From contig OZ024823.1 in assembly GCA_964016985.1 (NCBI GenBank), positions 131,584,112-131,648,111 on the forward strand: a stretch of DNA of 64,000 nucleotides, given 5' to 3'. Shown piece after piece: positions 1 to 64,000 of the stretch. The position numbers and the translations under genes are program-made. This DNA is from Anodontia alba. Taxonomy: Eukaryota > Mollusca > Bivalvia > Lucinida > Lucinidae. The notes beneath the pieces were generated by a model. It did not search any database. It was not told where the DNA came from and was given only the letters and a program-made list of their open reading frames with translations. Within the stretch, counting starts at the first letter, position 1. Every line of letters begins with the position of its first letter.

Positions 1-2457
1 GTGTTAATTATTTGTTGAAAATTCTAAAAATGCAGGCTACCAGTTTGTGAAAATATGGTACATTATGCTGAAATGTTTTGATAAAGCTGGTATGTCGAAC
101 AGGGCTACTGGAATAAGAAAGCTTTTGTATTTAAAAGTTATTGGTGTGTGTGTGTGGTAGGGGGGTGGGTTCAAACAGTGAGGAACGAGCAGCAAATTTA
201 TAATACAGTTTGTAAAAAGAATGAAAGGCTAACATTTATAGGCCTGATACACACGAATAAATCTAAGTTCTAATGTAATTGCTTTTGCAGGATTTAAAAA
301 TGTATACGAACAAGAGGTGCGTTAAAACTGCATTAAAAGTATGAAATGTAGCTGTGTCTTAGCAGAATTTTGGGCCTCAACTTATGAGTTAAAAATTGAA
401 AGGTGACGATACAAAGGTAAAGCGAGAATAAGAATGTGTAGAACGTACCAAAAAACAGCTGAAGACAGATTTTATTTCTCATTTGTCTGTAGTACGACAG
501 AAATATCTGCCGAATGACTTGTGTGCTGTCGTGCTGTATTGACATTTATCTTTGTTCATTTATGTTGTTATTGGCTGGAGGATTTAAGGCAATAAATGAT
601 TATGTCTTGTCTTCTACTGTGATGATCTACTGTTACGGTAAATAACCCCTTAGCGGCCCAAACAAATATTAGTAATTTTGTGTTGCCTCAGACAGAACTA
701 AGAACCTTTCAGCGCCTGTTGCAGGCTGTGCTACGTAATTATTTTTAGGTTAGTTTATTCACAAACGGGTTAATTACTTTACTACTAATTATTTACTAAA
801 ACCGGTTCTGCTATGTTCATTTAGTCTATGTTTCTTGCTTTCGACAGAATCAGTTTTGTTTTGCCTACCACTCAGCCTTCCTCAGAAGTATAGTTTAATA
901 AATCATATGATATATTTTATGTAATAAATGCGATATAATGCGTTTTTGATAAAGACAGGTGAAAGTAACAATATCCATGTAACATATCATCTGTCGTCGC
1001 CATAACTAAGAGTCAAGAAAATTTACCGAGTTAATATAAGAGCAGATGTCCTGGGTATAGGAAGTACCCACTGATTTGTTCACGTCTTATTCCTGAGAAA
1101 GAGAATGACTGGTACAGAAAGCAACGTTTAACAGTCAATTCATTATATCTTTTTCTCGTATCTCATATTATCCGATTTATCAGATGCACCGCTTTACTAC
1201 ACACACTGGTTTCTGTAGTGAACTTAAGCGTTAGCATTAAACTCAAAAAAAAAATATATATATATTTATTTATGAGTAGCATGTGCCAACAAACAGTGAC
1301 TATTCATAACAGTCAAAGATCCAGTGGGTCAATTTTGCTTACCCAAGGACCGGAACGATATACAGCTAAAGCCGTTGTTGAAAGAAGGCTTGTACAATAC
1401 CACTGTAAGCAGACCTATATGTATTGCACTTGAGTTATAAAGCGCAATTTTCTACAGAGAACCAGCCGATAATTGTTCCATATTAATTAAAACGACTTTT
1501 TATTCGGGCTGTTACCACTGTTAAGATTGAAATTTTAATGTCTGAAAGTAAAATGTGGACTGCCCGTTGTACATGTATTAAAAATGACCTATGGGTATAC
1601 ATGAAGCAAGAAAGGATATCCGCCTTTTCTTCCTGAGACAAATAATACGTTTCGACCTGAAAGGTTTTCTAATGCCCATGTACGATTGTCAATGCTATTT
1701 ATCTGGAGTTTTGCAGAAATAGATTAACTTTGAAAAAAAAAAAAGTTTAGTTGTGTATCTAATATGGCCGCTACTTACAATGATGAACAGACATGTTTAG
1801 AAACGTTCACTTTCTGTTTTAAATGATATGGTTTAACATGTAGCAAGCACTGCTTAAAAGTTAGTGGAATGGTTTCATTCGCACTGAGACGTTTTAAATT
1901 TTTAAGGTTTCGTAAAATTGTAAAGTAAAAGGCTTGCTATTTACCACTGTAAAACGTCTTTGCCAAAACTGATCTTATAGAAAAACGCTAGTTAGGAACA
2001 GTAGGAGACCAAACATAATAGATAATAATAATGTTTCCATCAGCATTACATGTCACGTTACTTCTCCATAATATATACGTTTTGGTTTGACACTCATAAA
2101 GAGTATCTACCTATCATTATACATTTTACTTTGGATTACATTACCTAGTAAAGAATGAAAAAATGCATCGTTGAAAATGCAAGCATTGTGCCGAAATTCA
2201 ATTTAAGTATAAACGGCACATGCTACAACTCGTGAAACCAACAGCTTTAGCTTATGAAGAGATGACAAATGCGTTAACAGATTGTGAAGATTAACATCAC
2301 TTCTAGGTTAAACCCAGTAGAGCTTAATTCCAAAAACATGTAGTGTGTCGGCACTGGTTGTTTTAAAATAAGACAAAGTTTAAATTTGTGTTGGTATATA
2401 TAATACCGGGTTGTTTTGAGCTGTTTTAAAGTACTGTCTAAAATGTAACTATTATAC
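1..2457. other. Part of MAO intron 8; no gene seen
   Basis: AT-rich sequence with A and T runs and no open frame resembling a known protein. I looked on the minus strand for the next MAO exon (the region following WRDLG) and did not find it, so intron 8 is at least 2.4 kb and the exon lies beyond the left edge. Confidence 0.5.
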
Positions 2458-2617
2458 CTAGATCTCTCCAGAATGGAGTTTCATAATACATTGTCGTCTT
2501 TATAATAGAACCCATAGGTACCCTCTGTATCAACTGCAGTTTTGTCGGAGCTAGAGGTGGAGAAAATTCTATTCTATTCAAAAGTGAAGGAGGGATCGCC
2601 ATGATCAGATGTTTAGC
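2458..2617 (-). CDS. Monoamine oxidase-like gene, coding exon 8
   Basis: This 160 bp exon encodes residues 257-309 plus one base. It has a TTTTCCAG acceptor and a GTATAAT donor, is entered in phase 0 and left in phase 1. The peptide opens AKHLIMAIPPSLL and contains VPMGSIIKTTMYY and ETPFWRDL, the core of the flavin amine oxidase fold. The lysine of GSIIK falls at residue 296, the position of the conserved MAO-B lysine that holds a water beside the flavin N5. It is the last exon of the gene in the window; the exons for the FAD-linked cysteine and the membrane tail are outside. Confidence 0.95.
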
Positions 2618-3119
2618 CTGGAAAAGTAAATATACAATTTTGAAATATTTTGCCACATCATAACACAAAATCTTGAAGCATATTCGAACAGAAAAAAAAA
2701 ACGCGGCGAGGTTAAGCACCAGTGAAATACTGGAATTTAAGCTCCCCCCACATCCCCCAGTCATACCACCCCACCGCCCTACTCCGCGCCTTGTAACCAT
2801 TATAATGACCGCTGTTCCATACTAGTTCATTTTTACACTGTTCATATCTGTGGTCTGATTCGGTCCTTTCGCTGTCTACTTGGTGAGCTTTGATGTTATG
2901 CTCATATTCGAAAACCTCAACCACGTGCTCGGTCATATCAATTAGGAATTTGTTGGAATCACATCCGTCTTTCTATGATTTCAATTTCACTGATCGTGAT
3001 CGTGATACTATGTTTTACCACAATAGAAGCCGAGGGGAGAGAGTTGAGATCCCGATAAACTAGCCTAAGTGCCCCCACTTCACTCCAAGTATTTATTCCT
3101 GACCGTTCCAATGTGGTAC

Positions 3120-3340
3120 TTTTATTGTGGTACTTTTTGCTAAATGTTCTGTAGTGTTTCAAATGTTTTTTTTTTCTTTTCACAATTAGGCAATTTAAAG
3201 ATGTATTCAGTTATGTTCGGATAACAGACTTCCCATCTTTGGGAAAGGGCTGTCAACAACATGTGCTTGTCAACTGTTCTTTTTGTGGCTTTTTAATTTT
3301 ATTTGTCTGTCTTTTTCCTTTGATGTTGAGACTTATAAGA
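3120..3340 (+). repeat. Diverged dispersed repeat shared with 13495-13735
   Basis: The order of motifs TACTTTTTGCTAAATGTT, GATGTATTCAGTT, CAACTGTTCTTTT and TTTGTCTGTCTTT is shared with 13495-13735 in the same orientation, with many substitutions. It is an old copy of an unidentified repeat, perhaps part of family C. Confidence 0.5.
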
Positions 3341-4114
3341 AAGAAAGCAACCGGCGTATATGGCAGCATGAAGTATGCTTTGATACAAAAACGGGTGTCA
3401 TTCTGGATTGAGCAGAATTCTCGGTCAAGAGTGAGTAGTTCTAATCAGATGAAACTACTATTCTTTAAACACAGTACAAATGAATATTAATAGGTTAGGT
3501 AACCGGCAGAAGAAGTAAGAACAAAACGAGACATATTGTCTAACAATGAAAACTCAAATTAGCCCTGTATGTACAAGGCTAGGTTTTGTGTTGATTCATA
3601 GGCTCATCATAAATTTGAAACGATTAACTGCGACCAAAAATAATACATCATTCGACATTCATTTATATTACAAAATATTCCAAAATAGAGTTCTCTAAAA
3701 TACAGAACAAATCAAAACAGGAAATTGTAGAATCGGTTTAATCGACTGTTCATACGAAATTATGTTTATGAGAAATAACAAAAATGCCAAATTTCTCATG
3801 CCCTCTGGCAACTTTGAGCGTAAATTCTGTTTTCACATAAAATGTATGAGTTCAATAATACCAAAGGACCTGACAATTAAGGCTTATTAGAACAATATTG
3901 AAGTACGTGGCAACGTTTTGTGGTCTCTACACAGGCTTGTATATGCCTTAATTGACATTATGGACTATGGTTTTGACGAATATGGAATAAACCAATGAAA
4001 ACATGTATTAAGAGTAAAACTGTAAAAAGAAAAGCTGTTTTAAGTAGCAGCGTGGATCATTTTGACAATCTATGTCGTCCACATCATAACGTTTTTTGTT
4101 TTCGCCTTAAAGGT

Positions 4115-4896
4115 TCCATATTCCTCAAAAAAGACATTTTTTATCCAAGAAAGGTTTACTCTTCTTTGTTTATCATAGTGATTAATTTGATTTTTATGTT
4201 TTCGCTTTGGTGCACTGACTGAGTTGGGTGCCTTTATGCGAACCGATTTTTTATGTATTTCTGTATTAGGAGTAGCATCGGGACCCAGGGTGAAGTTGGC
4301 TAGCTGTAAAAATGCTTTAATACCCACAGTGGTTTACTCTACTGACTGTTCTAAGGCGGTGGTCCCGGTGTTAGTCTTACTCTTTGTTGCTTTGTGGTTT
4401 ATTCTACGAGGCGATTTGTTTTATGTCTTTCCGTGTGTCATTTTGTTCTTGTGTTTTTCAGTCCTTTTAGCATTGCAATTACCTCGCTTTGGGAAGAAAG
4501 AGCTAATCTTAGTGCTTTTCGTACGTTTGTTCGATTTGTTCTTGTTTGGTTTTGTCGGTTTCCTCTTCCTCTTGGTGTCTAGGTAGGGCTGCGCTTTGTG
4601 ATTGTGGCACTCCTTGGACTTTTCTCTTACCTTAAATTTATGTACGGTATTAACACAATCATAAAATGTGGCACTTGACAGCCTGTAAAATTTCAGTTAG
4701 TCTCTCGTTCTTGAAATGAAATGATTTGTATCATATCGTATCTCTGAATTAATGTTGCCAACTGGATCCAGTTCAAAAACGAGAAACTAACTGAAATTTT
4801 ACAGGCTGTCAGATGCCACATTTTATGATCGTATTAATATCATATATTAATAAATCCTTTCTTGGATAAAAAATGTCTATTTTTGAGGAATATGGA
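4115..4896. mobile_element. Foldback miniature element split by a family C insertion
   Basis: Two pairs of arms are inverted and collinear: 4115-4156 with 4853-4896, and 4646-4714 with 4772-4838. Between the two left arms lies 4160-4640, which is family C sequence found elsewhere in the window. Removing it leaves one long hairpin element of about 300 bp. The arms carry several mismatches, so it is not recent. No transposase is present. Confidence 0.7.
4160..4640 (+). repeat. Family C retroelement 3' part, inserted in a foldback element
   Basis: Shares with 5780-6495 and 30000-30455 the succession GATTAATTTGATTTTTATG, GAGTTGGGWGCCTTTATGCG, TTCTAAGGCGGTGGTCCCGG, GATTGTGGCACTCC. It holds only the non-coding part downstream of the reverse transcriptase fragment seen in the two longer copies. 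Confidence 0.75.
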
Positions 4897-5093
4897 GCGT
4901 TTAATAACCCAATTATAATTGTACTTTAAACTTCTAGTCACGTCGACCTTGGTGTGAGGCTAACATGTACTAATATTGTCAAGAGCTATTGTCGCTAATA
5001 AATGTTTAATATTGGTTTTCATGCTTTACTTCACGTCTCTCATTCGAGTTAATTAAAATTTATATGTTGGTTTACTGGCTGGCAAAATGAACC

Positions 5094-6500
5094 TTTTTGG
5101 ATTTGAATCTATGTATATCTAATGGTACAGTTTCCACCAAAATTTATGATAAACGGGACGATTTTGATTTTGATATAGTCATTTTCCCTTTTCGGGATGG
5201 CGATGTCCCCCGGCGTACCTCATATTGGTTTACATATCTCAACTTATTAGATTCGCCAGAGCTTCTTCAAATCTTAATGACTTTAACTACCGTAAAAAAG
5301 CCCTTACTGCTAAACTTCTTAGGCAGGGCTATCGTTATTTTAAACTTCGTAAGGCGTTTTCGAGATTTTATCGCAGACACAATGCTTTGTTAGAAAAATA
5401 TAGCGTCAGACTGAAAACACTTCTGCAACAAGGTATATCGGAACCAGAATTTTACGGTGACTTAGTGTACAGATTTAGAAAAATTGTAGGTAAATCTAAC
5501 TTTTCGGAGCAATTCAGAAAACGTATTAACCGTTATAAAAGAATTGGCTATAGCCTGGATATTATGCGGCAGACTGCATGCCTAGTTGTCAACCCAATCA
5601 TTGTTGATGGCTATGTTTCATTCTTTAATTGCACGACGGTGGTTCGGGCCTCAGACTCAATGACGGTCTCTTCGTAAAACTTTAACCAGTGGGATGGGGC
5701 TTGACGATATGTCCTTGGCTTGGCCCGCCGTGGTTCAACTATTGGTTTTCATTTACTCTGGCATACAGTAGAATTAGCCATGAGTACTCGTCTTTGTTTA
5801 TTATAGTGATTAATTTGATTTTTATGTTTTCGCTTTGATGCATTAACTGAGTTGGGAGCCTTTATGCGAACCGAATGTTTATGTGTTTCTGTATTAAGAG
5901 TAGCATCGGGACCCAGGGTGAAGCTAGCTAGCTGTGGTTCAACTATTGGTTTTCAATTACTCTGGCATACAGTAGAATTAGCCATGAGTACTCGTCTTTG
6001 TTTATTATAGTGATTAATTTGATTTTTATGTTTTCGCTTTGATGCATTAACTGAGTTGGGAGCCTTTATGCGAACCGAATGTTTATGTGTTTATGTATTA
6101 AGAGTAGCATCGGGACCCAGGGTGAAGTTAGCTAGCTGTAAAAATGCTTTAACCCCTTCCCGCCCACCCCCCCCCCCCCCCCCCCCGGTGGTTTACTCTA
6201 CTGACCGTTCTAAGGCGGTGGTCCCGGTGTTAGTCTTACTCTTTGTTGCTTTGTGGTTTATTCTACGAGGCGATTTGTTGTATGTCTTTCCGTGTGTCAT
6301 TTTGTTCTTGTGTTTTTCAGTCCTTTTAGTATTGCGATTACCTCGCTTGGGGAAGAGAGAGCTAATCTTAGTGCTTTTCATACGTTTGTTCGGTTTGTGC
6401 TTGTTTGGATTTGTCGGTTTCCTCTTCCTCTTGGGGTCTGGGAAGGGCTGCGGTTTGTGATTGTGGCACTCCCTGGACTTTTCTCTTACCTTTTTTTCAT
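5094..6500 (+). mobile_element. Family C retroelement copy with reverse transcriptase C-terminus
   Basis: A 1.4 kb fragment, nearly identical to 29280-30455. It opens in the coding region (FLDLNLCISNGTVSTKIYDK at 5094-5155), continues through the frame at 5225-5677, then the non-coding 3' part. The 3' part carries a 204 bp direct tandem duplication (5730-5933 and 5934-6137) and a tract of about 20 C at 6167-6186. The sense strand is opposite to the host MAO gene. Confidence 0.8.
5225..5677 (+). pseudogene. Reverse transcriptase C-terminal (thumb and beyond) fragment
   Basis: An open frame of 150 codons whose homologous part starts near VYISQLIRFARASSNLNDF and runs through TLLQQGISEPEFYGDLVYRF to IMRQTACLVVNPIIVDGY. 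The second copy at 29310-29777 carries the same protein and lies just downstream of a YLDD motif, so this is the region following the reverse transcriptase catalytic palm. The 5' part is in another frame (5097-5393), so the copy is frameshifted. The exact clade (Penelope-like or another non-LTR group) I cannot decide. Confidence 0.75.
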
Positions 6501-7664
6501 GTGTAAATTATATTTTTTTCCGTTGGGATCAGTGAGCCCATTCTAGTGTTTTTTGAAAATAGAAAACCGCTTAAGCCGGTGCTAGGGAGCGTAAACAGCC
6601 TCGCCACGACTTTGCTGTATATGAAAAGATTTAATAAAACCGAGTCTCTGATTTTCCTTCTATGTTTTGTTTTGTTTCCAAAAGCAATTTTTTAGATTTT
6701 TACTCCAATTCAAAAAAGGATTTTACATAAGTTTCTGGCATTCTGGTAAGGCCCCTAACAATTGTTATAAACTAGTTTATTGTCTTTCTTTCACCTGATT
6801 CAGACAAAAACTCATAATGTGGTTTAATGGCCACTAAACGCACGTTTCCTTTGATAATGTGAATCATGTTTCGATTCTGATATGAGGTATGTCCCCTGAT
6901 AAACAATAAACGTTGGGTTTTCTTGCGATACCTTGACGTTCTTCAAACACGACTGATTCATATCCTGTCTTAAAGATCACAAAAATATAAGTGAAGATAC
7001 CGAGGAAATAACACAATTACGAAGCACAGACCTACCAAGGCACTAATAAAAGGAGAGATAAGAGGAAATAAGGACACGCTACATATTAAATCTCAGATGC
7101 AAAAACAAAAAATAACTGCAACACAGAAATCGCCTTGGATCGATTAACATGAAAACTTCTACGGAGTGTTCGTTGGAATTACTTCTTATTAAAATAAGCA
7201 AAATACACAAGAACAACCAATTATCAAAAATACTGAATTTTTCCTAGAGACAGACAAATGATCATCATCTCTAAAAAGATCTAACTAGAGACAGACAAAT
7301 GATCATCATCTCTAAAAAGATCTAACTATTCATAACGTCTATACTTTAAAATTAAGCATGGTTTAATGTGCATCCTAAACTGGTGGGAGTTCCAAGTTTC
7401 TACAGATTACTTACATTTAAGGTATAGGGTGTTTCTTATTGAAACCTGGCCTATATTCGAAGCCAGTTATCTATTAAGAGAATGTTACAAATGCATTGTA
7501 GGTCCAAATAGAATGTGTATGAAAAATACTTGAAGCATATAGAAAAATGTCAATCATTTTAATTTGGGGCACCCGAGAGGTGCGCTTGCACTGGATACAC
7601 CCACTTGTATATATAGTATTACTTCTTAACCATCGAAGAATCCATAATAAGAGGTATTCTTTTG
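6501..7664. other. Intron 7 stretch with one recent 41 bp duplication
   Basis: No gene or dispersed repeat recognised, except the exact tandem duplication at 7244-7325. Confidence 0.4.
7244..7325. repeat. Exact 41 bp tandem duplication
   Basis: The unit at 7244-7284, beginning CTAGAGACAGACAAATGATC, is repeated without a mismatch at 7285-7325. Perfect identity in fast-evolving intron suggests a recent event or an assembly artefact. Confidence 0.95.
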
Positions 7665-7880
7665 TGGAGATTTTATCATGAAATATTTTCTACGGTCATT
7701 CTCTCCCTTCCGCTGACCCAAGAACGGCAGTTGTCAGTTTCTGGCAAAAGAATGTATACAAAACTGGTTAACCGCTCAGAAGACTGCCTGCCCAGTAAAA
7801 GTGAAATCAGGTAAACTGACTGCGCTCGACATGACCCAACTGGGTTGACTGGGCCGTAAAACCTCAACACAAACAAATCC
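7665..7880 (+). repeat. SINE family D copy, head missing
   Basis: The body runs from ATCATGAAATATTTTCTACG to GGCCGTAAAACCTCAACACA. The same body occurs at 22408-22620 and 59968-60175 (same strand) and at 10796-11105 and 63500-63600 (opposite strand). The copy at 10796-11105 also carries a tRNA-like head, which is why I call it a SINE. It lies 78 bp from MAO exon 7. Confidence 0.75.
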
Positions 7881-7957
7881 ATAGTAAGAACACTTTTTAA
7901 TCGACCTCTGGTGTAGAACATGTACTGAGGAAGGTACATTCTCGCGACATGTATTAC

Positions 7958-8107
7958 CTTATACTGTTTTCTAGAACTGTCAGTAACAAAGACTCCACTT
8001 TCATTTTGCTGGATATATATCACTGGTGTTGACAAAATGACAGATTTTCCAAGCGCTTCCCCCATTTTCACAGAAAGCTGCTGCGAACCACCAATGACTT
8101 TCTTTTC
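7958..8107 (-). CDS. Monoamine oxidase-like gene, coding exon 7
   Basis: This 150 bp exon encodes residues 207-256, phase 0 at both ends, with a CTTTCTTTAG acceptor and a GTAATAC donor. The peptide begins EKKVIGGSQQLSVKMGEALG and includes STPVIYIQQNESGVFV, matching the MAO segment of the type VGGSGQVSE...RPVIYI. The reading frame stays open into the intron, which makes a longer apparent frame of no meaning. Confidence 0.95.
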
Positions 8108-9728
8108 CTAAAGAAAGTAATATAAGTTCTTAGTTCTTTTTCAAAAAGGGTAGATCATGCAACGCTACAAATGTTTGTTGTACTGTAACAGTGCAGTTTA
8201 AGCAATGGCTCCTCAAGTCTAATAAAAATAGACGGATTCTCAATTTCAATTGTATTGCACGTATGTATGATACGTAAATAAGTTCACCCATGAACTGATA
8301 CAATGAGATCCACATCAAGTTCTCAACATAAAGTTCTCAACATCCAATGGATAGACAGACAAATACAATTTAACACCTAGAAAAAGAACAGAAGGCAAGC
8401 AGAGTTGGCTGCCCTTTCCAAAAACGTGGCTACTCTGCTACCCAAAATTAACAAAATATATCTTTAACTTACATTATTGTCAATAAAAATATTTGTATGT
8501 GAAACATAACAGAACATTAAACCATAAGGCACAAAACCAGCTACAGTAGACTAAAATAAATTTGCTACAACAGGAGCACAATAAGTACCCATCGTATTTC
8601 AAACATTTGTCTGTGTAACTTAGTGCAAAATTTATTGAAAATGTTATCTAAAAGCTATGACAATGCGTCATCTACGTTTTGACAAGACCAAAGATAAAAC
8701 CAATTTATGTCATCGGAAGTAAAGAATGCATTCCTATCATTACAAGCAAGTTAAAGAGAGGCTTCCTTGGAAAGGATTCTCAATTAAGCTGTATATTTAT
8801 CTTTGATTATATTATCGGATAAAGTTGTACTCGTATAAAGCAAGGAATAAACATATGTTGACAACCTGGACGCATGTTATCCTATTCACTTATGCTTATT
8901 CAGTACCTCACCAAAATTGACGATAAAACAAATTCTTGATCGATCTTTTTTAAACGTTTTCACAATATCTAATTACATTAAACTTCATAGCAGTGAGGCA
9001 AACCCTCATAATTTAGAAAGTTCAGTAGTGGAACAGGAGGTTGAATTAAGGATAAACCTTGCTTTATATGGTCTTTTACGAAGCTTGGGTAATCAATATA
9101 TCGTAGGACGCTTGTCTTGCTGTTCCTTAACAGTAACAGAAAATTCTAGGGCTAAATGGATGCACTGACCACAAACAATTGACTTCTCTCTTTAAGGATC
9201 TCTTTAGGCATATCTGCCACACAGTTCCTGTTTACAATAAATGTAATTATATAATGTAATTATTAAAAAACGAAAACGTTTTGTGGCCTTGTCAGCTGGA
9301 ACCAAAACATACTTCCTATGAAATTCTTGAATACCCTGCTTCAGATGACGGAAAGTAGATTTAGTTAAGGTGTTAATAATATTTGGAAATAAAATTTGAT
9401 ACGCTTATCGATAACATTGAAAATGTTTAATTTCGAAGCCTGCCGTAATTTCTGTTATTGCTAATGTTATGGTAAACAGAGCAGACCTTGTGTTTGGCCC
9501 GTGACCGACTATAATGTCACCACCTGACTATAAGGCTGTGACCACCTGACCAGAAATGTCCCCACCTGCAACCAGACGGTAGAAATGTCACCAGCTGACT
9601 AAATGGCTGTGACCACCCGACCTGAAATGTCTCCATCTGCCTCGGGAAGGTTGTGATTTGTGATCTACACTTATATATTTTAAAAATACCAATACACTAA
9701 AAAAACAAGTGAAAATGGCAACCCTTAC
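8108..9728. other. MAO intron 6
   Basis: Apart from the minisatellite at its left-hand exon border (9505-9640), I see no gene, mobile element or conserved block in this 1.6 kb intron, the shortest in the window. Confidence 0.5.
9505..9640. repeat. Minisatellite next to MAO exon 6
   Basis: Imperfect copies of a phrase of the type GCTGTGACCACCTGACC followed by AGAAATGTCNCCACCTGC, three to four times. It begins about 90 bp downstream of the exon 6 donor. Confidence 0.7.
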
Positions 9729-9870
9729 CTGACCACCGTTAGAGACTGAACCCATTCTAGTTAAACCGCCACCTGAATGCAAGTACCACAGAAAATACAG
9801 AAGTGATACCTCGTGTATCTCCACGCAGAGTATACCTCGAACAAATATTTCAACAAAGTCTTTTACTGTT
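9729..9870 (-). CDS. Monoamine oxidase-like gene, coding exon 6
   Basis: This 142 bp exon completes residue 159 and encodes 160-206. The acceptor is TTGTTTTTCAG, the donor GTAAGGG. The peptide contains VEIHEVSLLYFLWYL and ends SVSNGGQ, as in MAO enzymes, and the final Gln is residue 206 as in MAO-B. Residue 171 is Gly (Leu in human MAO-B), 172 Ile (Cys), 198 Met (Ile) and 199 Gly (Ile). These positions line the entrance and substrate cavities in the human enzyme, so substrate preference may differ. Confidence 0.95.
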
Positions 9871-10795
9871 CTGAAAAACAATAACGCAGTTCAGTCATTA
9901 TTTGCCTTGTCACTTTTTAGGTTCATTTTCAACTACCTAATGCTTCTTCAAAATACGAAAAGAAAATCTCAACGCAAGTATTTAAGCATTGTTTAAAAGC
10001 CAGCAAATTGTACATATTGTCTTAACATATATATTTTTAACACGACAATATTAGGTCATTATGTGCCTTAATAATGTATCAAGGTCATTTTCAGATCATC
10101 TAAATACCTAGCTGAATCAAATAAAATTGGTTTAACCCAGCGATGATGGTATAAAAACTAATGATTAACGCGAACTGTATAAAATAAAAACGCCACATGC
10201 CAACGTGTCTAGCCCACTGTGTACCATTTGGGCATGGACTGGTTTTCAGCTTTAAGCATAAATACTGTCCTAAAATGTGGATCAGGACATAAGAATTTTA
10301 CAAAATGATATTAATATTTATCTTATATAAGTCGGTTTGTTTTTATTTCAGTAATCATGAAGACACGAACAAAGTTGGCGATACTTTAATCTACGATACA
10401 TAATGCATATGCTATAAACCTTTCTCATATTTACGTCCCACAATGTTCATTTGATCGCACTTACTTTAATACACTGGCTGATCAAAAAGACTTGAGGCAT
10501 GGGAGACACATGCAGAATACAAATCTGGCTGTTTGCATGCTCCCGATGAACTTTATGTTTCTTCGGCTATGACAATAGTATGTCAATTATATTATAGTTA
10601 TATTTAGTCAATAATAGGGTGATAATAATTGGCTATGCACAACAAAGTTCCGCACCATTATGAGCTGAATTCCACCTCCATGGGACTCAAAGCCATATCA
10701 TCATGATCAGAAGTCATTAGGATTTCCTGGGTGGTTATGCGGATAATTCACACCCCGATCAAGGTGTTTACTTTCCGCTTAGAGCCACTGCATTC

Positions 10796-11105
10796 TATTT
10801 GTTTGTTGAGGTTTTATGGTCCAGTCAACCCATTAGGGTCTTGTCCAGCGCAGTCAGTTTGCCTGACCACACCTTTTCCTTGGCAAGCTTAGTCCTCTAA
10901 GCAGTTAACCAGTACTTGTGCACTTTCTTTTGCCAGAAATTGACAACTGTCCTTCTTAAATCCATGGAAGGGTGAGAATGACCGTAGAAAATGTTTCAAA
11001 ATCAATCACCACGAAAGATGTTGCCAGAGGCGGCGGGGATCAAATTCGCGATTCCCTGATCACCAGTCGGACACGCATCAGGCTTAGCCACTGAGGCCGG
11101 CTGTA
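10796..11105 (-). repeat. SINE family D, with tRNA-like head
   Basis: Read on the minus strand from 11105. A tRNA-related head contains GGCCTCAGTGGCTAAGC (decayed A box) and GCGAATTTGATCCCC (decayed B box), followed by the body shared with the other D copies and ending CCTCAACAAACAAA. It is the only copy in the window that keeps the head. The promoter boxes are diverged, so it is probably inactive. Confidence 0.75.
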
Positions 11106-11164
11106 TAGTGTAGAATATATCGCGAAGTGTTATCCGAAAGGCGACAGTTGTTTGTCTTCGGCAC

Positions 11165-11255
11165 AGTTCATAGACAGATAGATAGATAGCTAGATAGATA
11201 GATAGATAAATAGCAAACAGCTCAGATAGACAGACAGATCAATCGATAGATAGCA
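11165..11255. repeat. GATA microsatellite
   Basis: Interrupted (GATA)n and (GACA)n runs with a TAGCAAACGG interruption. Confidence 0.85.
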
Positions 11256-11319
11256 AACGGGATTTTTATGTCGGTACTTCTAAAATCGAAACTCGGAACA
11301 CTCCACCCCATAGTAGTTT

Positions 11320-11600
11320 TTTACCACTGACCGTTCTAAGGCCGTGGCTTTGTTGTTGTTTGTTGTTTGTGATCTTTGACTACATGCTGCAACTTTTTTC
11401 CGTGTTTTGTCGTGTTTTCTTATTCCTGTGTAAAGCAGATCAAGTCTAGCATTGATATCACTCTGTTATGGATAAAAGAGCTGGTTGCTTCGCTTATCTT
11501 TGGTTTGTGATTTGTGTGCTTCTTTGTTTTGGTTTGTTTGATCTTCCTCTTGCTGTCATTGGAGGGCTTTATTCTGTGATTGTAGCTTTTTCTTTGACAT
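11320..11600 (+). repeat. Family C non-coding module, diverged
   Basis: Contains TTACCACTGACCGTTCTAAGGC and the later ATTGGAGGGCTTTATTCTGTGATTG phrase of family C. The open frame at 11468-11662 is a chance translation of the repeat. Confidence 0.5.
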
Positions 11601-11627
11601 CATCTGCTATATTACTTTTCATAATTA

Positions 11628-11755
11628 GGAACTGGAATTCCGAATTCCGAATTGTGAAATAGTATGGAACTGAGGTGGGTTTTTCGAAATTCGAAAACCG
11701 AAATTTAGAACTAGGAATTAGAATTCAGAATTCAGAACTGTGAAACAGTACGGAA
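11628..11755. repeat. GAATTC-rich low-complexity tract
   Basis: Repeated short variants of GAATTCCGAATT and GAACTAGGAATTAG. Nothing else recognised. Confidence 0.5.
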
Positions 11756-11865
11756 TTGTTAAGGGAACCAATAAGGTGTCGTACAAACCAGTGGGTACCT
11801 GTTAAAACATATATGTTAGAGCGTGCAGCTTACAAAGCGTCTCGACCCTCGCACCTACAGAGATG

Positions 11866-13405
11866 AGAATGTAAACTAGAGGCCAAAGTGGGCCAGATAT
11901 CGCTCACCTGGATTTGGCTGATCATGATGTTACACCATGCCATGGTGGTCATCTTGACTATAGGATTTGATTGCTTTTATCAATTCTAAATCTGACATTG
12001 TTAGAAGAGTTTCAAAATGGTCGCCATGGTGGTAATCACTGATAAACGAATGGAACAATTTTAACAATTCTGAATCTCCACGTGGTCCCAATGCCTCTCA
12101 CCAAGTTTCTGCTCAACTGAATTTACCTTTCAGGAGCAGATGTGGTTTAATACACGTTTAAGATGGCCGCCATCTTGGATATTGGAACTGAACCATTTCA
12201 GCCATTCTGAATCTCCATGTCGCCGAAGCCTCCCATCATGTTTCGACTTATTCCGACTTACGGTTTGGGAGGACATGTGGTTTGAAGAATTTTAAGATGG
12301 CCGCTATCTGCCATCTTGGATATCAGACCAGAACGATTTTAGCAATTTTTAATCCAAATAACACCCCAATGCCTATCATCAAGTTTCAGCTCAATCCCAT
12401 TTACGATTTGGCAGATGTCGTTTTTGAAGAATTTCATGATGGCTTCAATGGCACCCACATTGGGAATTGGAATTGAACGATGTAAGCATTTCTGAATCTC
12501 CATATCACCCCAATGCCTTCAACCAGCTTTCAGTTCAATCCGACTTACGGTTATGGAGTAGATGTGGTTTCAAGATTTTCAAGATGCCAGTCGTGGTAGT
12601 GATCTTGGATACCAGAATGGAATGAGTTAAGCGATTCTAAATCGCCATGTTGTCCTGATGCCTTCCACCAAGTTTAGGCTCGATCAGACTTACGGTTCGG
12701 GAGCAGATAACAACTAAAGATTTTCAAGATGGCCACCGTGGTGGCCATCTTGGATATCGTAACAAAATGATTTTAGCAATTCTGAATCTCCATATCGCCA
12801 AAGTGCCTCCCATCGTTTTGACTCAATCAGACCTACAATTCAGAGCAGATGTGGTTTGAAGATTTCCAAGATGGCCGCTCTGTTGGCCATCTTGGATATT
12901 GGAACAGAACAATTTTAGCAATTCTGAACCTCTATGTCACTCTGATGCATCCCGTCAAGTTTCGGTTCAACCCAAATTACGGTTTGGAAGGTCATTTTAA
13001 ATACTTAAAAATGGTGGCCATCTTGGATATAGGAACAGAACGATTTTACCAATTCCGTTCTCCATGTCTCCCAAATACCTACAACTAAGCTTCAGCTTAA
13101 TCCGACTTACCGTTCGGAAGCAAATGTCTTTGGAAGATTTTCAAGATGTCCGCCATGGCGGCCATCTTGGATATCGAAACGGAACGATTTTAGCAATTCT
13201 GAATCGCTATGTTGCTTTGATGCCTCCATTCAAGTTTCGGCTCAATTACGGTTAGGGAGGAGAAGTCGTTTGAAGATGGCCATGGCGGCCATCTTGAATA
13301 TCAGAACTGAACGATTTTAGCAATTCTGAATCTCCTTGTCTCCCAAATGGCTCCCAATAAGTTTCGGCTGAATAAGACACCGTTCAGGAGCAGATGTCTT
13401 TGGAC
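11866..13405. repeat. Tandem array of about 140 bp units with a hairpin start
   Basis: Opens with CTAGAGGCCAAAGTGGGCC and ATATCGCTCACCTGG, the 5' signature shared with the elements at 31040 and 43356. It then holds about ten diverged units containing AAGATGGCCGCC...GGCCATCTTGGATAT, TTTTAGCAATTCTGAATCTC, CAAGTTTCGGCTCAA and GGAGCAGATGTGGTTTGAAG. Each unit has an internal palindrome around GATGGCC/GGCCATC. The small frames here are translations of the array. Confidence 0.8.
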
Positions 13406-13494
13406 CTTGGTTGAAGCTGAGTATGAGGCCTTGGGTCCAGTAAATCTACCTTAAGTGCTAGAGTAATTAATTACTGACTGTTCTAAGGCGGTAC

Positions 13495-13735
13495 TTTCGC
13501 TGTAGTACTTTTTGTTAAATGTTTTGTAATGTTTCACTTGCAAATATTTTTCTTATAACAAATATATATATGTTAAAGATATATTCAGTTTCAGTTAAGT
13601 TTAGGCAACAGAGTTGCCACCTTTTTGGTTAAGGACTACCAACTTTGCTTGCCATCTGTTCTTTTGGCTGTTTAATTATATTTGTCTGTCTTTCCATTCG
13701 ATGTTGAGAACTTGATGTGGATCTGATTGAACCAG
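13495..13735 (+). repeat. Diverged repeat, partner of 3120-3340
   Basis: Same order of blocks as 3120-3340: TACTTTTTGTTAAATGTTTT, GATATATTCAGTT, CATCTGTTCTTTT, TTTGTCTGTCTTTCC, GATGTTGAGA. Confidence 0.5.
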
Positions 13736-14329
13736 TTCTTGAGTTCAGTGATTTACTTACTCACTCAAAAACACACATCTAAACGGAAAAGATAAAATCT
13801 ATAATCCCCATATGTACTTATTATGCTGGGTGTAACCATAGAAGAGTCACAACAGATGAACAGACTGGAAACGACCAACCATCTACACCTGATCAAAACC
13901 GCTGACCGCAGCTTAATCGCAGCCCGAAAGCACAAACACGCGTTCGGCCCGTGTAGGATCCTCTCACTCATCAGTGAAATGTAACCGTGATTTAAAATTA
14001 ATTCCAAAAACTGTCATCAAACAAAGTAAATGGCTCAATGGCTATCTAAAGTTAAAGCCACAGAGACTCCTCATAAGCTAGATGACGATGTTATTATTAT
14101 TGGTTTATTATTGGTTATTGGTTATTATTCTCAGCTACTGTAGTACCTAACATCAGGGTAATATTGGAATAAGAAAAATGACTGTACTAATGATCGTGCA
14201 TTCGATAAAAAACATAATACGAACCGAGATAACACGTACAAGTATGTACATGTATGTAACCATAAGTTTAACTAAGAGCATTATGCATCCGACAATCTGA
14301 GCACAGCCTCTTCAACGAATTTCCTAAGA

Positions 14330-15110
14330 TTTATCTCCGTCATTCTAAATTAATTAACAAATATAATGTTGGTTTGAAAACATGTCTGCAACTTTATGGC
14401 AACTAAGTCTCTAAATTCAGAAAGATTGTTGGCAAAACTATTTGTTTTTTTTTTTCAGAACAAACTAAAACGAATTTATACAGTTAAAAATACGCTATAA
14501 TATGTTCTTTTTTTAATCCAACAAATTGTATGCATGGAGGTTAACTCAATTATTGTTGTTCCTGGTCCTGTTTGTGTTTTTTTTCTGTATTCTGACTTTT
14601 CGTACGTTTGTTCGATTTGTACTTGTTTGGTTTTACCGGTTTCATCTTCCTCTTGGTGTCTGGGAAGGCTGCATTTTGTGATTGTGGCACTCCCTGGACT
14701 TTTCTCTTACTTTTTTTCAGATTGCCACTGGGCTCTTTGCCTTTTTCTACCACAGTGATTGTGAATATAGCTATATTTTTTTACTGTGACGTTTCATAGA
14801 TGAAGCTGAAGACCCCAATGCTGACCGAACATATATTTGTAACTTGGTGTTGTATCAGAACTAAACTGAAATTTCACATAAGAAAACTGGTTTAAGCCCC
14901 CGCACATCAGTAGTTATTCTACTGATCATTCTAAGGTTTGCAGTTCTTTATTTGTGCGTAGGTGGTTTCGTAAGTTTGTTTTTTGTTTTCGTTTGTTTTT
15001 TGTTTGTTTGTTTTTTTTTCATAATTAGTTCCTCATCTCTCCATCTTTTGTGGCCTCGAGAAGGCAAATCTTCGTGATTGTCGCATTTGCTGGGTATTCT
15101 CACTTAAACT
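14330..15110 (+). repeat. Degenerate family C fragments
   Basis: 14345-14450 resembles the reverse transcriptase region of 18800-18935 (ATTAACAAATATAATGTTGG, then TTTATGGCAACTAAGTC). 14590-14730 repeats the GGTTTCATCTTCCTCTTGG and TGGCACTCCCTGG module. 14925-15110 is a further partial copy. Confidence 0.6.
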
Positions 15111-15293
15111 GTGTTTATAAACTTCGTTCCCAAATTGTTTACTTACACATTTTAAGACGTAAGGGCAGAAACAGTTTAGTTATTTGTTTTACATTTTTGT
15201 AAATTTTATGTGCAAAAATCTTGAAATGGTTACAACTTGAGCCTGATATCAATATGAATAGGCCGGAAAGAAGTGTGACTAAGTCCAACCTAC

Positions 15294-15385
15294 TGTGTCC
15301 ATGTGATGTCATCTACAAACTGTTTCACTGTCATTCTGTCCCATAACTCTGCTCTCTCTGCTTTCCAAGGAGCATCACACGGAAC
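15294..15385 (-). CDS. Monoamine oxidase-like gene, coding exon 5
   Basis: This 92 bp exon encodes residues 129-158 plus two bases of 159. The acceptor is CCTGTTTTCACTAG, the donor GTAGGT. The peptide VPCDAPWKAERAELWDRMTV matches the MAO motif of the type PSDAPWKAP.AEEWD.MT, and ITWT follows. The exon was found by motif and by phase; the two trailing bases CA join the A that opens exon 6 to give Gln159. The end of a DNA transposon lies about 55 bp beyond the acceptor. Confidence 0.93.
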
Positions 15386-15440
15386 CTAGTGAAAACAGGT
15401 ATTACTATATATATGATGAACAATACAAGAACAACTTTTT

Positions 15441-17425
15441 CTATAGCATACGCGGCTAGTCTCTGGTTTACCGGGCGCATTCTATTATATTCTATTCTTC
15501 GTTTTTGCGCCTGCGCAGTTGTCACTTAGCAACTGTCTGTTCTATAAACAGCCGCCATTTTTTTTTTTACTCGCCCCGCTGGTGAACTACACCGTGTAAT
15601 TCCAGACGCGAATTTTATCGTGTTAATGAGCTGTTTAATTTTATATTTGATAAAGATTGATCAAAGCCTTATTGCACTTTATCTCTGTGGAATAAATTTT
15701 GAAAACAGTTCGTTTTACTCGATTTTTCAACTTGTTTATGCCCCGACTTGCCGCTACCCATAATGCGAGGACTACACACACACACACACACACACAATAA
15801 TAATAATAATGAATTTGGTGGGGTGTGGGGAACAAAACACACTGACTAATCTTATCTCATTGAAAATCATGATCACTCGAAATATTGAGTCTGTTTGTAA
15901 TCGAATGGAGAACTTGTCGTTTTGTTGCCAGGTCCCCGTCTGCTGCATCAACCTTACGTTTATCTTTCCTGATAATTGGTTTGAGAATGGGATTAAGTCT
16001 TTGTGTTTGATTGGGGGAATACACGGTCTTTATGCAGTCAAGAAATGTGATGAACTGGTCTGTTGCACTATTTAGATGTTTCTTTCTGAAGATGTACTCA
16101 ACAAAGTAGGTGTCATACAAACTTTTTACCATCCCGTGTTTAGGAAGCGACGTTTTCACTGCCCGCCATGTGCTTTCTATGGTGTTTGTATGTGCCCCTG
16201 TTTCTTTATTGACAAATTCTATGCTGTGGTTAACTGTCTGATGTTGGTAACCTTCCTCTTCCAAGCGTGAATATGCTTTCCAACAGTCCGAAATTATGGT
16301 TGTTCCTGGGAGTACATGCTTCTTGATAATGGGTAGTAATGTGTCCGCGCTTCTATCCTCAATACTTTGTGTCCCTTTCAATTCCTCCAAATACCCATAC
16401 ACCGTCCTTCCTCCTTCCCTTGTGGTACTTTCGCTTACCAAACTTACTTTCGTCGATCTCTACTGTCTTCCCTGGTCCGCCTATCTTCGCATCTTCTTTA
16501 ATCAAAACCTCAGAACACACCTCTCTACACAGGTTAGTTTAAACATATTTATTCAAATAAATCATATAACTGAACAATGCCACAATTTTACATATTCCAA
16601 TCTAAAGGATCTGAACGAAAGCTAACAGCTTATTAAGTTATACCAGTCCACCAGAGTTTCCTCGCATCCAATCTTCAGTTCCCTTCTTACTGTCTCCTGT
16701 CTTGTTTTATAAACTCAATAATATGTTAGCTTAACAACTTGCTGTATGGTAAGGTGTGATTTTTCAAACCAACTGCCTGCTCTCACCGAAATTTTATAAC
16801 CGCATATTTTTTAGGTGCATCGCCAAACGAAACCGTCTTTACTGTAAGTAGAGTCCTTTTTCAAAGTTATTTTACCCTCTAAACAACGCGGACATTCCCC
16901 CGTAAAGTTACCAATAACACCTTTATTTTGAAGCCACAAAATTAAACCTAAAGTAACCCGTGTTATTTCATAGATGTCGTCGTAAACGAGTGACATTGTT
17001 TTGACAGCTCATTGTTTACAAATACGGCGCCTCGCAGCGTCTACATACGTCACGGCCAATCAGATCGCTCCAATAGATCACATGTCAAAACATTGTCACG
17101 TGACGCCAAAAATTCTTGAATGGAAACAGCTGACCGATTTTTAATCATTTTCTGGAATTAGTTAATACCTTTCGGTATTACATACCGAAGGTATTAACAT
17201 AAAATCGCACGAAGAATTCATGTTTGAGGTTATTTTTGCATTTTATTCGCTTTTAAACGAGATCGACACGCTGTCGCGTGTCTCTATATAGAGTATTTTG
17301 CGTGCGAACCACGCGACATGCTTCGCATATCTACGGGGTGCGCTACGCGCCTTTTTCATGTAATTTTTTGCGCCCGGTAAACCCGAGGTGCGCCGCATAC
17401 GCATATAGAGAAGGCCCGGACCAGT
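15441..17425. mobile_element. Decayed Merlin (IS1016-type) DNA transposon, boundaries tentative
   Basis: The segment encloses a broken Merlin transposase and is framed by imperfect inverted repeats of about 40 bp. The left one reads TATAGCATACGCGGC then GGTTTACCGGGCGC. The right one, reverse-complemented, reads TATATGCGTATGCGGC then GGTTTACCGGGCGC. I could not find the 8 bp target duplication expected of Merlin, so the ends are inferred. A short CA and AAT microsatellite lies at 15774-15809. Confidence 0.6.
15857..16996 (-). pseudogene. Merlin transposase, broken
   Basis: Read from ATG at 16996. An N-terminal zinc ribbon (GECPRCLEG...FVWRC) is followed by a premature TAA, then the same frame continues with KISVRAGSWFEKSHLTIQQV and VDWYN. 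About 100 bp of unrelated sequence interrupts (near 16545-16640), after which CREVCSEVLIKEDAKIGGPG, VEIDESKFGKRKYHKGRR and a DDE-type core with IISDCWKAY and HTNTIESTWRAVK follow. A frameshift separates VFGGIERDT from SADTLLPIIKKHVLPGT. The family is recognised by the IDESKFGKRKY and TNTIE.TWR signatures of the ISXO2-like transposase domain. With a stop, an insertion and a frameshift, it cannot make active enzyme. Confidence 0.85.
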
Positions 17426-17973
17426 CTGAGTATCATACATTATTTAATTTTTTTTCTGCTATGACTCATCATGCTCGTTTTTTTTTGCGGGGCTATCCAT
17501 GTGTTTTCCGATTTTATGCTTGAGTGTCTACCTACCTTCGATACCTTGGAAAGACTCTAATTGTGTATTTTTTTCAAGCGATTATAGTTCGCTGCGTAAT
17601 GTTTTTTTTACTTACATAAATATGCTTTTATGGAATCATAAATAACTGGTAAGTGAGGGATCCCCTCCGCCAACCAAACAATTTTGTGTAGCTGGAATGG
17701 TGTCGAGATCAAGTGCGAAGGCTGCGCACTCATGAATCCACTTTTAGGTCCGACTGAATTTTCAACTAATGACTGTGCAAGGGTAATAGTTCTGCTATGG
17801 TTTCTCATCGTTTATTTGTTCTCGTTTCCCTAGAAAAATAGTATAGAAAATGTCCAGGAAGAGCCACAACCACAGAACAAAGCGTACTAATGAAAACAAA
17901 CACACTTCAAACGAAGGAAAACCAAAGCAACCAGCTCCTACTTCCCCACCGAGGAGAAATCAATGCCAAACAA

Positions 17974-18077
17974 GACCAACCAATCACAACAATAAGACAG
18001 CGAACTATCTTCACCTAAGATAAAGGACCAACCAATCACAACAATAAGACAGCGAACTATCTTCACCTAAGATAAAG
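17974..18077. repeat. Exact 52 bp tandem duplication
   Basis: The unit beginning GACCAACCAATCACAACAAT (17974-18025) is repeated exactly at 18026-18077. Confidence 0.95.
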
Positions 18078-18165
18078 ATTTTGTAAAATACAAAATAATT
18101 GTTCGACTCGATTAGAAGCACCATAACTCAATAAGATAAAATAACATTACGGAAAAAAAACGTGT

Positions 18166-18444
18166 CATTACGAAAACACGCCTATTAAAAAAAAATGGAA
18201 ATTTCACCACCAAAAACTGTAAGTTTCTTAGATAAAAATTCTGATATTTTTCATATTACTGCTCTAAAACATAGATTGTAGGTACTCGTTAGAACCGCCT
18301 CGGCGAGGCGGTTCTAACGAGTACCACAATCTATGTTTTTGAGCAGAAATAAGGAAAATAATGTATAACACTGTAAACCCCAGTTTTACTATATAAAAGT
18401 GGGGTTTAAGGGGGTCAAAATTATACAGGCATGTTTTCGTGATG
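18166..18444 (+). mobile_element. Family A palindromic miniature element, copy 1
   Basis: Ends CATTACGAAAACACGCC and CATGTTTTCGTGATG, with the central hairpin at about 18270-18340 of arms GTACTCGTTAGAACCGCCTC and its complement. The full description is under 57745-58023. Confidence 0.9.
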
Positions 18445-18559
18445 GAATCAAATTAAATCCCTGTAATGAAACAAGGATGGGGTTCGTGGCAAACACCTCA
18501 GACACCGGAAGCCAGTGTTAAAAGACACTGAGGGCCATTACGGGAAGGCATAGCATCAG

Positions 18560-19345
18560 TCATCAAACTTCTAATGAAAGTTTTTTTTATGACAAACGGA
18601 ACGACTTTGGCTTTTATACTATAAATTTTCAAATTTTTGAATGACGAAGTCCCCTAAACTACATCCTATATTGTATATATTTCTCAGTTAATTCGTTTTG
18701 CTAGAGCATCTAGGCTAGTCAGTGACTTTAAAGATCGAAATAGAATTTGAACTGCTTATCTTCTTTAGGGTACCGTTATCAAAAACTACATAAAACGTTT
18801 TCTAAGTTTGATCGTGGTCATTCTGAATTAATGTACAAATATAATATTAGCTTGAAACACTTCTGCAAAAAAGTCTGTCTGAGCCTGAATTTTATGGCGA
18901 CTTAATCTATAAGTTCAGACAATTTGTTGGCTAAACTGGTTTTAAGAAGCTGGCACTCGCTATAAAAACTACGTCACAGCATTGATATTCTGCAGCAAAC
19001 TGCATGCATGGTTTTTAACCCAACAACGGTTGATAAGTTTGCTTCTATCTGTAATTGCACGACGGTGGGTCGGTCTTCAGACAAAATGACGGCTCCCTCC
19101 TAAATCGGTTTCAGATAGTTGGCGAATGGTTATCAATGTCTGTGGTCGGGCATCATGGTCATGTTTGTGGGTTTCTTTGATCTCTCTTTAGAGTGCCATT
19201 GGACCCTTTGGTTTGTCTCATCACAGTGGATTTGACTATATGTGTATAACTGTGATATGTCACTGATGGCCCATATGCGAACTGAATTATATGTTTGTAA
19301 TTTAGAGCTGCATCAGACTTTAGGGTGAGGTTGTGAGCGAGTAAA
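18560..19345 (+). pseudogene. Old family C copy, degenerate reverse transcriptase end
   Basis: Frame-broken relative of 5225-5677. Recognisable pieces are ISQLIRFARAS, LLQKSLSEPEFYGDLIYKF and LQQTACMVFNPTTV in different frames. The 3' non-coding part follows, including GCACGACGGTGGGTCGG and CGAACTGAATTATATGTTTG. Family C module sequence resumes at 19495-19660 after a CA microsatellite. Confidence 0.7.
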
Positions 19346-19382
19346 ACTGGTTAAAGCCCACACTCCTCCCCCCCACCCCCCC

Positions 19383-19387
<5 letters not shown>

Positions 19388-19469
<82 letters not shown>
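19388..19469. repeat. CA microsatellite
   Basis: About 40 dinucleotides, interrupted once by AAAC. The apparent minus-strand frame of Cys-Val repeats is its translation. Confidence 0.98.
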
Positions 19470-19470
<1 letters not shown>

Positions 19471-19939
19471 CTCTCTAGATTTCACCTGACAGTTCCAAGG
19501 CGGGTCCTCTGTTAGAGATCTTCTGTGTTTGCTCGTCACTTTTTTTTTTCATGTGACTTTTTAGGCATTATTTGTTCCTCATTTCCCCTTGTTTTGGTGC
19601 CGAGGTTATGCTGTGCTTTGTAAGTCTGACATTTCCTGGTATCTCACTAATATTCTTGGGTCGGCACCGTCATAGGAAAAATGTATATAGGATACCTATA
19701 AAGAGTCACTATCACAGAATGAAGCTTACCAATGACACCAAAGAAAACAATCCATGCCAGATAGTACAAGGTACACAAGCCACACGCCAAGAAAAAGCAA
19801 AGCAACCTGTTTCCGCTTCTGCAACAATGCTAGTCATGAGCCACTAAATACATCAATAACCAAAAGAAGAATTGGACAAATCATAAATATATAAATAGAT
19901 CGAACTTCGTTGAAGCTGATGTCGCACTGCCCCGATCAT

Positions 19940-20044
19940 CCCCCCCCCACCCCCCGCTCAATCCCCACCCCAACAAAAACTAATATTTATTTCAGGTAGA
20001 AGAAATTAATATAGGAATTTCATCGAAAGCATATTCATTTTCTC
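19940..20044. other. C-rich tract and lead-in to the tandem array
   Basis: CCCCCCCCCACCCCCC and flanking unique sequence; nothing recognised. Confidence 0.5.
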
Positions 20045-21215
20045 ATATGATGCATCAGAAGTTGGGCTCAAAAGTACCCACAGTCTGTACACTTTCATAA
20101 AATCTGAGGTAAGAAAATGACAAAGTTAAAGTGGAAAAAGTGACAAAAATAAATTTAAAAATCATATCCAAACCACATGCACTTCTGCAGACGCGGGTGA
20201 AAACATGTGCAAAGTTTCAAACAGACCGGTTTAAAATTTTATGAGAAGTTGCCACACAAGGTCCTACTGTCTATACATCTGAGGTCAAAAAACGACTAAG
20301 TTCAAAAAGTAGAAAAAAGTGACAAAAATTATGGCAAGGTGTATATGAAAAGCACATGCACATTTTCAAACTATGGAGAAAACATGTGCAAAGTTTCAAA
20401 AAGATCGGTATAAAATTGTATGAGGAGTTGTGCTCACGAGGTACCCTCTGTCTATATATTGAGGGTGAAAATGACTAAGTCCACAATGTGGAAAAAGTAA
20501 AAAAAATATCAAACAATTATATCTAAAGTACATGCAGGTCCTCATACCATGAAGAAAACGCACGCAAAGTTTCATAATAATAGGTACAAAAATATAAGAG
20601 GAGTTGCGCTCACAAGAGGTACCAACGGTTTATATATAAAGGGTGAAAAATGACTAAGTTCACAATGTAGAAAAAGTGACAAAACTGATCTAACAATTAT
20701 ATCCAAATCACATGCATATCCTCATACCATGAAAAAAACATATGCAAAGTTTCAAACTGATCGGTACAAAACTGTAAGAGGAGTTGCGCTCACAAGAGGT
20801 ACCCGCTGTCTATATATAGAGGGTGAAAAGGTACTTAGTTTGCAATGTGGAAAAAGTGACACAAATGTTCTAACAAACCACATGCACATCCTCTTACTAT
20901 GAAGAAAACATATCCAAGTTTCAAAACAATCGGTACAAACCTATCCGAGGAGTTATGCTCACAAGAGGTACCCACTGTCTATATATTGAGGGTGAAAAAT
21001 GACTACGTTCACAATGTGGAAAAAGTGACAGAATTAATCTAACAATTATATCCATATCAAATGCACATTCTCATAGCATGAAGACAACACATGCTAAGTT
21101 TCAAAATGATCGATACAAAAACTGTAAGAGGGGTTGCGCTCACAAGACACCCAGGGTAAATGTTGACGGATGAACGAACGAACGGACGGACGGACGGACG
21201 AACGGAAACTTGTTA
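20045..21215. repeat. Tandem array of about 178 bp units ending in GGAC repeats
   Basis: About six units, each with GACTAAGTTCACAATGTGG, GTGACAAAA, CATGCACATCCTCATACCAT, GCAAAGTTTCAAA and GAGGAGTTGCGCTCACAAG. Corresponding points lie near 20116, 20294, 20473, 20651, 20832 and 21001. The array closes with ACGGACGGACGGACG at 21180-21205. The units resemble those at 23870-25445. Confidence 0.9.
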
Positions 21216-21269
21216 CGTTTTTTTGCACGCCTGTCGCCCTGCTAAGACAGGTGCGACAAAACCAAAGCC

Positions 21270-21400
21270 GCATAGCAAGCAGATACATTGCTGAGACCCG
21301 ACTCACCCTCGTGCAATTAAAGAGCAAAGCATATCTATCAACAATGACTGGCTTAATTCTGGTTAATGATGTCGTGTTATTCAAGCTTGTCCATTGCATT
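21270..21400 (-). pseudogene. Family C reverse transcriptase C-terminal scrap
   Basis: On the minus strand, KPVIVDRYALLFNCTRV corresponds to NPIIVDGYALLFNCTTA in the longer copy at 29760-29840. Only the last part of the protein remains. Confidence 0.65.
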
Positions 21401-21593
21401 ATGAGGGTTGCGTTCCGTATGCTGGAATATCACCATATTTATTTTTATATTCCAATGGAAAACATGTAGTTTTTTTTTACTTTGTATCTTGTTTTTGCTT
21501 CAACTAAAGCATTTAATATTGCCTCTCTGCAGCGGTCTGTTTGTAGAAGTAAGATGTGTTTCTTTATTTAATATGGTATAATAAACATTTTAC

Positions 21594-21698
21594 CTGTTCA
21601 GCCATAGAATCTAAAGTTCTGGTCACATGGTTTACGTCCAAAACTTTAATTGGATTCCAGAAAGGCACATCTGTTGCAGTGAATGTCCCCCAATATCC
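21594..21698 (-). CDS. Monoamine oxidase-like gene, coding exon 4
   Basis: This 105 bp exon encodes residues 94-128, phase 0 at both ends, with acceptor TTTTATATTTTAG and donor GTAAAATG. The peptide starts GYWGTFTATDVPFWNPIKVL and continues DVNHVTRTLDSMAEQ. The P.WNP...LD.N...R.MD.M pattern is the MAO segment between the signature exon and the DAPW exon. It was found by motif; no long open frame marks it. A mariner element begins 38 bp beyond the acceptor. Confidence 0.9.
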
Positions 21699-21736
21699 CT
21701 AAAATATAAAAACAGAATAACATTAACGATAAAATA

Positions 21737-22357
21737 CGAGGGTCCTGCAAAAAGTTTTGTCACTGGGTTCGGATTACTTCAGTGCTACGTTTTATCAAAC
21801 ATATTTTTATTACAAACGTTCAACGTATTCCCCCCTTTACTGAAACACATTTTTGTAATCTTTTTACCCAGTCGCGAAAAGCAGATAAATAGTCTTCTTT
21901 TAGTATCTGTTGGAGACACTGATAAATAGAGCTGCCAAGAGAACTTCTAGACGTAAACTTATTTCCAGAAATCATTTTCTTAAGCCTTGGAAATAAAAAG
22001 GTCAAAGGGAATCAGGTCAGGTGAATAAGGTGGATGGTTTAAAACTTTCACCTTTTCAGAAGCCAAAAAAGACTCAACAAACTCAAACTTATGAGAGGAG
22101 GCGTTGTCATATAAAAGGAGGACCCCTGACCATCCTTTGCTTGGTCATTTCTTATTGTAACAAGTAAATTGGTCAGTGTATATGACTGCATCTATTTCAA
22201 TTTGTAATAACTCGGTCAGTTGGAAAGTAATTTGCACGAAATGAACGGGTATCGTTAGCTATTCATCACACGATTCAAGTGCAGTGAAGCATTTTAAAAT
22301 ATACCTGGGATAAAATTAATAAGCCTATTAGTGACAGAACTTTTTGCAGGACCCTCG
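21737..22357 (-). mobile_element. Internally deleted mariner element
   Basis: Inverted ends CGAGGGTCCTGCAAAAAGTT (21737) and its complement ending 22357, flanked by the TA duplication at 21735-21736 and 22358-22359. The 621 bp length is about half a complete mariner. It holds only the C-terminal part of a transposase. The TIR start CGAGGGT is usual for mariner. Confidence 0.9.
21820..22150 (-). pseudogene. Mariner transposase, C-terminal part
   Basis: On the minus strand LLLYDNASSH, VKVLNHPPYSPDLIPFDLF and LFPRLKKMISGNKFTS, then WVKRLQKCVSVKG. The pattern YDNA...PPYSPDL.P.D is the end of the mariner catalytic domain with its last aspartate. The N-terminal DNA-binding part and first catalytic aspartate are missing, and a frameshift follows PFDLF. 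Confidence 0.85.
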
Positions 22358-22407
22358 TACCTTACCAGTAAAAGCTTATATCAGCCATCAGATAACATTC
22401 TTTCGTG

Positions 22408-22620
22408 GAGACTGATCATGAAATATTTTCTACGGTCATTCTCTCCCTTCTGCTGATTCAAGAAAGGCAGGTGTCAGTTTCTCGCGAAAGAATGTGCACA
22501 ATACTGGTTAACCGCTTAGTGGATAAAGCCTGTCCAGTACACGTGTGGTTAGGTAAAATGACCGCGCTTGACATGACCCCACTGGCTTGACTGGGTCGTA
22601 AAACCTCAACACAAAAAAAA
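22408..22620 (+). repeat. SINE family D copy, head missing
   Basis: Body as in 7665-7880, from GATCATGAAATATTTTCTAC to GTAAAACCTCAACACAAA, lacking the tRNA-like head. Confidence 0.75.
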
Positions 22621-23860
22621 TCAGCCAGCAGGTATTTATACGTCGTTTCGGGCTACGCTACACCTTTCATACTATAGACTGTATTAATGAAAAGCAAAAG
22701 CCAGTATTGGAATTGCAAAATGCCAGGATGATGGCTTCTGGTGTTTGCATGTGCTATAACCATATTTTCTCAAGACGCAGCTCAATTAAGACAAATGTTA
22801 AATTTAATGAAGAAAACAATATGTTGCGTGTAAATCTCGCTGGGGCAACTACGACCGTTAAAACACTTACTGTACCGTCTTGAAACATTGGTGTATGTCA
22901 TACGTGAAGGACAAATAGATACGGCGCATGTTCCATTTTCTCTGGTTGCTCAGCTAACGGCTGATATGGTGAATGAAGCTCTTATTATCAAAGGAACTTA
23001 ATATGGACAAACATAAAAACGTATATGGACGTGCAGTCGGCGAACGAGTAGCGAATCCCTTTCCAGAGCATACTTTGCACATGTCTCTCATGTTCAAATT
23101 GACAAGCAGTTTACAAATTAGAACACTAATATTACAAACACATTGTATCATTTCTGACAGGTGAAACTTATGCATGGAAATGGGCTCATCGTATAGGCTG
23201 TACAGATAGGGTAAATTTCAATTTGAAGGAAAAATAAGTTCTAAAAAAAGAGCAAACAACATATCACTGACAGTGATTTTACACTCTAATTCAACAAGTG
23301 CATACTCGATATACCATGGAGTGTCTAACGAGTACAACAGCTCTACAAAAGCAGCACTGTCTGGTCTGGGTGAGTTCTGGGTATAAAAAAAAACTATAAA
23401 TGAAGGTTCTCAAGAAAGGCCATGGTGACGAAGCACAGCCTTCATCATGAGCTGTAATAGGGCAGTCGAAATAGGTAGAGTTGACGTACAAACAAAGACA
23501 AAACAAAAACGGCAAAAGTGCATTAACCGATATAAGAACAAAATAGAACTCGAGAGAAAAAGAACTGCCTTGGAATGCTATGGTTAAAAACGTTTAGATT
23601 CATAATACCCTGAAATAAATACCCATGTGGTAAGGGTTTTAAAGAGAATTAACCTTGAGGGCAATGAATATCCTCAGAAAACTGAAACAACTGAAATGTG
23701 GAGTTTTCTGGGCCAGGCTAGCTAATTTCGGCGTCTCATGCCTCATCAGTGACCTTCATATAGATTATCAAAAATCACGGATAGGATTCAATGATCAATA
23801 GAAGCCCGTTGCAGGCAAGCGTCCCCCGACTTTATGGCTTTGTTAGTAAAGGGTTGTGAG
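22621..23860. other. Intron 3 stretch, nothing recognised
   Basis: No gene, splice-bounded coding block or dispersed repeat recognised. The small frames at 22954-23175 and 23291-23515 show no family signature or flanking splice sites. Confidence 0.4.
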
Positions 23861-23869
23861 TTTTGAATC

Positions 23870-25445
23870 CGTATAACAAGAGGATAACCCCAAAACCACA
23901 TGCACAACTGCAGACTATGTAGAACAAATATGCATAGCTTCAAAATGAAATGGGTAGAAAACTCTAGGAGGAGTTGCACTCACAAGGTATCTGTTCAAAT
24001 ACTAATCGGACCTGGAAGAAACTATTCATAACAGTGGAAAAAGTTGATAAAAATTACTGGAGGATAACCCCAAAACCATACGCACATCTTCAGACCATGT
24101 AGAAAAGGTATGCATAGTATAAAAATGATGGGAGGAGAACTGTAGTATGAGTGCGCCCTCAAGGTATCTACATTAATGCTGATCGGACCTGCAAAACAAC
24201 GTCGAAAAAGTGGGGAAAAATGATAAAAAATGGTCAGAGGATTACCCTAAAACCACCAAGATAAAACACCAGCAAAGTTTTAAAAAGTTTGGTATAAAAC
24301 CCTAAGAGGAGTTGCGCCCAAAAGCTATCCACGTTATCGTGTCACAACTACAAAAAAAACTAAACTGAAAAATATATATATAATGGCAGTATAACCCAAA
24401 AACCACATGCACATCTTCAGACCATGCAGAATAAATATGCATAGTCTCCAAATGATCAATTGAAGTCCACAAGATATCTATTCTAATACTAATCGGACCT
24501 GGAAAAAACTAAGTCGAAAAAGTAGAAAAAATGATAAAAAATAACAGGAGGATAACCCCAAAACTAAATGCCTATGTTCAGACTATGTACAACAAGTACG
24601 CATAATTTTCAAAATGATCTGTTGAAAACTCTCGGAGGAATTGCGCCCACGAAGTATCCATTCTAATACTAATCGAACCTGGAAAAAACTGTCAAAAAAA
24701 GGTAAGAGAAAACTGTAGAAAAAGTTGATAAAAAATAATGGCAGGAAGCCACATGCAAAAAGCCACTAGCACATCTACAGACCCTCAATAAAGTAAAACA
24801 AGTATGCATAGTTTCAAAATGATCCGTGGAAAACTCTAGGAGGACTTGCGCCGACAAGATATCTATTCTAATACTAATCGAACCGGGAAAACACTATGTC
24901 GAAAAAGTGGAAAAAAATGATAAACATAATCGTAGGATAACCCCAAAACCACATGGACATCTTCAGACCATGTAAAACAAGTATTCATAGTTTCAAAATG
25001 ATCCGTCGAAAACTGTAGGAGGAGTTGTGCCAACAAGCTATCTATTCCAATAGTAATCGAACCTGGAAAAATCTAAGTCGAAAAGGTAGAAAGGCTGATA
25101 AAAAAATAGATAACCAAAACCGCATGCTTATCTACAGACCATGTAGAACAAGTATGCATAATTTCAAAATGATCGGTAGAAACTCTAAGAGGAGTTGCGC
25201 CCACAAAGTATCTATTCTTATAGCAATCTGGCCTGGAAAAAACTAAGTCGAAAACGTGGAAAACATTAATAATAACGGGAGGATAACTTCAAAACCATAT
25301 GCACATCTTCTGACCATAACAAAAACACCTGCAAAGTTTTAAAAAGATCGGTTAAAAAGTGCAAAAGGAGTTGTGTCCATAAGCTACACATCTCATTGTG
25401 TCTACGGACGGACGGAATCTCGGACGGACGGACGTACGAACCCAT
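23870..25445. repeat. Tandem array of about 180 bp units ending in GGAC repeats
   Basis: Some eight diverged units of the type AGGATAACCCCAAAACCACA, CATCTTCAGACCATGTAGAA, AAGTATGCATAGTTTCAAAA, GGAGGAGTTGCGCCCACAA, TCTATTCTAATACTAATCG, CTGGAAAAAACTAAGTCGAA. The array closes with CGGACGGACGGACG near 25420. It is related to the array at 20045-21215. Confidence 0.88.
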
Positions 25446-25857
25446 TTAAATACTCCATCGACTAACATCGGGGGACAACAAGAAATTCGCCGAATGGCTA
25501 TATCGCCACTGCTGGTGATATTCAAGAAACGGACCTAAACGCAAAAACTAAACATTGTTCAACCAAACGTGAAATGTAGCTCAGTAACGGTGAGCAGTGT
25601 GCATTATGGCTGTTTTGTGTATGAAGTTTCATTAGCCTAGAAGCATTGGCGTACATAAACGCACACTTGACATGGCTGACGCCGGTAACAAAGACGACAA
25701 TGCCAACGACGACGCCGGATATTGAATCCTATGTCGCTCCTGCTTGCTAAAGCATTCGCATTTAAAAGCACCAGAAAACACAAAAATATAAACTACACTA
25801 TAGTAAAGTACGAGGAGCGTTTTTGGCAGCAGTAACACCAGCTGTAGTGAACAGTCG

Positions 25858-26202
25858 AACCTCAATGGCTCGAACATCTTTGGGACCATGGAAATTTGTT
25901 CGAGACATGGGCAGTTCGAGCCACTGAGGGTTAATCATGGCACCAGTTCAGGAAGCAAATAGCGATAATTTAGGGAAATCTTTTCGATTTTCTACACAAC
26001 GATTGTATGTTGAGTGTACTCATTAGAATCGCCTCGATGAGGCGATTCTAATGAGTACACACAACATACAATTCCATGATGAAATAAGAAAAAATCCCTA
26101 AATATTTGTTTTCTTGAGCTATTGGAAGAATTTTGTAGGGACTGAAAAAAGAGTTCGAATCATTCACGGTAATAGAGCCATCCGTGTTCGAGCCATTGAG
26201 GT
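25858..26202. mobile_element. Family B palindromic miniature element, copy 1
   Basis: Terminal inverted repeats AACCTCAATGGCTCGAACA at 25858 and its complement ending 26202. A central hairpin at about 26000-26075 has arms GTGTACTCATTAGAATCGCC and complement. A second copy lies at 59485-59828. The core is the family A hairpin with paired changes, but the ends are unrelated to family A. Confidence 0.8.
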
Positions 26203-26289
26203 TATACTGTATATAAACAGGCAGCAATGAACACACTCATAAAAATAAATCTAAATAGAGGCTAGCCTCAAACTGACTGATGATTCCTT

Positions 26290-26800
26290 CTTCAAGCTGT
26301 TTCAGAAGGTCACCACCTGACTATGGCCGTCACACTTCAACTTATGGTTTTCTTTTGCCCTGGCATTAGATTGCCACTGAGCTCTCTACTTTGCTTTATT
26401 GCAGTTTTGTGATTATTTTTGTTTTACTCTGATGCTTTCCTAATATGGTGGAGGACTCTATGCAGACAGATTATATTTTGTTCTGTAATTCTGAGCAACA
26501 TTAGACTGAAGTACAAAGTTTTAAACCAGTAAAACTGGTTTAAGACCACCAGTAGTTGATTCTAAAGACCGTTCCATGGCGGCTCCTCCGTTGCAAGCAG
26601 TTCTTCTTTATTTTGAATGTCGGCCACTGGAACGGTGCCAGTGTTTTTTATCATTGTTTGTCCCTTTTGTTTCTTTCGGTGTCTCGGGAAGGTTGTTTCG
26701 TGATTGCGACCTTTCCTATGTATCTTTGTATGCAACAGTATCTCTCTGTTGTTTGGTACACAGTACAGGGTGGTAGACTAAGGACTAATCAGCAGTGTGC
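26290..26800 (+). repeat. Family C non-coding module, diverged
   Basis: Contains TTCAACTTATGGTTTTC, AAAACTGGTTTAAGACC, GACCGTTCCATGGCGG and GGGAAGGTTGTTTCGTGATTG in the order of the longer copies. The overlapping frames at 26556-26813 are translations of it. Confidence 0.55.
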
Positions 26801-27155
26801 CGAGGCTACGTAACAACGTAGAATATCATCCCACGTGTCTGGGCCGGGATGTTTCACAGAAGTCGCTCCATAACAAAGAGCAACACACACAGACAGGCAA
26901 AAGTTAATGTATTACAAACGCGAACAAATTCGAAATAAACATAAGATTACACAGATCTTGATCAGAATGAGCCCGTCTGTACTGATCAGGACCTGCATTT
27001 GCCTTAGATAAAAGTTTGCTTATCATCGCTTCACTTACCTCTAGAAAATTCTGTATGCATACTTAAGAATAAAAATACGAAAAACGTAAGTAAGAAATGC
27101 ATTGACATTTTCCCATAATATAAGCATGGTTATAAAAACAAAATACTCTAAAAGG

Positions 27156-27263
27156 CCCAGTCAGCATTCTACGTAAATCTATATCGGGCCGTCATCGGCC
27201 CGTCAGGGTAGCTGACGGGCCGATGACGGCCCGATGTAGATTTACGTAGAATGCTTGCTGGGG
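27156..27263. mobile_element. Near-perfect 108 bp hairpin element
   Basis: Arms of about 50 bp, beginning CCCAGTCAGCATTCTACG on one side and CCCAGCAAGCATTCTACG on the other, meet at GTCAGGGTAGCTGAC with only a few mismatches. The inner arm is GC-rich (CGGGCCGTCATCGGCCCG). It is either a tiny MITE or the two fused ends of a larger transposon. Confidence 0.8.
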
Positions 27264-27562
27264 GGATCCTTCGGAGATACAGAACAACCGATGGATAGAA
27301 TGTAGCAGACTCACTCTGTTCATAATGAGTCTGAAGTCAATATATCAAAATCGTATTTCGGAAAATCATAAACTCGATATACACGAAGACAAAATAAGGA
27401 ATGTTCAGACAGACAGGCATGAAACACCAAAATCAATCGGGTGTAATCAGGCGTTCATGAAAAGTAAGCAGTGTTTGGTAAGCATGCTTCGCTCACCATG
27501 CCTTTCAGTCTGAACAGCGATTTATGAAAGTACGGGAATCGTAATGTACGGGGCTTAGAAAG

Positions 27563-27845
27563 CATTACGAAAACATGCCTATTCAAATAACCTGAAAATT
27601 TTACCACCAAAAAAAAATGAAAATTTTCAGATAAAAAAAATCTGATATTTTTCTTATTTCTGCTCAAAACATAGATTGTAGATACTCGTTAGAACCGCCT
27701 CATCGAGGCGGTTCTAACGAGTACCCACAATCTATGCTTTTGAGCAGAAATAAGAAAAATAAAGTATACCCCTGTAAACCCCAGTTTTACTACATAAAAG
27801 TGGGGTTTAAGGGGGTCAAAATAATATAGGCATGTTTGCGTGATG
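27563..27845 (+). mobile_element. Family A palindromic element, copy 2
   Basis: CATTACGAAAACATGCC start, hairpin core with CATCGAGG at the centre, end TGTTTGCGTGATG. It is followed 203 bp later by copy 3 in reverse orientation. Confidence 0.9.
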
Positions 27846-28048
27846 GTCTGTTTATGACTTGGCTGTGGCAAAAACACCAGGCATAAGTCTTGAAACAGCC
27901 ATATTATAAAAGTCAATGAAACCACCAACGTCCCTCATGGTCCTAAACAGTGCCTTGAGTGTGAATCTATTTTCACAGGTAATGTATAAAATAAATAGTC
28001 CAATCAGAACAGAAAATTAAATAATATCGGCACTGTATAATACTACGC

Positions 28049-28329
28049 CATCACGAAAACACAACCTAATAAATTTGACCCACTTAAACCCCACTTTTAT
28101 ATAATAAAACTGGGGTTTACATGGGTACGCATTAATTGTTCTTATTTCTGATCAAAAGCATAGATTGTGAGTACTCGTTAGAACCGCCTCGCCGAGGCGG
28201 TTCTAACGAGTACCCACAATCTATGTTTTGAGCTGAAATATGAAAAATATCAGAATTTTTTTACCTGAAAATTTTCAGTCTTTGGAGGTGACAGTTTCTA
28301 TATATTTGAATAAGCGTGTTTTCTTAATG
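28049..28329 (-). mobile_element. Family A palindromic element, copy 3
   Basis: Reverse orientation; start CATCACGAAAACACAACC, end GCGTGTTTTCTTAATG, perfect hairpin core. Confidence 0.9.
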
Positions 28330-29039
28330 CGACGACGTTTTCTGGCATCCACATAAGGACTTAATTTTTATTCTCTAAACAGTACATGTACAATTTGTAG
28401 AGACATTATGGCAGAAAAATTTAAAACGCCGATAGCAGAACATTAATATAAATTATATAAAGAACATAAAGTAAAAATTTGGAAAAAAATATCGATTTGG
28501 GCTTTAGCCACAAATTGTAGAAATTGAAACATAATTAGAAAGGATATGTACATGCATTTTGGAGCTGGAAGGAGATTCAGCAGGGCTGCAGGTGGAGGAG
28601 GGGTCAACCAGACCAAGACCAAACTAGATAACCCCGACACATATCACAAACACATGTAAGGAGATGGTCCCCTAATGACCCATTCTGAGGTAAAGGTCGC
28701 AGGGAGGGTTGGGATGGAGAGTGGCCGGTTATCGAAAACGGTATGCGATAACAGGTTGGACACAAAATTGGAACTCTGATGGGCAAAAGGCGACTTTTAG
28801 CTTCAAGATGATGGCCGCCAAGCGGTTTTTTTTGATTTGACGACCGAAAGTAACTGCATTTAGCCAAAGTCTCGGAAAAAGCACCGCAGGATAGTCGTCC
28901 AGCTGAGATAAGATGTAAATGTAACATTTTTTTAACAATACAGTATTTTGTACAACTGTTTAGCGTTTCACAGTCGTTTACCACCCATGAGCTTCACCCT
29001 CAATAAAGGGATTGCCTAATACAAGGTAGTTCCTCAACA
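28330..29039. other. Intron 3 stretch, nothing recognised
   Basis: Minus-strand frames at 28443-28984 show no family signature, no cysteine or glycine pattern and no splice context that I can defend. Confidence 0.4.
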
Positions 29040-30455
29040 TGAAAGGTTTGTCGTTTGCTGCTGTTGTGCTATTTTGTTTCCTTAATACTTGTTCCTCATC
29101 TCTTCTTCTTTCGGTGCCTCGAGGGAGAGTGTGGTCCGTGACTGTTGGGGTGGCTTCAACTTCAAGATACCTTGACGATTTATTAAATATTGACAATATT
29201 TACTTTGACCAAATGGTGGACCGGATATAACCTACAGAACTCCAATTAAATAGAGCAAATTCTTCCGATACCGAAGCACCTTTTTTGGATTTGAATCTAT
29301 GTATATCTAATGGTACAGTTTCCACCAAAATTTATGAAAAAACGGGACGATTTTGATTTTGTTATAGTCAATTTCCCTTTTCTGGATGGCGATGTCCCCC
29401 GGCGTATCTCATATGGGGTATGCATATCTCAACTTATAAGATTCGCCAGAGCTTCTTCAAATCTTAATGACTTTAACTACCGTAATAAAGCCCTTACTGC
29501 CAAACTTCTTAGGCAGGGTTATCGTTATTTTAAACTTCATGAGGCGTTTTCGAAATTTTATCGCAGACACAGTGCCTTGTTAGAAAAATATAGCGTCAGT
29601 CTGAAAACACTTCTGCAACAAGGTATATCGGAACCCGAATTTTACGGTGACTTAGTGTACAGATTTAGAAAAATTGTACTAGGTGAATCTAACTTTTCGG
29701 AGCAAACAGAAAACTTATTAACCGTTATAAAAGAATTGGCTATAGCCTGGATATTATGCGGCAGACTGCATGCTTAGTTGTCAACCCAATCATTGTTGAT
29801 GGCTATGCTTTACTCTTTAATTGCACGACGGCGGTTCGGGCCTCAGACTCAATGAAGGCCTCTTCGTAAAACTTTAACCAGTGGGTTGGGGCTTGACGAT
29901 ATGTCTTTGGCTTGGCCCGCCGTGGTTCAACTACTGGTTTTCATTTACTCTGGCTTACAGTAGAATTAGCCATGAGTACTCGTCTTTGTTTATTATAGTG
30001 ATTAATTTGATTTTTATGTTTTCGCTTTGATGCATTGACTGAGTTGGGAGCCTTTATGCGAACCGAATTTTTATGTATTTCTGTATTAAGAGTAGCATCG
30101 AGACCCAGGGTGAAGTTAGCTAGCTGTAAAAGTGCTTTAAACCCCACGCTCTACCGACCGTTCTAAGGCGATAGTCCCGGTGTTAGTCTTACTCTTTGTT
30201 GCTTTGTGGTTTATTCTACGAGGCGATTTGTTGTATGTCTTTCCGTGTGTCATTTTGTTCTTGTGTTTTTCAGTCCTTTTAGTATTGCGCTTACCTCGCT
30301 TGGGGAAGAGAGAGCTAATCTTAGTGCTTTTCGTACGTTTGTTCGGTTTGTGCATGTTTAGATTTGTCGGTTTCCTCTTCCTCTTGGGGTCTGGGAAGGG
30401 CTGCGGTTTGTGATTGTGGCACTCCCTGGACTTTTCTCTTACCTTTTTGCACATA
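29040..30455 (+). mobile_element. Longest family C retroelement copy
   Basis: Three parts. A non-coding module (29040-29155) has TCTTCTTTCGGTGCCTCGAG. A broken reverse transcriptase region (29160-29830) follows. The last part is the 3' region with TTAACCAGTGGGTTGGGGC, TTGATTTTTATGTTTTCGC, GCGATAGTCCCGG and TTGTGATTGTGGCACTCC. It lies antisense to MAO and ends 116 bp from MAO exon 3. Near-identity to 5094-6500 in the shared part suggests both are fairly young. Confidence 0.8.
29160..29830 (+). pseudogene. Reverse transcriptase fragment with YLDD motif
   Basis: SRYLDDLLNIDNIYFDQMVD (29162-29222) carries the YxDD catalytic pair of a reverse transcriptase palm. It is followed by a premature TAA, then TELQLNRANSSDTEAPFLDL and the thumb region (KFYRRHSALLEKYSVSLKTL, QQGISEPEFYGDLVYRFRK) in shifted frames. 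Fingers and most of the palm are absent. I cannot assign the clade. Confidence 0.75.
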
Positions 30456-30570
30456 TATATTTTAGGTATAGTTGTTGGAATTAGTAATCGGAATCGGTTA
30501 ATACTGAGGTGAGTGCCTATTCACACGCACATACATATATGCTAGAGGGAATTTTATATATTTGTCTTAC

Positions 30571-30708
30571 CTTTAAATCAGCGATAGACTTTTGCTCATC
30601 ATAAACATTATATAACTGTAGGCCTAATTCCTTACACAGTCTGAAAACACGATTCTGTGTCGGGCCAACATAAGCTCCCCCTAGATCTACGGTGCCATGC
30701 TGGTCATC
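30571..30708 (-). CDS. Monoamine oxidase-like gene, coding exon 3
   Basis: This 138 bp exon encodes residues 48-93, phase 0 at both ends, acceptor TGTTTACAG, donor GTAAGACA. The peptide starts [20 protein letters not shown] and continues [30 protein letters not shown] is the MAO signature that contacts the FAD pyrophosphate. A start Met in the open frame is upstream of the acceptor and intronic. Confidence 0.97.
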
Positions 30709-31039
30709 CTGTAAACACATTAAATTCAACGTAAGGTCCGTCTATTTCTAAGGTTCTGTACTAGTCATTTGGTAAATAATCTGTTTACAACACAGAACAT
30801 GTATATTCCGACAGGAGGAATCGTTTGGAAACTAGAACAACATCAAATAAACGAAACAACCAGACTCCGTAGTACTGAATCTGCTCATGAATAGTAATGA
30901 CAATAATCAAACGTGTAACACTGTTCATACTTCCTGGTCATAGGCTAAGCGATATTCTAGTTTCAAATAAACTCAAATGAGCTCAGTACTTAGCTTTAAT
31001 AGACATACATAGATTCTGAAGAGAGGCGATCCTTTGGAA

Positions 31040-33340
31040 GCAAGAGGCACATTAACTAAATCAAATAAGTGGACCATGTGCCACAATTCGCTCACCTGAT
31101 AAAAACAGCTATTGCATAGTTGCAAATGCCATGGAACATTCTTCCAGTATTGCCACAGCAACTAGGACACAAATCTGACCATACCATAAAAAGGCCAAAG
31201 ATAATCCTAGCCCCATCATTTTAACAAATTTGGTAGACCTTGAGTCCCTGAAGCTGTATACCAAGATTCAGCCTCAAAACTTTCTTAGTACTTGAGAAGA
31301 AGATTTTTAAGTGTTTTTACCATATATTGGAATGGCAGCCATCTTGCTCACTTGTGCAGAACCATTTGAACAACATCCCTTCGACAGAAGGCCCCATGTG
31401 AAATCTGGCAAAAATTGGTCAAGCGGTTTTAGAGAAGAATACATTTAGAGATTTCATTATTTTATACCTGTATATAGCCCAGGACAAGGGCAGATAACCC
31501 CCTGGGAGAAGGGCAAAATTTTGATCCTAACTAAAACGTTTTACTACTTTAACCATACATTGTAAGTTTCAGCCATTCGTCTTAAATACATATTGAAAAA
31601 AAAAAAAAAAAAAAAAATTCGTCTTAAATACATATTGAAAAAAAAAAAAGATTTTTCAACTTTTCCCTCCATGCAAATCACTCTACGATCATCATTTGAG
31701 CAAACTTGGTAGAGCTAAAGACAGCGATACTATATACCAAAATAAAACCCAATAGCTTTTTGGGTTCTGGAGTGGAAGATCTTTAAATGTTTTACCAAAT
31801 ATAGATATGACGGAACCATTTGAACAAACTGGCACTACCCTTTTGACAAAGGCCCCATGCGAAATCTAGTGAAAATTGCTCAAGCGGTTTCTGAATAGAA
31901 GACATTTAAAACTTACACAATTTAATACATGTATATAGCCCAGGGGCACGGGCAGATAACATTTAGGGGACAAGAGTTTGACTATAACTAAACTGTTTTG
32001 CTACTCAAATCACACATTGTAAGTTTCAGCCATTAGTCTTTAATACATTTTGAGAAAATGATTTTTCAATATTTTCCCCATACAAATGCATGGCGATTGT
32101 TATAAAAAAAAGTCAAAGGTCATATTACGGTCATCATTTGTACAAAATTGGTAGACCTAGAGTCCTCGGTGGTATAAACTAAGATTTAAACCCTAAAGCT
32201 GTCTTGGTTCTTGAGAAGATCTTTAAGAGTGTTTACAACATATGGGCATGGAGGCCATTATTTTTCAATGGCGCGGAACAATTTTAACAAATTGGCAAAA
32301 CCCTTTCAACAGAAGGCCCCATGTGAAACCTGGTGAAAATTGCTCAAATGGTTTCAGAGAAGATATTTAAAAATTAAACAATTCCATGCATGTCTATAGT
32401 CCAGGAGCAAGGGCAGATAGCCCCCAGGGGACAAAATTTTGATTATAACTAAAACGTTCTAAAACTTTAATGACTCATCGTAAGTTTCAGCCATTTGTCT
32501 TTAATGCATTTTTAGAAAATGTATTTTCAACACTTTCCCAATACAAATGCATAGGGACGCAAATTTGACCTTGCCGTGAACATGCCATGTTTTTCTTTTA
32601 GAGAATTTTACCCCCACTTTCCCGACTAATACTGTATCAAAGTCAGGTTAGTGGGACATTGCATTTCCATGTGCTTCTGATCACTGAGCCCATAACACTC
32701 TGCCCAGATGCCAATAAAATGGTGCTCTGTAATGCAATTAGATAAGAAATACTGATAAGACAGTTAACAAGAAACCCACTTGAAAGTTTTTTAAATATAA
32801 AACAAAATGAAGTAGCTCAAAACCGATTCCAAAATCTACATCTGCATAAAAAGTTAATCAAACTACACATTTTAAATGGTTTCGTATGTTAAGAAATAAA
32901 GATTTTAAGATTATATATTACAATGCAGGGAACCACTGTTATCAGAGAAATTTGCCGTTTTTTTTTTTTTTTTTTTTGTTTTTTTTTGAGAGAAAAACTT
33001 GTCATGAAAAGGTCAAAAGTCAACCTAGAGTCATCAGTTGATCAAATTTGGTAGACATTGAGTCTATGATGTTATTGTTAGTCTTGAAGCTTTCTTGGTT
33101 CATGAGAAGAATATTTTTAAATGTTTTTACCATATATGGGCATTGCGGCCTTCTTGATTAACGGACCATGACCATTTGTACAAATTTTCAATCCCCTTTA
33201 ACAGAAGACTACACATGAAGTTTAAAGAAAATTGGCAAAGGGGTTTCAGAGGAGAAGTCGTTCAAAAGTGTGGACGGACGACGGACGGCAAGTAATCATA
33301 ATAGCTCATCCTGAGCCTTTGGCTCAGGTGAGCTAAAAAA
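31040..33340 (+). repeat. Tandem array of about 450 bp units with hairpin tail
   Basis: Opens with AGCAAGAGGCACAT and ATTCGCTCACCTGA, then has four to five units with TTTGGTAGACCTTGAGTCC, CTTGAGAAGA, ACAGAAGGCCCCATGTGAAA, GCCCAGGACAAGGGCAGATA (near 31487, 31936 and 32400) and TAAGTTTCAGCCATT. It closes with GGACGGACGACGGACGG and the hairpin AGCTCATCCTGAGC/GCTCAGGTGAGCT followed by AAAAAA. A 22-A run interrupts near 31600. Confidence 0.85.
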
Positions 33341-34170
33341 GCAGAGTTGTAATTCCCTATATTATAGGTTTTTAAATTCTGGTCCTTCTAATCAGAGAGC
33401 CCTTTCCATTTACATGAGATTTACCAATCAGGCCTATCAGGCCGAAACTATCTACTCTGGCCCAGAAAAATTTGACAATGCAGCTATTGTTATCTTTGTG
33501 TTTGAGTTTATATGTTTCAAGGATCATTCCTTTATAAGTAATTTAACATCTCTTCAGCTGGTGTAAGTGTCGCGTGGCGACCTTAAAACATAACCATGTA
33601 CTACACTATAATGAAGTCTATTTTTTGTGATCCTTTACCACTCAGCCGCGTCTGCGTTTTCGTTTCTTAATTTACATGAAGTGTATCAAACAGGCATATC
33701 CGAGCGAAACTAGCTACCCTTGCCTAGAAAAAGTACAATGCAGCTGTTGTCATCTTTGTGTTTGAATTTATTGCTTTAATGGGACCTGTTTTAATCTAAT
33801 TATCTTCTCTGCAGCTGGTGTTAGTGTCATGTGACGGCCATAAAACGTCTTGCTGTAGTTCAAGTCTCCCTGTATGGTCAAGTCTATCTGTTCCAGCCCT
33901 GTGTTCAACATTTCAACTATTTGCATCTCTAAATGTGTTCATCGCCCTTAAGCGTCATTCATGCTAGAATTTGTCTTCAGTACCCATAAAACAACATTCT
34001 TGTGTGTTTCAATGCTTTTCATTATTTCAGTATATTGACTATAGTTGTCTTTATATAGTTATAAATACGAGTTTTAGATTTCCTGATCCTGTTTTTATCA
34101 TTGAGCTCATTCCGTTACTTTTTTAAGATTTGTATGGGGTCTAATTAGCCGTAACCATCTAGTCCAGTCC
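33341..34170. other. Two diverged direct repeats in intron 2
   Basis: 33355-33600 and 33620-33845 share TTTACATGARRTNTAYCAA, CAGGC.TATC, TAGAAAAA, CAATGCAGCTRTTGT.ATC, CTCTKCAGCTGGTGT.AGTGTC. It is an old duplication; no gene seen. Confidence 0.5.
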
Positions 34171-34172
34171 AG

Positions 34173-34173
<1 letters not shown>

Positions 34174-34226
<53 letters not shown>
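34174..34226. repeat. GT microsatellite
   Basis: About 26 uninterrupted GT dinucleotides. Confidence 0.98.
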
Positions 34227-34227
<1 letters not shown>

Positions 34228-34499
34228 GCTCGCAAGAGCCTTCCTCTTAGAATATATTTACTGAGTCTGTTCAAGAAACGTCGTTTAACACATACAACAC
34301 TGTTCACGCCTCCTAATCCTAAATTAAGCGTCATTCTACTTTCACATAAAAGATACTGAAGAAGTACTTGAAATGCCACAATATGAATCGTATATAGCTT
34401 TCTACCTTCTATACTGAGAGGAAGAGCCAATTATGTAAACAAACATGGATTATATTCAGCTTCATTTACATCTGTGATACCATGGACGACACCCTATAC

Positions 34500-34700
34500 A
34501 CGATCACCAAGGGCCTCCTAAAATATAAGTGAAGATACCCAGAAAATGCCACAATCACAAAGCACAGCCCTCCCGAGGAACAAAGCTGAAACAATAAGGA
34601 CACCACAAACGCCACATATGTAATCACAGACGCACAAACAAAGCTGAAATACAACAACGGAGCCGCACTGGAACAGTCAGTAGGAAAACTACTGTTTGTG
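34500..34700 (-). repeat. Family C module, reverse orientation
   Basis: Contains the reverse complement of GGTATCTTCACTTATATTTT, TGTGATTGTGGCATTT and GGGAGGGCTGTGC. It abuts family A copy 4. Confidence 0.55.
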
Positions 34701-34720
34701 GGTGTGCTTATACTAGTTTT

Positions 34721-35005
34721 CATTACGAAAACACGCCTTTTCAAATATATAGAAAATTTCACCTCCAAAAACTGAATTTTTTTAGATAAAAACTCTGATA
34801 TTTTTTCATATTTCTGCTCAAAACATAGACTGTGGGTACTCGTTCGAACCGCCTCGGAGAGGCGGTTCTAACGAGTACCCACAATCTATATTTTGATCAG
34901 AAATAAGAATAATAATGTATACCCCTGTAAACCCCAGTTTTGCTATATTAAAGTGGGGTTTAAGGAGGTCAAATTATATAAGTATTTAAGTATGTTTTCG
35001 TGACG
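34721..35005 (+). mobile_element. Family A palindromic element, copy 4
   Basis: CATTACGAAAACACGCC start and TGTTTTCGTGACG end, with hairpin core at about 34825-34895. Confidence 0.9.
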
Positions 35006-35029
35006 ACACGCACAAAACATCGTCTGTAA

Positions 35030-35340
35030 ATTCTAATGCAGTTCCTAAATTGCAAACATATGTTCGGTCCGCATAGGGGTCTTTTACTTCATCTGTGAAA
35101 CATTACAGTGAAACACATGTAATCAAAAGAAAAAAATGGCGACCTACTAGAACATAAGAAAACCACAAACATGACCACGAGGAGTCCGATCACAGACATT
35201 GATAGTCAGTCACCGAACAACTCAAACAGATTGAGGAGGGAGCCGTCATTTAGTCTGAGGCCTGACCCACCATCGGTCGTGCAATTAAAGAGAGAAACAA
35301 AACCGTCAACCATAACTGTAGCGAGAGACAATCTTTTTAA
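35030..35340 (-). repeat. Family C 3' region, reverse orientation
   Basis: The reverse complement reads TTAATTGCACGACCGATGG, CAGACTAAATGACGGCTCCC, CTATCAATGTCTGTGATCGG and TGGTCATGTTTGTGG, as in 19050-19170. Confidence 0.65.
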
Positions 35341-36049
35341 ATTGTAAATCTATTATACTACTGACTGCCTTCTGTAAATAGCATGCCGCCATATACGGCC
35401 ACAGTAATATGGATACATTTGGGAACAATAGTTTGAGCCTGACCTATGTAAATGTAATCATTGATACTATTTAAACAAAACAAATTCCGCATGCATCCGC
35501 GATATCGTGAACAACATTCTGCAATTATATAAGATATGCGGTTTAATGTTTTCAAAACAGAATTGCCGTATATCATAAAATTCTTTCAAAACACAGGATA
35601 AACAGTAAGAATGAATCGCAGCACTCGGTCTGAACACGGAGCAATTAGGAACAATGAAAACAAAACCACGCACCCTTCCAGCAGAAAATTGAATATAAGC
35701 ACTAAATCGAAGCACATGGCGATGGTTTGTGGCCTCCTACCACATACCTACGGACAGCTGTTGCAATCACAAAATATTCTGAACTAAAGACACTCTGGAA
35801 ATACAGAAGCGGGAAACAGAAGACAGTGTCTGTCCATGATGAATAGTGATGATACAATATTTCTGACCTCCTGTTAAATAACAGCTTCAAAAAACTGTAT
35901 GTTTACATTTTTGAAATGCATCATAATTAAAGGCAACGTTTCGGTCAAGCAAACATAAAAGTGAGGAAAACCAGAAAATTGTACAATCTCGAAGCGCAGT
36001 CTTCCAAAGGCCCCACAAGAAAGTGAAATGAGGAACAAACAATGGCAAA

Positions 36050-36363
36050 CATCACGAAAACATACTTATATAATTTTGACCCCCTTAAACCCCACTTTTA
36101 TATAATAAAACTGGGATTTACAGGGGTATACATTATTTTTGTTATTTCTGTTGAAAAACATAGTGGGTACTCGTTAGAACCGCCTCGACGAGGCGGTTCT
36201 AACCAGTACCACAATCTATGTTTTGACGAGGCGGTTCTAACGAGTACCCACAATCTATGTTTTGAGCAGAAATATGAAAAATATCAGAATTTTTTATCCG
36301 AAAAATTGCCATTTTTTGGTGGTAAAATTTTCAGTGTATTTGAATAGGCGTGTTTTCGTAATG
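36050..36363 (-). mobile_element. Family A element, copy 5, with an extra hairpin arm
   Basis: Reverse orientation, start CATCACGAAAACATAC, end CGTGTTTTCGTAATG. The core has three arms in place of two: after the first hairpin the right arm (GACGAGGCGGTTCTAACGAG to CACAATCTATGTTTT) is repeated in tandem at about 36224-36260. The first right arm carries CCAG where others have CGAG. Confidence 0.88.
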
Positions 36364-36439
36364 AAAACAAACGTTAACTATGAAAACATAACATACGAAC
36401 AATGAAGAACTGCAATAGAGGCACTGCCTTTGATCAGTC

Positions 36440-36660
36440 AGCAGAAAAACTACTGGGGCAAAACTAGTTTAAGTACTCCAGTAGTTGTTGTTTCTGCTGT
36501 CCGTTCCAAGGCGGTTCATCTGTTGCATTTCTTATTTGCATGTCAGTTATTGCCGTTGCGTTTTGTCATCGTCTTTTCTCCATCACTTCTTCTTTCGGTG
36601 CTTTGGGAAGGCTGTTCACACCGTCGATTAAAACCTCGTCCTTAATTCTGACACAGTTCA
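36440..36660 (+). repeat. Family C non-coding module, diverged
   Basis: Contains CTGTCCGTTCCAAGGCGG, TCTTCTTTCGGTGC and TGGGAAGGCTGT. A reverse-orientation scrap lies at 35940-36045. Confidence 0.5.
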
Positions 36661-37019
36661 AAATTACAAAAATGTACTCAGTCCGTGTAGGGTCTTTAAA
36701 AGAAAATCGGAGTTTCGGTCTAATTCAGATTCTAAGTATAACAGCAATGTACTATTCAGGGAAGCATGAACCACATCGCTAAACGAACATAGCAGAACCG
36801 CGCGGTTCACAGTCTTTACTAAACTTTCCCCATTTTAAAATGGTTCCAAATCAAATTTGATTCGAGATGACCCCGCGACTTCAACTTCAAAAGAGAATAA
36901 TATAAAAGCCAAAAAGCATTGCCTTTGGAAACGAAGAACACAAGAAATCACGAAAATCGAAGACTCGGTTTTGCTGAGGTCTTTATATGCAACACTGTAG
37001 TTTGCGAGGCTGCATACGC

Positions 37020-37080
37020 CCCCACCCCCACCCTCCCCCCTACCGCTAGCACTGGCTTAGGCGGTATTCGAGTTTCAAAA
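37020..37080. repeat. C-rich tract at the end of a diverged repeat
   Basis: CCCCCACCCCCACCCTCCCC followed by TAAGCGG-type sequence. It resembles the reverse of the region at 6545-6600 (AAGCCGGTGCTAGGGAGCG). Confidence 0.4.
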
Positions 37081-37294
37081 TAACAGGGATGGGCTCAATG
37101 ATCCCAAAGGAAATGAAATATAATCTGTACTATGATGATGTACGGGGAGACTTTTTACGGCCGCCACACGGCACAACACCAGCTACAATAAAGAAAAATA
37201 AAAGTCAAAAAAGATTGAAAGGTTGATGAACGTACAGATGGACGATGAACAGAAAGCAATCATTATAATTTATGACTAAAGAAAGCCTACTTAC

Positions 37295-37389
37295 ACGAAT
37301 TGTGTACGTTCTGCCACCCACTCTGTCTCTGGCCTCTAGAACCAACACTCTAAGGCCATGTTCCTTCAGTCTTTTAGCTGCACTTAACC
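37295..37389 (-). CDS. Monoamine oxidase-like gene, coding exon 2
   Basis: This 95 bp exon completes Gly16 and encodes residues 17-47. The acceptor is TTTTTATTTAG, the donor GTAAGTAGG. The peptide starts [20 protein letters not shown] and continues [11 protein letters not shown]. With exon 1 it forms the dinucleotide-binding beta-alpha-beta unit; the Glu of LVLEAR binds the FAD adenosine ribose in this family. It is too short to show as an obvious frame and was found by motif and phase. Confidence 0.96.
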
Positions 37390-37887
37390 CTAAATAAAAA
37401 CAAAAACAAGTCAGTTTATATATCTATGTCGCTGCTTGAGGTATTAATTTTGGAAGTATTTCAGATACCTAATCTAACCTGCCATTGCCACCCAGAGTTA
37501 AAACCACTGCAAACGTTTAGCCTGCCATTGACAGGCTTTTCTTACACATAGTTATCTAACAATAGCTGCCACACATATCCCACTGCCGCGCCCAACTGCA
37601 TATGACAAAACAAAAAGAAATATGTTGGTACAAATACAGACGGCATATCTATCAACTGAACTACCAGGTACATGTATTTTACATAATAGGCACTCCGAAG
37701 CTTTTGTGGTGAAGATATGATCGCGTGATTTCTCTTGGTCATATATAGTTTAGTTATTTCATTAGAAAACATGTTACTTCGATCAAACAAAATTATCTAT
37801 GTTTCAGATTTTAGTTGGCCAACAAAATAATACAGCCAAAAGATTTTATTCGATTATTTTTCTGGAGAATTGTCTGTTTAAATTTTG

Positions 37888-37889
<2 letters not shown>

Positions 37890-37930
<41 letters not shown>

Positions 37931-37945
37931 AGAGAGGGAGTGAGT
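37890..37945. repeat. GA microsatellite with a G run
   Basis: About 16 AG dinucleotides, nine G, then AGAGAGGGAGTGAGTGAGAG. Confidence 0.97.
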
Positions 37946-38110
37946 GAGAGAGGTGTTACTACATGTAACATAGAATGTCGTCCTGATTATTTAAGAATGT
38001 CGTTTAGTTCAGAAAGATTTGCATGTATTTTAACATTACCGTTCATTCGAGAACCATGAGATCTGCTTTTTCGTTTTTTAATGTCAAACAGAGAAAAACC
38101 ATCAAAATCT

Positions 38111-38355
38111 GGGCCCAGTTGTTCAAAGCTAACGATGTCGTTAGTTAACGATTCGTTAAAATTTACATCGAGTGATACGTTAATATGCTGAAATTTTTTG
38201 CTGAAAAAAATGTGAGTAGCTTTTGCGGTGCTAAAGCTACTCACATTTTTTCAGCAAAACATATCAGAATATTGTGTATTGAATCCGCTAAAACAGTTAA
38301 TGAAATGACCCTTAACGAGCTCGTTAAGCTAACGACGCTTTGAACAACCGGGCCC
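38111..38355. mobile_element. Double-hairpin miniature element
   Basis: Inverted ends GGGCCCAGTTGTTCAAAGC and, reverse-complemented, GGGCCCGGTTGTTCAAAGC. Inner ends GATGTCGTTAG... and TTAACGAGC...CGTTAAGC also pair. A separate central hairpin with arms AATGTGAGTAGCTTT (about 38207) and AAAGCTACTCACATT (about 38232) sits in the middle. No transposase and no clear target duplication. Confidence 0.8.
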
Positions 38356-38559
38356 TGGTAATTTAGAAATATTACCCTGATGATACATACTATCATTTTA
38401 AGCTAGCGAAACCGCAGTTTGTAAAGCCTATCTCCATTTAAACTCAGTTTCATGCCTGATAAGATTTTAAATCTAGAATCTAGATACATTTAACCGTAAA
38501 TATTGTTTTTTCATTGGTTGAATCAAAGGGTCATTAGCAGTGTGACCGGTATGTGCAGA

Positions 38560-38760
38560 AATTTATTATATCTTTAGACATTGCCGACGGTTGGCGGACG
38601 CTCACTGTCGATGGCACCGACGTCGACATTAGGGAAGTAGGTCACGGATAAGTCACGTCGACGTAAGTGATAGAATAACCATGGCGTCGTCGGGTTTCAG
38701 CCGCGACGGCAATGACGTCACTCACTCTATTCGGTGACGTACATCGTCATTGTAGAATGA
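38560..38760. other. CpG-rich stretch with GACGTC words
   Basis: Locally rich in CpG and in GACGTC/CGTCGACG words, unlike the surrounding AT-rich intron 1. No frame or repeat partner recognised. Confidence 0.4.
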
Positions 38761-39301
38761 AATATAGAATCATAAGAGCAAGCTTCCATCTTGTAGAATT
38801 GTATATTGGTCCCCTTGGCAACGACCCGAACATAATACGAGGAATAATTACCGGGACAGTATGACTGACCACATCCTCTATCAGAAGAAGGAGGCAGTCA
38901 ACATGTAGCACCTCACCACAAAGATAAATAAAGACAGACGTCCTTCACGGCCACAGTGCTGACAAGTTAGAATCGCGATAAGAAATATATCAATTAGAGA
39001 AGCTTCAATTCATAGAAACTGTACAATCCTCGCAAAAGGCAGGGAATTTTAAAGTAATTGTTTTCATGATTCGCGGTCGGGATCAAACAACCAAGAAGGT
39101 CATTACGATTAACCCGCATTAATGAATTAAAGAGGAAGGGCAAAATCTTCGCATTGGCAAGGTGATGTTCATCGCACACGGTTGGGATTATACTGGTTGT
39201 TAAATAATTTTGATTAACCAAGCCATGTTAATCAATTTATAGACCAATGTAGTCTCCGATCGTGTTGTGTTCTTTGCCGCGGCCGACGCGAAGAGTATTG
39301 C

Positions 39302-39307
<6 letters not shown>

Positions 39308-39329
<22 letters not shown>
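39308..39329. repeat. Poly-T tract
   Basis: A run of more than 20 T shortly before the left end of the 3.08 kb element. Confidence 0.9.
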
Positions 39330-39332
<3 letters not shown>

Positions 39333-39366
39333 ATAAATTATTGTATGTTACTGTGATTATCTGTTA

Positions 39367-39490
39367 CGTTCCGGGTCGTTTCGGTCCAGAGTCGTTTCGG
39401 CCCTGAGTCGTTTCGGCCCTGGGTTGTTTCGGCCTGAGTCGTTTCGGCCCTGGGTCGTTTCGGCCAATTTCGATGGGTCGTTTCGGCCTG
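39367..39490. repeat. Left inverted repeat of the 3.08 kb element
   Basis: About six imperfect 16-20 bp units of the type GGGTCGTTTCGGCCCT, mirrored by 42313-42447. Confidence 0.92.
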
Positions 39491-39759
39491 ATTTTTTTAA
39501 GTACCCCTTGGTTACGAATGATAGATAGAAAAATCATTTGGTTGTTTAATGAAGAGTCTAGTGATGTCAAAGGCATTTTTTTAAAGTCCCTCCAGGTTAG
39601 GGATGATAGATAGAACAATCATTTGACTGTTTGATGACGAGTCTGTGGGTATCATAGGTCTTGGTTGATAGGGTATATCCTTTTAAGCCTGTTTTGTCTC
39701 GGATATCCTTTGTTATTTATCTAGCATTAAAATTAACTTTCTATAGAAAATAAGGCTTA

Positions 39760-39806
39760 ACATTTCATGTGAATCGTATGTCTAGCAAACGATTCACATG
39801 AAATGT
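39760..39806. repeat. Perfect 18 bp inverted repeat inside the element
   Basis: Arms ACATTTCATGTGAATCGT (39760-39777) and its exact complement (39789-39806), separated by 11 bases. It lies near the zinc-finger fragment. Function unknown. Confidence 0.9.
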
Positions 39807-39823
39807 CCAATTTTATAAGAGAT

Positions 39824-40066
39824 TTACATCAGTAAATGCGCAACACAGTCTAATTGTAATTTGATTACAGCATCTAACAATTCTGTATGCTGGCTACAGA
39901 CATCGCAGATCATTGCATATTTACGATCTTCCACAGGAGAATTACAAGCAATGCACAACTCAGACATTATTTTAGAAGAACCTTTTGCAATCACAGAAAA
40001 TTCAAAGATGAATGATTCGAAGTGTTTTTTTTTCAGATTTTTAACGCTACCAGGCACCTGAGGCAC
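39824..40066 (-). pseudogene. Zinc-finger fragment, possibly Mutator-like transposase N-terminus
   Basis: An 80-codon frame whose middle reads MSELCIACNSPVEDRKYAMI then CDVCSQ. The CxxC...CDxC spacing is like the PHD-like zinc module that precedes animal Mutator-like transposases. The second half of the finger and the catalytic domain are absent. The start is uncertain because the first 33 residues have no recognisable content. Confidence 0.45.
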
Positions 40067-40297
40067 AAAGAGGCAGCGCCAGAGAAATCTGGATTAGTTT
40101 AACCCTGACCTTGGCTTAAAACGGTGTGCACGCATAATTCATGCATATACTACCTCGCCTGATCGTACGATATCGAACGATATACATGAAGGTCAAGGTC
40201 TGTAAGTTACACAATTTAGACGGTCAAAAGAAAAGGGCTTTAATACGTGTGTATTACTTATGCACAATATAATACTACACTCGCCCTACATGTCAGG

Positions 40298-40313
40298 GGC
40301 TCTGAAAAGAGCC
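40298..40313 (-). terminator. Histone-type mRNA 3' stem-loop
   Basis: On the minus strand GGCTCTTTTCAGAGCC, six base pairs and a four-base loop, which satisfies every position of the replication-dependent histone consensus GGYYCTTYTYAGRGCC-type stem-loop. It begins 14 nt after the TAG of the 332-codon gene. Flanks differ from typical histone genes, and I see no clear purine-rich downstream element for U7 snRNA. Confidence 0.75.
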
Positions 40314-40327
40314 AGGGATACCTGGAG

Positions 40328-41326
40328 CTAGGGTCCCAGCCTCGCTAACCTCTTGGAGTGGTCTGTACCGGCACAACATCTTTCCAGGTCGTCGTACCAA
40401 AGCATGTTGTTATCGACTGGAGTGGCCCTTGCGAACTTCTCCTGGATGTCATCGAAGAACCTCTTCGAGAAGTACTTTGAAGAGTAGCCCTTCAGAAAAT
40501 ACCAAATAGGCTGTTCTTCGATGTATGTGAAGTACACAGGGGCCTCTTCGGTGGTACTTCCATCTTCGTCTGGTAGCCGGTACGCCCCGATGATGGTTCC
40601 TTGTTTGCCGTTAACCAAACGAAGTGTCCTCAATTCGTCCAAGTCATACTTTTCATGAATGGGGTATGACTTGCCACAGCCAGAAAGAAAACATTCGCCC
40701 TCTTCCTGTTTCGATTTCTGTGTTGGCAACGGCATGGAGGCTGGAACTGGAGTCGGTGCTGGAGCTGGAGCAGTTGGAGAGGTTCTCGGCGCAGTCGTCC
40801 GTTGAATCTTCCTATGCTGCTCCAGGGGTGGAGTCCTTCTCCGCTCCATAGGAGGAGCCCTTCTCCTCAGTGGTGCTGGCGATTCTTTCTTCGGGGTTGA
40901 CGCTCGTAGAATCTTCTTCTTCTTCTTTGAGACTACTTCCTTCCACTCCCCCGGAGGAGAGCGGTCAGTTGTAGTCTCTAGGTCGGTGGCGGTAGTTGGA
41001 GTACTAGGTCTCTCTTGTTGTTGTGGCGCCCTCCTTTCCTCCGTCGTCGGCGACGGTGTCAAACACACCGCATCGTTGAAGGAGGCGGCCAATCTCGGTG
41101 GCGTGGGCGCCGCCATCTTGGGTACCGCCATCTTGACACGAGCGTCGTCTTGTTTAGCAGATGTCTTGTTGGTTGGTTTCCTCTGAGGTGATGTTCGGGG
41201 AAGCTGCCAAGTTATCTCTAACTTGACAATGTGCTTCCCCTCCGTCAGCCGCCAGATAGGTCTGCCGACGATAGGCAACCTGCCTATCGCCAGCGCGCAA
41301 ACTTCTGGAACTAAAATGTTTTCCAT
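40328..41326 (-). CDS. Intronless 332-residue protein of unknown function
   Basis: An intact frame from ATG 41326 to TAG 40328, by far the longest in the window and richer in GC than its surroundings. Residues 1-45 (MENILVPEVCALAIGRLPIV to ITWQL) look folded. About 46-215 are low-complexity, rich in Pro, Thr, Arg and Lys, with a KKKKK run that could be a nuclear signal. About 215-332 again look folded, with ECFLSGCGKSYPIHEKYDLD, PVYFTYIEEQPIWYFLKGYS and LWYDDLERCC. I recognise no family. A CCAAT box, a TATA box and a histone-type stem-loop frame it, so expression linked to DNA replication is a reasonable guess. It sits inside a transposon, so it may be element-encoded or captured host sequence. 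Confidence 0.7.
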   Translation of the reverse strand: MENILVPEVCALAIGRLPIVGRPIWRLTEGKHIVKLEITWQLPRTSPQRKPTNKTSAKQDDARVKMAVPKMAAPTPPRLAASFNDAVCLTPSPTTEERRAPQQQERPSTPTTATDLETTTDRSPPGEWKEVVSKKKKKILRASTPKKESPAPLRRRAPPMERRRTPPLEQHRKIQRTTAPRTSPTAPAPAPTPVPASMPLPTQKSKQEEGECFLSGCGKSYPIHEKYDLDELRTLRLVNGKQGTIIGAYRLPDEDGSTTEEAPVYFTYIEEQPIWYFLKGYSSKYFSKRFFDDIQEKFARATPVDNNMLWYDDLERCCAGTDHSKRLARLGP

Positions 41327-41377
41327 CGTCTTCGAAGGTTAAGTTGAGACTTGTGATTCGAAGTTGTGTGAGCTTCA

Positions 41378-41386
41378 CTTTAAATA
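41378..41386 (-). promoter_or_regulatory. TATA box of the 332-residue gene
   Basis: TATTTAAAG on the minus strand, ending about 52 bases before the ATG at 41326, which would place the transcript start about 25 bases upstream of the ATG. Short leaders of this kind are usual for histone genes. Confidence 0.6.
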
Positions 41387-41412
41387 CGCTTCTGTCGGCA
41401 TTTAAAAGTAAA

Positions 41413-41417
41413 ATTGG
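41413..41417 (-). promoter_or_regulatory. CCAAT box of the 332-residue gene
   Basis: CCAAT on the minus strand, about 30 bases upstream of the TATA box. The spacing is typical of histone promoters, but the five-base word alone is weak. Confidence 0.45.
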
Positions 41418-41658
41418 CCTAACATTCTTGTGCGCCATTAAAATTGTTGTATCTTTAAGGACTGTCCGCCGGCCTTTCGCCGACAAAGTCACATGTCAAA
41501 CAAACCATATTTAATTAACACGCACGAGTTTTCACACTTCAATTAATCGATTAATACCTGGATTATCGCAAAGGATTAAAGACTAACTATAATTGGCCCA
41601 AAATTTCCCACCTTGATAAATCGATTACCAAATATCAAAACAAACATAATTAATCAAT

Positions 41659-41937
41659 CATCACGAAAACATGGCTATATAATTTTGACCCCACTTATAA
41701 ACCCCACTTTTATATAGTAATACTGGGGTTTACAGGGGTATACATTATTTTTCTTACTTTTGCTCAAAAGCATAAAGTATGGGTACTCGTTAGAACTGCC
41801 TCGCCGAGGTTCTAACGAGTACCCACAATCTATGTTTTGAGCACAAATATGAAAAATACCAGATTTTTTTATCTGAAAATTTTTAGCTTTTGGAGGTGAA
41901 ATTTTCCATATATTTGAATAGGCGTGTTTTCGTAATG
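41659..41937 (-). mobile_element. Family A palindromic element, copy 6, in the 3.08 kb element
   Basis: Reverse orientation, start CATCACGAAAACATGG, end GCGTGTTTTCGTAATG. One hairpin arm has lost bases near the apex (CCTCGCCGAGGTTC), so its stem is shorter than in the other copies. Confidence 0.88.
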
Positions 41938-41989
41938 AACTTTTAATTAATACTTTAATCAATTAAATCAAGGACGAAATGTCTGTCTG

Positions 41990-42066
41990 GCTGGCTACCT
42001 GTCTATGTATCTATCTATCTGCCTGTCTGTCTGTCTGTCTGTCTGTCTGCCTGCCTGCCTGCCTAC

Positions 42067-42120
<54 letters not shown>

Positions 42121-42150
42121 GTCTGTCTGTCTGTCTGTCTGTCTGTCGGC

Positions 42151-42215
<65 letters not shown>

Positions 42216-42245
42216 ATGCTGTGTCCATCTATCTATCTTTCTGTC
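41990..42245. repeat. CTAT / CTGT / CTGC compound microsatellite
   Basis: Blocks of CTGT, CTGC, CTAT, CTGT and CTAT over about 250 bp. The two overlapping 86-100 residue Leu/Ser/Tyr-repeat frames are its translation. Confidence 0.98.
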
Positions 42246-42312
42246 CATCTCAACATTTACTTTAACCCCCCAAAATATTAACCCATGCTTATATATACCC
42301 TACCATATTGAA

Positions 42313-42447
42313 ATTGGGCCGAACTGACTCAGGGCCGAAACGACCCAGGGCCGCAATGACCCACCTACCAAGGCCGAAACGACCCACCCCTAAAATTGGC
42401 CGAAACGACCCGGCCGAATCGACCCAGGGCCGAAACGACCCGGAACC
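42313..42447. repeat. Right inverted repeat of the 3.08 kb element
   Basis: Imperfect units of the type AGGGCCGAAACGACCC, the inverse of the left end, closing with CGAAACGACCCGGAACC next to ATCTGTTA. Confidence 0.92.
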
Positions 42448-42499
42448 ATCTGTTATATATATAGTACATGTTAAAAGCAGATTGTGCAGTGGTTCAGTT

Positions 42500-42815
42500 A
42501 AGCAATCCGGAGCTTAGTCAAATAGGAAGTCACCCTCGGTACGTCTTGGCCGCCCTTGTGCGGAACAGGGAAGTCACGATTTCTAAGACGGCGGCCAAAT
42601 TTGTCGACGGACCGAACCAAATTTTGGCGTGCACAACTAGACCTCCAGGAGAACATCCCAGACAATTTTGAAAACGCCCGACATGTTGTCTCGGAAGATA
42701 TGCGAGTACAAGAAGCTGTTTACGGACGGACGTATGGACTGACATTTTGGCGGATGCCGGACAGTCTCTCTGTGGGATAAGCTCTACCTACGATAGAGCT
42801 AATAAGGACAATTTA
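42500..42815 (+). repeat. Repeat with AGCTCTA hairpin tail
   Basis: Ends in AAGCTCTACCTACGATAGAGCTAATAA, a hairpin tail laid out like the AGCTCA...TGAGCT tails of 33340, 44193 and 48008 but with other arm bases, preceded by ACGGACGGACGT. The small frames within show no family. Confidence 0.55.
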
Positions 42816-43098
42816 CAGGCCTGTCGGTATTAGGTATAAAAGTGAAACGAATTATGCCACGAATCATTTTAGAACTGTCGGTTTAGGAAGTAAACTCGGA
42901 CTTTAAATGGTATTAGTTTGTTAATTTCAATTCATTTTGATTCAGATCCTACTGATTCGTATCAAAAATTATTTTTAACTTCTTTTCAGGTGTTCTATTT
43001 CAATTATTGCTTTAAGCTTACCATCCGATCTTGACACATTATACGTTGGGAAATTGATATCCATGAAAGTTAAAGAATAAACCAATTATTGCAGGCTA

Positions 43099-44399
43099 CG
43101 GAATCCAGGAGGGGACATTTCTTTTCCAATATTTAGCAGAAAAGAAATAAAAACAATAAAATTAGAATGGAGAAAACAAAAAATTATCCCGTTTAAAACG
43201 ATATAATGTGTCGTTTAAACGATATAATATGTCGTTTAACCGACATCTTTATCTTTCCATTCAAAAAAAGTAGAACGGAAATTGAAACAAAAGTATGTTG
43301 GTTAAACGATATCTTTATTTTTCCATCCTGAAAAATTAGAATGAAAATTAAAACAAAAACAAGAGGCCCATCGGCCATAGCTCGCCCAACTAAGTGAAAT
43401 AGCCACTGCTGATATGTAGGTGTTGTACATCTTTTTTCAATCCTGTCATTGCAAGTAATAAAAGGATCATCACTTGAGTGGGAATCTGAATGATTATTAT
43501 GTTATTAAGCCTTATGTGAACTTGAGGGGGCAGGAACTACCTCCTGGGGACCCTTGGTCGGTGTCATTTAATGCATCTTATCATCATGAACAACAATATA
43601 TATGGTTTTAGATGGGGATCTGCTCGGTTCCTGAGATATTAAGCCTTATATGAACTGAAGTCGGGCATACTCCTCACCCCCCCCCCCTCACCCCCAACAC
43701 CAGGGGACCATAGGTCAGTGTCATTTAATGTGTCTTATCATAAGGAACAATATATATGGTTTAGGGGTGGGGTTCTGAACGGTCCCTGAGATAGTAAGAA
43801 CTGACGGGGTCGGGCATACCCCAAGGGGACCACAGGTCAGTGTCACTGAATGTGTCTTACTTATCATAAAGAACAACAATTTATATGGTTTAGGGGTGGG
43901 GTTCGGAATGATTCCTGTGATCTTAAGCCTTATATGAATTGTAAGGGTGGGGTATACCACCTGGGGACCCATGGCTGGTGTCAATGGATGCATCTTAACA
44001 TAAAGAACAAGAATATATACGGTTTAGGGATGGGGATTTGGACAGTTTCTGATATATTCTGCTTTCATGGACTGGAGGGGGTGTGGCATTATCCCCGGTG
44101 GACCCCCGATTTATGTCAGTGGATGCATCTTATAATAAGGAAAAACAATAAGTGAATACTATAGCTCATCCTGAGCATAACTCAGGGGAGCTAAAATACG
44201 ATGTATTATGTCGTTTAAACGGCATATTTCTGTTTAAATTTTCACTCGACTTTTTCAGAATGAAAGATAAAGATGTCGTTTAGACGATATATTATATCGT
44301 TTACACGACATAATTATTGTTTTCATTTCCATTCTACTTTTATTGTTTTGATTTCTTTTCTGCAAAATATTTGAAAAGATAAGTCCCCTCCGGATTCCG
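43099..44399. mobile_element. Long-arm foldback element with TA duplication, split by another repeat
   Basis: Arms 43099-43350 and 44200-44399 are inverted copies beginning CGGAATCCAGGAGGGGAC and CGGAATCCGGAGGGGAC, flanked by TA (43097-43098 and 44400-44401). The inner arm ends are rich in GTCGTTTAAACGATAT-like palindromes. The ends and TA suggest a Tc1/mariner-class MITE of about 470 bp before the insertion at 43356-44193. Confidence 0.78.
43356..44193 (+). mobile_element. Hairpin-tail element nested in the foldback element
   Basis: Starts ACAAGAGGCCCATCGGCC and ATAGCTCGCCC, with internal diverged repeats of about 140 bp (GGGTGGGGTTCNGAA, TGTGTCTTATCATAAAGAAC). It ends with the hairpin AGCTCATCCTGAGC/CTCAGGGGAGCT and AAAA. 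Start and end match the element at 31040-33340. Confidence 0.75.
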
Positions 44400-44543
44400 T
44401 AAAGAAGCCATTCAAAATTATGTTTATTTCCCTGACGTTCAAAACCATTCTTCTGCCAGTCTTCCCATTCCTTGATACGCACAGGCATACACGTAAGGTT
44501 TCGAAAAAGATTGTCAGCCAGGAGCGTAGAAAGTGTTACGTAT

Positions 44544-44827
44544 CATTACGAAAACACGCCTATTCAAAAATATTGACAATTTCACCACCAAAAAAAATTG
44601 AAAATTTTCAGATAAAAAAATCTGATATTTTTCATATTTCTCCTTAAAACATAAATTCTGGGTACTCGTTAGAACCGCCTCGTCGAGGCGGTTCTAACGA
44701 GTACGCACAATCTATGTTTTTTTGAGCAGAAATAAGAAAAATAATGTATACCCCTGTAAACCTCAGTTTTACTGAATAAAAGTGGGGTTTAAGGGGGTCA
44801 AAATTATATAGGCATGTTTTCGAGATG
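44544..44827 (+). mobile_element. Family A palindromic element, copy 7
   Basis: CATTACGAAAACACGCC start, CATGTTTTCGAGATG end, perfect core hairpin at about 44660-44705. Confidence 0.9.
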
Positions 44828-46426
44828 TAAAAAGCACCCATGTGTGCGCCATCATTTTTTATTACTTCTGATATGTCTGATGCCTGTTTTCATATAATGG
44901 AATATTGTTTTAACTTGATTCCTTCCTAGGCGCGCCGGTTCAGCAATAACGTTTGCTAAACTTCTGTTGATTGAAATAATGAGTGCGCACTCGAATTTTA
45001 TGGTCAGTCGTTCAGATGCCTTTCGGGAGGAATTACTTCTGATAAGTGTAAACTGATTTACTGCATAGTCTAACAAGTAGATATATTATAATCGTTCCAA
45101 AATTACTGAACTGAAGTTATGGGACATAAAAACGCGGAAAAAATGGACTGTGAAATAGAGGCTAGAAATAATCTGAAAAATATACAATGATAGCAAATAG
45201 GATTTTCCTCTGTAATTTTATTGACCAGCGCGCGAATCACGCCGCTCTCTTAATCACTGTGGTATACCGGACAGTGGCTTCAAACGGAACTCGCGACTCT
45301 GTCCGACGGGTAATCGCATACTTGGCGTTTGGATTTCAGGTAGGTCACTTGTTTATTTTATTAATTTTATTGTTTTTTATTACAGCCAGCCCGTTTGGAT
45401 GCTAGCAGAAACGAGATTAGGTAATAACTGTTCCCTCATAATAGACAAATGCGAGAGAAAGGGTCTTTTAGACGGGAGAGACTCAAAGATGTCTGGGTCG
45501 ATCACGGCGAATATTTCTTTTTCACTTCAAGGGAGCGTCAATAAAATGTGTTTTCTAATAATTATCCCAGTCAAAAGAAAGGATATTTGACCTTTTGAAA
45601 GCAAAATTTATTTCCTTCGCCTTGTACAACAACTATGTAGCACAATTTCCCCGATTTATGAGTTTCAATGAATAAACAGTTGTACACTGTCTTCGGCACG
45701 ACTGTCCGCAGTCTTGCTACTGTACGTAATCAATAGTTGCCACCAGTGCTTTTTTGACTGTCCGCAAACTTGCGACTATAAAATTACAGCCGGTCAGTAG
45801 TTTTCAATTGATTTTAATGCTTTATGCGACTGCAGTCTTATGGATACGCGTCTAGAGACATAGTTAGTCGCATCTACAATGTAATGTCGGTGAAATACAA
45901 TTAAATGCATAAAATCAGAATTAAATAAAAATGCTTTTATTCTGTCAAATATGCAGTATCACTTTATTTCAAGTACCGAAAACACTATCGATCACAAAGG
46001 TTGAATTTACATTCAAACATATTCAAAACACATGTTACTAACATGATAAGTGATTTAAGACCGTACTGAGGTACTGCTTCAATTAGCCCGACCAGTTACC
46101 CCTCAATACAATTGTTTCTTGAAAGGTCTGTTGAGATTTTGTTGTTGTTGTTATGTTGATGTTCTATGACCCATTGACCCATTTTAAGTCATTTCGGGCG
46201 TGGTCCGTTGTCATCATAAGACTACTAGGCAGTTTACGAATACTTAGTACCCATTCTTTGGCCATTGACCATATGCTAAAATTGCCCGTCTTGAACCAAT
46301 GATCTAGAAACTCTGTGATAACCATATCTCAAGAATGCTGGTAATGTGCAGCTCTTTATACGAATATATCGGTCCCTTGAAGCAGCGAAAGAGAGTGTGT
46401 CCAACAAGACCTTCAACCCACATATC
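44828..46426. other. Intron 1 stretch, nothing recognised
   Basis: Two short phrases GACTGTCCGCAGTCTTGCTAC and GACTGTCCGCAAACTTGCGAC repeat at about 45700 and 45758. No gene, element end or family signature seen on either strand. Confidence 0.4.
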
Positions 46427-46492
46427 TATCTATCTATCTATCTATCTATCGTCCGTCCGTCCGTCCGTCCTTCTATCTATCTATCTATCTAT
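46427..46492. repeat. CTAT / CGTC microsatellite
   Basis: (CTAT)n, then (CGTC)n, then (CTAT)n. Confidence 0.95.
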
Positions 46493-46784
46493 TGATTGTG
46501 TTGGAGTTTAACGACACTTCAACCCTTGAGGGTCATTTTGTGTCGTCTCCCAGAGAAAGGGAGAAAAGAGATAGAAGAGAGAGTAGAGGAGATGAAAGAG
46601 AGGAACAGGGAAGAAAGAGGAACAGGAATGAAAGTGAAGAAACAGAAGAAATAAAAACATTCCCCCTCTACCCTTACCCTTACCCACTACAAGGATAGCA
46701 GGCCTTGCCCAACTGCAAGCCAATATCAGTTGGACGCCCCAGTGATGTAAGATACACAGCACCTTCGCACCACCCGACCACCCC

Positions 46785-46785
<1 letters not shown>
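46493..46785. repeat. Dispersed repeat with GTTTAACGACRCATCAACCC-like start and a purine tract
   Basis: GGAGTTTAACGACACTTCAACCCTTGAGGGTCATTT resembles 52782-52815. It is followed by about 110 purine-rich bases. The region is framed by two CTAT microsatellites. Confidence 0.5.
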
Positions 46786-46847
<62 letters not shown>

Positions 46848-46848
46848 C
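46786..46848. repeat. CTAT microsatellite
   Basis: About 15 tandem CTAT units. Confidence 0.97.
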
Positions 46849-47639
46849 ATGTGTCCGGCATTCTTTACATTTCGTCTGCTGTATGTATAGCGCAGAAAGC
46901 CTTTGTGGAATAAAGGCTGTTTAATTTTCTATCTTTACATTTATTTTACCATTTAATACACAACTAGAATAGTCTCTTTTGCATAATCTCTTCTGCAGAA
47001 GACGAGGAATACGGAAGTCCTTGGAAACGTTAAAAAATACTATTCGCTAAATTTGGCCTAAATCTGAGCACTGTAACTGTTAATATACTCGAAATGAATG
47101 ACTACGTCCGGTAGACGCAGTCCATTGTAAATTTTGTATATACATTTGTTACAGATGTGTCCGACATTTTTCATCGTCGACCTCGACAATATAGATTAAC
47201 CCGCATTTGCAAAATAAAATCTTCTTCCTTATACACTGGACAAGCTCATTTCTGATTTTAGGGATATTCTTCTTTGTTAGAAAGACATTATTTCATGTAC
47301 ATAGTGTCGGTCAGCACCTGTCGCAGAGCTCGGGCTCAGGACTACTCCATTCAGAGTTAGACATCCATCAGAACTATGAATTACACAATTAAGAAAATCA
47401 AAGAAAGGAACGACAGAAAGAATGACAAGATGTCGGAGGAGTGTATTGTATTTGGGTAGTTTGTTCGGTCTTTCATTCGTTCTACACACTTTGCATAGAG
47501 ATAGGATATTGAAATTTTGTGTAAAGAATCAGAAAAAAAAAACAAAAAAAAAAAAAACACTCGTATGGTTTCCGTCTGACGTAGTTCCTGAGTTTTTGAC
47601 CAACACAATAGACTCTAATCAGCAAGATATCTCGAAACG

Positions 47640-48012
47640 GGTTTGATTTAGAACCTTGGAACTTGGTATGCTAGTTTTTTGCCGCCAAGTGACAAAGTTT
47701 CGAATTTGACCTAGAAATCATCAAGGCAAACATTTTGAGCAATATTCATACGACTGCTTTGAAAATGTGACCTCTAGAGTGTTAACAAGTTTTCCTTTGA
47801 TTTGACCTGGTGACCTAGTTTTTGACCCCAAGTGACCCAGTATCAAATCTGACCTAGATTTGATAGGGGCAAACATTCTGGGCAAGTTTCATCAAGATTG
47901 GATCAAAACTGTGACCTCTAGAGTGTTAACAAACTAATTGTTGACGACGGACGACGGACAGAGGGTGATCACAATAGCTCACCCTGAGCTTTTGCTCAGG
48001 TGAGCTAAAAAA
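47640..48012 (+). repeat. Repeat with GGACGACGGAC and hairpin tail
   Basis: Internal near-repeats (TGACCTAGTTTTTGACC, TTCTGGGCAAGTTTCATC, GTGACCTCTAGAGTGTTAAC twice), then GACGACGGACGACGGACAG and the hairpin AGCTCACCCTGAGC-TTTT-GCTCAGGTGAGCT followed by AAAAA. It has the same tail as 33340 and 44193. Confidence 0.75.
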
Positions 48013-48333
48013 TCTTAAAACAAACTGTGTTATAAGCAGATTAATGTCTATTTTATTTTCATTTCAATCAAAAAATTTCATAAAGCTGAATAAAAGCAAA
48101 CATTGAAGAATCCCATTGTTGTTCTTTTTTACCCGTTACATTGAAAATTTTATTAAACTTTAATATACCCTTGTCCTATATCTCTACGTAAACATAAACA
48201 AAATTTATGCCGGTACTGTTTACGTCTATATATTTTGTCTTATTTGACTCTAATGTTACCGTTATCTAAACTGTGTTCTAAAGTATTTGGACACAGGTTT
48301 ATACTTGTTTTCAGTTATTGAAAAGTATGTTAA

Positions 48334-48538
48334 CCTTGTCCTGCTGAGCCCGGATATACCCTGCCTTTGCAAACAGTGTAGATCCAGATCAGTTGGCTTC
48401 TGAAGAAGACAACTGATCTGGATCTGCACTGTTTGTCATTAAGTATTTGAATTTATAGCGACAATGCGGATCAAGTAATCCGATTGGATGAAAATTAGAA
48501 ATGGGTGTGGCATCTTAATTTATTCAGCAGGACAAGGG
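48334..48538. mobile_element. Miniature element with CCTTGTCCTGCTGA ends and central hairpin
   Basis: Perfect 14 bp inverted ends CCTTGTCCTGCTGA. The central hairpin has arms GTAGATCCAGATCAGTTGGC and a near-complement, flanked by CAAACAGTG/CACTGTTTG. Diverged relatives of the hairpin occur at 60365-60432 and 63210-63295, and partial ones at 51945-51980 and 54712-54750. Confidence 0.8.
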
Positions 48539-48683
48539 CTAAAATGTCCTATCTAGCAATCTAGCACACACCGTTTTGTTTGTTTGCTTTTAATCTTTCT
48601 GGAGCAGTGAAAGGATCTTTTCTCTCGATATAGCTGTCGGATTATATGATTTGTATCTTTAACATTTGAACGACCGACGTGTT

Positions 48684-48965
48684 TATCACGAAAACATGCC
48701 TATATAAAGTTGACCCCCTTCAACCCCACTTTTATATAGCAAAACTGGGGTTTACAGGGGTATACATTAATTTTCTTATTTCTGCTAAAAAACATTGATT
48801 GTGGGTACTCGTTAGAACCGCCTCGCCGAGGCGGTTCTAATGAGTACCCACAATCTATGTTTTGAGCAGAAATTTGAAAAAAATATAAGAATTTTTATCT
48901 AAAAATTTTCTTTTCTTTTGGTGGTAAAATTTTCAGTATATTTGAATAGGCTTGTTTTCGTAATG
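48684..48965 (-). mobile_element. Family A palindromic element, copy 8
   Basis: Reverse orientation, start TATCACGAAAACATGCC (first base changed), end CTTGTTTTCGTAATG, core hairpin with one unpaired change (TAATGAG against CTCGTTA). Confidence 0.9.
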
Positions 48966-49388
48966 TTATATCTACGATAAAACACCGGACATATTGTGGG
49001 AAATCCCATACATCGACACTTTCACGTGCGACAGTGAAGCGACCACAGAGGCATATCAGCTTCTGGCGACCATTATTGCACTACGGATTGGACGTGTAAT
49101 GATCTGACATTTCACTCATGTCGCGCCGTCGACTTTTATTTATTTGGTTTTATTTTTGCGGGAAACTGGGGCGAATGATGAAAGGGCGGGTTTTTATCCG
49201 ACTTGTGACGAACGACGTATTCAAGTCCTGTGTTTAGATTCCAGCGGCTTTGCCGCAGAGGCACCATATAATTGGCCACAATTGGCGGGACCTGCATTCC
49301 TACTGGAAAATGACTGACATCTTCGACGACTAAATCCAACGTTATCACTCACTCCCCCATCAATGTTTGATGCATGTACATGCAATTT

Positions 49389-49613
49389 GAGCCAGCGCAC
49401 AACAAAATCTACAATTAGATTTGTGCGACTAGCAAGGACTCAGATCAGACAGTCTGATCAACGTCTTCGCTGATCGCACGTGCCTTTTACAGCGTCCGGG
49501 CTATCCAAAGAGAGCTAAACAAGAACGCTTGCCATATTGGGCGGATGTACAGGCTGATCTGAGTCTTTGCTGGTCACAGAGGTCTTATTGTAGGTTTTGT
49601 CGTGCGCTGGCTC
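49389..49613. mobile_element. Miniature element with GAGCCAGCGCAC ends and ATTT duplication
   Basis: Inverted ends of about 60 bp, GAGCCAGCGCACAACAAAAT and, reverse-complemented, GAGCCAGCGCACGACAAAAC, both running into GACTCAGATCAG. ATTT flanks both sides (49385-49388 and 49614-49617). A diverged hairpin with the same inner motif lies at about 54440-54510. Confidence 0.78.
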
Positions 49614-50179
49614 ATTTATGGGTTGTACACAATATATACCATTAATATTCCTATACATTAACTCCTAACCATACCCTCTAAAAATCGAACAACCTCCTGT
49701 GTCTATGTCTACAAGCAGGTGGACGAGTGGCAAAGAGTGCATACTTTGGTCAGACGCAGCAACCATCGGTGTATGATCTTGGTCTACACTGCTTGCACCG
49801 ACATATCATATTAGATAAATACGGTATCACAAAGTATATGTATTATCTACATGACTGATAATCAGCCATGTAGGTATTTTTTGAAGCCTTACTTCAATAC
49901 ATAACGAAAACACGCCTATATATTATGACCCCCTTAAACCCCATTTTTATATAGTAAAACTGTGGTTTACAGGAGTATACATTATTTTTCTTATTTTAGC
50001 TCGAAAACATAGATTGTGGGTATTCGTTAGAACCGCCTTGGTAAGGCGGTTCAAACGAGTACCCACAATCTATTGTTACGACCGAGCACTCCTACCTTCG
50101 ATTATTTGCCTTGGCAGATTACGCATAGCTTCTAAGTATATATTCAATCTCTGACAACTGCGTCAGGGAGTCGACTCTT

Positions 50180-50233
50180 TGGCTCAGTGGTTAGAGCATT
50201 GGATTTTTAACCGGGAGGACCGGGTTCGATTCC
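50180..50233 (+). promoter_or_regulatory. tRNA-like A and B boxes in LTR 1
   Basis: A box TGGCTCAGTGG (50180-50190) and B box GGTTCGATTCC (50223-50233) both fit the pol III consensus at every position, 32 bases apart. Between them TTGGATTTTTAACC resembles a lysine-type anticodon loop. The same boxes recur in LTR 3 (50661 and 50705) and LTR 4 (50970 and 51013); LTR 2 keeps only the A box. No acceptor stem can be paired, so this is a promoter relic and not a tRNA gene. Confidence 0.8.
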
Positions 50234-50298
50234 CAGGAAAAACGGAATATTTTTTCAGCTATGCTTCATTCCTTTGTTACGGCTTTCATGTCGTAAGA

Positions 50299-50316
50299 TG
50301 GGGGCTCGTCCGAGAT
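50299..50316 (+). promoter_or_regulatory. Primer-binding site, proline-tRNA type
   Basis: TGGGGGCTCGTCCGAGAT directly follows the LTR end and differs at one of 18 positions from the complement of the 3' end of tRNA-Pro as used by many retroelements. The second internal region (50781) has TGGGGGCTTGTCCGCGAA, with three differences. Confidence 0.8.
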
Positions 50317-50370
50317 TGGACTTTATACGCCAAAAATGGCTTCACGTCATCATAAATGATGACTTCCTTG

Positions 50371-50381
50371 AAGAGGGGGAG
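50371..50381 (+). promoter_or_regulatory. Polypurine tract of the TRIM
   Basis: AAGAGGGGGAG immediately precedes the next LTR. It is repeated at 50544-50554 and, as AAAAGGGGGAG, before 50864. Confidence 0.82.
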
Positions 50382-51389
50382 TGTTACGACCGAGCACTCC
50401 TACCTTCGATTATTTGCCTTGGCAGATTACGCATAGCTTCTAAGTATATATTCAATCTCTGACAACTGCGTCAGGGAGTCGACTCTTTGGCTCAGTGGTT
50501 AGAGCATTGGATTTTTTAACAGGGAGGACCGGGTTCATCCTTGAAGAGGGGGAGTGTTACGACCGAGCACTCCTACCTTCGATTATCTGCCTTGGCAAAT
50601 TACGCATAGCTTCTAAGTATATATACAATCTCTGACAACTGCGTCAGGGAGTCGACTCTTTGGCTCAGTGGTTAGAGCATTGGATTTTTAACCGGGAGGA
50701 CCCGGGTTCGATTCCCAGGAAAGACGGAATATTTTTTCAGCTATGCTTCATTCCTTTGTTACGACTTTCATGTCGTAAGATGGGGGCTTGTCCGCGAACG
50801 GACTTAATACGCCGAAAATGGCTTCACGTCATCATAAATGATGACTTCCTTGAAAAGGGGGAGTGTTACGACCGAGCACTCCTACCTTCGATTATTTGCC
50901 TTGGCAGATTACGCATAGCTTCTAAGTATATATTCAATCTCTGACAACTGCGTCAGGGAGTCGACTCTTTGGCTCAGTGGTTAGAGCATTGGATTTTTAA
51001 CCGGGAGGACCGGGTTCGATTCCCAGGAAAAACGGAATATTTTTTCAGCTATGCTTCATTCCTTTGTTACGGCTTTCATGTCGTAAGACTATGTTTTGAT
51101 CAGAAATATGAAAAAATATCAGAGTTTTTTTATCTAAAAATTTCCGGTTTTTGGAGGTGAAATTTTCAATATACGAATATTTGAATAGGCGTGTTTTCGT
51201 AATGGGCTAGCCCAAATACAGATACTATTGTAAATACAAGGTATGATGTATTCATATCGACAAAGTGTCTACAATAACGCTTATTGTTCTATGGTCAGTA
51301 TTTTAAACGCTGAATATTGCCTGGTCTGTAAAAGGAACTTTTACATAGATTCACGTGGTCTTAGTACAGTATTCCCAATCAGGTTTTAA

Positions 51390-51569
51390 GATATTTTTCA
51401 TATTTCTTCTCAAACATGGATTGTGGGTACTCGTTAGAACCGCCTCGACGAGGCGGTTCTAATGAGTACCCATAATTTATGTTTTTGAGCAGAAATAAAA
51501 AAAAATAATGTATATCCCTGAAAACCCAAGCTTTACTTGGTAAAATCTTATAGGTATGTTTTCGTGATA
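51390..51569 (+). mobile_element. Family A element, copy 10, left end lost
   Basis: Starts inside the left part (GATATTTTTCATATTTCT), with a full hairpin core. The right part is shortened, ending TATGTTTTCGTGATAG. Confidence 0.85.
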
Positions 51570-52004
51570 GCGCAGAAAATTCAATGTAGATAAAGTTCCC
51601 GTATAGTAAAACATATGATGTTCTACTGGTCTGAATTCCTCATATATAGCGGTAAGGAGACATGACTTTGTATATTTACAATAACACCAGTTAAGTTGCT
51701 GTTATTCGCCTGCTAATTTTGCTAGCACCACCACTTCGGTTCACACGGGGTATAACGTATTCGCTTTCGTTTCCTGGCAAAACAAAAACAATGTGTTTCC
51801 GACTTTCACTTTCCTGGTGAAACACTGACATTTTTTCATGTTTTTATCAAAACAAATAAATAGATGTTATAGGGTTAAAATATTAATGCTACCATATTTA
51901 TGCCTAATATTCAGACAACAAGGATTGAGTAAACTGTGTAAACCCGGAGCAGTTTGAACAGGGTCTACACTATTTGTCATTCCATCTAAACATTTAGACA
52001 CATC

Positions 52005-52277
52005 CATCACGAAAACATGCCTATATAATTTTGACCCCCTTAAACCCCACTTTTATATATGGGGTTTACAGGGGTATACATTATTTTTCTCATTTCTGCT
52101 CAAAAACATAGATTGTGGGTACTTGTTAGAACCGCCTCGTCGAGGCGGTTCTAACGAGTACCCACAATCTATGTTTTTGATCAGAAATATGTAAAATATA
52201 GGAATTTTTTATCTGAAAATTTTCATTTTTTGGTGGTCAGATTTTCAGTATATTTGAATAGGCATGTTTTCGTAATG
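52005..52277 (-). mobile_element. Family A palindromic element, copy 11
   Basis: Reverse orientation, start CATCACGAAAACATGCC, end GGCATGTTTTCGTAATG, core at about 52108-52175. Confidence 0.9.
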
Positions 52278-52599
52278 AAATGGTAGTCAAACAAACTTGG
52301 TAAAATGTTATGTGAATAACGGTACGGTATTCAAAAAAATTGGTTAATTTGGTGTAATTTTATACAAAAATGTTTAAAAATAATCCATACCTGTCCTACC
52401 TATTTTTCCTAACGCTTTAACCGAAACACATACTTTTATTGGGCCTTGTGGAGAACGTTCACCTGATGTATGGACAGTGAAATTTCTATGAGCGAACAGC
52501 GCAAGTCCTGATCGGACTGCACAGAACCTTTAATACTATGTAAATATTTCAGTATTTTATTTGTGTGGATCGAAGTAAACACCTGTGACTCGGCTTCTA

Positions 52600-52830
52600 C
52601 ACTGTAGTCTAAGCAGCAGGTTCGATCCCCAGGTCCTGTTTCGTGGTAACTTCGCATCACTTTGGAGCAGTATCATTTCGGTGAGGCTGACTCTAGCGGC
52701 CCCAAGCATCCGTCTTTATAGGTACAGAGGAATGCGGTCCGCTGAATTAGCAGGGGATGATGATGATGATGATGATGAGTTCAGGTTTAACGACGCATCA
52801 ACCCATGAGGGTCATTTGCGTCAAAATGGT
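52600..52830 (+). repeat. SINE-like fragment with B box, then GAT microsatellite
   Basis: AGCAGGTTCGATCCCCAGG resembles a tRNA T-arm and B box, and the sequence before it is a weak A-box region. (GAT)n follows at 52759-52778, then GTTTAACGACGCATCAACCC. Confidence 0.4.
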
Positions 52831-53094
52831 GTACTAACCCGGTTTTGTAAACTAATGAAACGTCTATGATGATAAATCAGAACTAGCAGGGGATGGTGAA
52901 CTTGAAACACGAGTTATATTGGCGAAACGCTAGATGAACTATAGGCCTACTGACCAACACTGAACGCCCGGCGGGTACATGCTCATTTTGTTTTGTAAAA
53001 TAAGCACATAATCACTGTTGTTTTAGATGAGATACAATACTTGAACCCTGCATACGGATTGAGGTATAAAGGGATACCAAATGATTTAAAATAC

Positions 53095-53640
53095 AATTTT
53101 TTTATTGTTAGCGGTGAAATCAGTGTATATCTGGTGAAAATAAAAGTGATATCAATCACTAGTGAATTGATATCGTATCATTTCACTTGTGACTGATACG
53201 ATTTATATTTTCATTGCTCGCTTTGGACGACGTCGGTTTTCTTCCTTGTTTCAGAAGTGGATGTTACCTCCACTTCACATTTTTTTTACACCTCTATATA
53301 ACTTCTTTGTTTCTGAACAAAACTATCAAGTGTTGGTATGCATTTTCTTACTTAGAATTTAAGGAACATTTTGGTATTAACATTATTTTGATTTGCCGAA
53401 ACTTTTTGTTTGTGTCCGTCTCTCCAGGGTTTCACATGTTTAGCACTGAACGTCGACGCCACGATGCTCATGCTTTGTTTGGTGACGTTATATATGACGC
53501 CAGAAACGCGCATTGGCCTGTAAACAATAAAATAAGAAAATTTACTCTTTTTCAGTGAATACCATAAAAATTTTCATCTCGTGTAATGAAAACATTCAAA
53601 ATACTGATGTTTTCATTACACTCGATGACAATAGGCCTAT
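53095..53640. other. Intron 1 stretch with two hairpins
   Basis: AGTGATATCAATCACTAGTG lies at about 53151. A hairpin CGTGTAATGAAAACAT (about 53580) pairs with ATGTTTTCATTACACTCG. The 114-codon frame between them (53214-53558) has no recognisable family. Confidence 0.45.
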
Positions 53641-53702
53641 TTATGCTATTCACAGCAAAATAGTAAATATTCTATATATCTGTCATACCCTTGTCCCTGC
53701 CT

Positions 53703-53808
53703 AGCGGGCACACGGCGTTTATATATTTAACGTAGTATTAACGTCCTTGCAACGTCATGACGTTGCACCGACGTTAATGCGACGTTGTATAAACGTCATT
53801 TGTCCGCT
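53703..53808. mobile_element. Miniature ACGT-rich palindromic element
   Basis: Imperfect inverted ends AGCGGGCACACGGCGTTTAT and, reverse-complemented, AGCGGACAAATGACGTTTAT. The whole 106 bp folds around GCAACGTCATGACGTTGC. Non-coding. Confidence 0.75.
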
Positions 53809-54011
53809 CCGTAGTAGCCCATTATATGTATATTTTTACTGCATATTTTTGCTTTAGAATTTCTGCAAAGATCTTCGAAGAATCCAAATCCTTCATTGGT
53901 CTTAATTGGAAATCCCCCATGTGCAATTATAGCACATTGTAATAAAATAGATTATAGTTTGCTAAATACAAATCATAGCCCCGCGCACCAATGATATATT
54001 CCTGTACTCAC

Positions 54012-54057
54012 CACTGATCCCAGCCCCTACAACAATTACGTCACAGGAATCCGTCAT
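54012..54057 (-). CDS. Monoamine oxidase-like gene, coding exon 1 (start of the gene)
   Basis: ATG at 54057, 46 coding bases, donor GTGAGTACAGG after the first base of Gly16. The peptide MTDSCDVIVVGAGISG has the GxGxxG FAD dinucleotide-binding loop close to the N-terminus, as in MAO, and no signal peptide. The family oxidatively deaminates biogenic amines to aldehydes with release of ammonia and hydrogen peroxide, at the outer mitochondrial membrane through a C-terminal tail not in this window. All eight exons join in frame to 309 residues. The gene spans at least 51.6 kb, and intron 1 is 16.6 kb. Other flavin amine oxidases share the N-terminal loop, but [17 protein letters not shown] and the Lys296 context favour MAO. 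Confidence 0.95.
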
Positions 54058-54180
54058 TACTGGTTTTAGAATCTGGCCGACATGTCACAACTACGGGTCA
54101 GTTTACTTTTTCTAAACCGTAACTCTTACATCTGTGTATTCACAACTGCAGCTGTATAACTACACGAACAGGTAAAGTGT

Positions 54181-54189
54181 ATATATTTT
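54181..54189 (-). promoter_or_regulatory. Possible TATA box of the MAO gene
   Basis: On the minus strand AAATATATA lies about 125 bases upstream of the start codon. If used, the leader would be near 100 bases. An upstream non-coding exon cannot be excluded. Confidence 0.25.
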
Positions 54190-54779
54190 ACAAATGAGTC
54201 ACATGTTTTCAGTTGTAATTTACGCCGGGCTCCAGTACGGCGTATCTGTTTGAGGTTGTTTTTCGGCGTAGCTGTATAAGCTGGCTTTTGACATACTTAT
54301 TGGTATTAGTCTCGAATGAATAAATATTTAAGCTCCAACTTCAGAAAACGCACGTTCGGATATGTGCGCCAAACAAATATTCAGAACACCCTGTGCGCAG
54401 TTTGATCAGATAGGCAATTATGTATAGTTTCTTCATGCGGACAACAAAGACTCTGATTAGACTACACGCATGTGCAGGCTGATTTGAATCTTTGTTGGAT
54501 GCACATGTCAGAAGGTACTTTTCTTAGGTTGCGACTGAGATGTTTTCAAAGAGGAAATCAATCTCGGTAATAGCTAATTATAGCTATCGCCATTTTTTTC
54601 CAGTTCTAGTTTTTTTTTGTTTTTTTTTTGTTTTTTTTTTTGTTGTTTTTTTTTTCATTTCAGGTGTGTTTTATCTTTGTTCTCTAGTACTAGTTGAACC
54701 ATGGGCCTGCTGATGCCAATATACCCTGCCTTTGCAACCAGTTAGTCATTTCTAATGAGTACCTACAACATATGCTTAG
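54190..54779. other. MAO upstream region
   Basis: Holds a diverged hairpin (about 54440-54510, related to 49389-49613), a T/G run at 54609-54655, and a lone half of the palindromic core (TTCTAATGAGTACCTACAAC, 54752). No gene seen. Confidence 0.45.
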
Positions 54780-55740
54780 TTGAATAAAACTACTACTAAG
54801 CACAGACTCATAATTCTCATCAAAATCCTTCATGGACTAACTCCTGTACATCTTCACGATCTCCTTCCATCACTAGTGCAAGACACAATCTTACAATCTA
54901 AGAAATTCAAATCATTTTCAGAACTATCGCGCTAATACCAATTTGTTTCTAAGTTCATTTTTCCCAGCAACGATCCGTGCATTGAACGATCTCCCCGTCG
55001 AAGTCGAGGATGCGGCATCAATGGCTGCATTCAAATCACGATTAAACAAGGATCTAAACAAACCTTCTTCGTATTATAACACTGGTACACGCACAGGCCA
55101 AATTCTCCAAGCACGTCTGAGATTGGAATGTAGCTCCTTAAACGCCGACCTCTATCGCAAAAATATCGTTCCAAGTCCCACTTGTGCATGCGGAGAATTT
55201 GAAAGTGCATAACACTTTTTCTTTTTGATGTCCTAGGCTCGCACATTTTCGAAGAAGAAACTTCTCGGATCCTCTTTTAGATTATACGGTTAAAGACTTT
55301 CTCTATGGCATCCAAACTCTAACTTTTCAGGAAAACGGACAGATATTTCTTAAAGTGCAAGAGTATATAGTGAAATCCAGAAGATTTTTGTATTCCCTAG
55401 AAATGACCATGTTTGGGGAAAGGGAATCAGCCAAAATATTTTCATGTTGCCGCAAGAATTACAGCTTTGAACTGAACAAAACGCTTTGTGTTTCATTACT
55501 AATACTAAATCTATCTGTGTATCTGCTGAATTTACTAACCAGCTCACTTGCTACTTCATGTCTGTACATATGAAATGTATCACATTGCCTTCCATTCATA
55601 GATGATGCAACATATGCTGTTTGTTTCCAGGAGATGACTCAAATAATCCCTAGTGCTTACCGTCAAATCCTGTGACATATATATATCTAATGCATGTATT
55701 GTATATGTCTACTGCAAGGTCAAATAAATACAGTTTAAAC
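54780..55740 (+). mobile_element. 3' end of a non-LTR retrotransposon (LINE)
   Basis: Holds the C-terminal end of a reverse transcriptase protein and about 500 bp of 3' region ending near CAAATAAATACAGTTTAAAC. 5' truncated, as usual for LINEs. Confidence 0.75.
54800..55250 (+). pseudogene. LINE ORF2 C-terminal fragment
   Basis: LIILIKILHGLTPVHLHDLL opens the homologous part. After a stop or frame change it continues FFPATIRALNDLPVEVEDAA, then RTGQILQARLRLECSSLNAD and SPTCACGEFES, followed by a stop where family members have a His and Cys (CxCG.xE...H...C). The pattern is that following the reverse transcriptase domain in many animal LINEs. Not functional. Confidence 0.75.
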
Positions 55741-56890
55741 CAAAACTACTTCTTGCTGTTACTTTTGAAAAAGTGAGAGATGATTTGTCAATTCTTCTCG
55801 ACTGGTGAACGTTATTGTGTAACACTACCCTAGTTCTGTTCAATGCAAGAGACTGTATGGTTTTACAGATGTATTATTTATTCCAGAACATATTCAATAT
55901 TAAGTCGAAAGTTGAAAGCTTTGACACTACTGAGGTGCCAGAGACAGATTGCTGTGTCCTCCCATAGTCCAGCTTAAATAGTGAATATTAACAAGTCCCG
56001 GTCTCCATGAATAGATAAAGGCAATATATTTTTATTTTTCACAATTTGAAAGTCTCGCACTAAAACATATATTCTGTGATATCTGGAACATATATGGAGA
56101 CTAAGTATGTTCTGGAACTAGCGATAGAGTTTCTTCAATTCTTGCATTTCTATCATTTCTTGTTTTTCAACTAGCGCCGTGGACGTTATCGTCACGGCTC
56201 CCGTTGTCCCGTCAACAGTCGACTGTCAATAACAGCTTGTAAAATTTATCGGCAACCGGCCAGCATGTCTGCGCTACCTCTTTCTAGTCGCCTGACCTGA
56301 CAAAGACTTCTCAAACGCTATTTGCATTTGCAATACGAAAATATACTTAACCCAAGTACTGAAGCCACGATTAAAGCCAAACGTGACTAGCCCCGATTTG
56401 GAATTCTTACCAGGGGGTTGGGTACCACAGGTCTTAGCTCATGTCAGGGCTGTGTTCAGTAAAGCGAAACACTGGTAAATGTTTTCCAAAACCTATTTTT
56501 CATCTTCTGAACGATTATTATAAAGCCGTCTCGTGTGAACTCCAATTAGAAAATATATTTTATTCTCGTATACAGGACTTGATGTTAGATAGAAAAAAAA
56601 CTATATATCAATAATTATTAATTTAATATAGAATTAAATAGATAGAGCCTGTAATATTAACGCAGTAATCTTTCTCATATTTTTGGTTACAAACAAGCAT
56701 GCATAAAGTATATTAGCATAGACCACTATCTTGTTTTTTGCCAAAAGAGCTTGAGAATAGTTTGGGGATGTTCGCTACCTTCCGCCGAAAACTGTCACAA
56801 CTGAACGGAAAATATGCTTTTGTTTTGCGAGTAACCGCGAACGTTTCGGTCGACTGAACGCATCCCTGGTCTCAGTAGGAGAGTCCATCG
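55741..56890. other. Intergenic stretch, nothing recognised
   Basis: No family signature, splice-flanked frame or repeat partner found on either strand. Confidence 0.4.
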
Positions 56891-57151
56891 CATTAAGAAA
56901 ACATGCCTATTCAAATATATAGAAAATTTCACCTCCAATAAAAAAACTGTGATATTTTTCATATTTCTGCTCAAAACATAGATTGTGGGTACTTGTTAGA
57001 ACCGCCTCGGCGAGGCGGTTCTAACGAGTACCCACAGTCTATGTTTTTGAGCAGAAATAAGAAAAATAATGTATACCCCGTAAATCCCAGTTTTACAATA
57101 TATAAGTGGGATTTAAAGGGGTCAATATGAGATAGGCATGTTTTCGTGATG
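56891..57151 (+). mobile_element. Family A palindromic element, copy 12
   Basis: Start CATTAAGAAAACATGCC, end CATGTTTTCGTGATG. The left inner part is shortened (261 bp in total); hairpin core intact. Confidence 0.9.
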
Positions 57152-57744
57152 GGATTGGATCTTAAGGCTTTTAACATATTTTGGAACTGTGATTGCTTAA
57201 AATGTGTGGCATTTCTAAAAAAAGTTTCCATATTTCTGTGCTGATTAGATTTAAATTAGCTGTAAACATTGTCATTAGTCTATCATTTTCGTCTGTCGAT
57301 TCGGCACTATAATAGAGCATTAGGCTGAAGAAATCGTCTTATCGGGTAAAATCATTTCAAGTGGAGGTCTGGTCACTTAAGTTTTCATCAGTGGAGTAGA
57401 CTGTTTACAAGTTACAGAGAATCGCAACGTTTTCGAAGACACGACCGCCCAAAGCCCGTCCGCTAGATAAATATATATGAGCACAGAAGAATTTGGCAAG
57501 ACTACCTTCTTACAAACCTTCGCTACATTGTCTGGGTTTTATAGGTACAAAGCCAATAAACAATGAAGTTAAAAAGAAATGCAGGGTAAACTTTGTGCTA
57601 AATTTAAATACTGTATCAAAAGGTATCTAAAATATTTTCATATGATTTTAAAGCAACACCTTTATTGAACAAACCCAAAATTTCATTAGCTTGTGACTAA
57701 ACATTCGTCAGTAATTGAAGCGCATTGGAAACTACCCCATAACT
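57152..57744. other. Intergenic stretch, nothing recognised
   Basis: Lies between family A copies 12 and 13; no gene or repeat seen. Confidence 0.4.
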
Positions 57745-58023
57745 CATTACGAAAACACGCCTATTCAAATATATTGAAAATTTTACCACCAAAAAAATGA
57801 AAATGTTCAGATAAAAATTCTGATATTTTTCATATTTCTGCTCAAAACATAGATTTTGGGTACTCGTTAGAACCGCCTCGGCGAGGCGGTTCTAACGAGT
57901 ACCCACAATCTATGTTTTTGAGCAGAAATAAGAAAAATAATGTATACCCCTGTAAACCCCAGTTTTACTATATAAAAGTGGGGTTTAAGGGGGTCAAAAT
58001 TATATAGGCGTGTTTTCGTGATG
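57745..58023 (+). mobile_element. Family A palindromic element, copy 13 (reference copy)
   Basis: Best-preserved copy, 279 bp. Ends CATTACGAAAACACGCCTAT and, inverted, CATCACGAAAACACGCCTAT; the T/C difference at base 4 tells left from right. The left part has CACCAAAAAAATG and AATTCTGATATTTTTCAT. The core is a hairpin with arms of about 40 bases (TAGATT.TGGGTACTCG, TTAGAACCGCCTCG). The right part has TGTATACCCCTGTAAACCCC and a small second hairpin CCCCA...TGGGG. No target duplication is evident in any copy. Fifteen copies: eight in this orientation, seven reversed. Non-coding; the recurring frame with YNFDPLKPHFYIVKLGFTG is a translation of the right part. Confidence 0.93.
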
Positions 58024-58039
58024 TGCAAATAAAAATCGA

Positions 58040-58890
58040 TTGAATTTATCAATGCCTGGTGTGCCCTCTTCTCGCCGCTGTTGCCGCCCTTACACCCCCT
58101 TGCATTGATCCTCCTCAATGGAATTTTATTATTCTTCTAACAATGCATTTCTCAACTGGGAGAGTGGTGGGTATATTCCGGCGCCTCCGTACCCTGCTGT
58201 CCAGTTCTTCCCAGAGATGCTCAGTCGAGAACAAATTAGAACTGTATGGTGGCCAGGTCGGTTGGGTTGTTTTGGTTAGTTAGAAAGTTACGGACAAACT
58301 CTGGCTACGCGTGGCCGACCATTATCATGCTATAAAATCAGTTGACATTGCTGCACAAGAGGGACTGCAATGGGGCGTAGGACATCCCTGCGCCTTACTA
58401 TTGTTAAAATGCCCGCTATCACAATCAACTGTGATTTTACACCATAAGAAATGTCTCCCAACGGCATAATAGAACCGCCCCAATCTATCTCTCTCGACAA
58501 CGCAAGCGTCGGCAAAGCGTTCCGCACGATGTCCGTAAACGCAACGTCGACTACCTTGGCGAAACGGGACTTGTCAGCAAGAAGAACCCACTCCCTGGTC
58601 TTATCGGAAGTCTTCTGGTGGCTTGTGCCGTCAACCATGCCATACATGTACGACACATGCGACATGCCTGTCAGGGGCGGACCAACATACGGACGCCGTT
58701 CCCGAAAACCAGCCCCGCGCAATCGAATTCTCACAGTCCTGGGGTGAACGGAGCGATTATGAACGCCAACGGTAGTAAGGGCAGTTTCGATGGCAGTCAG
58801 GTGACGATTGCGAAAGTACGAGAGACGAATAAATCTGTCCTGACGTCACGTCGTCACGCGTAGATGTGCAGACCATGGTCGGTCGGCAAC
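58040..58890 (-). pseudogene. Tc1-like transposase, decayed
   Basis: From right to left on the minus strand: QDRFIRLSYFRNRHLTAIET, VRIRLRGAGFRERRPYVGPP, then DWGGSIMPLGDISYG, LTIVRRRDVLRPIAVPLVQQ, a stop in place of the residue before HDNGRPRVARVC, and EHLWEELDSRVRRRRNIPTT-like sequence in shifted frames. The order (paired-like domain, GG.SVMVWG.IS, RYRD.LRP, QDNARPH, LWDELDRRV) is that of Tc1. One catalytic aspartate context survives, but the frame is broken several times. Element ends not found. Confidence 0.85.
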
Positions 58891-59484
58891 ACGTCCTGTC
58901 TCCCTTAAACCAGTATCATTTATTAAGGACAATCTGTACAATAATATCATTGTTCGTAGGAAACATCTTGTTAATTGCTTAAAGTCAGAAAACCTTACCC
59001 TGCGTTTCTTTTTTTACTTTAGTATATCTTATGGTCCTTTTGGGACCCTTGCCCCCATTACGATTTTACTGAAACAGAAAACTGTTCAACCCAGAGCTTA
59101 GGGGTTTGTCCAGTGGCGTCTAACTCGTAATTGCACGTGAACAGACTCGATCAGACCAGGTCTGATTTTTTTTGTCTGTTGTTTGTTTCTCAATTCCCTC
59201 GCCAAAGTTTGAGATGATCAAGTTTTCTTTGTTTTCTGTTTACTTTGATAGATATATGTGAACTGATTCGTGTATAGTCAAGCGTTACAAGTGGGTGCTT
59301 CTATTGTGAATCTTCTTCGTGTGCCTATTTTGTCTCTATTTCCACGTTCTCTTTTCGACGAAGTGCTGTGTTATGTTGTTATTTCATATTTATCTTTATC
59401 CCGTGGCATGGGAGGTTTTGTTCTGTGATTGTCTGCATTTCCTGCGTATATCCATATTTCAGTTGTAACATACATGTACATTCG
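58891..59484. other. Intergenic stretch with a weak family C module
   Basis: 59290-59470 has TATCTTTATCCCGTGGCATG and TTTTGTTCTGTGATTGTC in the order of the family C non-coding module, strongly diverged. Nothing else recognised. Confidence 0.4.
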
Positions 59485-59828
59485 AACTTCTATGGCTCAA
59501 ACGTCTAAGGGACCATAGAAAATTGTTTGAGACATGGGTAGTTGGAGCCACTGAGGTTTATCATGGTGCCAAGTCAGGAAGCAAATAGCGATAATTAAGG
59601 GATTTTTTTCTATTTTCTTCACTCTGATTGTATATTGAGTGTACTCATTAGGATCGCCTCGATAAGGCAATTCTAATCAGTACACACAACAAACAATTTC
59701 ATGAAAAAATACGAAAACTTTCCTAAATATTTGTTTTCTTAAGTTATCGGAAGAATTTCGTAGGGACTCAAAAACGAGTTCGCATTAGCCATGGTAAACG
59801 AGCCATCGGTGTTCGAGCTATTGAGGCT
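59485..59828. mobile_element. Family B palindromic miniature element, copy 2
   Basis: Ends AACTTCTATGGCTCAAACG and, inverted, CAGCCTCAATAGCTCGAACA. The core hairpin GTGTACTCATTAGGATCGCC has several unpaired changes, so it is older than copy 1. Confidence 0.75.
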
Positions 59829-59967
59829 GGACTGAAAATTGCGGGGCGTTAATGTTTATTTATATGCACGCCTTTCTGTAAAAAGCAGTGGTCTGCCATG
59901 AGTACTACATGTCGGAGAGTTTAAGTTTGGGTAAACAATCGAGTTTGTACACCAGTACAACTTGGAG

Positions 59968-60175
59968 ATTGATCATGAAATATTTTCTACGGTCATTCTC
60001 TCCCTTCCGCTGATTCAAGAAGGGCAGTTGTCAGTTTCTCGCGAAAGAATGTGCACAATACTGGTTAACCGCTTAGAGGACTAAGCCTGCCCAGTAAACG
60101 TGTGGTTAGCTAAACTGACCGCGCTCGACATGACCCCATTGGGTTGACTGGGCCGTAAAACCTCAACACAACAAA
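59968..60175 (+). repeat. SINE family D copy, head missing
   Basis: Body from GATTGATCATGAAATATTTT to GTAAAACCTCAACACAACAA, close to 22408-22620. Confidence 0.75.
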
Positions 60176-60364
60176 CACCAGTACAACTACATCACTCTGT
60201 TCATTAATATAGCAGATTACCCGGACATAAGACTAAACACTAAAAACATAATATAAACTATACGTAACACGTATATACAACAGAAGCCTCACTTTATCGA
60301 TCTTGTGCAAAATACAAATACCATTTAACTCATTTATGTCTAGCGTCCCATAAAAGGGACATTT

Positions 60365-60432
60365 GCAAACAGTGTAGACCCAGATCAGAGGCCGCAGAAC
60401 GAGGCGTCTGATCAGGGTATACATTATTTGCA
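60365..60432. repeat. Diverged hairpin related to 48334-48538
   Basis: GCAAACAGTGTAGACCCAGA, GCGTCTGATCAGGGTATAC; a further one lies at 63210-63295. Confidence 0.55.
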
Positions 60433-60987
60433 GTAACTACAGCAATTACCATAAAAACATGGTAATAATAAAAAACGAACTAAACACTCCAGTTATTAAT
60501 GGACACGTCCAAGCAGCTGAGGTAGAAGAATTCACTCGGCATAAATGGGTTTAACAGTACACTCATATATTTCAGAAAGTGTCCCCAATCTGCATATGAA
60601 GTTTAAATGAGAAGAGGGTCCTTGCTCTTTGCCATATACAAACGGCGAAGTCCAATATCCACGTGTGAATCCGGAGAGTCTCATCCAGGCATTCTCTGGT
60701 CGTCCATATTTACAGTATCCAGTGGTTCTGCAGGCGGGTAATAAAAACCTTCATTAGACCGCACAGATGTATATGTCAAATAGGACCTTCTTTGCTTGCA
60801 TATTGAACAACGATCATTTTACATTTTGTCCATCAATTAAGAAGCTATACATGAAATATTTTATTGTGTAATAGTGAAAAAAAAAACCTTAAAGGAAAGG
60901 GATACACTTTTTAGATTTTCCGCCTTTTTGTACAAGGGATGCAACTTTTGAGACTTTTGTTTACTCTTCCGCACATCAAGCTCTTCT
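60433..60987. other. Intergenic stretch, nothing recognised
   Basis: No gene or repeat partner seen. Confidence 0.4.
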
Positions 60988-61064
60988 TAAAAGGGGTCTA
61001 CTTTAAAAGGTAAGGATTTGCTCCCCGTGGGAGCAAATTCTTTCCTTTTGGAGAAGACCCTTTT
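60988..61064. repeat. Imperfect 77 bp hairpin
   Basis: AAAAGGGGTCT...GGATTTGCTCC and GGGAGCAAATTC...AGACCCTTTT meet at CCGT. No copy elsewhere in the window. Confidence 0.75.
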
Positions 61065-61080
61065 ATCAGAATGGAGGCAA

Positions 61081-61330
61081 CACCAAGAAAACATGCCTGT
61101 ATAATTTTCACCCCCTTAAACCCCACTTTTATATAGTAAAAACTGAGGTTTACAGGGGTATACATTATTTTTCTTATTTCTGATAAAAAAAACGCCGAGA
61201 CGGTTCTAATGAGTACCCATAATCTATGTTCTGAGCAGAAAGATGAAAAATATCAGAATTTTTACCTGAAATTTTTCAGTTTTTGGTGATAAAATTTTCA
61301 GTATATTTGAATAGGCATGTTTTCCTAATG
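61081..61330 (-). mobile_element. Family A element, copy 14, one hairpin arm lost
   Basis: Reverse orientation; start CACCAAGAAAACATGCC, end GCATGTTTTCCTAATG. The first core arm is deleted up to AACGCCGAG, leaving a single arm. Confidence 0.85.
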
Positions 61331-61549
61331 ATTCAAATAATTTTAAACCCCATGCGTTTTCGTCACAAAATAAGTATCACTACGCAAGTATGACGTTCTA
61401 CCTTCGCTAACACAATGTAACTAATTGCTTGAAAGAGTTGCTTCCTCTGAAAATATGTCTACTCGCTCGTATATGTCACTTCTCCCGTATAAATTCATTC
61501 TCAATTGTAGACGATGTCACTGTTTGCTCAGGATAGATACAGGTGTTTC

Positions 61550-61740
61550 CTACACTCTTCTATTCAGTTGATAAGCTTCTATCATAAACAATACTACTGC
61601 TAACATCTTCGTCACAAAGGCTACGGTATATAACAGGACACAGTATGGGAAACCCATGTCAAAGCCGTCAAGTTTACTGCGCTCTACAGAAGTGTTTGTC
61701 ATGACATAGTAAATCGATAGAATGACGAGCATGAGGCCAG
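61550..61740 (-). CDS. Terminal exon of an unidentified membrane protein
   Basis: A textbook acceptor (a T-rich tract of about 20 bases then CTTCAG) at 61741 opens a frame in phase 1 that reads GLMLVILSIYYVMTNTS, DGFDMGFPYCVLLYTVAFVT and KMLAVVLFMIEAYQLNRRV, then TAG at 61550. It has two hydrophobic segments, the second about 24 residues long and followed by a short basic tail. The layout (end of one membrane segment, extracellular loop, last membrane segment, short tail) is like four-pass proteins of the claudin/PMP22 type, but I see no diagnostic motif. Upstream exons are not found between 61760 and 64000. The gene would lie upstream of MAO in the same orientation. Confidence 0.5.
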
Positions 61741-61971
61741 CTGAAGAAAAAAAAAAAAGAAAAATAATTGTATTACTCTCCCGACAAACGCAGCCGAAGC
61801 AGAGCGATGTTTCTTTTTTCTAGAAAATAGGCTTTTTTATTTTTAAAAAATTTAATTCCTATTTTCTTCAAAGGCATAAAGATGATTTCCTGTAAAAATA
61901 AGAAAATATTCAGAAATGGTATATGCTGCCCACACAGGGGAATGATGATACACCTGATAGATGTTGTAGCA

Positions 61972-62250
61972 CATTACGAAAACACGCCTATTCAAATATA
62001 TAGAAAATTTCACCTCCAAAAACTGAAAATTTCCAGATAATAAACTCTGATATTTTTCATATTTCTGCTCAAAACATAGATTGTGGGTACTCGTTAGAAC
62101 CGCCTCGGCAAGGCGGTTCTAACGAGTATCCACAATCTATGTTTTTGAGCAGAAATAAGAAAAATAATGTATACCCCTGTAAACCCCAGTTTTACTATAT
62201 AAAAGTGGAGTTTAAGGGGGTCAAAATTATATAGGTATGTTTTCGTGATG
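61972..62250 (+). mobile_element. Family A palindromic element, copy 15
   Basis: CATTACGAAAACACGCC start, TATGTTTTCGTGATG end, with the core apex CCTCGGCAAGG carrying one mismatch. If the membrane-protein gene extends to the right, the element lies in its intron. Confidence 0.9.
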
Positions 62251-62419
62251 AATTTGCAAAGGGACTCAAATTTTGCTGACAGGAAGATGCCTTCTGGTTT
62301 TTGAAACTTTCGGAAACCGGCGCTCTCCTGAGAACAAGTAAATTGCTCTAAAAGGGATCTAACTATTTCTTTTAAGGTGAATTCGTACATTGTCAGGGCC
62401 TGCAACTCCCTAAAACTGT

Positions 62420-62625
62420 TTCTGCGTCCACTTAGGAAAGAGGCCTATTCTAAACAGAAAGAATGTTTGTCTGTCTGTAGTTTGTTTCATATATGTCTTT
62501 TGTGTTGTTTTTATTTGTTCGTCATCTCTCTTTCTTTTGGTGCCTGGAGAGGACTGTGCTTAGTGAGTGTGGCCTTTTCTGTTTATCTTCACTTATATTC
62601 TATTAGGAATAATAACAATAGAAAC
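62420..62625 (+). repeat. Family C non-coding module
   Basis: TTTGTTCGTCATCTCTCTTTC, TTTTGGTGCCTGGAGAGG, TGTGCTTAGTGAGTGTGGCC and TATCTTCACTTATATTCT, the order of the other modules. Confidence 0.6.
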
Positions 62626-62662
62626 AATAGAAAACGAGGCTTTTAAATTGCAAAAAAAAATT

Positions 62663-62690
62663 TTATTATTATTATTATTATTATTATTAC
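62663..62690. repeat. ATT microsatellite
   Basis: Nine tandem trinucleotides. Confidence 0.95.
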
Positions 62691-63499
62691 TTTAATTTAT
62701 ATTCATGTCCATGAATTTACAGACTTTAAGACTGGTCATACGAAAACATGTAAATGTTACATGCCTATGACCAATTCCTAGCGGCCCTACTGAACAGCTA
62801 CTTAACAGCCACTTAACATAATAAGGATCTTTGATTGTTGCAGTAACGAGTTTTCATTGTAGTTATATCAGTTTTAGATAAGGTACGTATAGGAAGTGGT
62901 GGGAAATCTGTAGAACTTGCTGCCATTTGTCAAAGCCCAAGGGTGGGGTATGGGGCATATTTAACAGTCAAAAATTTCTCTAAATTTTTTTTTTCAAATA
63001 AATGGGGGTTACTCTTTAAGGAAACGGTTGCTCAGAAATAAAGCAAATTACTTCATGAAGAAGAGCGCCTAATGAGAAGGCAGACTCAACAGTAATTTCC
63101 GTCGAGCGTGTATCCATTTGCCTTTCATATATATGCCTTACAGATAAATGATATGTTAGAAATATCTGTTATATACAATAACATCTCTCTTTCTTAAAGT
63201 TTCAATAGTTTAAACCATTGTAGTCTGGAGACCCCTAAATGGGCATCTGGTAGAACGCGGCGTCTGATCAGGGTCTCCACTGTTGGCAAGTAGTTCAGTC
63301 TAGGAATATCTAAATCACATAGCCTGTTATACCTAAAATCGAAATTAGAAGCTTCCAACATATAGTGTGGGGCAGTTCATTCATTCTACAACGGGTTAAT
63401 GCTATTGAACTGTGTACAGGTACTAACGTCATGAAAGGTAACAAAACGCAAGATTACGCTAAAGAAAAGGAAAAAAAAAACATTCCGTAAAGGTGTTTG
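62691..63499. other. Stretch with one diverged hairpin, no gene seen
   Basis: Apart from the hairpin relic at 63210-63295 nothing is recognised. Confidence 0.4.
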
Positions 63500-63600
63500 T
63501 TTGTTTGTTTTAAGGTTTTACGGCCCAGTCATCCCATTGGGGTCATGTCGAGCGCGAATAGTTTACCTAATCGCACTTTTTCCTAGACATGCCCCCGTAA
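63500..63600 (-). repeat. SINE family D, 3' fragment
   Basis: On the plus strand AAGGTTTTACGGCCCAGTCA, CCCATTGGGGTCATGTCGAG, the reverse of the D body end. Confidence 0.7.
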
Positions 63601-63740
63601 AGGTAACAAATCTCATCTTCCTCTTATAACGATAATAAACATAGGCTGATCAACACGTACAATCTACAAAATCATTCGTATTTGCAGAATACATGACATA
63701 AAATGCGACTTGTATATAAGGGTTGGTCAATAAATATGAA

Positions 63741-64000
63741 GGTAGCCGATCTATGAAAGGCTTGGTCAGGAAGTATGAAGGGAGCTGATCAATGAAAAAG
63801 TTGACCAGTGAGTATGAAGGGAGTCGATCTATGGAAGGGTTGGTCAGGAAGTATGAAGGGAGCTGATCAATGAAAGAGTTGGCCAGTGAGTATGAGGGAG
63901 TCGATCTGTGAAAGGGTTGGTCAGGAAGTATGAAGAGAGCTGATCGATGAAAGAGTTGGCCAGTGAGTATGAAGGTAGCCGATCTATGAAAGGGTTGGTC
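63741..64000. repeat. Minisatellite of alternating 39 bp units (78 bp higher-order repeat), runs off the window
   Basis: Type 1 units (GGTAGCCGATCTATGAAAGG...GGTTGGTCAGGAAGTATGAA) at 63741-63779 and 63819-63857 alternate with type 2 units (GGGAGCTGATCAATGAAA...GTTGGCCAGTGAGTATGAA) at 63780-63818 and 63858 on. One later unit lost a base. At least six and a half units are seen, and the array continues past 64000. Confidence 0.93.

Follow-up and report, generated by a model that had tools for sequence, protein, structure and literature searches.

The stretch of Anodontia alba DNA analysed here as a whole, referred to as the window, is 64 kb long. On its minus strand, positions 40298-40313 read GGCTCTTTTCAGAGCC, which fits the core consensus of the histone stem-loop. 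The consensus GGYYYTTYTNARRRCC has one match in the window, versus a mean of 0.05 expected from 100 shuffled versions, five of which contained a match. There are 92 perfect hairpins of six base pairs and a four-nucleotide loop on the two strands of the window, and only the one at 40298-40313 fits the consensus. The 36-nt stretch that holds it folds with unremarkable energy (z = -1.50; 17 of 200 shuffles were equally stable). The Rfam model Histone3 (RF00032) scores the hairpin at 17.5 bits, below the gathering score of 34, because the core matches the model and the flanks do not.

A 332-aa open reading frame (40328-41326, minus strand), with its stop codon at 40330-40328, precedes the hairpin by 14 nt; it has no Pfam family and 53 homologous proteins. 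Both are part of a non-LTR retroposon copy of about 1.33 kb (40025-41351, minus strand), delimited as the unit common to all copies and running from AGTCTCAAC to an A-run. The part behind the hairpin forms a 3' module (40030-40297, minus strand), the last 74 nt of which (40103-40030) are common to other families. An 11-bp target duplication, ACTTCGAATCA, flanks the element, with its 5' copy at 41354-41364 and its 3' copy at 40013-40023 (both read on the minus strand).

This retroposon is in turn found inside an inverted-repeat transposon (39367-42447) with GGCCGAAACGACCC(A) arrays at both ends and an 8-bp target duplication, ATCTGTTA, at 39359-39366 and 42448-42455. Inverted termini made of repeat arrays, together with a target duplication of 8-9 bp (8 bp here), make the outer element Mutator/Foldback-like; no transposase reading frame was seen in this copy. 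Upstream of the retroposon, and within the outer element, are a TATA-like box, TATTTAAAG (41378-41386, minus strand), which ends up 35 nt before the retroposon, and in the window copy a CCAAT box (41413-41417, minus strand). The nesting places both boxes in the outer element and outside the retroposon that bears the reading frame. The sequence-only reading had described a histone gene layout, and promoter boxes, short leader, intronless reading frame and hairpin do follow one another in histone order, but the two boxes are part of the outer transposon. Likewise, the gene it called transposon-borne is mobile, but as the gene of a retroposon nested within the inverted-repeat transposon. Assignment of the hairpin to the outer transposon itself was considered and rejected, as nothing but the 1.33-kb unit is common to the copies found elsewhere; the exception is locus L031, where the outer transposon is present again around the retroposon.

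Two other repeats of the window may be recorded. A palindromic repeat of about 280 bp is present inside the outer transposon at 41658-41938, and other parts of the window hold at least 10 nearly complete copies of it. A tRNA-like sequence occurs at 50654-50726, within a tandem duplication of period 482.

Copies and relatives of the retroposon

The assembly from which the window comes (1.86 Gb) contains at least 146 matches to the 332-aa protein, fragments counted separately. Seventy loci were examined, made up of 30 and a further 40 picked as longer matches; L042-L047, L049 and L050, whose flanks agree, do not count as independent. The unit common to the 70 loci starts with AGTCTCAAC, some 25 nt ahead of the ATG; at its other end stands GCGTTAAAAATCTG, followed by an A-run or short tandem repeats. 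Shared end strings of at least 8 nt, taken as target duplications, were located by script at 41 of the 70; the script missed the 11-nt ACTTCGAATCA of the window. Target duplications and a fixed 3' end with an A-run or short repeats are characteristic of non-LTR retroposons. The hairpin and its gene are carried by a 1.33-kb non-LTR element that has a single reading frame and lacks reverse transcriptase.

Known retroposons that are non-autonomous and have their tail in common with a LINE include SINEs and ORF1-only LINE derivatives such as HAL1. The present element resembles them in its target duplications, in its fixed ends with short tandem repeats on the 3' side, in a tail common to several families and in its single reading frame lacking reverse transcriptase. 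It differs from them in the hairpin that follows its stop codon at a long distance from the 3' end, and in its frequent insertion behind TATA boxes.

Nothing identifies the 332-aa protein as a histone, since Pfam yields no family at E values up to 1. Searches of PDB sequences and searches by fold gave no match, and no relatives were found among phages and viral contigs. The structure model is reliable only over the part that starts near residue 221. Among the 53 homologous proteins, tested where they read past the stop, three were compatible with the hairpin versus 0.18 expected, a count now superseded by the DNA. A fourth, P0019, is partly compatible; P0037 also reads past the stop and, by eye, has no hairpin. 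A second protein search added three proteins, with no new read-through among those examined. At the other end of the gene, a AAGATGGC-type motif, which we take to be YY1-like, is present about 200 nt from the 5' end of the reading frame in 70/70 loci; it encodes ..KMA...

The retroposon tail is more widespread than the gene. A 20-nt tail motif has 611 occurrences in the genome, versus none for the reversed control. Among 20 tail copies away from matches to the reading frame, the hairpin is present in three (L078, L081 and L090), and L071 is like a hairpin-less lineage described below; most others share merely the last 70-100 nt or so. Upstream of three tail copies a sister family was found twice and nothing once, and no reverse transcriptase, hence no partner LINE, was seen in those three stretches. 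The protein of these sister retroposons (L091, 3720-4568; L092, 3695-4495; both plus strand) has 23% identity with the 332-aa protein (E = 2e-20, for one of the two copies). Its reading frame is followed by tandem GGGTGAGGACACCC hairpins, two of which are changed on both sides to GAGTG/CACTC. Hairpins thus occupy the slot behind the stop codon in both families.

Conservation of the hairpin

A perfect six-pair consensus hairpin is found behind the stop codon in 57 of the 70 loci, L013 and L033 included. One or two changes are seen in nine (L006, L007, L009, L015, L041, L045, L046, L053 and L068), and the hairpin is absent from four (L048, L065, L067 and L069). The last four are alike and so form a single hairpin-less lineage, which L071, not one of the 70, resembles. 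In group A (L001-L030) the hairpin is GGCTCTTTTCAGAGCC, and in group B it is GGCCCTTTTCAGGGCC. Variants shared by several copies (T-A/C-G in pair four; TTTTTA and TTCTCA in the loop) hit free positions of the histone consensus, and the guanine of the second pair is invariant in 67/67 aligned loci. The sequence-only reading had described a perfect histone-type stem-loop, had called a chance match unlikely, and had suggested looking for the stem-loop behind homologues of the 332-residue protein. It is indeed there in most of them, and the observation is confirmed in a stronger form than first stated.

Identity between groups A and B was determined leaving aside the hairpin-less lineage, L003, L013 and L033. 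The two groups are 85% identical in the hairpin, 29-40% in the 60 nt before it, 62-67% in the 40 nt behind it, and 76-87% in the rest of the 3' module. For the reading frame, comparison of L001 with seven group-B copies gives dS of 1.38-1.69 and dN/dS of 0.32-0.36; with L067, where the hairpin has been lost, dS is 2.64 and dN/dS 0.21, and with L059 dS is unusable. The comparison shows the hairpin to be under selection, because it keeps 85% identity at a dS of about 1.4-1.7 while the preceding 60 nt fall to 29-40%. Pair counting over 67 loci (33 distinct rows) shows 86.9% of cells paired. Double-sided exchanges are seen at one of the six pairs, in 10 cells, a number reached in 0/500 shuffles; the covariation score of the alignment is matched by 44/500 shuffles. 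Covariation is therefore modest support for the hairpin, and conservation between diverged groups the stronger one. A pair-breaking change common to L045 and L046 speaks against strict constraint.

Landing sites behind TATA boxes

TATA-like boxes were first noticed within the final 30 nt of flanking sequence and tested afterwards, on 63 flanks of 440 nt clustered to 45 independent targets. A strict TATAWAW box is present at -42 to -25 in 12 of the 45 targets, while other 18-nt windows of the same flanks have a mean of 0.96 and a maximum of 3. The binomial P of 1.3e-10 is optimistic, since the test window was set after a partial view of the data. The reverse strand of the same -42 to -25 window gives 6. 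By group, strict boxes occur at 3/24 targets in A and 9/21 in B. With a weight matrix, a score of at least 5 is reached at -35 to -16 in 32 of 56 flanks, and in four farther bins in 6, 3, 1 and 13. A strict TATA box is lacking in many copies, but the peak at -38 to -29 is sharp. Often, and more commonly than by chance, the retroposon is inserted 25-40 nt behind a TATA box. The copy in the window, with TATTTAAAG at -35, is one such case, and the TATA box reported by the sequence-only reading can be explained by this preference. Among the titles listed by a literature search, none concerned a non-LTR element that lands behind TATA boxes.

The flanks indicate that some targets are hit repeatedly. 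For example, the outer transposon carries retroposons of different groups (A and B) in the window (at 41351) and in L031 (near 467), both at the same first-nick site; the flanks of the two outer-transposon copies are mostly 85-97% identical.

A landing preference of this kind would supply each copy with a ready promoter. It is rather doubtful that the retroposon goes so far as to rebuild a histone-type gene on landing, sense-oriented at a TATA start site, with its own stem-loop and with S-phase expression via SLBP. If true, mobile-element expression would be tied to S phase and the histone-mRNA pathway would be used by mobile elements.

Histone processing signals and the role of the hairpin

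In the available portions of two papers, no metazoan mRNAs are said to be known that end in a stem-loop instead of poly(A) except the replication-dependent histone mRNAs (PMC6303110, PMC10388802). According to the part of the latter that is available, the minimal SLBP site at wild-type affinity includes two adenines on the 5' side of the hairpin and one on the 3' side, and SLBP requires the guanine of the second pair (PMC10388802). Cleavage of histone mRNA is directed by U7 on the downstream element, or HDE, as given in the available part of another paper (PMC7026596).

The host reference for these signals was one histone unit, L119, with genes for H2B, H2A, H1 and H3. Its hairpins, GGCCCTTTTTAGGGCC and GGTCCTTTTCAGGACC, obey the same consensus as those of the retroposon, and GGCCCTTTTTAGGGCC itself recurs at 3/63 retroposon sites. 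In L119, AA precedes the hairpin in 4/4 genes, A follows it in 4/4, and a GAAAG-type downstream element is present in 3/4. The 63 perfect retroposon sites, from 78 loci, have AA before the hairpin in 0/63 and A behind it in 2/63. The U7-complementary element that the sequence-only reading proposed to look for was not borne out: an HDE-like pattern, composed after the histones and the other hairpin genes had been inspected, occurs at 1/63 retroposon sites versus 3/4 host histone genes. The retroposon thus resembles a replication-dependent histone mRNA 3' end (RF00032) in its 16-nt core and in the place of that core, a short way past the end of an intronless reading frame. It is unlike one in lacking adenine flanks, in lacking the downstream element in nearly all copies, in encoding no histone, and in its Rfam score (17.5 versus 34). 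Because adenine flanks and downstream element are missing, U7-type cleavage of the retroposon transcript is unlikely, and SLBP binding to its hairpin, given the absent adenines, is probably weaker than on histone mRNA.

The reading preferred here, with a rough probability of 0.42, is that the hairpin recruits SLBP for translation of the retroposon mRNA. It is favoured because the family adheres to the histone consensus. The retroposon would land behind a TATA box and be transcribed from the promoter at the landing site; its hairpin would bind SLBP, probably less strongly than histone mRNA does; the complex would serve translation without U7 cleavage; and the element would be mobilised by a LINE with the same tail. 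Support comes from the consensus fit in 57/70 loci, the shared variants at free positions, the conservation between groups, the invariant guanine, the consensus common to host histone genes and retroposon, with one host hairpin recurring in some copies, and the TATA boxes upstream. Against it stand the absent adenine flanks, the near-absence of an HDE-like element, covariation at one of six pairs only, the different hairpins of the sister family, the one lineage that lost the hairpin, the broken pair of L045 and L046, and the low Rfam score.

The main rival, tentative but quite possible, is that the hairpin serves recognition by the element itself: the encoded protein or a partner reverse transcriptase would select its own RNA, and the likeness to histone mRNA would reflect convergence, or else descent with no role for SLBP. 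The paired changes in the GGGTGAGGACACCC hairpins that a family with a related protein carries in the same slot fit such a signal, as does the absence of the histone adenines. However, pairing alone would permit many hairpins, whereas the family stays within the histone consensus, loop included; and with about 270 nt between it and the 3' end, the hairpin is not in the 74-nt tail common to several families.

The mechanism put forward by the sequence-only reading is supported in part; full histone-type processing, as it proposed, is improbable. U7 and SLBP would then cleave a few nucleotides behind the hairpin to give a non-polyadenylated S-phase mRNA, with uncut transcripts as templates for retroposition. 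The core is perfect and in the right place, host histone genes have hairpin and downstream element together, and the complete set of signals is found in other genes of this genome, including a pogo-like transposase, but adenine flanks and downstream element are missing at nearly all 63 retroposon sites. The unit ends at the hairpin in 0/70 loci and nearly all extend about 270 nt beyond it; at least the retroposed RNA was therefore left uncut at that point.

It is scarcely probable that the hairpin is a relic of a captured histone 3' end, kept as part of a structured 3' domain read by reverse transcriptase. The 3' module is conserved too, at 76-87% between groups beyond the first 40 nt, and folds better than shuffled sequences (z = -3.22), yet the flanks of the hairpin vary freely while the hairpin does not, and the sister family and the lost lineage retain the tail without this hairpin. 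A chance match without significance, to which the five matching shuffled windows and the ordinary folding energy might point, is ruled out by conservation between deeply diverged groups in 57/70 loci.

A literature search, with most subscription journals outside its scope, found as the only histone hairpin in transposons that of Tm1-HH, a noncoding Mutator/Foldback-type element of root-knot nematodes (PMC3169594). As far as the available part of that paper goes, Tm1-HH is also a transposable element with a histone hairpin and conserved sequence after it, and its composite inverted repeats resemble those of the outer element in the window. Tm1-HH is a noncoding DNA transposon, however, whereas the hairpin described here moves with a coding retroposon and not with the outer element. 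In contrast to the nematode case, where selection on the hairpin is left open in the part available (PMC3169594), the comparison between groups gives a positive answer here, for another element.

Other genes in this genome carry histone-type hairpins as well. The string GGCYCTTTTCARRGCC occurs 176 times, versus once for the reversed control. One hundred of these places were listed, and 20 sites away from matches to the reading frame were chosen; 5 of the 20 were retroposon, 14 other genes or repeats and 1 neither. The stem is perfect at 11 of the 14 other sites, L107, L110 and L111 being omitted for an imperfect stem, and all three histone-type features are present there, a result with some circularity as regards the HDE pattern. 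Inspected by eye, the peptides ahead of these hairpins are not core histones.

Pfam was run on L114, L116 and L117. L114 (1403-243 and 342-4, minus strand) is a pogo/Tigger-like transposase gene (DDE_1, CENP-B_N). In L114, L101, L104 and L113, the C-terminus ..EDEDFEGFD is followed by the hairpin, AACAAA and CACGAAAGAAAACC; in L114, transposase and C-terminus are in different frames. This complete histone-type 3' end is found at five places in the genome, three exact and two with one mismatch. As in the retroposon, a non-histone gene precedes a histone-type hairpin; unlike the retroposon, this DNA transposon, which is not related to it, also has the flanking adenines and the downstream element. 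The histone-only statement becomes directly testable with a coding retroposon whose hairpin is under selection and a transposase gene that has a whole histone-type 3' end. If these hairpins act as in histone mRNA, stem-loop mRNAs would not be confined to histones.

Two small families of genes were also noted. An intronless gene family of about 115 aa (L116, 3129-3473, plus strand; L094; L095) has no Pfam match and 10 protein homologues with E no higher than 0.01, and is followed by a hairpin with adenine flanks. Its stems are perfect in L094 and L095 and have one mismatch in L107, which is the site behind L116. In the second family (..RCPACG..; L096, L097, L100, L102 and L103), the hairpin is followed by ACCA or ACTT and then by a CGATTGAAATAACC-like sequence.
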